NCBI GenBank assembly: GCA_900752785.1
Contig: CAADWP010000082.1
Span: forward strand, 1 to 43,409
DNA: 43,409 nt
Direction: 5' to 3'
Source: an uncultured Ruminococcus sp.
GTDB taxonomy: Bacteria; Bacillota; Clostridia; Oscillospirales; Ruminococcaceae
The notes under the pieces: generated by a model
The model's database searches: none
What the model was told of the DNA's origin: nothing
Seen by the model: only the letters and a program-made list of their open reading frames with translations
Position numbers and translations under genes: made by a program
Part shown: in pieces, positions 1-43,409 of the stretch
How the letters are laid out: each line of letters opens with the position of its first letter
How positions within the stretch are numbered: the first letter of the stretch is position 1

Positions 1-151
1 CGGAATTATTGAAATCTCTCACCCACTTCGTTACGCTGGATTTTGATATGCCATAATCCTTTGCTATCGAATTCGCCGATCTTCCACTTTTTGACAGCTG
101 CACTATCTGCCTTTTGAATTCCTCTGTGTAATTATTCATTTTTCCTGACAT
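1..151 (-). CDS. IS3-family transposase OrfA, N-terminal part (partial)
   Basis: About 50 codons are visible before the window edge. The peptide contains YTEEFKRQIVQLSKSG and IAKDYGISKSSVTKWV. This is the usual start of OrfA in IS3-family elements: a helix-turn-helix of the HTH_Tnp_1 type that binds the terminal inverted repeats. The start at 151 has AGGCGG about 9 nt upstream; a second ATG at 139 with AGGAAA 5 nt upstream is equally possible. The gene is cut by the window edge, so intactness and the OrfAB frameshift product cannot be judged. Its neighbour is the tail of an accessory endolysin operon transcribed in the same direction, and the terminator at 262-303 separates the two. The family is clear; the exact IS group is not. 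Confidence 0.8.
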   Translation of the reverse strand, partial: MSGKMNNYTEEFKRQIVQLSKSGRSANSIAKDYGISKSSVTKWVRDFNNS

Positions 152-182
152 TTTTCTTACCGCCTTTTTTCTTTTTTATTCT

Positions 183-212
183 ATTATACCATGGCTTAAT
201 ATTTTTTGTCTA
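183..212 (-). promoter_or_regulatory. Transposase promoter inside the IS end
   Basis: On the minus strand there is TAGACA (207-212), an 18-nt spacer and TATAAT (183-188), about 32 nt upstream of the transposase start. This is a near-consensus sigma-A promoter. Confidence 0.6.
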
Positions 213-261
213 ATTTATTATAGACGATCCATTTCACCTGCTACATACTATAACGATTGAG

Positions 262-303
262 AATAAACAAAAAGCGTCAATGATTTAGATCAATGGCGCT
301 TTT
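262..303 (-). terminator. Rho-independent terminator of the endolysin operon
   Basis: Arms 270-279 (AAAAGCGTCA) and 294-303 (TGGCGCTTTT) pair with one mismatch, and TGAT/ATCA pair inside them. On the minus strand the stem is followed by a T-rich run (TTTTTGTTTATT). It lies 19 nt past the stop of the endolysin gene. Confidence 0.8.
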
Positions 304-321
304 CAAAAATGTGGAGTAGAA

Positions 322-1566
322 TTATTCCTCTTTCAATGAACCCGTATACGTCTTACCATCTATGGTAAGTTTAACTTTTTTACTTTCACTGCTATTATTG
401 ATATTTGTGTCGGGAGCAGGCGTGTCAGATTTTCCATAGACAGATTTCTTAGTCAATCCCCAATAATTATAAAAATTATCAGTAATACTTTTGGTCGTTG
501 TAATGGTTTCATCACCATACCACTTAGAACCACTGCGATTATCAAGGTGTACGGCAGTATCATCAATTCTTGCAATTCCGGTAAATCCAAGATCCTGCGC
601 AGCACAAGTAACAATCTTAGATGAAATCTTAGCACCGCTTTGATCGTAGCAGACAATATCGACTGCTTTACCATTAGTATGCTGACCATTACCGGTTCCG
701 CCGACAGTCTTGTCATGCTTTGCGCATCTGTAACCGCTGTTGACAATAATCTTTGAGCAGTTCAGAGCATGGAAGAGTTGTTCAAGCATACCGACAAGAG
801 TTACATCAAGGAGCGTATTATGCTCATCTCCACACTTACAACGAAACTCAGACACATTGAAATGCTGTGTTAGCTGCGTTTTGTCAGTAAATGCAAATGT
901 CTTTATCGTAGACGGCTCTGCTTTGGAAGTATTAGAAGCCTGAGTAACAGAAAATCCGTTGAATCCGCCGTTCTTAATGACAGTAGGGAAGTCCTTGTAA
1001 CAGTAGTCAAGATCAACATCACCCCGTATACCACTCACACTGCCTTTTGACGAATGCTGCCACATATCATAGATCCCATCATAGTTACACTTACCTGCAT
1101 ATTCAGCAATCCATAGAAAATACTGCTTTGCTACTTCTTTTGTAATATGTGTCTGTAACGGACTTCGTGAAATATATAAACCTGCAAAATAGCCGGCTGA
1201 TTCAAGTGTATTACAAAATGCCTTTACAAAAGAAGGGCAGTGTTCCTTTCCCTTGGCAAGCTGATTCTGCTCTTCAAGATCAAAGTAAATCGGATATTCA
1301 AACTGTTTTCCTTTAATTACTTCGAGACATGCTTTTGCTTCCCTTACTGCATCTTCTGCTGATTCAGCATAGGAATACCAATATGCACCAACCGGAAGAC
1401 CTGCCGCTTTTGCATTTGCGTAGTTTCTTTCAAAGCATTCATCTTTCTGGCTGATTTCTCTGCCATAACCGGCACGAATGATGACAAATCCTATTCCGTC
1501 TTTCCTGACTGTTTCAAAGTCAATATTTCCCTGATACTTGGAAACATCAATACCCTTGATTTGCAT
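322..1566 (-). CDS. Bifunctional peptidoglycan hydrolase (GH25 lysozyme + M15 peptidase), endolysin-like
   Basis: The 414-residue protein has two wall-cutting domains. Residues 1-195 are a GH25 muramidase, with the opening GIDVSKYQG, RAGYG near 31 and the catalytic pair in YFDLEE (D96, E98). Residues 232-350 form an M15_3-type carboxypeptidase or endopeptidase, with zinc ligands likely H296, D303 and H340 (GQHTNGKAVDI, VHLD). A short tail ends KLTIDGKTYTGSL. No signal peptide or membrane segment is visible, which is typical of phage endolysins that need a holin to reach the wall. The start follows AAGGATG, which sits just past the stop of the upstream SH3-like gene, so the two are translationally linked. 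No holin, tail or packaging gene is nearby. It could therefore be a prophage remnant or a domesticated lysin. The domain assignment is strong; the biological role is inferred. Confidence 0.88.
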   Translation of the reverse strand: MQIKGIDVSKYQGNIDFETVRKDGIGFVIIRAGYGREISQKDECFERNYANAKAAGLPVGAYWYSYAESAEDAVREAKACLEVIKGKQFEYPIYFDLEEQNQLAKGKEHCPSFVKAFCNTLESAGYFAGLYISRSPLQTHITKEVAKQYFLWIAEYAGKCNYDGIYDMWQHSSKGSVSGIRGDVDLDYCYKDFPTVIKNGGFNGFSVTQASNTSKAEPSTIKTFAFTDKTQLTQHFNVSEFRCKCGDEHNTLLDVTLVGMLEQLFHALNCSKIIVNSGYRCAKHDKTVGGTGNGQHTNGKAVDIVCYDQSGAKISSKIVTCAAQDLGFTGIARIDDTAVHLDNRSGSKWYGDETITTTKSITDNFYNYWGLTKKSVYGKSDTPAPDTNINNSSESKKVKLTIDGKTYTGSLKEE

Positions 1567-1579
1567 AGTAAATCATCCT

Positions 1580-1885
1580 TTACTGAATATTATTGAGTTT
1601 TACCCAACCGATAATTCGTTCAGGCTTGCCTACACCGGAGGGAGAATCTGTAAGTCTGACACGACCGTTCACAGTAGTATCATCCCATATATAATATCTA
1701 CCCTTGATTCCCGTGAAGTGTTTCGGAGCAACAGATGAACTATACAGCAAAGCAAGACGAATTTCAATAGGATCGCCTGTCTTATACTTCTTTTCGGTAA
1801 CTGATTCTTCTGCTGCATCTGTAGCATCGGATTTTGTAATACTCGTATTATCGGCTGATACCGAAGTATCAGCAGTCAACCCCAT
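1580..1885 (-). CDS. Small protein with C-terminal SH3-like cell-wall-binding domain
   Basis: The 101-residue protein has a low-complexity Ser/Thr/Asp-rich N-terminus (residues 1-33). A domain of about 65 residues follows, beginning KYKTGDPIEIRLALLYSSS and containing GRYYIWDD and VGKPERIIGWVKL. This pattern is familiar from the C-terminal SH3-like wall-binding domains of clostridial phage endolysins. It lies 13 nt upstream of the GH25/M15 gene, which has no SH3 domain of its own, so it may supply the binding module in trans. The ATG has no good ribosome-binding site. The frame is open for eight codons before it, back to a TAG. The gene may therefore be a relic of a longer protein rather than a complete one. 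The function is inferred from resemblance only. Confidence 0.6.
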   Translation of the reverse strand: MGLTADTSVSADNTSITKSDATDAAEESVTEKKYKTGDPIEIRLALLYSSSVAPKHFTGIKGRYYIWDDTTVNGRVRLTDSPSGVGKPERIIGWVKLNNIQ

Positions 1886-1915
1886 ATCATCTGACTGCTT
1901 ATTACGCTATTCTTT

Positions 1916-2347
1916 TCATTTTGTATACTCCGCCAGTGCCTTTTTTAATAACTCATATCTTAAACGTTTCTCTTCTTTTGCAAAATGAACATCCCGGAAC
2001 TGTTCTGTATTATTTTCATATACAAGCTTTTCATCACCGAATTGCTCACTTGTCAGATCAAAAACACAATCACCAATAACATTATAACAATGGTAATTGC
2101 CGCCTTCACGTAATATTCCATAAACTTTTCCGCCAAAAATATCCTGCGCAAGAAATGCAGTTATAGAGCATTGTCCAAGAGTTTTGTTATTAAATGTCCA
2201 ATTATTTCTCATTCTTGGAGCGCAGGTATCCGCAGACCATATTTCAGATAGTGCATCATACAAATTTAATGGTGAATAAATCTTCGGATATGTCTTATTT
2301 ATTGGTTTAACTGTTGCAGTTTCCCAACCGTAAAAATTGTATTTCAT
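1916..2347 (-). CDS. YunG-like protein of unknown function
   Basis: The 143-residue soluble protein has no signal or membrane segment. It resembles the uncharacterised YunG family: a conserved Cys in GQCSITAFLAQDIFGG (near 81), then GNYHCYN near 107 and FDLTSEQFGDE near 117. The Cys/His spacing loosely recalls papain-like or NlpC-type folds, but no catalytic role is established, and I do not assign one. The start has an excellent GGAGG 6 nt upstream and lies 9 nt after the peptide deformylase stop, so the two belong to one transcript. The region is more AT-rich than the housekeeping genes to the right, consistent with acquired DNA. The family call is moderately sure. Confidence 0.65.
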   Translation of the reverse strand: MKYNFYGWETATVKPINKTYPKIYSPLNLYDALSEIWSADTCAPRMRNNWTFNNKTLGQCSITAFLAQDIFGGKVYGILREGGNYHCYNVIGDCVFDLTSEQFGDEKLVYENNTEQFRDVHFAKEEKRLRYELLKKALAEYTK

Positions 2348-2356
2348 ATTGTCCTC

Positions 2357-2770
2357 CTAAATTAAAATTCCGCTAAAATGGTCCATTTCATGCTGGATAA
2401 TCTGTGCTTCAAAATCGTAAAAAGTTTGCTTTTTCAACTTAAAATTTTTATCAAGATAAATAACAGTAATTGACTTGTATCTCTTAGCAGTTTTCTCTCC
2501 AATATGCGACAGACAGCCTTCATTTGTTTCGTAAGTCTGCTTTGATTTATCAAAAATTTCGGGATTTATCATAATCCGATATTCACCGCCAATAAGTGCA
2601 ACAAGAATTGTTTTGCGCACTCCTATCATATTAGCAGCCATACCAACGCATCGTTCAGAATTCGCCTTAATAGTATCAAGTAAATCATTAATGGTCTGAA
2701 TATCATCTTTCGTAGCCTTTTCCGATTTTTGCGACAGAAAAATTGGGTCTTTAATTATTTCTTTTATCAT
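2357..2770 (-). CDS. def: Peptide deformylase, variant motif I
   Basis: The 137-residue protein belongs to the zinc/iron-dependent deformylases that remove N-formyl from nascent proteins. Motif II EGCLS (C86) and motif III QHEMDH (H127, E128, H131) give the complete metal site. Motif I departs from the usual G-x-G-x-A-A-x-Q: here the sequence is CVGMAANMIG (41-50), so the first Gly is Cys and the Gln is Met. That Gln normally stabilises the transition state. Similar short variants occur in other clostridia beside a canonical Def. It starts at ATG after GGAGGA and heads a four-gene mini-operon with a YunG-like protein, an SH3-like protein and an endolysin. A housekeeping deformylase would normally sit with fmt, so this is probably a paralogue with a special target. 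Family sure, activity uncertain. Confidence 0.85.
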   Translation of the reverse strand: MIKEIIKDPIFLSQKSEKATKDDIQTINDLLDTIKANSERCVGMAANMIGVRKTILVALIGGEYRIMINPEIFDKSKQTYETNEGCLSHIGEKTAKRYKSITVIYLDKNFKLKKQTFYDFEAQIIQHEMDHFSGILI

Positions 2771-2861
2771 GATTCCTCCATTAAGAAAATTACTTATACA
2801 CGCCGTATATTTAGTAATATTTTTTATAAATTATACAAAATTTATGTTTAAGCTTTATTTT

Positions 2862-2890
2862 ATTATACATTGTTTTTGAGAAAAAATCAA
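2862..2890 (-). promoter_or_regulatory. Sigma-A promoter of the deformylase-endolysin operon
   Basis: The minus strand reads TTGATT (2885-2890), a 17-nt spacer and TATAAT (2862-2867). This leaves an AT-rich leader of roughly 85 nt before the deformylase ATG. A second TATAAT lies about 30 nt downstream but has no matching -35. The remainder of 2771-2997 is AT-rich, with no gene seen. Confidence 0.7.
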
Positions 2891-2990
2891 CAACTTTTCG
2901 TACTTTAGGTTAAAAGATTCGGAGTAAAAATGTCTTATATTTTAAGATACATATACAAAATCTTAAATGACTGAAAATATTGTTTATAAT

Positions 2991-3024
2991 CGTATAAAAA
3001 GGAGCGTTTGAACAGCGCTCCTTT
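2991..3024 (-). terminator. Terminator after the TSCPD-domain gene
   Basis: A perfect 9-bp stem AAAGGAGCG (2998-3006) / CGCTCCTTT (3016-3024) is followed on the minus strand by a short T-run (TTTTTATACG). It lies 5 nt past the stop of the 3029-3286 gene. Confidence 0.85.
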
Positions 3025-3028
3025 AAAA

Positions 3029-3286
3029 TCATTTTTTTAATTTTTCGTAAGCCTGTCTTACAGCAATACAAAGCTGGTCGGCACAGGAGGTTGATCGCCT
3101 TCCACAAGTATTTCCCTTGAGCTTTGCTTCAATTTCCTCGACAGTCCAACCGTCAAGCACCTTTGAAAGAGCTTTGAGATTGCCATTGCAGCCTCCATTA
3201 AACGAAATATCCGTGATAACGCTGCCCTCAATATTAAAATTTATCTCATGTGAACAAACGTCTTTAGTCTTATAAGTGTAACGCAT
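3029..3286 (-). CDS. TIGR03905-family TSCPD-domain protein
   Basis: The 85-residue protein is Cys-rich. It has an early Cys in DVCSHEI, then GGCNGNL near 33, and NTCGRRSTSCADQL near 60. The last segment is the TSCPD-type motif, also found at the C-terminus of class II ribonucleotide reductases. The stand-alone family (TIGR03905) is common in clostridia and has no established function. The clustered cysteines suggest metal or redox chemistry, but that is inference. The start has AGGAGG 5 nt upstream. The gene diverges from spoVT across a 139-nt gap and ends in its own terminator, so it is probably monocistronic. Confidence 0.8.
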   Translation of the reverse strand: MRYTYKTKDVCSHEINFNIEGSVITDISFNGGCNGNLKALSKVLDGWTVEEIEAKLKGNTCGRRSTSCADQLCIAVRQAYEKLKK

Positions 3287-3354
3287 AACTGCCTCCTAAT
3301 ATAGCAAAATATCATAAAATTTCAAAAAATTACATAATTCGGCATCTTTATAGA

Positions 3355-3374
3355 CATAGGTATAATTTCCTATG
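3355..3374. promoter_or_regulatory. Palindrome around the putative spoVT -10 element
   Basis: CATAGG (3355-3360) and CCTATG (3369-3374) form a perfect 6-bp inverted repeat. They flank an 8-nt centre that contains TATAAT on the plus strand, about 60 nt upstream of the spoVT start. No good -35 was found. The arrangement would suit an operator, or DNA bound by the SpoVT/AbrB-type dimer itself, but this is only suggested by position. Confidence 0.4.
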
Positions 3375-3425
3375 ACCGGGCAATAATAACACCACAAAAA
3401 TAAATTATTTTTGGAGGAATTATAT

Positions 3426-3965
3426 ATGAAAGCAACCGGAATTGTAAGACGAATAGACGACCTCGGACGTGTTGTTATTCCAAAGGAGATCAGACGCACC
3501 ATGCGTATCAGAGAGGGAGATCCTCTTGAGATCTATACAAACAGCGAAGGCGAAGTCATTTTTAAAAAATATTCAGCAATAAACGAAATGAGCGAAAACG
3601 CATCATATGTAGCGGACATAATGTTTAGAATCGCAGGCTGTCCTGTTGTGATATTTGATAAGGACCACGTAGTAGCTTCTGCCGGAGTCCCACGCAAGGA
3701 GTTCGCTGAAAGACGCGTAACAGGTCAGCTTGAGGAGCTTATGGAAAACAGAGGACAATATTTCTGTCCTGACGGAAACAGCGGAAACTTCTTTCCTGCC
3801 GAAGGTGTTGATCGGAACGCAATTGCTGCCGTTCCAATAATTACAGCAGGAGATGTATCCGGTGCAGTAGCTTTTTTAAGCTCTGATAAATCTAAAGAGG
3901 CTAACGATCTGCAAAAAAGCCTTATAAATGCAGCGGCGCAATTCCTTGCACGTCAAATTGAATAA
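3426..3965 (+). CDS. spoVT: Stage V sporulation protein T (AbrB-type regulator)
   Basis: The 179-residue protein is a transcription regulator of late forespore genes in spore formers. Residues 1-50 are the AbrB-like swapped-hairpin DNA-binding domain (MKATGIVRRIDDLGRVVIPK, then IRRTMRIREGDPLEIY). Residues 55-179 form the GAF-like sensor domain of SpoVT (MFRIAGCPVVIFDKD; AVPIITAGDVSGAVAFLSS). The length matches Bacillus SpoVT (about 178). The ATG at 3426 is chosen because GGAGGA sits 7 nt upstream; an in-frame TTG at 3411 is part of the ribosome-binding site. It is the only confident plus-strand gene of the window, flanked by divergent and convergent neighbours. In Bacillus it is read by sigma G; no clear sigma-G promoter is visible here. 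The identity is secure. Confidence 0.95.
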   Translation: MKATGIVRRIDDLGRVVIPKEIRRTMRIREGDPLEIYTNSEGEVIFKKYSAINEMSENASYVADIMFRIAGCPVVIFDKDHVVASAGVPRKEFAERRVTGQLEELMENRGQYFCPDGNSGNFFPAEGVDRNAIAAVPIITAGDVSGAVAFLSSDKSKEANDLQKSLINAAAQFLARQIE

Positions 3966-3975
3966 TTAAGAATCT

Positions 3976-4005
3976 GTAGGGGACGATGTGAGCATCGCCC
4001 CTTAC
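3976..4005. repeat. GC-rich palindrome, possible dispersed repeat or bidirectional terminator
   Basis: GTA-GGGG-A-CGATG (3976-3988) pairs with CATCG-CCCC-T-TAC (3993-4005) around a TGAG loop, with single-base bulges. It sits between the convergent ends of spoVT and the acyl-CoA synthetase. There is no T-run on either side, which argues against a simple terminator. It resembles small dispersed palindromes found between genes in ruminococcal genomes; that resemblance is from memory and not tested. Confidence 0.5.
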
Positions 4006-4040
4006 GTTTAAGCGACCATATCATATGCAGGAATGGCAGA

Positions 4041-6347
4041 TTACCCTTTAAGTTCAACGCGTCTGATTTTTCCGCTGATAGTTTTTGGAAGCTCATCACG
4101 AAATTCAACGATCCTTGGATACTTGTACGGAGCAGTATGCTCCTTTACATAATTCTGGATCTCTTTTTTGAGTTCCTCAGTGCCTACAGTCCCCTTTGTA
4201 AGAACAATTGAAGCTTTAACAACCTGTCCTCTTACCGGATCGGGAGCAGCGCTTACGCCGCATTCAAGTACATACGGAAGTTCCATGATAACACTTTCGA
4301 TCTCGAAAGGTCCGATGCGATAACCCGAGGACTTGATAACATCGTCAACACGTCCAACATACCAGAAGTAACCGTCTTCATCCTTCCATGCAGTATCTCC
4401 AGTGTGATAAAGTCCGTCGTGCCATACCTCCTTAGTCTTTTCTTCATCCTTATAATAGCCGAGGAAAAGACCTACAGGAGCGCCTTTATCTGTACGGATA
4501 ACGATCTCTCCTGTTTCACCGGGCTTAACGGGATTTCCGTCCGTATCAACAATATCAACATCATATTGAACGCTTGGCTTGCCCATTGAGCCGGGACGTG
4601 CTGTCATACCGACAAAATTTCCGATAGAAAGCGTAGTTTCGGTCTGTCCAAAGCCTTCCATAAGCTTTACGCCCGTAGCTTTAAGGAACTGATTATAAAC
4701 CTCGGGATTTAGAGCTTCACCAGCAACAGTAGCATACTTTATGCTGCTAAGGTCATATTTTGAAAGATCTTCTTTAATGAAAAAACGGAACATTGTAGGC
4801 GGTGCACAAAAGGTAGTAATGCCGTATTTCTTAAACATTGGAAGTATTTTGCTTGCATCGAATCTCTCAAAGTCATAAACAAATATACATGTCTCACTGA
4901 GCCATTGTCCATAAAGCTTGCCCCAGAGAGCTTTTCCCCAACCTGTATCGGAAATAGTAAAATGTATTCCGTTTGGATCGACATTGTGCCAATAACGAGC
5001 CGTCACAAAATGACCAAGAGCATACAAATGACTGTGAGTCGCAATTTTCGGATAACCCGTAGTACCTGAGGTAAAGAACATCAGATTCGGTTCCTTTCCG
5101 CAGGAAAGCTCATTTGGATCTGTAGGACGTTCAAAAACGCTGCTGCATCTCTTGATGCCTTCATCAAAGCTGAACCAACCGTCACGCTCGCCGTTAGCCA
5201 TCATGCGCGTGATCTTCATACCGCATTCTTCGATCGCAAGATCGACCTGATGAGCAACGTCTCCGTCGCCTGTGCAGACGATAGCTTTAACGTCGGCAGC
5301 CTTAAAACGATAGGTAAAATCATGCTGAACAAGCTGATTTGTAGCAGGTATTACGATCGCGCCGATTTTATGAAGAGCGATAATAGCAAACCAGAACTGA
5401 TAATGTCTCTTTAATACGAGCATTACTCTGTCGCCCTTTTTGATGCCCATAGAACGGAAATAATTTGCCGTCATATTGGAATATTTCTTTATATCCGCAA
5501 ATGTAAAGCGACGATCCTCCAATTCATTTGATACATATATAAGTGCAGTCTTATCGGGACTTTTTTCTGCAAGCTTGTCTACAATATCAAAACCGAAGTT
5601 AAAAACATCCTCATTTTTAAAATTGATCTCAGTCAACGCGCCGTTTTCATCTGTTTTAACGTCAACAAATTTATCTGCGACAGGATTTTCTACCTTAGCG
5701 AGATCAAAATTAGTAACACCGGGAAGAATAACAGGTTCAAGATAATGGAGCGCTTTTTGGGGAGCAGATGTACCGAACACAATTGCATAAAATTTGCACT
5801 CCTGACCTCCTACTGCCCATTCGTCATGAGGCTCTGAACTGTCATAATAAATCGAATCGCCCTCGTTAAGTATCTCGACATTATCGCCGACCTGAACTTT
5901 AAGCTGACCGCTGATAACGATATCCATTTCCTGTCCCTCATGAGTATGAGGGTGCGAAACGCGGAATTTCTCGTCAACGTAAGGAACGGTCACAAGGAAA
6001 GGTTCGCCGATCTTATTTTTAAAATTAGGAGCAAGACGAAGATATGTAAAACCCTTGCGTCGTGCAATTGGAAGTCCTTCCCCTTTTCTGGTTATATCAA
6101 AGCTGTTGATGTGAGGACTTTCGCCTTCCATAAGATCAGTGATCTCAACACCGCAGGCATTTGCAAATTTATAGATAAATGTAAAGCTGAAGTCCTTAGC
6201 GCCGCCCTCATAGGCGAGATATTCAAAGGTAGATATTTCAGTTTTCTGCGCCATTTCTTCGGGAGAAAGACCCACTGATTCACGAACAGCTTTAATTCGT
6301 TCTGCAACCTCTCTTATCTTAAACTCGGGATTCATTAAATTACTCAT
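4041..6347 (-). CDS. HTH (XRE) - cupin - acyl-CoA synthetase fusion protein
   Basis: One uninterrupted 768-residue frame joins three modules. Residues 12-75 are an XRE-type helix-turn-helix (ERIKAVRESVGLSPEEMAQK). Residues 112-192 are a cupin with HPHTHEGQEM and EPHDEW as likely metal or ligand residues. Residues 245-768 are a complete AMP-forming acyl-CoA ligase of the medium-chain/acetyl type: P-loop TSGTTGYPK (426-434), GFGQTE (565-570), YHTGD (647-651), hinge GRVDDVIKSSGYRIGP and catalytic K760 in PKTISGKIRR. The HTH-cupin half matches one-component regulators, which suggests that a ligand or acyl metabolite controls DNA binding while the ligase makes or consumes it. The start has AAAGGAG 12 nt upstream. 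The gene is monocistronic behind a consensus promoter. The modules are certain; substrate and coupling are unknown. Confidence 0.9.
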   Translation of the reverse strand: MSNLMNPEFKIREVAERIKAVRESVGLSPEEMAQKTEISTFEYLAYEGGAKDFSFTFIYKFANACGVEITDLMEGESPHINSFDITRKGEGLPIARRKGFTYLRLAPNFKNKIGEPFLVTVPYVDEKFRVSHPHTHEGQEMDIVISGQLKVQVGDNVEILNEGDSIYYDSSEPHDEWAVGGQECKFYAIVFGTSAPQKALHYLEPVILPGVTNFDLAKVENPVADKFVDVKTDENGALTEINFKNEDVFNFGFDIVDKLAEKSPDKTALIYVSNELEDRRFTFADIKKYSNMTANYFRSMGIKKGDRVMLVLKRHYQFWFAIIALHKIGAIVIPATNQLVQHDFTYRFKAADVKAIVCTGDGDVAHQVDLAIEECGMKITRMMANGERDGWFSFDEGIKRCSSVFERPTDPNELSCGKEPNLMFFTSGTTGYPKIATHSHLYALGHFVTARYWHNVDPNGIHFTISDTGWGKALWGKLYGQWLSETCIFVYDFERFDASKILPMFKKYGITTFCAPPTMFRFFIKEDLSKYDLSSIKYATVAGEALNPEVYNQFLKATGVKLMEGFGQTETTLSIGNFVGMTARPGSMGKPSVQYDVDIVDTDGNPVKPGETGEIVIRTDKGAPVGLFLGYYKDEEKTKEVWHDGLYHTGDTAWKDEDGYFWYVGRVDDVIKSSGYRIGPFEIESVIMELPYVLECGVSAAPDPVRGQVVKASIVLTKGTVGTEELKKEIQNYVKEHTAPYKYPRIVEFRDELPKTISGKIRRVELKG

Positions 6348-6453
6348 GGATAGCTTACTCCTTTCTGAAGATTACGCCGCCAAAATACTTCGAGACGACC
6401 TTATATTAAATTAATAAAAATACAGATAATGCTGCCTTAACGCAACATAAATT

Positions 6454-6482
6454 ATTATACCACTTTAAAACGCAAATGTCAA
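6454..6482 (-). promoter_or_regulatory. Consensus sigma-A promoter of the HTH-cupin-ligase gene
   Basis: The minus strand has TTGACA (6477-6482), a 17-nt spacer ending in TGG (extended -10) and TATAAT (6454-6459). Direct repeats AACGCAA on the plus strand at 6469-6475 (in the spacer) and 6439-6445 (just past the start site) lie exactly 30 bp apart and could be operator half-sites. The 5' leader of about 100 nt otherwise shows no clear structure. Confidence 0.85.
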
Positions 6483-6527
6483 TTGATTTTTTTCTCTTTG
6501 TGAATGGCTGCGGTATTGTTATAAAGA

Positions 6528-7127
6528 CTATTTATTAATAAACGTTACAAATATGCCTTGTACTATATCAAGATCACCAAATCCGAATCTGACAATATTG
6601 CTTACACTATTTTCGTTATCGTCATGATCTGCGTTATATTCAAAATTCGAATCACTCTGGAAATCTGGCTCGCCAAATGCTGCGACAACATCCTCCTTAC
6701 TTGAACCGATTCCAACTCCATTAATAACGAAATAATTCTGAAAATTCTCATCTGAAAGCTGTTCATAGGTTCCCAATCTTCTTACTGTCATTGAATACCG
6801 ATCACCGCTTTTATCACTATTAATAAAAGCTGCAACAAAGGCAGGATGACCATTATATAATACGCAACCCGTATTATCTACAAACTCAAATCCCTCACCC
6901 AACGAGCCAACAGTAAAAGGTAATTCTATTGGTTTACCACAAAGTCGAATCGTGGACGCTACCGTTTCGGCAGTCCATCCTCCCTCCGGCGGCGCAATTG
7001 CTTTATATTCTGTGGTCTGTGACTGCTCAACCGTAGGATCAACGCTTGATTTTTTATCAGATTTACAGCCGACTGCAAAATTCATAAGCACCGTTATGCA
7101 TAAAAACGCTAAAATTTTTCTCTTCAT
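6528..7127 (-). CDS. Putative lipoprotein of unknown function
   Basis: The 199-residue protein begins with a lipoprotein signal peptide: MKRK, a hydrophobic stretch (ILAFLCITVLMNF) and lipobox AVGC, with lipidation at about C21. A Ser/Thr-rich linker follows. The rest is a soluble domain of about 160 residues without a recognised family. A segment NGVGIGSSKEDVVAAFGEPDF resembles the small repeat seen in SmpA/BamE-like and related lipoproteins (GxSxxxVxxxxGxP). The ATG at 7127 is chosen because GGAGG sits 5 nt upstream; an in-frame TTG at 7139 overlaps that site. It lies downstream of fruK with a 106-nt gap that contains TATAAT without a good -35, so it may be transcribed separately. The export prediction is firm; the function is unknown. 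Confidence 0.8.
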   Translation of the reverse strand: MKRKILAFLCITVLMNFAVGCKSDKKSSVDPTVEQSQTTEYKAIAPPEGGWTAETVASTIRLCGKPIELPFTVGSLGEGFEFVDNTGCVLYNGHPAFVAAFINSDKSGDRYSMTVRRLGTYEQLSDENFQNYFVINGVGIGSSKEDVVAAFGEPDFQSDSNFEYNADHDDNENSVSNIVRFGFGDLDIVQGIFVTFINK

Positions 7128-7233
7128 TTTTTCCTCCAATTACCCATTTTATCATTATATCTATTCTTTTATTTATACTAATTTAAAATCGACCCGTAGA
7201 CGATCTTGTCTTCATAACAATATAAAATTAGCA

Positions 7234-8136
7234 TTAAAAAAGTTTTTCAAAGCATTTAAATATTTTTTCACGAGATGCAAGTCCCTCCGAAAATGCAGTA
7301 GCTCCTCCGGCCGCCGTACCAAGCTTTAACGCATATTCACAGCCGCCCTCGTCATAACCGGCAATAAATCCTGCCAGCATAGAATCTCCTGCTCCTACTG
7401 AATTTACCGAAGTTCCGCTGCATACCCCACAAATATGAGTATTTCCTGATTCGTCAACAAGCGCTGCTCCATTTTCAGCCATTGACACAAGGACGTTTAA
7501 TGCACCCATTTCTTTAAGCTTTTTCGCATATTTTACCGCATCGTCGATCGTTTCGACGGAAACTCCGAACATCTCGCCAAGCTCAATATGATTTGGCTTG
7601 ACCAGAAAAGGCTTGTATTTCAGCACATTCAGCAAAAGCTCCTTTGACGCGTCAACAACTGCCCTCACCCTTTTTCCGCTTAAACACTGAAGGATCTTTT
7701 CATAAATGTCGGCAGGCAGCGTTGACGGAACGCTGCCTGCAAGAACTATCGTATCTCCGTCAGAAAGTTTGTCTATTTTGCCAAACAGCTCTCCAAGCTT
7801 GTCCGCAGGAATTTCAGGTCCCTGAGCGTTAAGCTCTGTCTCCGCGCCCGATTTGATCTTGACGTTTATGCGTGAGAATCCGCTGTCAAGATGAACAAAA
7901 TCAGTTTCTATACCACGCTGCGCGATGCTTTTCTCGATCGCCTCTCCGGTGAAGCCTGCCGTAAATCCCAACGCTCTTGAAGCTATCCCAAGCTCGTGAA
8001 GAACAAGCGAGACGTTTACGCCCTTTCCGCCAAAATATATTCTCTCGTCTTTCAGCCGATTTACAGAACCTTTCTCAATTTGATCGGTATAAACCACGAG
8101 ATCGACTGCCGGATTGAACGTTACCGTATATATCAT
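7234..8136 (-). CDS. fruK: PfkB-family sugar-phosphate kinase, 1-phosphofructokinase type
   Basis: The 300-residue protein has both PfkB signatures: GGKGVNVS (36-43), which binds the sugar, and SVGAGDSMLAGF (246-257), where D251 is the expected catalytic base. The start MIYTVTFNPAVDL and the length are typical of 1-phosphofructokinase and the related tagatose-6-phosphate kinase (LacC). The reaction would be ATP-dependent phosphorylation of fructose 1-phosphate, or a close analogue, in the cytoplasm. The gene begins 9 nt after carB and shares its operon. It is not next to a fructose PTS or a DeoR regulator, which is the usual fruK setting. GGGGGC precedes the ATG. The exact substrate is not settled by the sequence; the kinase family is certain. 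Confidence 0.85.
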   Translation of the reverse strand: MIYTVTFNPAVDLVVYTDQIEKGSVNRLKDERIYFGGKGVNVSLVLHELGIASRALGFTAGFTGEAIEKSIAQRGIETDFVHLDSGFSRINVKIKSGAETELNAQGPEIPADKLGELFGKIDKLSDGDTIVLAGSVPSTLPADIYEKILQCLSGKRVRAVVDASKELLLNVLKYKPFLVKPNHIELGEMFGVSVETIDDAVKYAKKLKEMGALNVLVSMAENGAALVDESGNTHICGVCSGTSVNSVGAGDSMLAGFIAGYDEGGCEYALKLGTAAGGATAFSEGLASREKIFKCFEKLF

Positions 8137-8145
8137 GGCTGCCCC

Positions 8146-11100
8146 CTAAATTTTCGTTATATCCACAAGCTCAACATCGCTTATAGTACGTCCCAATTCA
8201 AGAACCTTTGCCAAAGCCTTTGCCGTATCAATAGCGGTAAGGCTGCAAATTGAACGTTCTATAGACTTGCGGCGCATTTTTACGCTGTCACGCTCGGGAA
8301 GTCTTCCTTTAGCAGAGGTCGAAATCACGTAATTTATTTTTCCGCTTTCAAGGAGCGTGACCGCATTAGGCTCTCCATCCGAGATCTTGCGGACGAGATT
8401 TGCCGCGATCATATTTCTATGAAGAACGCTCTGAGTTCCGGAAGTTGCGTAAATATCAAAGCCCATGCGCTCAAATTTATCGGCAATCGGAAGAATTTCC
8501 CTCTTATCCGTATCGCGGACGGAAATCAGTACTCCGCCTTGCCTCTTTAAGTCAAAGCCTGCGGCAATAAGTCCTTTGAGAAGCGCGTCTTCAAGATTCC
8601 TGCCTATTCCGAGACATTCTCCCGTAGATTTCATCTCAGGTCCGAGCATTGTGTCAACATCGGTAAGTTTCTCAAAGCTGAATACGGGAACTTTTACCGC
8701 AACATAATCCCCTGCCGGATAGAGACCGCTTTCATATCCCATATCTCTGAGCTTTGCGCCGAACATGATCTTCGTAGCTATATCGACCATAGGGATTCCC
8801 GTAACCTTGCTGATATACGGAACTGTTCGCGACGAACGCGGATTTACCTCGATAACATAAACTTCGTGATTGTAAACAACATACTGGATATTTACAAGAC
8901 CTATCACGTTAAGCTCCTTGGCAAGCTTTCTCGTATATTCAACAATTATCTTTTTTATTCTTTCCGAAAGATGCTGCGCCGGATAGATAGAGATCGAATC
9001 TCCGGAATGTACGCCTGCGCGCTCGATATGCTCCATGATACCAGGGATAAGGAAATCCTCTCCGTCGCAGATCGCGTCGACCTCTACCTCCGTTCCCATC
9101 ATATACTTGTCTATAAGCACCGGATTTTCTATCATACGGCTTGTTATGATGCCCATATATTCGATAACATCAGCCTGCGAATGGGCAATTATCATATTTT
9201 GTCCGCCCAGAACATAGGAAGGCCTGAGAAGTACGGGATATCCAAGAGATTCAGCCGCTGCAACAGCTTCTTCGGTAGTCATTACCGTATGACCCTGAGG
9301 ACGCGGGATTCCGCATTTTTCAAGAATTTCGTCAAACCGTTCTCTGTCCTCGGCTGCGTCGATCATATCGGCAGAAGTTCCGAGAATATTCACGCCCATG
9401 TCTGAAAGATGACGAGTAAGCTTGATAGCCGTCTGACCGCCGAACTGAACTACAACGCCATACGGCTGTTCAGTCTCGATAATAGCTTCAACGTCCTCTT
9501 TTGTGAGGGGATCAAAATACAGACGGTCCCCCGTATCGAAATCGGTCGATACAGTCTCAGGATTGTTATTGCAGATGACCGCCTCGTATCCAAGCTCTTT
9601 CAGCGTCCACACACAGTGTACCGAGCAGTAGTCGAATTCGATTCCCTGTCCGATTCTGATAGGTCCTGAGCCGAAAACAATAATTTTTTTCTTGCCTGTA
9701 TCAGTGCGTTCAATGAACTGCTTCGCTTCGTTTTCCTCGTCAAATGTGGAATAGAAATAAGGAGTTTCAGCCTTGAATTCGCCGGCGCAGGTATCTACCA
9801 TTTTGAACACCGCACGTTTGCGCAGCGGACATTTCTGTCCGGAAAAACGCTCGATCGTGCTGTCAAGATAGCCGTATTGCTTTGCAATATTGTATTTTTC
9901 TTCCGTAAGCTCGCCGTCTGCAAGCCATTTTTCAAGCTCGGCAAGATTCAAAAGCTTGTATAAGAACCAGTTGTCGATCATCGTAATATCGTGAATTTCC
10001 TCGGGAGTAATTCCGCGTTTAAGCGCCTCGAAAACGACAAACGAACGCTCGTCGTCAATAACGTGGAGCTTCTTGCGGACTTCTTCATCGGTAAGATTTT
10101 CAAGCTTTTTAAGATTCATGCTGTCAAGTCCAAGCTCGATAGACCGAACGGCTTTCATGATAGCCTGTTCAAAGCTTGTACCGATAGCCATTACCTCTCC
10201 GGTCGCTTTCATCTGAGTGCCAAGGGTTCTCTTTGCATAAACAAATTTATCAAAAGCCCATTTTGGGAACTTTATTACCACATAGTCGAGCGCAGGCTCA
10301 AAGCAGGCATATGTCTTACCTGTTACCTGATTTATAATTTCATCGAGAGTATAGCCGACAGCGATCTTTGCCGCCGTTTTTGCGATCGGATATCCCGTTG
10401 CCTTTGAAGCGAGCGCGGAGGAACGCGAAACTCTCGGATTCACCTCGATAACGGCATATTCAAAGCTTGTGGGATGAAGCGCAAACTGACAGTTGCATCC
10501 GCCCTCTACTTTTAGTTCTTTAATAATATTTATAGCCGCAGTACGGAGCATCTGATACTCTCGGTCGCTGAGTGTAACGGCAGGAGCGATAACGATACTA
10601 TCACCCGTATGAACTCCTACAGGGTCGAAATTTTCCATTGAGCAGACGGTTATAACGTTACCCTTTGCATCGCGTATTACTTCAAATTCTATTTCCTTCC
10701 AGCCGCTTATGCATTTCTCAATAAGCACCTGAGTGATAGGAGACAGCCGAAGTCCGTTCGTGGAAATATCGCGAAGCTCCTCCTCGTTCTGAGCAATACC
10801 GCCGCCTGTTCCTCCAAGTGTGAAAGCAGGACGTACAATTACGGGATACCCGATAACTTCCGCAAAATCTACGGCGTCGTCAACCGTCTCAACTACCTTT
10901 GAGGGAATACAAGGCTCGCCGATTTTCTCCATTGTGTCCTTAAAGGCCTGCCTGTCTTCAGCCTTGTGGATAGTCTCGGGATCGGCGCCGAGCAGCTTTA
11001 CGTTATGCGAATCGAGAAATCCTTCCGCCGCAAGCTGCATGGAAAGCGTCAGACCCGTCTGCCCCCCCAAAGTTGACAAAACGCTGTCGGGCTTCTCAGT

Positions 11101-11337
11101 TTCAATAATTCTTTTTATAACTTCAAGAGTCAGCGGTTCAATGTAGACCTTATCCGCCATTGCCTTATCGGTCATTATAGTTGCAGGATTTGAATTAACA
11201 AGAACTACCTCAAGTCCCTCCTGTTTAAGCGCGCGGCAAGCCTGTGTTCCTGCATAATCAAACTCCGCAGCCTGTCCGATAACAATAGGACCCGAGCCGA
11301 TAACGAGAACCTTTTTTATATCATTTCTAAGCGGCAT
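8146..11337 (-). CDS. carB: Carbamoyl-phosphate synthase large chain
   Basis: The 1063-residue chain uses two ATP to turn bicarbonate and ammonia into carbamoyl phosphate. It has the standard duplicated layout. The first ATP-grasp half opens VLVIGSGPIVIGQAAEFDYAG. The second half opens IIVFGSGPIRIGQGIEFDY near residue 550. A C-terminal MGS-like allosteric domain (GGVLISVRDTDKREILPIA, from about 930) follows. Its length is normal. The ATG at 11337 (MPLRNDIKKV) fits the family N-terminus; an in-frame GTG at 11346 overlaps carA. The start lies one base after the carA stop, so the two subunits should be made in equal amounts. It lies inside the PyrR-attenuated operon, so uridine nucleotides should control it both transcriptionally and, in many relatives, allosterically. 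Secure identification. Confidence 0.97.
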   Translation of the reverse strand: MPLRNDIKKVLVIGSGPIVIGQAAEFDYAGTQACRALKQEGLEVVLVNSNPATIMTDKAMADKVYIEPLTLEVIKRIIETEKPDSVLSTLGGQTGLTLSMQLAAEGFLDSHNVKLLGADPETIHKAEDRQAFKDTMEKIGEPCIPSKVVETVDDAVDFAEVIGYPVIVRPAFTLGGTGGGIAQNEEELRDISTNGLRLSPITQVLIEKCISGWKEIEFEVIRDAKGNVITVCSMENFDPVGVHTGDSIVIAPAVTLSDREYQMLRTAAINIIKELKVEGGCNCQFALHPTSFEYAVIEVNPRVSRSSALASKATGYPIAKTAAKIAVGYTLDEIINQVTGKTYACFEPALDYVVIKFPKWAFDKFVYAKRTLGTQMKATGEVMAIGTSFEQAIMKAVRSIELGLDSMNLKKLENLTDEEVRKKLHVIDDERSFVVFEALKRGITPEEIHDITMIDNWFLYKLLNLAELEKWLADGELTEEKYNIAKQYGYLDSTIERFSGQKCPLRKRAVFKMVDTCAGEFKAETPYFYSTFDEENEAKQFIERTDTGKKKIIVFGSGPIRIGQGIEFDYCSVHCVWTLKELGYEAVICNNNPETVSTDFDTGDRLYFDPLTKEDVEAIIETEQPYGVVVQFGGQTAIKLTRHLSDMGVNILGTSADMIDAAEDRERFDEILEKCGIPRPQGHTVMTTEEAVAAAESLGYPVLLRPSYVLGGQNMIIAHSQADVIEYMGIITSRMIENPVLIDKYMMGTEVEVDAICDGEDFLIPGIMEHIERAGVHSGDSISIYPAQHLSERIKKIIVEYTRKLAKELNVIGLVNIQYVVYNHEVYVIEVNPRSSRTVPYISKVTGIPMVDIATKIMFGAKLRDMGYESGLYPAGDYVAVKVPVFSFEKLTDVDTMLGPEMKSTGECLGIGRNLEDALLKGLIAAGFDLKRQGGVLISVRDTDKREILPIADKFERMGFDIYATSGTQSVLHRNMIAANLVRKISDGEPNAVTLLESGKINYVISTSAKGRLPERDSVKMRRKSIERSICSLTAIDTAKALAKVLELGRTISDVELVDITKI

Positions 11338-11338
11338 A

Positions 11339-12445
11339 TCACTCACCGTCCCTTTCCATAGTCTTTATAAATTCATCAAACAAATAAGACGTATCGAGAG
11401 GTCCGCCATGAGCCTCCGGATGAAACTGTACCGTGAAAGCGTTTACGGATGTATATCTTATTCCCTCGCAGGTCTTGTCGTTGGCGTTGATATGGGAAAC
11501 TTTTCCGACCCCGGCGGGAATGCTGTCTCCTACAACCGCATAGCCGTGATTCTGGCTTGTAACATATGTCAAACCGCTTTCAATATCAATAACAGGCTGA
11601 TTTGCTCCGCGATGACCATATTTCAGCTTTTCCGTCCTGCCACCGTTCGCAAGAGCCATAAGCTGATGACCGAGACAGATGCCAAAGATCGGTATACCAA
11701 GCTTTTCGATCTCCTTAATATTCTCAATAATTTCAACATTTTCAGAGGGATCTCCGGGGCCGTTCGAGAACATTATCCCGTCCGGAGAAAACTTTTTTAT
11801 CTCGTCGGCAGTCGTTGCGGCGGGAACTACGATGACCTCGCAGCCGCGGTTAACAAGCTCCTGACGAATGTTTCGCTTATATCCGAAATCAAACAGCGCA
11901 ACCCTGTATTTCGGGTCATTACCGGCATATGTAAGCATTCCCGTGCCTGTAACGGAGCTGACTGCATTTTTGACCTCAAATGCACGTATTTTTTCAAGAA
12001 GCTCGTCTTTTTGAGCATACACGTCATCCGTCGTTATAACACCATTCATAACGCCTGCCTCGCGAATCATACGCGTAAGACGACGCGTGTCGATATTACA
12101 GATCCCGACCACGTTCTGCTCTTTCAAAAAGTCATTGATATTACCGCCGCACCGAAAATTAGACGGTATTTCGCACCATTCTCTTACGATATATCCGCTC
12201 AGATAAGCTTTTGAGGATTCGTCGTCTTCATCGTTCACACCGTAATTTCCGATAAGCGGAAATGTCTGCGTAACTATCTGTCCATAATAACTCGGATCTG
12301 TAAGCGTTTCCTGATATCCCGTAAGTCCTGTCGCAAAAACGACCTCGCCGATCACAGTTCCCTTAGCGCCGAAGCTTCTGCCTTCAAAAACCTGACCGTT
12401 GGCAAGCATAAGATATGCTTTTTCACTTTGTTTGAATAAAGACAT
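11339..12445 (-). CDS. carA: Carbamoyl-phosphate synthase small chain (glutaminase)
   Basis: The 368-residue subunit hydrolyses glutamine and channels ammonia to CarB. The N-terminal half is the CarA-specific domain (FATGLTGYQETLTDPSY). The C-terminal half is a class I glutamine amidotransferase, with nucleophile C257 in GICLGHQ and the H342/E344 pair in FHPEAH. The ATG at 12445 (MSLFKQSEKAYL) is chosen because GAAAGGACG sits just upstream and it matches the family start. The frame is open 24 codons further, but that stretch has no family resemblance. The 106-nt gap to pyrF holds a 12-bp palindrome (12502-12513) and a small hairpin (12462-12477), with no terminator T-run. Secure. Confidence 0.97.
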   Translation of the reverse strand: MSLFKQSEKAYLMLANGQVFEGRSFGAKGTVIGEVVFATGLTGYQETLTDPSYYGQIVTQTFPLIGNYGVNDEDDESSKAYLSGYIVREWCEIPSNFRCGGNINDFLKEQNVVGICNIDTRRLTRMIREAGVMNGVITTDDVYAQKDELLEKIRAFEVKNAVSSVTGTGMLTYAGNDPKYRVALFDFGYKRNIRQELVNRGCEVIVVPAATTADEIKKFSPDGIMFSNGPGDPSENVEIIENIKEIEKLGIPIFGICLGHQLMALANGGRTEKLKYGHRGANQPVIDIESGLTYVTSQNHGYAVVGDSIPAGVGKVSHINANDKTCEGIRYTSVNAFTVQFHPEAHGGPLDTSYLFDEFIKTMERDGE

Positions 12446-12551
12446 TTTTATCGTCCTTTCACGGAGTAAGCCCTCCGCCGGCAATTTTTTGAAATTCTGA
12501 CCGCAGCGCTGCGTCATTGAAGCACGCGGTTAATGCCCGAATAATTCTTGA

Positions 12552-13475
12552 TTAAAGATTGATGTACTGCGTAATATCGTCTCTCATACGGATGACTTCC
12601 CGGCGTGCAGCTTTAGCGAAATCCCGCTCATCGCAGCCCTCTTTCTTGTATGCGCACATAACGGCGCGGCTGGAATTAACGATTGCTCCCAGACCGCGTT
12701 CGTCAAAACCGCCCTTGAGTCCCTCAGCTCCTCCGCCCTGAGCGCCGTATCCGGGAACAAGGAACATCGTATGCGGCAGTCTTTTTCTAAGCTCTGCAAG
12801 CATTTCTGGGTATGTAGCTCCTACGACAGCTCCGACCGAAGAATATCCGTATTTACCAATTGAATCTTCTCCCCATTTTTCACACATATCGCCCATTCTT
12901 GCATAGATCGGCGTACCGTCCTCAAGCTTCATATCCTGAAGCTCGCCGCTCGACGGGTTCGACGTCTTAACGAGTACATAAATGCCTTTATCACGCTCTT
13001 TGCAGACCTTTAAAAGCGGAGCTATGCCGTCCGTTCCAAGATAACCGTTTACCGTAAGAGCATCCGCTCCGAACGGTTCAATTTCACTGTCCTCCACAGT
13101 CACCGTTCCAAGATGTGCGTTAGTATACGCTTCCATTGTCGCGCCAATATCGTTTCTCTTACCGTCTGTAATTACAAACATTCCGTTCAGCTTTGCATAA
13201 CGGATCGTTTTTTCAAGAGTTCTGATCCCATAGTGACCGAACATTTCATAATAAGCCGCCTGCGGCTTGATAGCCGGAACTATGTCGTGAATTTCGTCTA
13301 TAATAGCCTGATTAAAGTCAAATATCGCCTTTGAGGCAGCCTTTAAAGTCCAGCCGTCGCTGTCCTGATAGCGTCTGCGGATAAACTGCGGAACATAATC
13401 GAGCTTCGGATCGAGACCAACAACTGTTGGATTTTTCAGTGTAATGATTTTTTCAATAAGTCTGTCAAATGACAT
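12552..13475 (-). CDS. pyrF: Orotidine 5'-phosphate decarboxylase (long, type 2 form)
   Basis: The 307-residue enzyme makes UMP from OMP, the last step of de novo pyrimidine synthesis. The catalytic D-x-K-x-x-x-D motif is DGKRND (D104, K106, D109). It belongs to the longer subfamily of about 300 residues (opening VVGLDPKLDYVP, with PAIKPQAAYYE near 67) rather than the usual 230-240 residue form of Bacillus. It starts 9 nt after pyrC and precedes carA. The start MSFDRLIEKI is typical for the subfamily. Secure. Confidence 0.95.
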   Translation of the reverse strand: MSFDRLIEKIITLKNPTVVGLDPKLDYVPQFIRRRYQDSDGWTLKAASKAIFDFNQAIIDEIHDIVPAIKPQAAYYEMFGHYGIRTLEKTIRYAKLNGMFVITDGKRNDIGATMEAYTNAHLGTVTVEDSEIEPFGADALTVNGYLGTDGIAPLLKVCKERDKGIYVLVKTSNPSSGELQDMKLEDGTPIYARMGDMCEKWGEDSIGKYGYSSVGAVVGATYPEMLAELRKRLPHTMFLVPGYGAQGGGAEGLKGGFDERGLGAIVNSSRAVMCAYKKEGCDERDFAKAARREVIRMRDDITQYINL

Positions 13476-13484
13476 AAGTTAACC

Positions 13485-14756
13485 TCACCTTTCGTCGTAG
13501 CGTATAATTCCTTTTGATATGGTCACAAGTGGCTTACCCGTAAGGGTCATGCCCTTGAAAACACTGTTATGAGATTTAGAGTGTAATTTTTCCGGATCGA
13601 CAATCCATTTTTTATTTATATCCGCGATCATCAGATCGGCAGTCTTTCCCTTGCTTATGGAAGGAACTTCAAGTCCAAGAATCTTTCTCGGATTGACGCA
13701 CATAAGCTCCGCTATTTTATTAAGTGAAACTTCTCCGGTATGATAAAGAGCCGTAAGCGATGCTGCAAAGGAAGTTTCAAGTCCCACAACGCCGTTCGGT
13801 GCTTTTTCAAAATCGGCTTTTTCTTCGGCAGCGTGAGGTGCGTGATCTGTAATTATGCAGTCTATCGTGCCGTCCTTTATTCCTTCGATTATCGCCTTAA
13901 CATCGGCATTTGTCCTAAGCGGCGGGTTCATTCGGTAATCCGCGTCGCGCTTGCGCAAAAGTTCGTCCGTAAGCATAAAATAATGCGGCGCTGTCTCACA
14001 GGTGACCTTAATTCCGCGTGATTTCGCAAAACGTATGATAGCCGTACTGCCCTCGGTCGAAACATGACAAATGTGTATCCGAGCATTTGCGGAAGCGGCA
14101 AGAATTATTTCACGGGCAGTAATGCTGTCCTCTGAAGCTCTGTCCATCCCCTTTACTCCCAGCTCATTGGAAATTTCGCCCTTGTTCATAATACCGCCGT
14201 TTATAATACTCAGATCCTCACAGTGAGAAGCAACCAGCATACCGTTCGTGTTTGATCTTTTCAGCGCTTCAAGCATCATTCCCGCATTTTCAACTGGGCG
14301 TCCGTCATCGGAAATGCAGATGCAGCCGGATTCTTTCAGCGCATCGTAATCGCACAAACCGTCGCCGTTCATCCCTGCCGTGATGCAGCCCACAGGATAA
14401 ACATCAACTCCCGTATTTTCAGCCTTTTCAATCATATACCGCACTATTTCGGGAGAATCGCAGGGCGGCTTTGTATTCGGCATCGCCAAAACTCCCGTAA
14501 CTCCTCCTGCAAGAGCTGCCGCACAGCCTGTAAGAATATCCTCCTTGTGGGTCTGTCCGGGATCGCGAAAATGAACGTGCATATCAAATATCGAGGGCAT
14601 AAGCGTCAGACCGCTGCCGTCTATTATCTGCTCAGCCGGTATTTTTAGCTCTTTACCTGTATCTGCAATAATTCCGCCGTCTATAAACACATCGGTTATC
14701 CTGTCCGTTTCAGCGTCAACGGCACGAATATTTTTTATCAGAATTGAATTCGCCAT
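13485..14756 (-). CDS. pyrC: Dihydroorotase
   Basis: The 423-residue zinc amidohydrolase interconverts carbamoyl-aspartate and dihydroorotate. Metal ligands H60 and H62 lie in DMHVHFRDPGQTHKED. Further ligands lie in CHVST and TDHAPH near residue 300. It is of the Bacillus PyrC (class I) type in length and motifs. GGAGG lies 5 nt before the ATG, and the gene begins 9 nt after the pyrR stop. The partner aspartate transcarbamylase (pyrB), which often precedes pyrC, is not in this operon and must be elsewhere. Secure. Confidence 0.96.
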   Translation of the reverse strand: MANSILIKNIRAVDAETDRITDVFIDGGIIADTGKELKIPAEQIIDGSGLTLMPSIFDMHVHFRDPGQTHKEDILTGCAAALAGGVTGVLAMPNTKPPCDSPEIVRYMIEKAENTGVDVYPVGCITAGMNGDGLCDYDALKESGCICISDDGRPVENAGMMLEALKRSNTNGMLVASHCEDLSIINGGIMNKGEISNELGVKGMDRASEDSITAREIILAASANARIHICHVSTEGSTAIIRFAKSRGIKVTCETAPHYFMLTDELLRKRDADYRMNPPLRTNADVKAIIEGIKDGTIDCIITDHAPHAAEEKADFEKAPNGVVGLETSFAASLTALYHTGEVSLNKIAELMCVNPRKILGLEVPSISKGKTADLMIADINKKWIVDPEKLHSKSHNSVFKGMTLTGKPLVTISKGIIRYDER

Positions 14757-14765
14757 ATTTCCTCC

Positions 14766-15290
14766 TTATCCATATATTGCGACCTCATCGACACCGTCAA
14801 GCTCCTTAACTCTGACCTTGACCTTTTCGCTCCGTGAAGTCGGAAGATTTTTTCCTACGTAATCAGGACGTATAGGAAGTTCCCTATGCCCCCTGTCTAT
14901 TAACGCGGCAAGCTGTATCGACCGCGGGCGTCCGCGCTTTATAAGCGCTTCAAGAGCTGCTCTTGAGCTTCTTCCTGTGAAAATAACGTCGTCCACCAGC
15001 ACAACATTCTTATCCTTTACGTCAAACGAAATATCGGTCTGTTCGGAATGTCCGCTGATCGTCAGATCATCTCGGTACAGGGTAATATCAAGCTTTCCGA
15101 ACGGAACGGCAGTTTTTTCAAGCTCGGAAAGCTTATCGGCAATACGTCTGCCTATCGGCGCGCCTCGTGAGAGAATCCCTACAACGCAAAGCTCATCAAC
15201 ACCTCTGTTACGCTCGATTATTTCATAGGAAATGCGGGCGATTGCTCGCTGCATAGCCTTTTCGTCCATAATTACACGCTTTGTGTCCAG
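14766..15290 (-). CDS. pyrR: Pyrimidine operon attenuation regulator / uracil phosphoribosyltransferase, apparent CTG start
   Basis: The 174-residue protein binds a loop in pyr leader RNA when UMP is high and promotes termination. It also has weak uracil phosphoribosyltransferase activity. The PRPP motif VVLVDDVIFTGRS, the TLYRDDL segment and the C-terminal DRGHRELPIRPDYVGKNLPTS are all diagnostic. From memory of the Bacillus protein, its start (NQKAVILDE) aligns residue for residue with DTKRVIMDE here if translation begins at CTG 15290. AGGAG lies 8 nt upstream of that codon. The first ATG (15269) would delete seven conserved residues and has no ribosome-binding site. Initiation at CTG would itself keep expression low. 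It is the first gene of the operon, right behind its own RNA target. The gene is certain; the start is likely. Confidence 0.95.
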   Translation of the reverse strand: MDTKRVIMDEKAMQRAIARISYEIIERNRGVDELCVVGILSRGAPIGRRIADKLSELEKTAVPFGKLDITLYRDDLTISGHSEQTDISFDVKDKNVVLVDDVIFTGRSSRAALEALIKRGRPRSIQLAALIDRGHRELPIRPDYVGKNLPTSRSEKVKVRVKELDGVDEVAIYG

Positions 15291-15333
15291 ATAGATCACT
15301 CCTATAAAGTAAAATTGTTTCAAAATTAGCATC

Positions 15334-15363
15334 AAAAAAGCTCGCCTGTGTTGACAGACGAGC
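15334..15363 (-). terminator. Attenuator terminator in the pyr leader
   Basis: On the minus strand GCTCGTCTGT pairs with ACAGGCGAGC (15340-15363, one G-U pair) and is followed by six T (15334-15339). It lies 44 nt before the pyrR start and is the regulated terminator of the PyrR attenuator. Confidence 0.92.
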
Positions 15364-15457
15364 AAATAGACTTAAAGTAAACGCCTCAAAATGAAAATTA
15401 AACGGATATACTCATTTTAAAGTGATAACGCTTTCTTTTTAATCAACACGCCTTGCC

Positions 15458-15471
15458 AACCTCACGGGATT
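15458..15471 (-). promoter_or_regulatory. PyrR-binding loop (anti-antiterminator)
   Basis: The minus strand reads AATCCCGTGAGGTT, which matches every fixed position of the known PyrR recognition consensus ARUCCNGNGAGGYU. Flanking GTC and GGC extend the stem (GTCAA/TTGGC). With UMP-bound PyrR this hairpin is stabilised and the downstream terminator forms. Confidence 0.93.
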
Positions 15472-15514
15472 GACTTAAAGACAGTTTAGAGCTTCAAAAC
15501 TCTGATTTTTATTC

Positions 15515-15543
15515 ATTATACCACATCCAAGAGTATTTGTCCA
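15515..15543 (-). promoter_or_regulatory. Sigma-A promoter of the pyr operon
   Basis: The minus strand has TGGACA (15538-15543), a 17-nt spacer ending TGTGG and a perfect TATAAT (15515-15520). The predicted leader is about 215 nt and carries the PyrR loop and the attenuator. Confidence 0.88.
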
Positions 15544-15565
15544 GTACTTTTAAAAAATTTTTCCT

Positions 15566-16108
15566 TCAAAACTTTTTCTGCCTGAAAATAGGCATAAGCT
15601 TTTTTAAATAAAGCCGATACATTATATCAAGGTTAAAATCGTATAGTACAAAAATAACATTTGAAATCCCAAGCATTATCCACGCGCCATATTTGCCGTA
15701 GTCCCCGAATTCTTCAAGCATTCCGTCAAGGCCGAAAATATATACGGTCACATAAAAATATGCAATAACACAGATATTAAACACTGTCAATTTTGCCATC
15801 CATTTCAGCCATTTTAAACGTAACCTGCTTATAAAAAATCTCAATATGGGATAGTGACCGAAAAGCATCACAAAAATCAGCGCAGCTTCCTTATCAAAAG
15901 TTATCAGCATTGAAAGCAGACTCACGGCAATATAAGTCAGCAGCGCCCAGCTTTTGCTGACCTCTACCGCTATTATCATCATCAATACACCTGCTATCAT
16001 TGGAAGTACAAGATACAGCGCAGGCAGTATTCCCGCAAGAAACATTGTTACAAGGCACAGTGCAGCAACTATGCCACCAAGCGCGACGCGATAGCTGACA
16101 TTCCTCAT
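15566..16108 (-). CDS. Conserved integral membrane protein
   Basis: The 180-residue protein has about six hydrophobic spans (near 9-29, 32-50, 54-71, 74-90, 106-126 and 140-160) and a basic tail. A charged motif FDKEAALIFVMLFGHYPILR sits between spans. I recognise it only as a clostridial membrane-protein type of unknown function; it has a loose likeness to small vitamin-transporter S-components, which I would not press. It overlaps the SDR gene by ATGA, so it is the last gene of that operon. No convincing terminator lies between it and the pyr promoter. Real gene; function unknown. Confidence 0.75.
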   Translation of the reverse strand: MRNVSYRVALGGIVAALCLVTMFLAGILPALYLVLPMIAGVLMMIIAVEVSKSWALLTYIAVSLLSMLITFDKEAALIFVMLFGHYPILRFFISRLRLKWLKWMAKLTVFNICVIAYFYVTVYIFGLDGMLEEFGDYGKYGAWIMLGISNVIFVLYDFNLDIMYRLYLKKLMPIFRQKKF

Positions 16109-16890
16109 TTTTTCAGTATCCTGCCATTTCTGCCGTCACATTTTTTAGCCTTCTGAATGTTATAGGTTATAGCCGAAAGCAGTTTATTCGGAACAAATCG
16201 CTGTCCTACAGCTGCTGCCTTTGCCGTAAGACCGGAAATTGCGAACAATTTTCCCGAAAACGCCTTTTTTAAGGCATACTCTGCGGCATATTCGGCAGTA
16301 ATCGGCTTTGCGCTGAAGCTTACTCCTGCACGATTGTTGAAATTTGTATCTACCGGTCCGGGACAAAATACAGTTATCTTTACATTTGAACGTTCTCGCC
16401 GAAGCTCTTCATAAATTGCAAGCGAAAGCCTTAGAATATAATTCTTTGAAGCATAATAAGATGAAAGAAGCGGTCCGGTCATAAATCCCGCAACGGAAGC
16501 AACGTTAAGTATTATTCCGCTGCCACGCTTTTTAAAATCGCGCAGGAAAAGCTTTGTAAGAATATGCGCAGCGTATATATTTACTCCAAGCATATCCAGC
16601 TCGTCATCAAGATCAGTTTCGTCAAAACGGCCGAAAATTCCGTAACCAGCATTATTTACAAGCATATCCACATTTTTGTCACGGCAAAAATCATAAACTT
16701 TAAAAACTTCGTCTCTGTCAGAAAGATCAGCCGTTATTATTTCAGTTCTTCCTAACTCATTTTTCAACTCTGTAAGAACTTTTTCGTTTCGCCCGCTGAG
16801 TATAAGCTCCCAATTCATGCGGCTCAGTTGACGCGCCATGCACATTCCTATCCCCGAAGTTGCTCCCGTTATAAGCGCTTTCATAGTCAT
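16105..16890 (-). CDS. Short-chain dehydrogenase/reductase
   Basis: The 261-residue Rossmann-fold oxidoreductase has the cofactor motif TGATSGIG (8-15), NNAGYG near 80, the catalytic Ser in VASVAG and YxxxK in YYASK. CPGPVDTNF follows. It is close to the DltE/YqjQ-like SDRs whose substrates are unknown. SGR after the second strand suggests NADPH preference. The first ATG overlaps the upstream stop as ATGA and has AAAGGAAC directly before it; a second ATG two codons on has better spacing. It is coupled to the AlgX-like gene upstream and the membrane protein downstream. Family certain; substrate unknown. Confidence 0.88.
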   Translation of the reverse strand: MTMKALITGATSGIGMCMARQLSRMNWELILSGRNEKVLTELKNELGRTEIITADLSDRDEVFKVYDFCRDKNVDMLVNNAGYGIFGRFDETDLDDELDMLGVNIYAAHILTKLFLRDFKKRGSGIILNVASVAGFMTGPLLSSYYASKNYILRLSLAIYEELRRERSNVKITVFCPGPVDTNFNNRAGVSFSAKPITAEYAAEYALKKAFSGKLFAISGLTAKAAAVGQRFVPNKLLSAITYNIQKAKKCDGRNGRILKK

Positions 16891-18005
16891 GTTCCTTTCA
16901 TCTGTTTATTAAGATTTTTAAAGTATTCACCATTTCCAAGGTTTTCTATACCAAAAAGGAAAAGCGTCTGCTCATAATCGTCGAAGTTTACAAAATTTCC
17001 GAGTGAATCCTTTATCAGCTCAAGTGAAACTACCGTAATTTCGCTGTAATGCTGAGTAAGGAACGGCACAAAGCAATCGGCATAGCTGTCCTTGATAACA
17101 AGCAGCTTACGCTCATTCTTAACTGAGGTCTCTATTTTTAGCAAAGGCATATCTTTACTAAGATAAACATCGTAAATATAATTAGAATCAAGAAACGCTT
17201 TGTCGTAAAGACTGCTGTCAAATTCATTTCCATCGGTGTCATAACCTATGCAAGACGTAACCTCCGCACCGCCTAAGTAGTCATACGCGTCAATAATATC
17301 AGCCTTGACGTTTTCACAGCCTGTACGAAGATACAGATTTCCTCGAAATTCATTGCTCATATGACGAATGGTATATTTATCATAGACCGACGGTGTAAAT
17401 CCCAACTTTTGGATGACCGTCCTATAAACACAGTATGCCCCATATCCTGTCCATTTAGTATCACTGCGATAATAAATATAATTATTGCTGTGAGTTTTAA
17501 GAATATTGCAGGCGTCGATTTTCCTGATATTACTCTCAAGACTATCATAGAGAGCGTTTATCTTTCGCATCTCTGAATTTTTCTCAAGATATGGAGGAAG
17601 CTTTTCGCCGTATACTCCAGACGAAGTCGGAACTGCCACAAAATACACAGCTCCATCGTAACTTTTGGCAAATTTATTTATCTCATCCGCAACACTATTT
17701 GAAATTTCCGAACGCGACATACTTGCGTCGAGCAGCATATCTCCTCTTATATAAACTCCGTTTATAATCCCTTCACCCAACTCTTCTCGTATATCAGCAT
17801 TGAATTTATTCCATTTATCTAATCCGAAAAAATTTTCCGTAATAAATCCGTCGCATAATTCTTCCGCTGCACTGTTATCGAAAGAAGAGCTTCTAACAAT
17901 ATACCTTTTTTTTGCTCTGATCCCGTTCCATACTGTAAGTATTAACATAAGCGCCATAAAAGCAAGAACGAGCACCGCTGTTATTTTATTAATGAGCTTT
18001 GACAT
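16887..18005 (-). CDS. DHHW/AlgX-like membrane-anchored SGNH protein with altered catalytic motif
   Basis: The 372-residue protein has an N-terminal signal anchor (residues 9-27) and an extracytoplasmic domain of the DHHW/AlgX type. Such proteins work with MBOAT acyltransferases to O-acetylate exported polymers. The Ser motif IKDSYADCF is kept (S307). The D-x-H-W motif, however, reads DTKW (182-185), so the catalytic His is replaced by Lys. The MBOAT immediately upstream has also lost its conserved histidines. The ATG at 18005 is used because GGGGGAG lies 5 nt before it; an in-frame GTG at 18011 sits on that site. It begins 18 nt after the MBOAT stop. Family call is good. Whether it still transfers acyl groups is doubtful. 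Confidence 0.82.
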   Translation of the reverse strand: MSKLINKITAVLVLAFMALMLILTVWNGIRAKKRYIVRSSSFDNSAAEELCDGFITENFFGLDKWNKFNADIREELGEGIINGVYIRGDMLLDASMSRSEISNSVADEINKFAKSYDGAVYFVAVPTSSGVYGEKLPPYLEKNSEMRKINALYDSLESNIRKIDACNILKTHSNNYIYYRSDTKWTGYGAYCVYRTVIQKLGFTPSVYDKYTIRHMSNEFRGNLYLRTGCENVKADIIDAYDYLGGAEVTSCIGYDTDGNEFDSSLYDKAFLDSNYIYDVYLSKDMPLLKIETSVKNERKLLVIKDSYADCFVPFLTQHYSEITVVSLELIKDSLGNFVNFDDYEQTLFLFGIENLGNGEYFKNLNKQMKGT

Positions 18006-18023
18006 TTCCACTCCCCCTCTCCA

Positions 18024-19403
18024 TTAAAAAATAATCAGCATCGTTCCGGAGCTTCCGTCAAAAGACATAAGCGCTGTGCAAGCCATAAGCAAGAACAATA
18101 TCACAATCGGCGATATTGCCTCAAAAGCAAGATGCAGCTTCGTTTTTTCAAGACGAATCCTGATGTTTTTGAAAAGATCGGTCGAAGCATACATACAGAT
18201 AAGCAGTATCACTGAATAGCATTTTATCAGATATAATGACAGCGCATCCGCAAAATTATTATTCCCGCCAATCATCGCCAAAAGATATTTTGCCGAGTAA
18301 AAAAGATCATCTCCAAAAAGAATCACAAAAGCAAATATCACTGTAAAAAAAGTATATATAGCTCCCGTGATATTCAGCATTTTTGCATGACTGAAACGCT
18401 TTTCCAAAACAATTGCAGTTCCGAGAAGTATTCCCCAAACAAAGCCGTTAATGTTAAATGTATACCAAAATCCAAATACTCCCCAAGCAGCAATAAACAC
18501 CGCTTTTCTGTATATCCTGTTACGGCTGATCGAAGAAAGAGGATGGGTAAAATTTTTTCTGAACCATTTTACAACCTGGGTCTGCCACCTTGCGTAAAAA
18601 TATCTGATTTTTGTACTGAACATTGGATAATTAAAGCTTTTCGGAAACTTTAAACCAAAGCATAAGCCCAATCCGGCAGCCATATCCGAAAAACTCGACA
18701 GAGTGAAATAAAGGCAAAGAATATATGCGACCGCCCCCAACCATGCCGTAAGCGCCGACAGCTCAGTAACTTCAGTTCCTCTCACAGCCGTATATAGCAT
18801 ATAAAGAGAGTCGGCGAAAATCACTTTTTTTACCAATCCCTTGACAAAAAGAGTAATACCCTTTCCGATTTCGCAAAGCCCTACCTTGCGCTCCTTCAAT
18901 ATACGTGAAAAACTTGAATATCTAAGCACAGGTCCCATAATAAGACGCGGAAACATCATTATATAAAGTCCAAAGCTTATAATGTTTTTTTCGGCGGCGA
19001 TCCGTCCTCTGTAAACGTCCGTAAGAGTTCCTAAAGCCGAAAGAGTAAAGAAAGATATACCGACGGGAAAAAAATCAGCGGCTGCTCCCAATGCACGGCG
19101 AATTGGTTCAAAAAACTCCGAACGGAAAAAAAATATTGCTGCCGTATCAAAAATCACACAAAAAGCATACGGCAATATACTGCATTTTTCAGCATTGCGC
19201 TGCTTTTCGGTAAGTCTGCATCCGGCATAATTTATAAGAACATATGCTATAATAAAAACAAGAAAGCTGAAACTGAACATTCCACAGTATATCATACTGA
19301 ATATAAATAGGATCAGCGGCTGTCGTTTTTGGGGCGCAATACAGTAAAACAAGAGAGAAAGCGGCAGAAAGCCATATATAAACAATAGACTGCTATATAC
19401 CAT
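18024..19403 (-). CDS. MBOAT (AlgI/DltB-like) membrane protein lacking conserved histidines
   Basis: The 459-residue protein has about 11 membrane spans and is clearly of the AlgI family. GISFFTLSALGTLTDVYRG (115-133), FPRLIMGPVLRYSSF (151-165) and SDMAAGLGLCFG (239-250) are all in order. These enzymes move acyl groups across the membrane to wall or capsule polymers. Two hallmarks are changed: RRWH is ARWQ (Q274), and the catalytic WHG is WYT (Y314). The frame is intact and surrounding residues are conserved, so this is not simple decay. GGAGGAG precedes the ATG, which overlaps the rnmV-like gene by 11 nt. It pairs with the AlgX-like gene downstream. It may be inactive, or may act as a channel or scaffold. 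Confidence 0.85.
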   Translation of the reverse strand: MVYSSLLFIYGFLPLSLLFYCIAPQKRQPLILFIFSMIYCGMFSFSFLVFIIAYVLINYAGCRLTEKQRNAEKCSILPYAFCVIFDTAAIFFFRSEFFEPIRRALGAAADFFPVGISFFTLSALGTLTDVYRGRIAAEKNIISFGLYIMMFPRLIMGPVLRYSSFSRILKERKVGLCEIGKGITLFVKGLVKKVIFADSLYMLYTAVRGTEVTELSALTAWLGAVAYILCLYFTLSSFSDMAAGLGLCFGLKFPKSFNYPMFSTKIRYFYARWQTQVVKWFRKNFTHPLSSISRNRIYRKAVFIAAWGVFGFWYTFNINGFVWGILLGTAIVLEKRFSHAKMLNITGAIYTFFTVIFAFVILFGDDLFYSAKYLLAMIGGNNNFADALSLYLIKCYSVILLICMYASTDLFKNIRIRLEKTKLHLAFEAISPIVILFLLMACTALMSFDGSSGTMLIIF

Positions 19404-19992
19404 TTTTCTCCTCCTTGATTTTTTTTACATGAACTGCAAGTTCCGAAGAATTCATCATTGTGTTAAGTACTTCAATAAGAGCCGCTGCCGATAAAAACTC
19501 AGGCAGACCAAGTCTTTTTTGCAGCATTTTTCTAAGCTGACTGCTTTCCGCACCTCCGCTCAATCCAAGCTCGTACAGCGTAAGCTTTGTTATGTCGCGC
19601 TTCTTCTCGCTTTGAGAAGCGGTTATTCCCGATTTTTCAAACGCCTCAAGTATAAGCTTAACATCGATCCCCTCGACGCCAAGCTTTCCCTCCGCCGAAG
19701 GCTTTTCCTTTCGTTTTTCCTTTCCGAATACGTCAGGAATATAAACATTGCGGATCTTGCCGCTTCCCACTGCGCTTTTAATATAGCCGCGGATCTTTCT
19801 TCCCGCATTGTCAGAATCGGTGAGAATTACGATCCCGGTTTTTTTGGCATAATAACGTATCAACTCCAGTTTTTCCCTGTCGTTAAAAATACCGAAGCCG
19901 TTTGTTACTATTATAACAGTATCTATTATTGATGAAAGCTTTATCTTATCATATTTTCCTTCAACAATTACTGCCTCGTTAATTTTAAGCAT
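19393..19992 (-). CDS. rnmV: Ribonuclease M5-like TOPRIM protein
   Basis: The 199-residue protein carries the RNase M5 TOPRIM core: the metal-binding Glu in VEGKYDK (11-17), NGFGIF near 31, and the acidic DxD in LTDSDNAGRKIRGYIK (57-72). A C-terminal DUF4093-like part follows (DITKLTLYELGLSGG). RNase M5 completes 5S rRNA maturation with ribosomal protein L18. The usual neighbour ksgA is absent; here the gene sits between holA and a MBOAT gene. GGAGG precedes the ATG. The upstream 49-nt gap has an imperfect hairpin (TGTCC...GGACA) without a T-run. Family good; role in 5S processing inferred. Confidence 0.85.
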   Translation of the reverse strand: MLKINEAVIVEGKYDKIKLSSIIDTVIIVTNGFGIFNDREKLELIRYYAKKTGIVILTDSDNAGRKIRGYIKSAVGSGKIRNVYIPDVFGKEKRKEKPSAEGKLGVEGIDVKLILEAFEKSGITASQSEKKRDITKLTLYELGLSGGAESSQLRKMLQKRLGLPEFLSAAALIEVLNTMMNSSELAVHVKKIKEEKNGI

Positions 19993-20041
19993 AATTCCTC
20001 CGATTCAGGATATGTCCATACATGAATTATGCGGACAATCT

Positions 20042-21103
20042 TTAATTTGTTGTCATAAGCATTCTTGTTACCGTCTGCTCAAGCACCGTCTTTTCATCAG
20101 CAGCCGTTGTATTGAGCTGAACCGCCGTATCACGCAATATAATAATACACTCCCTAAGCCTTTTTAGACTTATTTTTATTCCGTTTCTGTAAAGCTTTTC
20201 TATAGCAAATCCACGGCTGAAGTAACCGAAATCCTGCTTTACCTCAGAAGCTGATCTTCCTTTTTGAAGAGCGCACTGAACTCTGTAAAGATCGAGAAAT
20301 GAATTAGTAATATTTGCAAGGATCACTCCCCTGCTGCTTTTATCAGCCATAAGCTCGTCCAGAGCCTCAAAAGCAGATTTCTTGTTAAAGGATGCAACAG
20401 CGTCGGCTAGATTAAAAACCGTAACGCTGCTTTGACGGTGTACAAGCTCCTCAAGCATCTCATGCGTTATCTCTCTGCCATTCGCATAAACACACAGCTT
20501 CTCAATCTCATTCTTTATTGTAAGAGAATCGCACAGACACATCTCTGCAAGCTCCTTTGCATTGTTAAGCGAAATTGATCCTCCACGGGCAGAAACAGAC
20601 GCAGCTATATCCTTTGCAATATCATTCGGAGATTTAACGGAAAGCTCTGTAATCACACCGTTTTTTTCAAATATATCCGCAAGCTTCTTGTTTTTATCCG
20701 CAATTACATTTTTGCGTGCTTTCCAGTCATTTTTTATTTTGATTTCAAAGCCTGTAACGTTAAAAATTATAACAGTCTGCGGCGGCACGTTTTTTAGAAC
20801 CTCTATGACCTGCTTGGTGATCTCCTCACGCTGTTCCTCACAGTTATAATCATTCACAAGTATACAGTTGTATTCGGACATCATCGGCATCATTTCAGCC
20901 ATGTCCCGAAACTCCGAGGGATTAAGATTCTTTCCGCTGAGCTTGTTAACGGCAAGCTCCTCGTTTTCGCCTGCCGCAGCGCTTATTATTTTTTTTGTGA
21001 GCATTTCAACGCCGCTAATATCCTGTCCAAAGATATAGTAAAGATTTGCAAGCTCGCCCTTTTTTAGCTGAGCCGTTAATGTTTTTCGGTCTATTTGTGG
21101 CAT
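20042..21103 (-). CDS. holA: DNA polymerase III delta subunit
   Basis: The 353-residue protein is the clamp-loader subunit that opens the beta ring. Features typical of HolA/YqeN are NLYYIFGQD near 20, the degenerate AAA+ core with MMPMMSEYNCILVNDY near 71-86, SARGGSISLNNAKELAEM around 170-187, and the helical collar with FNLADAVASFNKKSAFEALDEL near 230. Length is normal. Its ATG shares a base with the comEC stop (TGATG). The comEC-holA order is conserved in Firmicutes, where rpsT usually follows; rpsT is not seen here. Secure. Confidence 0.93.
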   Translation of the reverse strand: MPQIDRKTLTAQLKKGELANLYYIFGQDISGVEMLTKKIISAAAGENEELAVNKLSGKNLNPSEFRDMAEMMPMMSEYNCILVNDYNCEEQREEITKQVIEVLKNVPPQTVIIFNVTGFEIKIKNDWKARKNVIADKNKKLADIFEKNGVITELSVKSPNDIAKDIAASVSARGGSISLNNAKELAEMCLCDSLTIKNEIEKLCVYANGREITHEMLEELVHRQSSVTVFNLADAVASFNKKSAFEALDELMADKSSRGVILANITNSFLDLYRVQCALQKGRSASEVKQDFGYFSRGFAIEKLYRNGIKISLKRLRECIIILRDTAVQLNTTAADEKTVLEQTVTRMLMTTN

Positions 21104-23151
21104 CAGAGCCTCCTTATTTTATGTTCGCCAATTTCGGTCAGCGTAATTTCAAAATTGTCCGTATTTGCGTCAATATTTTTGAAAATCTCAAAGTCATCTT
21201 CTATATTTGCAGAATTCTCTCCGTAAATAATTCGAAGTCCGTCAAAATCGTCATAATCATGAGCGTCATTCCATGGAACAACAGCGACACGAGCCTCGCC
21301 AAACGTAATTCTCAGCGCTCCGTCTGAATATCCGATAATGCGATCTCCTCCGTCAATATGCCATTCTCCCTCGCCTGAGACCGCTTCATCACCAACGTCT
21401 GCTATAGGAATATCTCCTGCTGAAAAAACGTTTTTAATGCTGATTGCTTCAAGCTTCTTTTCATATGCCGCATACTGGGATTGATTCTTCTTCGTAAGCA
21501 TAAGAAATTCGGCGCTTCCAATACCATTTTCAAGCATATACTTTCTGACGTAATCCGGAGATTTATAATGACCGCTGAGATCTATAATATCCGTTTTTCC
21601 ATGATATGAAATAACAATAACGGCATTTCCGCGCCTGCCAAGAACGGCTACAGTGAAGCTTTCAGCAAAAATAAATCCGTAAGCAGCCGATGAAATAAAG
21701 ATCAGACTGCATGACAAGGCGGCAGCCGATGCCGTAAGGAATCGTTTTCCGAAAATTATCTGTATAAAAGCAACCAAGGCTATTGCAGCCAGAGCCATTA
21801 CTGCAAGCCTGTCACTGCGGCACGAAAAATAAAATGCACCTATTTTCGAAAAGTATTCGGAAACCGTCAGTATAAACCTTATAAGCATTCCTGCTATGCC
21901 CAAAAACGAAATTAATCCACCTGAAATAACGTAGATAATTCCAATTATCATTGAAACGGAGCAAAGAGGAACTACAAAAACATTGACGATCGGCGCAATA
22001 AGCGAAGTTTCTTCAAAAAATTTCATTGAGAACGGCATGATGCAAACCGTTGTACACAGCATTGTACAAAATGAGCGAAGCAATCGCCAATGCAAACCCT
22101 TTTTCGGCATTTTCTTCGTCATATATGGAGCGAATACTCCGATACCAAACGTTCCCGCCGCCGAAAGGATAAGTCCGCTGCTGTAAACAGCGTAAGGATT
22201 TATCAGACAAATCAGCAGCATTGATGCTGCAAGAGAGTTGAACGGGTCAGAACGCCGTCTGAAAAGATGAGCAGAATAGGCAAAATTCATCATTATTGCT
22301 GCGCGTATCGCCGATATCGGGGAATTAGCCATAACTACAAGCATAATAAGCAGCAGATCCATAAGCAAAAATGAAATGAATCTGTTCACACGGAGCAGGC
22401 GCATCAAATTTATCATTGCAATAGCGATAATTGAAACATGAAGTCCGGATACCGCTAAAACATGACCTATTCCGCAGCGGTACAGCGAAGTCTTAACGTT
22501 GTCGTCGATTCCCTGCTTTTCACCGAATACCATTCCGGCAAGAAAATCGCCGACATCATCTCCGAGAACTATTCTAAACTTTGAAACGACACTATCCCGG
22601 TATTCAATAATCGCTCTTTTCATCCTGTGAGAATGCATATGCGCAACCTCCGCAGATTTGAAACCGACAGCAGTAAGATATATTTTTTCAGAACGGTAAT
22701 AATTCCTGCCGTTAAAAAGATAATCGCCGTCAATAACAGAAAATTCACAGTCTCTTAAAGTAATCGTATCTCCGAACTCAGCATTGACGTCATCGCTGAA
22801 TACGCATATCCTGACATTTTTTATGTCGTAAAGACTACCCTTTAAAATATAAAGCTCATTTTCACTGCCGAAGCGTCTGATGTCGATCACTTCTCCTGAA
22901 AAAGTTCCTGTCTTTCCGTCATAAGCGATTATTTTATCATAATGACAGCGTGTATAAATACTGCTGACAGCAAACGCCGCAGAAAAGCTTACCGCGATAA
23001 GAATATAATCAGAGACTTTAAGCTTTTGTGATTTACCTATAAGAAGCACCGCCAAAGATATCAGCAGAAACGGTATCGCTCCCATAAAAAATGAAGCGAA
23101 AAACAATCCTGCTATGTACGCTGCCGCTGCGCCAATCATTTTTCGCTTCAT
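21103..23151 (-). CDS. comEC: ComEC/Rec2-family DNA-uptake channel with short degenerate C-terminal domain
   Basis: The 682-residue membrane protein forms the inner-membrane channel for single-stranded DNA in natural transformation. Two N-terminal spans precede an OB-like DUF4131 domain (about 80-170). The Competence domain starts near 190 (LGDDVGDFLAGMVFGEKQGID, GIGHVLAVSGLHVSI) with about eight spans. The C-terminal region (from about 505) corresponds to the metallo-beta-lactamase-like nuclease domain. It is short and shows no HxHxDH metal motif, so it is probably non-catalytic. The ATG at 23151 has no clear ribosome-binding site and lies 5 nt after the upstream stop, suggesting coupling. 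comEA and comFA/C are not nearby. Family certain. Confidence 0.9.
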   Translation of the reverse strand: MKRKMIGAAAAYIAGLFFASFFMGAIPFLLISLAVLLIGKSQKLKVSDYILIAVSFSAAFAVSSIYTRCHYDKIIAYDGKTGTFSGEVIDIRRFGSENELYILKGSLYDIKNVRICVFSDDVNAEFGDTITLRDCEFSVIDGDYLFNGRNYYRSEKIYLTAVGFKSAEVAHMHSHRMKRAIIEYRDSVVSKFRIVLGDDVGDFLAGMVFGEKQGIDDNVKTSLYRCGIGHVLAVSGLHVSIIAIAMINLMRLLRVNRFISFLLMDLLLIMLVVMANSPISAIRAAIMMNFAYSAHLFRRRSDPFNSLAASMLLICLINPYAVYSSGLILSAAGTFGIGVFAPYMTKKMPKKGLHWRLLRSFCTMLCTTVCIMPFSMKFFEETSLIAPIVNVFVVPLCSVSMIIGIIYVISGGLISFLGIAGMLIRFILTVSEYFSKIGAFYFSCRSDRLAVMALAAIALVAFIQIIFGKRFLTASAAALSCSLIFISSAAYGFIFAESFTVAVLGRRGNAVIVISYHGKTDIIDLSGHYKSPDYVRKYMLENGIGSAEFLMLTKKNQSQYAAYEKKLEAISIKNVFSAGDIPIADVGDEAVSGEGEWHIDGGDRIIGYSDGALRITFGEARVAVVPWNDAHDYDDFDGLRIIYGENSANIEDDFEIFKNIDANTDNFEITLTEIGEHKIRRL

Positions 23152-23156
23152 ATAAT

Positions 23157-23699
23157 TTATTTTTTAAACAACGGCAGTTGTTCCAGATAGATTATATCGT
23201 CCCTGTCAGCGGCATCACCCTCTGCAAGGACTGCCGCTTTGCCCGAAATCACGCCATTTGCCGAGGCTGTAAGATTTTCAAGAGCAGTAAGAGATTCTCC
23301 CGTACTGATAACGTCGTCCACAAGAAGAACTCTTTTTCCGCTTATCATTTCTGCCTTTTCAGACGAAAGATAAAGCTTCTGCTCCTGTGCGGTAGTAATT
23401 GATCTTACAGTTACGGTAATCGGATCAGTCATGTAAAGCTTTACGGATTTTCTTGCAACAACATAAGGCTTTCCGCTCTGTCTCGCCATTTCGTAAGCCA
23501 ATGGGATTCCCTTTGACTCTGCGGTCAGAATAACGTCAAAATCATTAGGACACTTTTTCAGAAGCTGCTCCGCACAAGCTACGGTAAGCTCAACATCGGA
23601 AAACATGATAAATGCTGCTATACTTAATTTTTCATTTAACGGACAGATCACAAGCTCTCTTTCAAGACCTGCGATCGTCATTTTATACATCTCCGGCAT
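23157..23699 (-). CDS. Purine-type phosphoribosyltransferase (Apt-like)
   Basis: The 180-residue type I phosphoribosyltransferase has PRPP-binding motif VLLVDDVISTGES (near 123-135), preceded by an Apt-like segment DVILTAESKGIPLAYEMARQ (55-74) and KPYVVARKS. It is nearest to adenine or xanthine phosphoribosyltransferases but differs from housekeeping Apt in its start (MPEMYKMTIAGLERELVICPL), so the base is not certain. GGAGAG precedes the ATG. It lies 10 nt after the HIT gene and 5 nt before comEC. Family sure; base specificity not. Confidence 0.82.
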   Translation of the reverse strand: MPEMYKMTIAGLERELVICPLNEKLSIAAFIMFSDVELTVACAEQLLKKCPNDFDVILTAESKGIPLAYEMARQSGKPYVVARKSVKLYMTDPITVTVRSITTAQEQKLYLSSEKAEMISGKRVLLVDDVISTGESLTALENLTASANGVISGKAAVLAEGDAADRDDIIYLEQLPLFKK

Positions 23700-23709
23700 G
23701 ATTCTCTCC

Positions 23710-24063
23710 TTATTCGGTTTTTCCTAGAGATTCCGGTCCCCAGCCCATTTTTACTCCTGCGATCAAGTGAAAATGAAGATGCTTTACTGTCTGACCTGCG
23801 TCGTCGCCGCAATTATTTATAATACGGAAGCTCTCGATCCCTTCGGTTTTTGCAATTTTGGCAGCCGCTTCAAATACCTTTGCAACAAGCTGCGAATTTT
23901 CTTCATTTATTTTATCCGCTCCGCTGATATGCGTTTTGGGTATTATAAGGTAATGTATAGGCGCGATCGGAGCAATATCCTTGAAGCAATACACATATTC
24001 GTCCTCATATACCTTCGCGCTCGGAATTTCTCCGGCTATGATCTTACAAAAAATGCAGTCCAT
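23710..24063 (-). CDS. HIT-family nucleotide hydrolase (HinT-like)
   Basis: The 117-residue histidine-triad protein has CIFCKIIAGEIPS at the start (with the CxxC found in many bacterial HinT proteins) and the triad HLHFHL near 95-100. HinT hydrolyses aminoacyl- and other nucleoside phosphoramidates such as Lys-AMP, which fits its place 12 nt after alaS. Length is standard. AGGAGA precedes the ATG. Secure family call; its physiological substrate is not known from sequence. Confidence 0.93.
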   Translation of the reverse strand: MDCIFCKIIAGEIPSAKVYEDEYVYCFKDIAPIAPIHYLIIPKTHISGADKINEENSQLVAKVFEAAAKIAKTEGIESFRIINNCGDDAGQTVKHLHFHLIAGVKMGWGPESLGKTE

Positions 24064-24075
24064 ATCTGTTCTCCT

Positions 24076-26706
24076 TTAAGAAATAAATTCATCGACAATA
24101 GATTTAAACCCAATAAGAGCCTCGTCGACCATGTATGTCTTTCCAACTCCCGCCATTGCGCTGTCCGGACGTCCGCCGCCCTTTCCGCCTGTTATTGCAG
24201 CAACTCTTTGAACGATTTTTCCGGCGTTTGCTCCGCGTTTTACAGCTCCGGAAGTACATACGCAGTAGAAGGTTCCCTTTTCGCCCTCAACGCCTGCAAA
24301 GAGCGCGATAATGTCGCCCTCCTTATCTTTTACGCTGTCGCCAAGCTTTCTTAAAGAGTCCGGAGATGCGCCTGTTACCATTGCGGAAACGATTTTTACT
24401 CCGCGAATATCCTCAGCACCGTCAAATACGCCAGCCATTTTAACATTGGCAAGCTGCTGATTAAGACTTTCCAGCTTTCTGTCCTTTTCTTTTGATTCGA
24501 CAAACATAGCCGCACACTTTTCGGGAAGCTCGTTTATATTTGCAAGCTTCAAAGCCCTTGCAGATCTTTCTATAGTATCTTTAAAGCCGTTAAGAAGTCC
24601 AAGAACTCCCAATCCCGTAACGGCTTCTATTCTTCTTACGCCCGATGCGACCGAGCTTTCCGAAACGATCTTGAAAAGACCAATCTGAGACGTATTTGAA
24701 ATATGCGTACCGCCGCAGAATTCCACCGACTTATCAGCAGTTACAACTCTTACTGTATCGCCGTATTTCTCACCGAACAATGCCATTGCTCCAAGCTTTC
24801 TCGCTTCGTCGATAGGCATTTCCTGCATAGTTACCGGAATCGCACTCATAATTTCGGCATTGACCAGCGTCTCGACACGAGCAATTTCCTCAGCAGTCAT
24901 TGCACTGAAATGGTTGAAATCAAAACGGCAAGCTTTTTCATTGACGAGCTGACCTGCCTGATGAACATGATCGCCAAGCACCTGACGGAGGGCATACTGT
25001 AGAAGATGAGCCGTGGTATGGTTTCTCATGATAGAAAGTCTGCGCTCCCTGTCGATCGCAGCCATAACTCTTGAGCCTTTTGTGAGACATCCCTGCTCAA
25101 TAACGGCGATATGGAGGAAATGACCCTCTGATTTAATAGTATCAGCTATAGAAGCTATATTCTCGCCACAGCTTATAGTTCCCGTATCTCCTGTCTGACC
25201 GCCGCTTTCAGCGTAAAATGGAGTTTTGTCGAGAACGATAACGACATTCTCACCCTCGACCGCATTCTCGATCTCCTTACCGTCCTTAAAAATAGCGAGG
25301 ATCTCAGCGTCATTTTCGGTGAATTCAGTGTAGCCTGTGAATACAGTTTTTGGAGCTTCAACCTTTATGCTGTTGTCTGCCCACGACGATCCCGCTTTTG
25401 CAAGGTGATCGGCTTTAGCCTTGCTGCGCTGCTCCTTTGCAAGCTCCTTAAATCTCTCCGTATCAACTTCAATTCCCTTTTCTTCGCATATCTCTATAGT
25501 CAGGTCGATCGGAAAGCCGTAAGTATCGGCAAGCTTGAAAGCGTCGTCACCCGAAAGAAGCTTTTCGCCGCTGCCGTTCAGCTTATCAATAAACTGACCA
25601 AGCAGCTCCGTACCTTTGTCAATCGTCTTTGCAAACGCTTCTTCTTCAACGCCGATAATTTTCTTGATATAATCACGCTTTTCTGCAAGCTCCGGATATG
25701 CGGAAGCGTTTTCGTTTATAACTGTATCGCACACCTCGCATAGGAACGGCCTTTCAATCCCCAACAATCTGCCGTGACGTGCAGCTCGTCTGAGCAGACG
25801 TCTGAGAACGTAGCCGCGTCCCTCGTTTGAAGGCATTATACCGTCGCCGACCATAAAAGTAGTGCTTCTAATATGGTCAGTAATTACGCGAAGAGAAACG
25901 TCGGATTTAGCGTCAGTCTTATAGCTTACTCCCGCAATACGCGAAATATGCCTCATAATATTCTGGACGGTATCGACCTCGAAGATATTATCGACGCCCT
26001 GCATAGCGCAGGCAAGCCTTTCCAAGCCCATACCCGTATCAATATTTTTATTCTTCATTTCTTCATAATGACCGTTTCCATCGCTGTCGAACTGGCTGAA
26101 AACAAGATTCCAGATCTCGATTACGCGGTCGCATTCGCTTGCTTGTTCAAAGCTTTCAAAGGGACCGTAAGCCTCTCCTCTGTCAAAATGTATCTCAGAG
26201 CAGGGACCGCACGGACCGGAGCCATGCTCCCAGAAGTTATCCTTTTTACCAAGACGGATAATTCTCTCATGAGGAATTCCTATATGCTTTTCCCAAATCT
26301 GTTCAGCCTCGTCATCGCTCTCAAATATAGTGATCCAAAGACGATCTGCCGGAATAGCAAGAGTTTTGGTAAGAAATTCCCACGCCCATTCGATAGCCTC
26401 TGTCTTAAAATAATCGCCAAAGGAAAAATTACCAAGCATCTCAAAATATGTACCGTGACGTGCAGTCTTTCCTACACTTTCAATATCAGGAGTTCTGATA
26501 CATTTCTGACACGTAGTAACACGTTTATTTGGAGGGACAGCTTGTCCCAAGAAATATTTTTTTAGGGGCGCCATGCCGGAATTTATAAGAAGAAGGCTTT
26601 TGTCGCCCGAAGGAACAAGAGAAGCGCTTGCCATTCTTGTGTGATCCTTACTTTCAAAAAAAGAAAGATATTTTTCGCGAAGATCGTTAAGACCTGTCCA
26701 CTGCAT
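24076..26706 (-). CDS. alaS: Alanyl-tRNA synthetase
   Basis: The 876-residue class II synthetase charges tRNA-Ala. Motif 1 to 3 features include GMAPLKKYFLG, RVTTCQKCIRTPDIESVGKT and the conserved GSGPCGPCSEIHFDRG. The editing domain has HTTAHLLQYALRQVLG and the distal CGGTH. The C-Ala domain has GGKGGGRPDSAMAG. Length is standard. The ATG at 26706 (MQWTGLNDLREKYL) has AAAGGAG at good spacing. The frame is open for 30 more codons, but those run into the T-box terminator. It is under T-box control and leads an operon with the HIT protein. Secure. Confidence 0.97.
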   Translation of the reverse strand: MQWTGLNDLREKYLSFFESKDHTRMASASLVPSGDKSLLLINSGMAPLKKYFLGQAVPPNKRVTTCQKCIRTPDIESVGKTARHGTYFEMLGNFSFGDYFKTEAIEWAWEFLTKTLAIPADRLWITIFESDDEAEQIWEKHIGIPHERIIRLGKKDNFWEHGSGPCGPCSEIHFDRGEAYGPFESFEQASECDRVIEIWNLVFSQFDSDGNGHYEEMKNKNIDTGMGLERLACAMQGVDNIFEVDTVQNIMRHISRIAGVSYKTDAKSDVSLRVITDHIRSTTFMVGDGIMPSNEGRGYVLRRLLRRAARHGRLLGIERPFLCEVCDTVINENASAYPELAEKRDYIKKIIGVEEEAFAKTIDKGTELLGQFIDKLNGSGEKLLSGDDAFKLADTYGFPIDLTIEICEEKGIEVDTERFKELAKEQRSKAKADHLAKAGSSWADNSIKVEAPKTVFTGYTEFTENDAEILAIFKDGKEIENAVEGENVVIVLDKTPFYAESGGQTGDTGTISCGENIASIADTIKSEGHFLHIAVIEQGCLTKGSRVMAAIDRERRLSIMRNHTTAHLLQYALRQVLGDHVHQAGQLVNEKACRFDFNHFSAMTAEEIARVETLVNAEIMSAIPVTMQEMPIDEARKLGAMALFGEKYGDTVRVVTADKSVEFCGGTHISNTSQIGLFKIVSESSVASGVRRIEAVTGLGVLGLLNGFKDTIERSARALKLANINELPEKCAAMFVESKEKDRKLESLNQQLANVKMAGVFDGAEDIRGVKIVSAMVTGASPDSLRKLGDSVKDKEGDIIALFAGVEGEKGTFYCVCTSGAVKRGANAGKIVQRVAAITGGKGGGRPDSAMAGVGKTYMVDEALIGFKSIVDEFIS

Positions 26707-26963
26707 ATTATTAACTCCTTTGATTAAATTATTAACTGAAACATTAAACAATAAAGCCCTCGCCGCCAAATGGGACGAAGGCTCACGTGGTACCACCCAA
26801 ATTCAAAAGAACGCACGGTTCTTTTCTCGTTATCCTTAACGCAGAAATACGCCTCGGTTTCCCAAAGAGGCTCAGGGTAAGCACCTGCCGCGTACGTAAA
26901 AGCTTTCACCCTGCGCTTTCTCTCTGCAACGCGCCGCCGAACAGTCAGTCCCGTCAATGCCAT
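26707..26963 (-). promoter_or_regulatory. T-box riboswitch leader of alaS
   Basis: The minus strand carries the T-box sequence GGGTGGTACCACG (26786-26798), which matches the conserved UGGNACC core that pairs with the acceptor end of uncharged tRNA. Upstream lies a long stem I region with paired segments CAGGGT/ACCCTG and GCAGA/TCTGC. Uncharged tRNA-Ala should stabilise the antiterminator. I could not place the specifier codon with confidence; GCG and GCC both occur on the 3' side of stem I. Confidence 0.92.
26745..26784 (-). terminator. T-box regulated terminator
   Basis: On the minus strand AGCCTTCG (26776-26783) pairs with CGAGGGCT (26755-26762, one G-T pair) and is followed by TTATTGTTT. 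It lies directly after the T-box sequence, as expected. Confidence 0.82.
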
Positions 26964-26969
26964 ATAATT

Positions 26970-26997
26970 ATTATATCAGATTCGACGGAAAAGTCAA
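26970..26997 (-). promoter_or_regulatory. Promoter of the alaS leader
   Basis: The minus strand has TTGACT (26992-26997), a 16-nt spacer and an extended -10 TGATATAAT with TATAAT at 26970-26975. It begins immediately after the end of the PBP gene. Confidence 0.82.
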
Positions 26998-27026
26998 TGC
27001 TTTTTTCTTAATTTGCCAAAAAATTT

Positions 27027-28646
27027 TCAAACGGGTGTTTTCTGTGAAAAGTTTTTCATGATCGCTATTTTATCCACGATCTCACGAAATATCGGTGCAG
27101 CCGCGTCGTTACCGTATCCGCCGTCCTCAACAAGAACTGTAACGGCATATTCCGGCTTATCTGTCGGGAAAAATCCTGTTATCCATGCGTGGCAAAACTC
27201 GTTTCCCTCTTCGTCAAAGCGCCCTGTCTGGGCAGTAGACGTCTTTGCGCCAACTGTAGTATAAAATGTACGAGCATTAGAATTTTCGTTATCTCTGACC
27301 GCAGCGACCATCATATTGCGCAGCTCGTTTGATATGCTCTCGTCAATTGTCCTTGAAAGACGCGGCGGCTTCTCGTTTGCAGACTGCTTTCCGTCAACTG
27401 TCATTCCCTTGATAAGACGCAACTCCGGCAGCTCTCCTCCGTTGGCAACAGCGCAGGTCAGCGCTGAAATTTGCAGAGGGGTAGCTGTAAGCTTTCCCTG
27501 TCCAAAAGAAAAATTAGCCATTTCTGCCGGAAGCATAAGATCTTTCATAGCCGGCAGAACTCCTGCTGATCCTGTCATTCCTGCACATAAAAAGGTCTCT
27601 TTTCCGAAGCCAAGCTCATATGCAAGACTTCTAAATCGGGATACGCTTAAATTTCGGCTCAGACTAATAAAATATGTGTTGCATGAATTAGCGATCGCTT
27701 CCGACATATTCTGAATTTCGTGACCGTCAAGCATATGACATCGGAATTTTACGCCGTTTATATCAATACATCCGTCACAGCGGTACATATATCCGCCAAA
27801 GTTTTCCCTGATGCCTTCGCAGGCTGTTACAAGCTTAAATATCGAACCGACTCCGTAGGAATAAAGCGCACGGTTTATCATTGGACTGTTTTCGTCCGAA
27901 ATTGCCGATTCAAGGTCGTTTACCGAATAACCGGGGAAGCTTGCCAACGCTAAAATATCTCCCGTATTTACCTCTGATACCACGATCGCGCCCTTTCCTG
28001 CTTCTTTCGAAGCTTCCTCACAGATACGCTGTATATCAATATCAATAGTTGTTACGACTCCGGTTTTAACTGCGCTGCTTCGGATAACTTCCTTTCCGTC
28101 GCCGATAAGCACATGACCAAATCCGTCAACAGAGTAAGTCACACTATTCTCTCCGGATTCGCCTCTAAAAACCTGATCGTAAGCGTATTCCAATCCCGAA
28201 ACGCCTTTTCCATCTGAAAGGTATCCGATAATATGCTGCGCCGGCATATTTTCCGAATATCGCTGAGGCATGGAAAAAACGGTTAATCCCGCTGATTCGG
28301 GAGTTTCCTTTCCGCACGAAAATACAAAAGGCTTTCCTTTATCAAATTTATTATAAAATTCCTCTTTGTCAAGAGCGAATTTAGCCGTTTCCTCACGGCT
28401 GAGAGCAGCAGGAACAGCCACCGCGGAGTATGTCTTGCTGCAATTTATCATAGGAGTCATATTCCTGTCATAGATAGTTCCCTGACTTGTCCCAGCAACA
28501 ATTTTAAGTTCTGAGCGTTCTTCCGCTAATCCCACCTGCTCCTGTATAAATGCGATCCGAAAATAATTCATTGAGATCAATGTGAATGCAATAAAAAACG
28601 CTGCCGTTATAAAAACAACGCCATGCTCTCCGCGTTTCCGTACCAA
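27027..28646 (-). CDS. Class B penicillin-binding protein (FtsI/SpoVD-like transpeptidase), non-ATG start
   Basis: The 539-residue protein has one N-terminal membrane span (about residues 9-32), a short dimerisation region (RGTIYDRNMTP-like near 55) and a transpeptidase domain. The active-site Ser lies in SIFK (S268, K271) and the second motif is SCN (321-323). The third motif reads KTS (468-470) where KTG is usual. It lacks PASTA domains and is shorter than FtsI/SpoVD, so a sporulation or elongation role is open. The best ribosome-binding site GAGGTGAT (28651-28658) points to TTG at 28646; an in-frame GTG at 28655 is part of that site. A TATAAT lies about 50 nt upstream without a good -35, which might mean an alternative sigma factor. 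Confidence 0.88.
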   Translation of the reverse strand: MVRKRGEHGVVFITAAFFIAFTLISMNYFRIAFIQEQVGLAEERSELKIVAGTSQGTIYDRNMTPMINCSKTYSAVAVPAALSREETAKFALDKEEFYNKFDKGKPFVFSCGKETPESAGLTVFSMPQRYSENMPAQHIIGYLSDGKGVSGLEYAYDQVFRGESGENSVTYSVDGFGHVLIGDGKEVIRSSAVKTGVVTTIDIDIQRICEEASKEAGKGAIVVSEVNTGDILALASFPGYSVNDLESAISDENSPMINRALYSYGVGSIFKLVTACEGIRENFGGYMYRCDGCIDINGVKFRCHMLDGHEIQNMSEAIANSCNTYFISLSRNLSVSRFRSLAYELGFGKETFLCAGMTGSAGVLPAMKDLMLPAEMANFSFGQGKLTATPLQISALTCAVANGGELPELRLIKGMTVDGKQSANEKPPRLSRTIDESISNELRNMMVAAVRDNENSNARTFYTTVGAKTSTAQTGRFDEEGNEFCHAWITGFFPTDKPEYAVTVLVEDGGYGNDAAAPIFREIVDKIAIMKNFSQKTPV

Positions 28647-28798
28647 AAAAATCACCTCGCTGCTATTATCTGCATACGAGGCAAAAATTATACTTTCATA
28701 ACCTGTTCATCATCTTTTTTCGCACGTCTTTTTGTCAAATCTTAACGCTTACCGTGTCAAAAATCCGCTTATAAAAATATATAACAGTCCCTCATATA

Positions 28799-29233
28799 TT
28801 ATTCAAATATCAATGTGAATGGACCGTCATTAACAAGACTGACCTCCATATCGGCTCCAAACCTGCCTGTTTCGACTGTTTGTCCTTTGCTTCGGCAGTA
28901 TGAAACAAAATATTCAAAAAGTCTGTTTGCAATATCGGGCTTCGCCGCCTGCATAAAATTGGGGCGATGTCCCTTTCGGCAGTCTGCATACAGGGTGAAC
29001 TGCGGAACGACAAGCAGCGAACCTCCGACATCTGCAAGCGAAAGATTGATCTTATCATTTTCATCTGAAAAAATCCGCAAACCAATGATTTTATCCGCAA
29101 GCCTGCGGCAGTCATCCTCGTTATCATCGTGACCTGCTCCGAATAGAAGCAGATACCCGCAGCCTATACTTCCACAGACATCTCCTCCGACCTTTACGTC
29201 GGCTGAGGTAACTCTCTGCAAAACAATTTTCAT
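28799..29233 (-). CDS. dtd: D-aminoacyl-tRNA deacylase
   Basis: The 144-residue enzyme removes D-amino acids (and glycine from tRNA-Ala) mischarged on tRNA. Diagnostic motifs are the start [32 protein letters not shown] near 77-93 and the NDGPFTL motif near the C-terminus. Length is standard. The ATG at 29233 is used; the ribosome-binding site is weak (AGGCGA). It begins 7 nt after the GH42-like gene. In other Firmicutes dtd follows relA, which is not present here. Secure. Confidence 0.95.
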
Positions 29234-29240
29234 GACTCGC

Positions 29241-31202
29241 CTACTTTCTGACAATATCCGTTTCGTACGGTTTAAGATCGACTCTGTCCTTACCTATAAG
29301 ATCTATAATACTGTACATCGGCTTCGGAAGACTTACCACAGCGCTTTCCGAAGAATTATTAAAGAAAAAGATAAATTCGTCCAGACCATTGGTCCGCGTC
29401 GTGACCTCAACGCCTCTTGGCAGTCCCTTGAGACGGGGAATTCCTGTCTGGCGCATTACATTTTCCACGAAACTTTCATAAAAATCATTTTTGCAGACCG
29501 TTCCGACATAATAAACGACGCCGCTGCAATATTTGTTCATTGTCACTGCCGGACAGCATCTGTAAAAGCTGTCGCTGTATTCGGCATAGGCCTTTGCAGT
29601 CGTCAGTTTAAGAATATCGCACCACTGACTACAAGTAAATTTATTTCCCGCAAAATCTGTGATCGTCTGTTCGCCGCTGCCTATCGGATCGTACTCTGTG
29701 ATTTCCGCCCCGATAAGCTCCTTGTAAACCGTTGGCAGAGCTTCCATGACGCAGTTATTATTATTATCCTTAACGCCGCTTCGGTTTGTCATTATAAGAG
29801 TTCCGCCCTTGATAACATAGCGATATATATTTTCAGCAGAGCTTTTTCGATAAACGTACATTTCGGGGGCAACCACTACCTTATAATGCGAAATATCTGA
29901 ATCCGGAGATACTATATCAATATTTGCGCCGTATCGTGAAAATGCGCTGTGGAAAGATTTAAGCTGCTGCATATAGCTGAATCCCTTTGCCTGCGGCTGA
30001 GAATTTACCGCATATTCATTTTCAGGCGAATAAAGTATGGCAATCTCTGAAACAAGAGCAGTCGTATCTATAACGCTGAGCTTTGAAGCTGTCTTACAAA
30101 GCTCCGAAAATTCAAAAAATCGTCGTCCGGGAATATTGCTGTGGTCAATGATACCATTTGAAAACATATCGGAACCGATAATAGCCGACCTCCAGCGTGA
30201 ATGGATTATCGTATCCGCACCATGCGCAAGAGCCTGCAGCGCATATCCCATTATCATTCCGGGCTTAGGCGTCGGAAGCATAAAATCATTATCCTCAGGC
30301 GATCTGCCGAGCTGCTCCGTAACGCAGAAGCTTTTTCCGTGAATTCCTCTCATAAGATCAAGATCAAAGGAAGCAGCGCCATTCTCTGTATCAGAAATAT
30401 TTGAAAAATAATTGTTATACGAAACGAAATCAAGATCATTGAAAAGCTTTAACATATCCGGAGTATTTTTACCGAAACAGGCATTGGTGGTAACTCTTGC
30501 CTTAGGCGCCTCCCGATGTATAATAATCGCAAGTTCCTTTACAAAAGCTGCCGCACTCTCCGAAGTAAACCTATAAAATTCCAAATCGAGAGCGGGATTG
30601 TGTCTTGCTCCCTCGTATGCCGCAGGCGGCTGTATTTGCGATACATCACTGTAATTTCCGTACCATGCCTTTGCGCCAAGGGCTGCATTTATATTTTCAA
30701 GATCATCATGCTTATCAAGAAGCCAATCCCTGAACTTACTGCGGCACGAATCGCACATACAAGGAGCAGCGTCTATCCCACTGTCGATCTGCCATGCGGA
30801 AACTGTAGGATTTGCTCCGTATCGGCGTATCATCTGCTGAGTTATCCTCTTTGCATAACTCATAAAAACGGAAGAATTTACACAGCGTTTCACATTTTCG
30901 GAGGATTTTAAGCTATCCCCGTTTCCTGATGTGCGAATAATATCCGGATGCTCCCGATAAAGCCAGGCAGGCGGACAATCTGTTGGTATGCAAAGTACTA
31001 CCTCGATTCCAAAATGCGAAAAGATCCCGATAGCGTCATCCAGCCACGAAAATTCAAATTCGCCGTCCGCAGGTTCAAGAAACGGCCACATAATTCCGCC
31101 CAATCTAACTGTTTTTACGCCTATTCTTGCCATAAGATCAGCATCCTGATTCCATAAGGAGCTGTCCCACTGCTCGGGAAAATAATCAACGCCTATTTTC
31201 AT
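29241..31202 (-). CDS. GH42 beta-galactosidase-like protein missing the acid/base Glu
   Basis: The 653-residue protein has the full GH42 layout: a TIM barrel opening [10 protein letters not shown] and [12 protein letters not shown], a trimerisation domain ([14 protein letters not shown], about 390-580) and a small C-terminal beta domain. The cysteine zinc cluster is kept (C107, C148, C150, C153), and the nucleophile is likely E296 in VTEQLGR. The acid/base motif, normally Q-I-D-N-E-Y-G, is QIDSGID (S141, G142), so the proton donor Glu is gone. No signal peptide is seen. The ATG at 31202 follows GGAGG and overlaps the phosphatase stop as ATGA. It lies among housekeeping genes, not with sugar transporters. 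It may be a binding protein or use another donor. Family certain; hydrolase activity doubtful. Confidence 0.88.
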
Positions 31203-31747
31203 ATCTGCCTCCTTGTAACATATTCTATAAGCTGGCAATTCCCCATAAACCAACCTGAAAATTCTTCTCTTGTCATGTCATGAAAGTAAGTTTCAATAAC
31301 TCTGCACACGCCCCCATGACTGACAAGAAGAACGTTTTTTTCGCTGTACTTTTCAATAATTTCATCAAGTGCGGAATATACTCTGTGAGCAAGCTGCATG
31401 AGAGATTCGCCGTTTCTGCCCATTCTTACGCCAAATTCGGTTTTATTTTTTGAAAATCCCTCAGTAAATCGAGGTTTCTGCTCGTATTCGCCGTAATCCC
31501 ATTCCCTCAGACGTTCCTCAACGACAATTTCCAATCCTGTTTTTTCCGCAACTATCTCCGCTGTTCTCATTGCGCGCTTCATCGGTGAAGCTATTATAAT
31601 GTCTATATCTCCGAGAGCTGCCGCCTTTTCCGCAAGCTCCTTTGCCTGTGCGATCCCGACGTCGTTAAGCTCTGCGTCTGTCGTTCCTAATATTATGTCA
31701 AGCCGGTTAAATTCCGTCTGACCGTGCCTTGTCGAATATATTTTCAA
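31199..31747 (-). CDS. Histidine phosphatase (phosphoglycerate mutase-like)
   Basis: The 182-residue branch-1 histidine phosphatase has the catalytic His in TRHGQTEFN, the proton-donor Glu in LREWDYGEYE near 80, and the second His in SHGGVCR near 143. The family covers cobalamin phosphatase, broad phosphatases and mutases; the sequence alone does not decide. GGAGTG precedes TTG at 31747 by a normal distance, which also gives the family-like start KIYSTRHG. An in-frame GTG at 31756 overlaps the recN stop and sits on the ribosome-binding site, so it is less likely. The gene is coupled to recN upstream and GH42 downstream. Confidence 0.87.
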   Translation of the reverse strand: MKIYSTRHGQTEFNRLDIILGTTDAELNDVGIAQAKELAEKAAALGDIDIIIASPMKRAMRTAEIVAEKTGLEIVVEERLREWDYGEYEQKPRFTEGFSKNKTEFGVRMGRNGESLMQLAHRVYSALDEIIEKYSEKNVLLVSHGGVCRVIETYFHDMTREEFSGWFMGNCQLIEYVTRRQI

Positions 31748-31752
31748 TCTGT

Positions 31753-33411
31753 TCACTCCAATGCTCTTTTCAGTTCCTCGCGCGCCGTATCGAGCATAAG
31801 ACTGCTCGGATTTTCACCGCCCATTATCCTGGCGATCTCAGCTGTTCTTCCCTCGAAATCAAGCTGATCTACGGCAGTTTCGGTACGATCGCCTATAATT
31901 TTCTTCTCGATCATCAGATGATTATCCGCCATAACGGCTATCTGAGAAAGATGCGTAACGCATATTACCTGACGTATTTTTCCGATCTCACGAAGCTTTA
32001 TGCCGATTTTCTGAGCCGCCTTTCCACTTACTCCGGTGTCGATCTCATCAAAAATCATAGTGGGAATACTGTCCTTTTCGGCAATAACGCTTTTCAGCGC
32101 AAGCATAATACGCGAAAGCTCCCCTCCGGAGGCAATACGGGCAATAGGCTTCGGTTCTTCACCCCTATTAGCGGAAATCAGAAATTCCACCGTATCCATA
32201 CCATTAATAGTCAGCTTGCCCTTTTCGTGCTTTACGGCAATAACTACTCCCGACATATTAAGAAATTCAAGCTCTGCGGCAACGCTCTCCGCAAAACGCT
32301 TTGCGACCTTTTCACGCTGATCGAAAAGAGCTTTTGCCTGCTCCGTAACTGTATGAAGAAGCTTTTCACGCTCATTATTCAGCTCCACTATCTCGTCATG
32401 TGAACTTTCAAGCTGAGTGATCTCCGTACAGGCATTATTGTAAAGCTCTGTCAGACCGTCGCAATCTGTCGCATATTTTCTTTTCATCTTATTTATTGTA
32501 CCCAACCTTGAGCTTAAATAATCAAGCCTTTGACCGTCAAGTTCAATTTTATCCGCAGTATTTTCAAGCTCTGCGGCTATATCGGCAAGCTCGATTTCAG
32601 CGGCTGACAATCTTTCATAAAGTTCGTTCAGAGCTTTGCTGTTTTCGGTAAACGCGGCAAGCTCGCGTTCCGCAGATGCGAGCATTTCGTTTGCAGCCTC
32701 GTCACCCGAGATCGCCTGTGCAGCACTCCTTACCGCAATAATAGTACGCTCGGAGTTTTTCGCAGTTTCGTACTCTTTTTCAAGGATCTCGTCCTCATTT
32801 TCGCTCAATTCAAGTTCGCCTATATCCTCAATTACCTCATTCAAATAGCGGCTTCGCTCAATACGCGACTGCTCCTGTTTTTTCAGTTCCCCAAGCCGTC
32901 TCGCCGTCTGCTGCAATTTGCGGAACGTCTCGCGGTAGTTTTCAAGAAGCGTATTATCGCCTCCAAAGCTGTCAAGTATTTTAAGGTGCTTTTCCGGATC
33001 AAGCAGCACTTGATTATCATGCTGCCCGTGAATGTTGATGAGCATTGCTCCTATCTCTTTAAGCATCGAAGCCGAAGCGGTACGGCTGTTGATTCGGGCA
33101 ACGCTTCCTCCGTCTGCGCTTATCTCACGAGTAATAGTTATCTCCTCATTTTCATGAGCGATCCCCAATTCATCAAGCTTGGCCTGTATCTCGGGAGAAA
33201 GCTCTGTAAACAAAGCCGTTATCACAGCCTTATCGCAGCCTGAACGCACGATATCCTTAGAGCAGCGCTGACCTAAAACGGAATTTATTCCATTAATAAG
33301 GATAGACTTTCCCGCTCCCGTTTCGCCGGTAAAAATATTCAGTCTTTCTGTCAGCGGAATAACAGCCTCACGTATCACAGCAAGATTTTTTATATAAATT
33401 TCTTTCAGCAT
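31753..33411 (-). CDS. recN: DNA repair protein RecN
   Basis: The 552-residue SMC-like ATPase acts in double-strand break repair. It has Walker A GETGAGKSIL (30-39), a central coiled coil (about 150-370) with a short hinge, ABC signature ASGGELSRIMLALK near 435 and Walker B TMIFDEIDTGVSG near 463. Length matches the family. It overlaps argR by 7 nt. The argR-recN pair is conserved in Firmicutes; spoIVB, which usually follows, is replaced here by a phosphatase and a GH42-like gene. Secure. Confidence 0.97.
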   Translation of the reverse strand: MLKEIYIKNLAVIREAVIPLTERLNIFTGETGAGKSILINGINSVLGQRCSKDIVRSGCDKAVITALFTELSPEIQAKLDELGIAHENEEITITREISADGGSVARINSRTASASMLKEIGAMLINIHGQHDNQVLLDPEKHLKILDSFGGDNTLLENYRETFRKLQQTARRLGELKKQEQSRIERSRYLNEVIEDIGELELSENEDEILEKEYETAKNSERTIIAVRSAAQAISGDEAANEMLASAERELAAFTENSKALNELYERLSAAEIELADIAAELENTADKIELDGQRLDYLSSRLGTINKMKRKYATDCDGLTELYNNACTEITQLESSHDEIVELNNEREKLLHTVTEQAKALFDQREKVAKRFAESVAAELEFLNMSGVVIAVKHEKGKLTINGMDTVEFLISANRGEEPKPIARIASGGELSRIMLALKSVIAEKDSIPTMIFDEIDTGVSGKAAQKIGIKLREIGKIRQVICVTHLSQIAVMADNHLMIEKKIIGDRTETAVDQLDFEGRTAEIARIMGGENPSSLMLDTAREELKRALE

Positions 33412-33863
33412 TTCTGCGATTTACCTCCCGGAAAAAGCTCGCTCCTGAATTTTTTTGAGAGCCTTTTTGCGTCTGCCTCGCTTCTTACAAGAATAAAAAT
33501 AGTATCGTCGCCTGCTATCGTCCCCACTATTCCCTCATGATGCACTGAATCTATGGAGGCGCAGGTTCCCTGAGCCATTCCGGCACGACATTTCAATACG
33601 ATAGTATTCATAGCGTAATCCACAGACAGCACCGCCTCCTCAAAAAGGCTTTTTTCCGTAACTGCCGCCGCAGGAAGCGTGTACCGATATACGCCGTTTT
33701 CGTCACGCTGCTTCAAAAGATTAAGCTCTTGTATATCGCGTGAAAGCGTTGCCTGAGTCGCCTTTATACCACGTTTTTCAAGAAGCTCAATCAATAATCC
33801 CTGAGTTGCAACAGGCTTCTCCGCTATTATTTCAAGTATAATTTCATGTCTTTGATTTTTCAT
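33405..33863 (-). CDS. argR: Arginine repressor
   Basis: The 152-residue protein has an N-terminal winged helix (KRGIKATQATLSRDIQEL, 30-47) and a C-terminal arginine-binding hexamer domain with GTIAGDDTIFILVRS near 113-127, where GDD is the arginine contact. It represses arginine synthesis and activates catabolism when arginine is high. CGGAGA lies before the ATG. It is part of the nadK-argR-recN string. Secure. Confidence 0.96.
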   Translation of the reverse strand: MKNQRHEIILEIIAEKPVATQGLLIELLEKRGIKATQATLSRDIQELNLLKQRDENGVYRYTLPAAAVTEKSLFEEAVLSVDYAMNTIVLKCRAGMAQGTCASIDSVHHEGIVGTIAGDDTIFILVRSEADAKRLSKKFRSELFPGGKSQKC

Positions 33864-33883
33864 GGCTATCTCCGCAATCTATA

Positions 33884-34738
33884 TCATTTTATTGGTCTGC
33901 AAAGCTTTCGGCAAAGCGATTCATGAAATGAATTTCCGATGAGATCTATAAATTTTATAACGTTCCTGCCTCGGCTTATCTCGATCGATTCGTTTTCATA
34001 AAGATTTATATGAAGACCGCCGTCCACATTTATCACCATGCAATCATTTCCGGAAGTTTTTGGGGTCAGTCTTAACCTGCGACCTGCCGAGAAAAGCGTT
34101 GTTCTTGAAAAAAGCGAATGAGGACAAATAAGCGTCATTTCAATACACTGGAGATCGGGCTCGATTATCGGACCGCCTGCCGAAAGCGAGTAAGCTGTCG
34201 AGCCTGACGGCGTACTGAACAGAACTCCGTCCGCGCGATATTTCCCAACAAGATAACCGTCCGAAAACACCTCGAAATCGCAGATACGAAAGCTTCCCGA
34301 CCTTGCAGATACCTCGTTGAGAGCGGTATAAATTTCATTTCCGTCTTTTCCGTGATAAACTATATCGAGGGTCATTCGCTCTGATATTTCGTAATTTTCC
34401 GATTTAAGCTGGCTCAGCTTATCAAGCTGATCTGCTTCAAGTCCTGCCATAAAACCGAGAGTCCCGGTATTTATTCCAAGAAGCTTTGTATCAGTACCCA
34501 TAAGCAGCTTTGCACAGCGCAAAATCGTTCCGTCTCCGCCTATTGCAAGAAAAACGTCGGCAGTACGCGCAGATTCAGTTATATCCTCAAAAATTACAAA
34601 AGGCTTATCGGCAAATTCTTTTTTAAATTCTCCGCTGACGCACACTTCAATTCCCGAGAAATGAAGTGATTCACACGCCTCTCTTGCACAAGCAAGTGCA
34701 TTGGGTTTCTGAAAATTCGGGTACAATGCTGCTCTCAT
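33884..34738 (-). CDS. nadK: NAD kinase
   Basis: The 284-residue enzyme makes NADP from NAD and ATP. The nucleotide motif GGDGTILRCAKLL lies near 68-80, followed by GINTGTLGFMAGL and ALNEVSARSG. TPSGSTAYSLSAGGPII near 176-192 completes the catalytic core. Length is standard. AAGGAGT precedes the ATG. The tlyA-nadK-argR-recN order is common in clostridia. Secure. Confidence 0.96.
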   Translation of the reverse strand: MRAALYPNFQKPNALACAREACESLHFSGIEVCVSGEFKKEFADKPFVIFEDITESARTADVFLAIGGDGTILRCAKLLMGTDTKLLGINTGTLGFMAGLEADQLDKLSQLKSENYEISERMTLDIVYHGKDGNEIYTALNEVSARSGSFRICDFEVFSDGYLVGKYRADGVLFSTPSGSTAYSLSAGGPIIEPDLQCIEMTLICPHSLFSRTTLFSAGRRLRLTPKTSGNDCMVINVDGGLHINLYENESIEISRGRNVIKFIDLIGNSFHESLCRKLCRPIK

Positions 34739-34765
34739 AAAAAACTCCTTAATTATAAGCGCTGT

Positions 34766-35551
34766 CTAAAGATTTGAAAACGCTTCTTCTACAAGTTGGC
34801 GAAAATCACGTATTTCCGCATTTTTTTCTATCTTAATAAGATGAACAAGATACTCGATATTTCCGCTTCCGCCCTTCACGGGAGAATAAGTATAATCAGC
34901 GGCATAAAGTCCTGCCGAAGCGCATAATACGTCTATTTGCCTAAGAATTTCCTCATGAATTTTCTTGCTGCGAACAATGCCATGTTTACCTACGTTCTTT
35001 TTTCCCGCTTCAAACTGGGGCTTTATAAGAATGATAGCATCAGCTTCATCTTTAAGAAGCTCGCTGACCTTCGTCAATACCTTTTCCAATGAAATAAAGG
35101 AAACGTCCACAGAAATAAAGTCAGCACAGCCGCCAAACTGCTCCGGTGCAACGTTACGTATATCTGTTCCTTCCATATTTACAACGCGGCTGTCACTTAT
35201 CAAAGATTCCGCAAGCTGACCGTGCCCAACATCTACGGCATATATCCTTGACGCGCCGTTTTTCAGCATAAAATCAGTGAATCCACCCGTTGACGCTCCG
35301 ATGTCAATACATTTCTTTCCAATAAAAGACAGGTGAAATACGTCAAAAGCCTTTTCCAGCTTTAAAGCTCCCCGTCCAACATATACCTCGTTTTCTGAGG
35401 AAGATATCACGTCAAGAAAGTTAACCTCAGATGATGCTTTTTTTGCGACAACTCCGTTTACCGTAACGCTGCCCGATTCAATCATTTCCTTTGCTCTGCT
35501 GCGGCTCCGGGCAATCCCGCGTGAGACAAGCTCCGCGTCAAGCCTTGCCAT
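34766..35551 (-). CDS. tlyA: TlyA-family rRNA methyltransferase / hemolysin-like
   Basis: The 261-residue protein has an S4 RNA-binding domain (MARLDAELVSRGIARSRSRA, 1-60) and an FtsJ-type methyltransferase with SAM motif CIDIGASTGGFTDFML near 82-97. In mycobacteria TlyA 2'-O-methylates rRNA; the role in Firmicutes (YqxC) is less clear. The start overlaps dxs by 14 nt, with GGGAGGAG inside dxs. The dxs-tlyA pairing is conserved. Secure family. Confidence 0.95.
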   Translation of the reverse strand: MARLDAELVSRGIARSRSRAKEMIESGSVTVNGVVAKKASSEVNFLDVISSSENEVYVGRGALKLEKAFDVFHLSFIGKKCIDIGASTGGFTDFMLKNGASRIYAVDVGHGQLAESLISDSRVVNMEGTDIRNVAPEQFGGCADFISVDVSFISLEKVLTKVSELLKDEADAIILIKPQFEAGKKNVGKHGIVRSKKIHEEILRQIDVLCASAGLYAADYTYSPVKGGSGNIEYLVHLIKIEKNAEIRDFRQLVEEAFSNL

Positions 35552-37436
35552 TTTTTTCGCTCCTCCCGAGAATATGATCCTTCATTTTTTCAGCGGTAAG
35601 CCCGAGTTGTTCCAGACATATCTGCACTGATGCGTGTTTTACAAAATCATTAGCCGTAACGCGGCTATAATCACCGCTGTAGGAGTGTTCCGCAAGAATT
35701 TCTCCAATTTTTTCTGAAATGCTGCCGTCAGACATAGATTCCTCGAAAAATACTATGCGTTTATATCCCTCAATCTCACCTACAATATCTCGGTTTATCG
35801 GATAAATTTTTGTAAGCTTGAGCAGATCGCAGATTACTCCCATATCTCTGAGCATTTTCTGAGCTTTGTACGCCTCATTGTATATTCTGCCGTATGTTAT
35901 TATCAGGGTATCGCTGTTGTTTTCATGAACAAAAAGATATTCGGTATTAAAATAATGACAATTGCAGGAAGCTTCCTCTCCTCCTCTTGGATACCTTATG
36001 GCAGAAAGTCCTTTATCGGTATACAGTGCTTTTTGCAAGCACATTTTAAGCTCCTCATAACACGACGGAGAATATATTACCGTATTGGGTATTGTCGCAA
36101 GCATGGGAACATCAAGAAGTCCCTGATGCGTCTCTCCGTCTTCGCCGACTATTCCTGCGCGATCAATTCCAAGAACCATATGAAGCTTACCAATTGCAAT
36201 ATCATGTACAAGCTGATCGTAGGCACGCTGTAAAAATGTCGAATATACAGCAAACACGGGAATCTGCCCCATCGAAGCAAGTCCGCCTGCGAACGTAACG
36301 GCATGCTGCTCGGCAATTCCCACGTCATAAAAGCGTTCAGGGAATTGTTTGTGAAAAAACTGAAGTCCCGTACCAAATTTCATAGCAGCTGTTATTGCAC
36401 AAATACGTTTGTCCTTTTCCGCAAGCTTCACAAGCTCCTTACCAAAAACGGTCGAATAGCACTCGTCAGCAGAAACCTCCGGATTTCCCGTAATAACATC
36501 AAATTTAGATATACCATGGTACTCTCCGGGATTATTTTCCGCCGGCATATAACCTTTTCCCTTAACTGTTTTAACATGAATAAAAACAGGTCTGTGAAAA
36601 GATTTAGCCATTCTCATTACTTCGTCAAGCTCCTCAAGATTATGTCCGTTGACAGGTCCGAGATATATAAAACCCATATCCTCAAAAAGATTGCTTTGTT
36701 CAAGGATCTTGTATTTCACTGAATCCTTGACGAATTTAATACCCTTTGACATATCGTCGCCAACGATCGGGATCCTGCCCAGAAGCTTTTCAACAGCCCG
36801 CTTTGTATTAAGGTATTCCTCGGTATTCCGCAGATTTGTCAGATACTTTGACAAAGCTCCCACACTTTTGGAAATCGACATTTTATTATCGTTCAGGATC
36901 ACGATAAGATTGCTTTGACTGTCTCTTCCAACGTTATTCATTGCTTCGTAGAACATACCTCCGGTCATAGCTCCATCGCCGATTATTGCAACAGCATAGT
37001 TATCCTTGCCCTGAAGCTTCATTGCCTCGGCAATACCGCAGGCTACAGATACCGACGTACTGCTGTGACCGCTGATAAATGTGTCATGAACAGACTCATC
37101 CGGCTTGGGGAAACCAGAAATACCGCCATTTTGGCGCAATGTTGAAAATTGTTCCAATCTGCCGGTAAGTATCTTATGAGTATAAGACTGATGACCGACA
37201 TCCCATATTATTTTGTCATCCGGAGAGCTGAAATTTCGATGTATCGACATTGTAAGCTCAACGACGCCAAGATTTGAAGCAAGATGACCACCGTTTTTAG
37301 AAACAGTCGAGATAAGTAATCCACGTATATCGCTGCAAAGCTGACCGCACTGCTTGACCGAAAGTCCCTTTAAATCCTCGGGAAGCGCAAGCTCTGAGAG
37401 TACAACTCTTTTTTCTGTATTTATATTTTCCTTCAT
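35538..37436 (-). CDS. dxs: 1-deoxy-D-xylulose-5-phosphate synthase
   Basis: The 632-residue thiamine-diphosphate enzyme starts the non-mevalonate isoprenoid pathway from pyruvate and glyceraldehyde 3-phosphate. Features are DVGHQSYTHKILTGR near 82, FISGHSSTSVS, the ThDP/Mg motif GDGAMTGG near 156, and the transketolase half with DVGIAEQHAVTFAGG near 370 and IDRAGIVGEDGETHQG near 430. ATG 37436 is chosen over TTG 37442. Neither has a clear ribosome-binding site; a small hairpin AACTT-CGC-AAGTT sits just before them. Its neighbour ispA uses the downstream product. Secure. Confidence 0.96.
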   Translation of the reverse strand: MKENINTEKRVVLSELALPEDLKGLSVKQCGQLCSDIRGLLISTVSKNGGHLASNLGVVELTMSIHRNFSSPDDKIIWDVGHQSYTHKILTGRLEQFSTLRQNGGISGFPKPDESVHDTFISGHSSTSVSVACGIAEAMKLQGKDNYAVAIIGDGAMTGGMFYEAMNNVGRDSQSNLIVILNDNKMSISKSVGALSKYLTNLRNTEEYLNTKRAVEKLLGRIPIVGDDMSKGIKFVKDSVKYKILEQSNLFEDMGFIYLGPVNGHNLEELDEVMRMAKSFHRPVFIHVKTVKGKGYMPAENNPGEYHGISKFDVITGNPEVSADECYSTVFGKELVKLAEKDKRICAITAAMKFGTGLQFFHKQFPERFYDVGIAEQHAVTFAGGLASMGQIPVFAVYSTFLQRAYDQLVHDIAIGKLHMVLGIDRAGIVGEDGETHQGLLDVPMLATIPNTVIYSPSCYEELKMCLQKALYTDKGLSAIRYPRGGEEASCNCHYFNTEYLFVHENNSDTLIITYGRIYNEAYKAQKMLRDMGVICDLLKLTKIYPINRDIVGEIEGYKRIVFFEESMSDGSISEKIGEILAEHSYSGDYSRVTANDFVKHASVQICLEQLGLTAEKMKDHILGRSEKNGKA

Positions 37437-37500
37437 TTTCAACTTGCGAAGTTTTGCACCGATAGTAAAAATACCGAAAATCTAACTCCGCAGCTCCTTT

Positions 37501-38391
37501 TTATTTTTTTCTGTTTAAAAGCATTTCAGTAAGGTCGCGCAGGAACTCGCTTCCTCCCGCTTTTATAAGGTTTTCAACAGCCTGCTGTGTGACTTCGTTG
37601 GCAATTTGCTGAGCTTTTTTTACGCCGTAAAGAGTAACAAAGGTAGTCTTATTTTCTTCCGCGTCGCTTCCCACAGGCTTGCCAAGCTCCTCGGTAGTAC
37701 TCGTAACATCCAGTATATCGTCAATTATCTGGAAAGCAAGTCCCAAATTGTAGCCATACTCCACGGCCGACTTGACAACGCTTTCGTCAACACCTGCGCA
37801 TATGCAGCCCATAGCGCATGAAACCGATATTAATTCTCCCGTTTTGTGCCGATACATATTACGGAGATTTTCCTCGTCAACATCGCTGAGCTTCTCGTTT
37901 TCCATATCAATGACTTGTCCGCCTATCATTCCGTTTTTTCCGACAGCTTTTGCCAGACGGGAAATGATCTTCACCTTTTCGGCGTCGGTAAGAGCAGCAT
38001 CGTCAGCAATGATCTCAAACGGCAAAACAGAAAGCGCGTCGCCCGCTAAAATTGCCGTTGCTTCGTCAAAAGCCTTATGACATGACGGCATACCGCGGCG
38101 AAAATCATCATTGTCCATAGCCGGAAGATCGTCATGAATAAGCGAAAACGTATGTATCATTTCAATAGCACACGCCGGAGCTGCCGCTCTTCTGTAATCG
38201 CCTCCGAGCGCCTCGCAAAAGGCATATACAAGCACAGGACGAATACGCTTTCCTCCTGCTTTTAGAGAATAATTCATGGCGTCAGTCAGTTTCTTCTGAG
38301 CTTCTTCAGTAATACTATTGTATTTTTCCAGATTTTTCTCAGTAAATTCAATATAAGAAGAAAGCTTTTCCTTAAAATCGTTCATAAGCAT
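37501..38391 (-). CDS. ispA: Farnesyl/geranyl diphosphate synthase
   Basis: The 296-residue prenyl transferase joins isopentenyl units to allylic diphosphates. The first Asp-rich motif is in HDDLPAMDNDDFRRG (near 91-105) and the second is DDILDV near 227. KAGGKRIRPVL near 44 is typical of the short-chain IspA type. Two ATGs (38391, 38385) are possible and neither has a strong ribosome-binding site. It lies between xseB and dxs, as in Bacillus. Secure. Confidence 0.95.
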   Translation of the reverse strand: MLMNDFKEKLSSYIEFTEKNLEKYNSITEEAQKKLTDAMNYSLKAGGKRIRPVLVYAFCEALGGDYRRAAAPACAIEMIHTFSLIHDDLPAMDNDDFRRGMPSCHKAFDEATAILAGDALSVLPFEIIADDAALTDAEKVKIISRLAKAVGKNGMIGGQVIDMENEKLSDVDEENLRNMYRHKTGELISVSCAMGCICAGVDESVVKSAVEYGYNLGLAFQIIDDILDVTSTTEELGKPVGSDAEENKTTFVTLYGVKKAQQIANEVTQQAVENLIKAGGSEFLRDLTEMLLNRKK

Positions 38392-38404
38392 TTTTTACGG
38401 TCTT

Positions 38405-38590
38405 TCAGCCGTTATCCTCCGTTATTTTTATCTGAGCCTCATCAAGCTGCTTTCTGCAAAAGGCTAACAATTTAACGCCCTCTCCATACAGTTCGACTGC
38501 CTTTTCAAGCGGTACGTCACCCTTTTCAAGCTCAGCAGCTATTTTTCCGAGTCTCGTCATATTTTCCTCAAATGAAATTTTTTCGTCCAT
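38405..38590 (-). CDS. xseB: Exodeoxyribonuclease VII small subunit
   Basis: The 61-residue helical protein has the family signature SFEENMTRLGKIAAELEKGDVPLEKAVELYGEG. It binds the C-terminal part of XseA. It is somewhat shorter than the common 75-80 residues. It begins 4 nt after xseA. The GGTGAG ribosome-binding site is adequate. Secure by sequence and position. Confidence 0.93.
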   Translation of the reverse strand: MDEKISFEENMTRLGKIAAELEKGDVPLEKAVELYGEGVKLLAFCRKQLDEAQIKITEDNG

Positions 38591-38594
38591 TTTC

Positions 38595-39785
38595 TCACCA
38601 TTTTTTTAATATTTCAGCTTCAGCTCCGCCGCTTCCGAAGCGTATCTCAATATGATCTCCCTCATGAATCGAAAGCGATCTGCTGAGCAGCTCTCCGTCC
38701 TTATAAACAAGAGAATAACCGCGGGAAAGCACCTTCAGCGGACTAAGCGCTTCAAGCTTCGCTGCCTTTTCGGCAATAACCGAATTCAATCTGTCTATAT
38801 ATCTGACAAAAGCCGTCTTCAAAGCTTTTTCAGAGGAGATTATTTTTTCATTGTTAAGCTTTAGACGATTTTTAGGAGACTGTGCTATAATTCTTGCGTT
38901 CATCCCTATAAAACTGTCAGCTGCTTTGTCAAGGATTGAAATCGCCGACTGCTCTATGCGTCTGTCCAAAATATCTATCCTATCGCGAATAGATTCAATA
39001 GACGGGGCAACAAGCTCAGCTGCTGCCGAAGGAGTAGGGGCACGCATATCAGCAGTAAGATCGGCAATACTGAAATCCGTTTCATGACCGACTGCCGAAA
39101 TAACGGGAACTTTACAGTTAAATATCGCGTAAGCGACCTTTTCGGTATTAAAAGCGCTGAGATCCTCCGCAGAACCGCCGCCTCGCCCCACAATAATTAC
39201 GTCGCAGCCTGCATTTTCAGCTTTAATAATACCGCGGCAAATAGAATCGGGAGCTTCATCTCCCTGCACAAGAGCGTTTACGGCATAAATTTCTCCGATC
39301 GGGTATCTCCTGCTGAGAACGTTGATAATATCCCTTACGGCAGCTCCGCTAAGAGAAGTAACGGCACCGATCTTTCGCGGCATTACAGGCAGTGTGCGTT
39401 TGTGCAGCGTATCGAAAAGTCCTGCCGCAGCAAGCTTTTTTTTCAATTGCTCAAAAGCAGCACTTGCTTTTCCTGCACCCTCGGGAATTATGTCGCTGAC
39501 ATAAAGCTGATATACGCCGTCTCGCTCAAAAATTGAAATATTTCCCGAAACCACAACGGACATACCGTCCTCCGGCATAAATTTCAGCCTTGAAGCAGCC
39601 TGCGCAAACATAACCGCCTTTATCGAGCTTTCAGAATCCTTGAGTGTAAAATACATATGACCGCTTCTGTAATGACAAACGAAATCAAAAATTTCTCCTC
39701 TGACCATTACTCCCTGAAGGTTACGGTCTCCTTTAAGGATAAATCCTATATATTTATTGATCTGTGAAACTGTAATTACAGGCAT
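38595..39785 (-). CDS. xseA: Exodeoxyribonuclease VII large subunit
   Basis: The 396-residue nuclease subunit has an N-terminal OB fold (VSQINKYIGFILKGDRNLQGVMVRGEI) and the catalytic domain with GAVTSLSGAAVRDI near 145, VGRGGGSAEDLSAFN near 197 and AVGHETDFSIADLTADMRAPTP near 230. A coiled coil follows (about 265-350). It degrades single-stranded DNA. Its ATG shares a base with the upstream stop (TAATG). Secure. Confidence 0.96.
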   Translation of the reverse strand: MPVITVSQINKYIGFILKGDRNLQGVMVRGEIFDFVCHYRSGHMYFTLKDSESSIKAVMFAQAASRLKFMPEDGMSVVVSGNISIFERDGVYQLYVSDIIPEGAGKASAAFEQLKKKLAAAGLFDTLHKRTLPVMPRKIGAVTSLSGAAVRDIINVLSRRYPIGEIYAVNALVQGDEAPDSICRGIIKAENAGCDVIIVGRGGGSAEDLSAFNTEKVAYAIFNCKVPVISAVGHETDFSIADLTADMRAPTPSAAAELVAPSIESIRDRIDILDRRIEQSAISILDKAADSFIGMNARIIAQSPKNRLKLNNEKIISSEKALKTAFVRYIDRLNSVIAEKAAKLEALSPLKVLSRGYSLVYKDGELLSRSLSIHEGDHIEIRFGSGGAEAEILKKW

Positions 39786-40741
39786 TATTTTTCTCCCGAA
39801 AATTTAAAATAAGCATAAATAGCAACCCCTGCCGCATTATCACAGGAAAACTCAGGTTTAGCAAAATATGCTCCCGGGAAATGGGAAATTATCCTGTCCC
39901 TGATGATAACATCAGACATAACGCCGCCTGCATAGATCAGCGGCAGATCTCCATATTCCCGAACCGCATAAGAGGTCATATCAGTAATTGTCTCCGCAAA
40001 GAAATCAAGACAGTATGCCGCAATATTTTCAGGTTTCTCAGCGCTTTGAAGCATTGCCCTGCACTTATTTTCAACACCTGACAGACTGCAATTTCCATTT
40101 CTAAGAACCGATCTGACCTTAAAATGCTTATCGGCTCTCAGAGCAAGCTTTTCAAGCTCACGACCGCATGGAAATTTCAGCCCGAGCATTACGCCTACTC
40201 TATCGACAGCCTGTCCGGCTTTTAAATCAAGAGACGTACCGATTTCAGCAATATTCAGTACAATCTCCTCATCGGGGCTGCACAGCAGACAATCGGTCGT
40301 TCCTCCGCTTACATGAAAAGCGATAAACCGCTGCTTCACAAGGTCAAGCCTGTCCGCAGAATAAAGTGCCGCAAGGATATGCCCCACCTGATGAGATGTA
40401 GTGTACATGGGGATTTTCTCAATTGCCGCAAGGGAACGTGCAAAGCCTTCTCCGCAAAGGAAGCATGGCATATACGACCCCTCCATATTTCTTGGACGAA
40501 CGGAAGCCGCTATTGCTCTCGGTAATTCCAATTGATTATTTTCAAAAAGCTGCCCAATCATTTCCGGAAGCTGCTTTGTATGATGAAAAACAGCGTCGCT
40601 CTGGCGGAGACCAAGCTCGCCTTCTTTTACGGGAAGCAGCTTTTTCGCCTGATAAATTTTATTTTCGCCACTGACATAGACAGCCGCGGAGGTCGTATAA
40701 TTGCTGGTATCAATTCCCAGAAACTCAGCCGTTTTCTTCAT
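39785..40741 (-). CDS. TsaD/Kae1-like ASKHA protein (paralogue)
   Basis: The 318-residue protein resembles TsaD, the enzyme that adds threonylcarbamoyl to tRNA A37. The metal pair is in TSHQVGH (H117, H121). The nucleotide region has HVSGGTTD near 143 (TsaD usually SGGHT), YAGGVMSD, and a late Asp in CDNAAG. It opens LGIDTSNYTTSAAVY, whereas TsaD has IETSCDET. These differences mark the divergent clostridial paralogue often called O-sialoglycoprotein endopeptidase, distinct from the housekeeping TsaD expected elsewhere with tsaB/tsaE. It takes the place of folD in the nusB-xseA string and overlaps nusB by 17 nt. The start is chosen by homology, since no ribosome-binding site is clear. Role unknown. 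Confidence 0.8.
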   Translation of the reverse strand: MKKTAEFLGIDTSNYTTSAAVYVSGENKIYQAKKLLPVKEGELGLRQSDAVFHHTKQLPEMIGQLFENNQLELPRAIAASVRPRNMEGSYMPCFLCGEGFARSLAAIEKIPMYTTSHQVGHILAALYSADRLDLVKQRFIAFHVSGGTTDCLLCSPDEEIVLNIAEIGTSLDLKAGQAVDRVGVMLGLKFPCGRELEKLALRADKHFKVRSVLRNGNCSLSGVENKCRAMLQSAEKPENIAAYCLDFFAETITDMTSYAVREYGDLPLIYAGGVMSDVIIRDRIISHFPGAYFAKPEFSCDNAAGVAIYAYFKFSGEK

Positions 40742-41141
40742 TTTTCTTTTGAGCATCACGGGAGAACGCGCCAAGAACGCCGTTGATAAAAGACGTATCC
40801 TCCTGATAGGTATATACCATTGAAAGTTTAATAGCCTCGCTGATAGCCGCGTTCATAGGCGTATTATCATCGTAAAGCGATTCATAAAGAGCGATTCTCA
40901 GAATAGCGAGGTTAAGCTTTGAGATCCTCGAAATACTCCTTGTTTTGCTGTAGCCGGAAATTATCTCGTCAAGCTCGGCAGCATGAGAAAGCGTTCCCTC
41001 AACTATTGCTTTTACATCATCGTTCACAGTGATCTCGTCGATCTCCTCGGCAATATCGTAAAGCTCCTGAATATCATCGTCGCGCAGAAGCTGCTCAAAA
41101 ACGATTTTAAAAGCGCTGTCTCTTATTTCACGTCTTGTCAT
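40725..41141 (-). CDS. nusB: Transcription antitermination factor NusB
   Basis: The 138-residue all-helical protein binds boxA RNA with NusE (S10) in rRNA antitermination. Typical segments are TRREIRDSAFKIVFEQLL at the start and SKLNLAILRIALYESLYDDNTPMNAAISEAIKLS near 72-105, plus FINGVLGAF. AAGGAGT precedes the ATG. It follows asp23, as in many Firmicutes. Secure. Confidence 0.95.
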   Translation of the reverse strand: MTRREIRDSAFKIVFEQLLRDDDIQELYDIAEEIDEITVNDDVKAIVEGTLSHAAELDEIISGYSKTRSISRISKLNLAILRIALYESLYDDNTPMNAAISEAIKLSMVYTYQEDTSFINGVLGAFSRDAQKKNEENG

Positions 41142-41172
41142 TTTTTTACTCCTTAAATTTTTAGCTGATTAA

Positions 41173-41508
41173 TTAAGCGAATGAAACTCCGCTGACGTTC
41201 ACATTGACTCTTGCCACGGTAACGCCTGTCATATTCTGGACATTTTCCTTGACCGACGACTGTACCTCCTGAGCAACTTCACAAGCCTTTTCCCCGCTTT
41301 TTATAACAATGTTCACGTCAATAGCGGCTACATCTCCGATCATACTTATTTTTATCGGACCGTTTTTTCTGATTTTGCTCATCTTACTGACCTCGCCGCT
41401 CAATGCCGCTACTCCCTTGACATCGAGAGCAGCGAGCTTTGAAACGGTAACAATAACATCGTCTGATATTTTAAGACTGCTTTTCGCAGATTCTTTTACA
41501 ACATCCAT
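41173..41508 (-). CDS. Asp23/Gls24-family envelope stress protein (YqhY-like)
   Basis: The 111-residue protein has the family pattern KISDDVIVTVSKLAALDVKGVAAL, a central acidic/hydrophobic strand set IDVNIVIKSGEKACEVAQEVQSSVKENVQNMTG and a C-terminal VARVNVNVSGVSF. YqhY of Bacillus sits between accC and nusB and affects acetyl-CoA carboxylase; here accBC are absent. It has its own promoter and GGAGG ribosome-binding site. Family secure. Confidence 0.93.
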   Translation of the reverse strand: MDVVKESAKSSLKISDDVIVTVSKLAALDVKGVAALSGEVSKMSKIRKNGPIKISMIGDVAAIDVNIVIKSGEKACEVAQEVQSSVKENVQNMTGVTVARVNVNVSGVSFA

Positions 41509-41585
41509 TTTTAACCTCCGATTTATAAAATAAGAGCATTGAAAATATTTTTTAACAAAGTGCCGTTAAATATTCCCACATTTAT

Positions 41586-41614
41586 ATTATACCAAAAAAA
41601 TCCGATAAGTTCAA
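41586..41614 (-). promoter_or_regulatory. Sigma-A promoter of the asp23-nusB-xse-isp-dxs string
   Basis: The minus strand has TTGAAC (41609-41614), a 17-nt spacer ending TTTGG and TATAAT (41586-41591, extended -10). It starts right after the spoIIIAH stop, which separates the sporulation operon from constitutive genes. Confidence 0.82.
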
Positions 41615-42166
41615 CTATTTTACCTCAAAAATTCTAATATTTTCTGCAGGAATTTCTGTTTCACCGAGAATTATCTCTTTTATCGAGGCAGCCTGCGCTC
41701 TGTCCAGACCTTCAGTCTTTACTACTATCTTTGCCGATTCGCCGTCAAGATAAGCAACACAGTCCTCAAATCCCTGCGCTCTGACAAGAGATTCGATCGT
41801 TCCTTCAGATTCAATGAGCTTTGAAACACCCACAGCGTCAATGGCGTTGACCACCATTTCGTCCTCTGTGAGATCGCCTCCGCCAATAATCGTCTGCAAG
41901 GTCTGCACCGCCTCGTCACGATTATTCATTTTGTCAAGACGAGCCTGAGCAAAATAATCCTTAGCTGCGGATACATCTGAATTAACAAATTCCGATTCGC
42001 CGTAATTCATAGACTCGCCCTTGCTTGTTGTGCTCGTCTTCTTGCTTTCTTTTTTCGTAAGACTGGGTGCTGTTGCATAATTTATGTACACTGCCACTGC
42101 CAGCATAAGAGTAAGACAACTCATGATGATTTGCTTTTTTCCAATAATAATTGTTGGTTTTTTCAT
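41615..42166 (-). CDS. spoIIIAH: Stage III sporulation protein AH
   Basis: The 183-residue mother-cell membrane protein pairs with forespore SpoIIQ to form the channel between the two cells. It has a short basic start, one membrane span (about 11-28) and a disordered linker. An extracellular ring-building (YscJ/FliF-like) domain follows from about 100 (NAIDAVGVSKLIESEGTIESLVRAQGFEDCVAYLDGE). GGAGAA precedes the ATG. It is the last gene of the spoIIIA operon, which in Bacillus is read by sigma E. Secure. Confidence 0.95.
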   Translation of the reverse strand: MKKPTIIIGKKQIIMSCLTLMLAVAVYINYATAPSLTKKESKKTSTTSKGESMNYGESEFVNSDVSAAKDYFAQARLDKMNNRDEAVQTLQTIIGGGDLTEDEMVVNAIDAVGVSKLIESEGTIESLVRAQGFEDCVAYLDGESAKIVVKTEGLDRAQAASIKEIILGETEIPAENIRIFEVK

Positions 42167-42193
42167 AAATTTTCTCCTTTCGGCATATAGCCT

Positions 42194-42736
42194 TCATCGT
42201 GCGGCGGTTCCCTCCGCCACATATATTTTTCCTGTTGATATTCCGAGAGCCGCAGAAACTGCACGGTATATCTGTTCCTTAACCGCCGGATTACTACAAC
42301 CGCTGCATATTACTACTGCCCCCTCAATCACGGGAGCTTTTACTGTTTCAATAAGCGCAGATTTATCGCTGCCTCCTCCAATGATCACATATTTCTTCTC
42401 CTCCTCTGTTTTATTTTCTGTTTTGCTGTGCCTGCCTTCGGCAGCATAAACATAGCGCTCGCTGCTTCCGACAGTAAGATAAACCTTAACATTTCCGACG
42501 CCGTTTATATTGCTCAAAAACTTTTCAAGTCTTTTTTCAGTCTCCGAACAATAACTTTCCGCGTCGCTCATATCGGTTACGGAAGCAGACTCAGCGGCAG
42601 CGCTATCATTTTTTTTCTTTTCCGGGATCAGCGACGAGATCATTATAAGAAGAAGTCCTGCAATACCTAAAACGACAACTGCTGTCATCATTTTTTTGTC
42701 CGTTTTCATATTCATGATTTTGTCTGGAATTTTCAT
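42194..42736 (-). CDS. spoIIIAG: Stage III sporulation protein AG
   Basis: The 180-residue protein has one membrane span (about 17-36). Its extracellular domain, from about 62, carries LEKFLSNINGVGNVKVYLTVGSSERYVYA and later VIEGAVVICSGCSNPAVKEQIYRAVSAALGI, which is the RBM ring-building domain that forms the large SpoIIIAG ring. It abuts spoIIIAF without a gap. Secure. Confidence 0.94.
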   Translation of the reverse strand: MKIPDKIMNMKTDKKMMTAVVVLGIAGLLLIMISSLIPEKKKNDSAAAESASVTDMSDAESYCSETEKRLEKFLSNINGVGNVKVYLTVGSSERYVYAAEGRHSKTENKTEEEKKYVIIGGGSDKSALIETVKAPVIEGAVVICSGCSNPAVKEQIYRAVSAALGISTGKIYVAEGTAAR

Positions 42737-43201
42737 TTACTGCTCCTCCCGCTCAACAACTTCCGTTTCAGCTCCAAGACTGTTCCTAACAACCTCAACC
42801 GCCGCTTTAAAATTATCTGCGCTTAATGCTACCCTACTAATAAATATGCCGCCATCCTCAGAAATATTAACTTCTATTTCTATTTTTTCGCATTTGATTC
42901 CCGCAGCAGCAAGCTGCTCACTGAGAACTGCCGAAATATTTTCAGAGACTGTCCTCTTAAGATTTTCGTTATACAGTTCAAGAGAATAACTGTGATCGGG
43001 CGAGTCATAGCGACTCACATCAGGCAGTTCAAGCTCGGAAGCACCGTTTAAAAAAGGCGCAATTACTACTGCCGCAAGCACAAGATTGAGTATAAGCTGT
43101 ATTTGATTTCTAAGTCTTGCTCCGGAAACAAGATTGCCAATTATACTCACGGCAGCCGAAACAATACAAATCGCTATTACTGCGTTTTTAAATTCGTCCA
43201 T
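42737..43201 (-). CDS. spoIIIAF: Stage III sporulation protein AF
   Basis: The 154-residue protein has two N-terminal membrane spans (about 5-24 and 33-52) and a soluble C-terminal part (KRTVSENISAVLSEQLAAAGIKCEKIEIEVNI). The ATG at 43201 is chosen because GGAGG lies 5 nt upstream; the frame is open for 22 more codons inside spoIIIAE. It is a component of the SpoIIIA-SpoIIQ channel. Secure by sequence and position. Confidence 0.93.
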   Translation of the reverse strand: MDEFKNAVIAICIVSAAVSIIGNLVSGARLRNQIQLILNLVLAAVVIAPFLNGASELELPDVSRYDSPDHSYSLELYNENLKRTVSENISAVLSEQLAAAGIKCEKIEIEVNISEDGGIFISRVALSADNFKAAVEVVRNSLGAETEVVEREEQ

Positions 43202-43209
43202 TATACCTC

Positions 43210-43409
43210 CTATCCGATTGCCTGCATCAATATAGCCGTACAGAGTACAAACATAAGCGAATAACATATCAATACGCTCTGCGCTATAGCAAGACCGCTG
43301 TCCAGACCTTTCATCAGCTTTACAAGAGGTGCGGCGGACAGCATTTCAGATACCGCTGTTCCTATCCACATTACTGCCCTAAACACAAGGATTTTCAGTA
43401 TCGGCGGAA
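43210..43409 (-). CDS. spoIIIAE: Stage III sporulation protein AE, C-terminal part (partial)
   Basis: The last 66 codons are visible; the rest lies beyond the window edge. The peptide is hydrophobic with LVFRAVMWIGTAVSEML and KLMKGLDSGLAIAQSVL, then a final span MFVLCTAILMQAIG. This matches the C-terminus of SpoIIIAE, the multi-span membrane protein that precedes SpoIIIAF in all spore formers. The stop lies 8 nt before the spoIIIAF start. Identification rests on sequence resemblance plus operon order. Confidence 0.85.
   Translation of the reverse strand, partial: PPILKILVFRAVMWIGTAVSEMLSAAPLVKLMKGLDSGLAIAQSVLICYSLMFVLCTAILMQAIG

Follow-up and report, generated by a model that had tools for sequence, protein, structure and literature searches.

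An HTH-cupin head fused to a probable branched-chain acyl-CoA synthetase in an uncultured Ruminococcus and its T-box-preceded relatives

The window (the whole stretch of 43,409 nucleotides that was analysed, from an uncultured Ruminococcus sp.) carries on its minus strand a gene of 768 codons that begins with ATG, contains no internal stop and joins a helix-turn-helix (HTH) domain, a cupin and an AMP-forming acyl-CoA synthetase in one chain. Its features are as follows.

4041..6347, minus strand: fused gene, XRE-type HTH + cupin + AMP-forming acyl-CoA synthetase, 768 amino acids (frame and Pfam)
6120..6317, minus strand: XRE-like helix-turn-helix, residues 11-76 (Pfam, alignment, structure model)
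5763..6017, minus strand: cupin, residues 111-195 (Pfam, alignment)
5613..5762, minus strand: variable linker, residues 196-245 (alignment; low model confidence in parts of 193-211)
4044..5612, minus strand: acyl-CoA synthetase, residues 246-768 (nearest solved structure 3etc)
4923..4937, minus strand: G-K-A-L-W, residues 471-475 (mapped onto Macs via the alignment)
4068..4070, minus strand: K760 of the PKTISGK motif (invariant in 110/110 fused rows)
6358..6364, minus strand: ribosome-binding site AAAGGAG (read from the sequence)
6454..6482, minus strand: promoter TTGACA-17-TATAAT with TG extension, directly 5' of the leader (read from the sequence)

Four Pfam domains exceed their cut-offs in the product, namely HTH_19 (residues 16-76; barely, with 30.6 bits against 30.2), Cupin_2 (131-189; 48.2 against 27.2), AMP-binding (258-632; 206.6 against 29.9) and AMP-binding_C (682-760; 74.6 against 24.5). 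With HTH_19 and Cupin_2, the head has the domain pair of XRE-cupin regulators; it scores under the cut-offs of the HTH_3 and HTH_31 profiles. A preliminary description of this DNA had proposed three modules in a single continuous frame, with their key motifs kept and a consensus promoter of their own, and each of these points was borne out: the frame and its four domains are continuous, the catalytic motifs of the synthetase are intact, and TTGACA (6482-6477), a 17-nt spacer and TATAAT (6459-6454) precede AAAGGAG (6364-6358). This promoter is conserved in the clade to which the gene belongs (hereafter the window clade), scoring 12-13 of 13 in 20 of the 22 rows (aligned sequences) examined, with L006 and L015 as the exceptions; in L015 the promoter stands before a T-box.

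The window leader matches no known RNA leader at the Rfam gathering score, nor the T-box model (RF00230) at that score or at E ≤ 1. By eye, conservation across the promoters of the clade is confined to the -35, the -10 and the Shine-Dalgarno (SD) sequence, and no shared operator or palindrome was seen in these promoters and leaders. Of 20 leaders in the clade, 8 have a weak GTAAGC motif just 3' of the -10 box; it is lost in the window (6430-6450), whose leader has an imperfect dyad, ATGTTGC-6-GCAGCAT, in its place. A long-range pairing between the 5' end and the SD region (GTAAGC/GCTTGC), considered for 20 window-clade rows (L006 and L015 left out), was rejected, shuffled partners being equally stable in 1059 of 2000 cases.

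The gene stands alone, the frame past its 3' end having the opposite orientation. As judged by eye, an AbrB/SpoVT-like regulator frame at 3411-3965 (plus strand) is convergent with it, a minus-strand frame upstream resembles a small lipoprotein, and 7234-14756 (minus strand, upstream) holds a phosphofructokinase-family kinase-like frame together with carB, carA, pyrF and pyrC-like (pyrimidine) frames; no gene of a VOR-type 2-oxoacid:ferredoxin oxidoreductase was recognised among the neighbours. In a set of 80 loci no conserved operon partner adjoins the fused gene, the largest cluster of flanking frames comprising 9 loci. In 5 of 80 loci (L041 at 6354-7796, L042, L049, L067 and L072) the next gene 3' on the same strand encodes a protein of roughly 480 residues that combines ACT and metallo-beta-lactamase domains (scanned in L067) and is perhaps concerned with amino-acid sensing; a MaoC-like dehydratase gene lies nearby in 4 of 80 (L041 at 2974-3405, L047, L067 and L079; scanned in L041).

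The fusion itself is widespread. A scan of species genomes yielded at least 80 loci, all 120 homologues listed among the 7998 scored contain the four Pfam domains, and 150 distinct fused proteins with continuous frames were obtained over all loci gathered, L026 being the one broken fused frame (6001 onward; 461 codons after the start of homology). These 150 intact frames exclude the joining of two adjacent genes by a sequencing error, which the preliminary description had named as a refuting condition, as well as an assembly artefact. In a sample of 291 genomes from the same class as R. flavefaciens SAb67, a full-length, stop-free fusion is present in at least 64, and two (G077 and G050) have stops inside the fused frame. 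Two further states occur in the same sample: the synthetase may stand by itself, or it may come after a separate HTH-cupin gene. Of 15 loci with such a split pair, 14 show the HTH-cupin and the synthetase as neighbouring separate frames (in L127 the first frame is hidden by an antisense frame), and all 14 split rows lie on one side of one branch of the unrooted tree. The most likely source of the head is an XRE-cupin regulator gene directly upstream of a synthetase gene, and the simplest history compatible with an unrooted tree would have these two neighbours, regulator and enzyme, become one.

How often the fusion had been described, a point on which the preliminary description offered no answer, can be settled in part. 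The architecture is common in the databases, where the proteins, if the row carries a name at all, are called 'AMP-binding protein'; no paper on the fusion or its T-box was found by title or abstract start in a literature that was mostly open-licence, which is weak evidence of novelty. In the 2008 T-box survey (PMC2494555), no mention of AMP-binding, acyl-CoA, CoA ligase, a synthetase family, cupin or AMP-dependent was found.

The enzyme domain is an ANL-superfamily synthetase, in which AMP-binding and AMP-binding_C are accompanied by the P-loop SGTTG and by E570, D651, R666 and K760, these four residues being invariant in all 110 fused rows; K760 is presumably the adenylation lysine. Its nearest solved structure, by sequence as well as by fold, is 3etc, with about 50% identity over residues 242-767. 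The PDB title of 3etc reports a link of Lys256 to a cysteine, which we take to be Cys298. Fold alignments of 51 and 42 rows were built, three candidate rows with a stop in the chosen range having been dropped. K472, W475 and C514 are the counterparts of Macs Lys256, Trp259 and Cys298, as mapped from the alignment and the 256/259/298 spacing, and none of the three varies in the 42-row alignment, giving a Macs-like pocket. Macs of Methanosarcina acetivorans, the protein of 3etc, is described as preferring 2-methylbutyrate (PMC10455477, in part). The best NCBIfam match is the MbcS equivalog NF047394, whose cut-off of 850 bits lies far above the 452.8 bits obtained.

T-boxes activate genes during a shortage of the amino acid. 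Outside the window clade, a T-box pattern was found within 480 nt upstream of 108 of 123 distinct fused genes and was missing from 15, counting genes with at least 450 nt upstream (7 of the 150 fused proteins fell below this and were left out) and locating most T-boxes by a sequence pattern for the conserved core. With the CUUC half of stem I used to set the register, 103 of the 108 specifiers could be read; 84 are AUC (Ile) and 19 are GUA (Val), the other 5 being unreadable. Two candidate specifiers each in L046 and L210 were settled by hand as AUC, and between the two in L044 the one nearest the core, AUC, was taken. A Phe specifier for L066 was rejected, the register beside its CGAGC block reading AUC. 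The reading is not tied to AUC and GUA: L041 also has an unrelated T-box, for which it gives CUC.

The Rfam T-box model was applied to 22 loci (11 + 5 + 6, with L063, L071, L030 and L060 in two sets), apart from 8 window-clade controls. In the set of 11, 6 loci (L015, L032, L035, L044, L049 and L062) have a T-box immediately 5' of the fused gene that exceeds the gathering score; in the other 5 (L030, L057, L060, L063 and L071) none reached that score, and in a second run on L030, L060, L063 and L071 one was found below it in each. With E-values, T-boxes preceded all 16 fused genes in L030, L060, L063, L071, L075, L180, L182, L186, L188, L190 and L196 (E ≤ 3.6e-14; 2 over the gathering score), and none was found at E ≤ 0.01 in the 8 window-clade loci. 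T-boxes are rare, the whole R. flavefaciens SAb67 genome containing 11 matches, 7 of them over the cut-off. An additional T-box, the strongest of the set with 122 bits, lies downstream of the vor region in L182 (12725-12955).

In the tree, 20 GUA rows form one clade together with four unread rows, inside the Ile-type family. Positions 471 and 474, which flank the pocket residues K472 and W475, differ between Ile-type and Val-type copies, and at 14 Ile/Val-discriminating positions the window protein is Ile-type at 12 and Val-type at 1. Such differences were rejected as a proof of specificity, since the Val rows are a single clade and lineage changes are mixed in.

VorB, a 2-oxoacid:ferredoxin oxidoreductase subunit, is encoded beside some of the synthetase genes. 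Two loci, L063 and L071 (with a Val-type copy at 3282-5573 in L071), share the order T-box(Ile)-fused gene, T-box(Val)-fused gene, P-loop ATPase, VorB, beta and gamma, with VorB scores of 540 and 543 bits, respectively, against a cut-off of 399; the P-loop ATPase domain was scanned in L075, with whose copy the frames of L063 and L071 cluster. An Ile copy, a Val copy and VorB also lie together in L075 and L180, an Ile copy, a second copy with unread specifier and VorB in L182, and a Val copy and a piece of VorB on the short contig of L181. The split HTH-cupin/synthetase pair stands at the end of a VOR operon in L122 and L123, and VorB is divergent from the adjoining synthetase gene in L204 and L205. 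A small P-loop ATPase-like protein occurs 5' of VorB in L122 (4254-4940) and L063 (10926-11591); the L122 copy is without a Pfam or NCBIfam match and the L075 copy is CbiA/ParA.

Such linkage is the exception, because VorB stands beside the synthetase in 10 of 163 loci, a set including some places fetched twice under different ids, and in none of the 51 loci that extend 4 kb or more in both directions. At the level of whole genomes, VorB (E ≤ 1e-100) is present in 59 of 64 fused genomes and 127 of 227 others (Fisher p 1.8e-8, uncorrected for kinship), and it is common in the class, exceeding the cut-off in 185 of 291 genomes. G105 was counted as being without VorB, and a contig-end piece of it lies in L181.

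The window clade comprises 23 rows of the tree, 22 of them without a T-box; in the final count 19 of 20 members are without one, and the exception, L015, has a T-box(Ile). Upstream of 6000 in L015, a window-type coding region stands behind this T-box and its first codons resemble the other paralogue, which looks like recombination between the two copies. VorB occurs in 21 of 22 window-clade genomes. A second fused copy was found in 8 of the 22, with AUC T-boxes on the second copies (six from the final count, plus G001 and G298, as L032 and L035), and in none of the other 14, where some assemblies may be incomplete. Because these 8 genomes hold a second, T-box(Ile) copy, the window type may have another job.

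The head is kept, although less strictly than the enzyme, as judged from mean pairwise identities of 57% for the HTH, 55% for the cupin, 30% for the linker and 73% for the enzyme over 110 fused rows; within the window clade the values are 82, 80, 61 and 86%, respectively. R17, R22, Y43, E47 and G75 of the HTH are invariant in 51 rows, and relatives sharing about 85% identity differ at positions 40 and 41, where the recognition helix begins. The net charge of the HTH is negative in 108 of 110 fused rows and in all 14 split rows, in contrast to 6 of 20 control HTH_3 domains, the controls being the best 20 of 42 from one R. flavefaciens genome with spans of 51-56 residues as compared with residues 17-73 of the fused proteins. 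As proof against DNA binding this charge is too weak for the window protein, whose value of -3 equals the lowest controls. In the cupin, the window protein has a full His-x-His, Glu, His metal set (H134, H136, E140 and H174), of which H136, E140 and H174 are invariant in all rows; His at position 134, the other expected ligand, is present in 19 of 110 fused and none of 14 split rows. A model of the N-terminal part, of good quality (mean pLDDT 85.7, pTM 0.56), was placed by Foldseek closest to HppE, followed by the regulator 1y9q (rank 6, E 4.6e-13), which is the sole PDB match of the head by sequence (E 0.0099).

These observations are probably best accounted for by a branched-chain acyl-CoA synthetase, most likely acting on 2-methylbutyrate, that would feed reductive carboxylation by VOR towards isoleucine, with the HTH-cupin head sensing the state of the pathway. 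A route from branched acid through acyl-CoA to a keto acid made by VOR is suggested because the T-box specifiers, the VorB neighbours and the substrate of 3etc point the same way. The fused protein would convert ATP, acid and CoA to acyl-CoA, AMP and PPi, and 2-methylbutyryl-CoA would be carboxylated under anaerobic conditions to the keto acid of isoleucine. Uncharged tRNA-Ile (tRNA-Val in the sister type) would raise expression via the T-box in most of the relatives that lie outside the window clade. In rumen fermentation, 2-methylbutyrate is described as a precursor of Ile and isobutyrate as one of Val (PMC7356843, in part). The window clade itself has lost the T-box and uses a strong sigma-70-type promoter instead, so that the window gene probably encodes a 2-methylbutyryl-CoA synthetase expressed from this promoter and no longer under the control of tRNA. 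Against this reading stand the absence of a T-box and of a recognised VOR neighbour at the window gene and the score far below the MbcS cut-off, together with the 15 T-box-free genes outside the clade, the lack of VorB linkage in the 51 loci with long flanks, the second copies in 8 window-clade genomes, and the commonness of VorB in a class where kinship was left uncorrected. The fusion, the motifs, the T-boxes with their specifiers, the VOR neighbours and the split relatives are read from sequence; substrate, flux direction, the direction of the fusion event and the function of the head are inferred.

Three of these elements, namely product, direction and head, admit other explanations. In S. 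aureus, MbcS supplies branched fatty-acid synthesis by activating 2-methylbutyrate and isobutyrate (PMC10026030, in part), and the window-type copy might by analogy make branched acyl-CoA primers for membrane lipids and not for amino acids, as the missing T-box in 19 of 20 members of its clade and its coexistence with a T-box(Ile) copy in 8 of 22 genomes would allow. This is unlikely given that no other fused copy was found in the other 14 genomes (incomplete assemblies permitting), that 21 of the 22 have VorB and that L015 retains a T-box(Ile). Reactions of VOR are reversible, so VOR might make branched acyl-CoA from amino acids while the fused enzyme contributes to energy conservation or acid export; AMP-forming synthetases work in the direction of acyl-CoA, and the T-boxes before the relatives act at amino-acid scarcity, so that synthesis fits and the catabolic direction is very improbable. 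As for the head, the preliminary description favoured a self-regulating enzyme whose HTH binds its own or other promoters under the control of acid, acyl-AMP or acyl-CoA at the cupin or the active site. The domain order is that of one-component regulators, but conservation is clearly lower in the head than in the enzyme, the HTH is acidic (the window value lying at the edge of the controls), positions 40-41 vary and no palindrome common to the promoters was seen by eye, leaving this mechanism rather unlikely.

A head that does not bind DNA, serving as a structural or allosteric module in the manner of the HTH-cupin enzyme HppE, is quite plausible, if short of probable: regulator 1y9q follows closely in the Foldseek ranking and is the one sequence match, the HTH framework is kept, and a regulator origin is the simplest history. 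Between the two, an allosteric or scaffold role seems somewhat more likely than DNA binding, as the acidic HTH, the varying helix positions, the failure to see a common operator by eye, the inconstant His 134 and the fold match to HppE suggest. The idea of a carboxylic-acid sensor tied to an enzyme survives in outline, with 2-methylbutyrate (isobutyrate in the sister type) as the probable acid, and its DNA-binding part is not supported, given that no common operator was seen by eye and given the family-wide acidity, the variation at positions 40-41 and the T-box before most relatives. Under the pathway reading preferred here, the head would most likely sense the state of the pathway through the cupin and act on the attached enzyme or on partner molecules. 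A more speculative extension, which we rate as improbable, is that the T-box-preceded Ile- and Val-type enzymes also report branched-acid or acyl-CoA status to DNA, e.g., to vor genes, through the head as a second, metabolite-level sensor, and that the window clade relies on this protein sensor alone.

R. flavefaciens, which has two fused copies, and other fibre digesters depend on isoacids of this kind. No named activating enzyme for the isoacid route in rumen bacteria was seen in the open-licence literature among the matches listed, and the fused family is a concrete candidate, in which the T-box codons would predict the acid that each copy takes. If the reading holds, many gut genes now labelled 'AMP-binding protein' gain a meaning, and, should the head prove regulatory, the family would provide an enzyme and a regulator of amino-acid supply in one chain.

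Several known systems resemble the fused protein in part. MbcS of S. aureus belongs to the same family and has the same probable substrates, but its match begins at residue 256 and does not cover the head, the score is far below the cut-off, and its described role is in lipid synthesis (PMC10026030, in part). Macs (3etc) shares about half of its residues with the enzyme domain, including the Lys, Trp and Cys of the pocket, whereas the match is limited to the synthetase part (chain 46-574 of 580) without an HTH-cupin head. T-box-regulated amino-acid genes are matched by the Ile or Val specifier leader in most relatives outside the window clade, in contrast to the window gene, which has no T-box. 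XRE-cupin one-component regulators (1y9q; PuuR-type) have an identical N-terminal domain order, and standalone HTH-cupin genes precede the synthetase gene in split relatives; the fused head, however, rides on an enzyme and has an acidic HTH. HppE, the fosfomycin epoxidase and best fold match, likewise combines HTH and cupin within one chain, and its cupin is its active site, whereas in the fused protein catalysis sits in an added domain and the cupin of most relatives is without one standard ligand.
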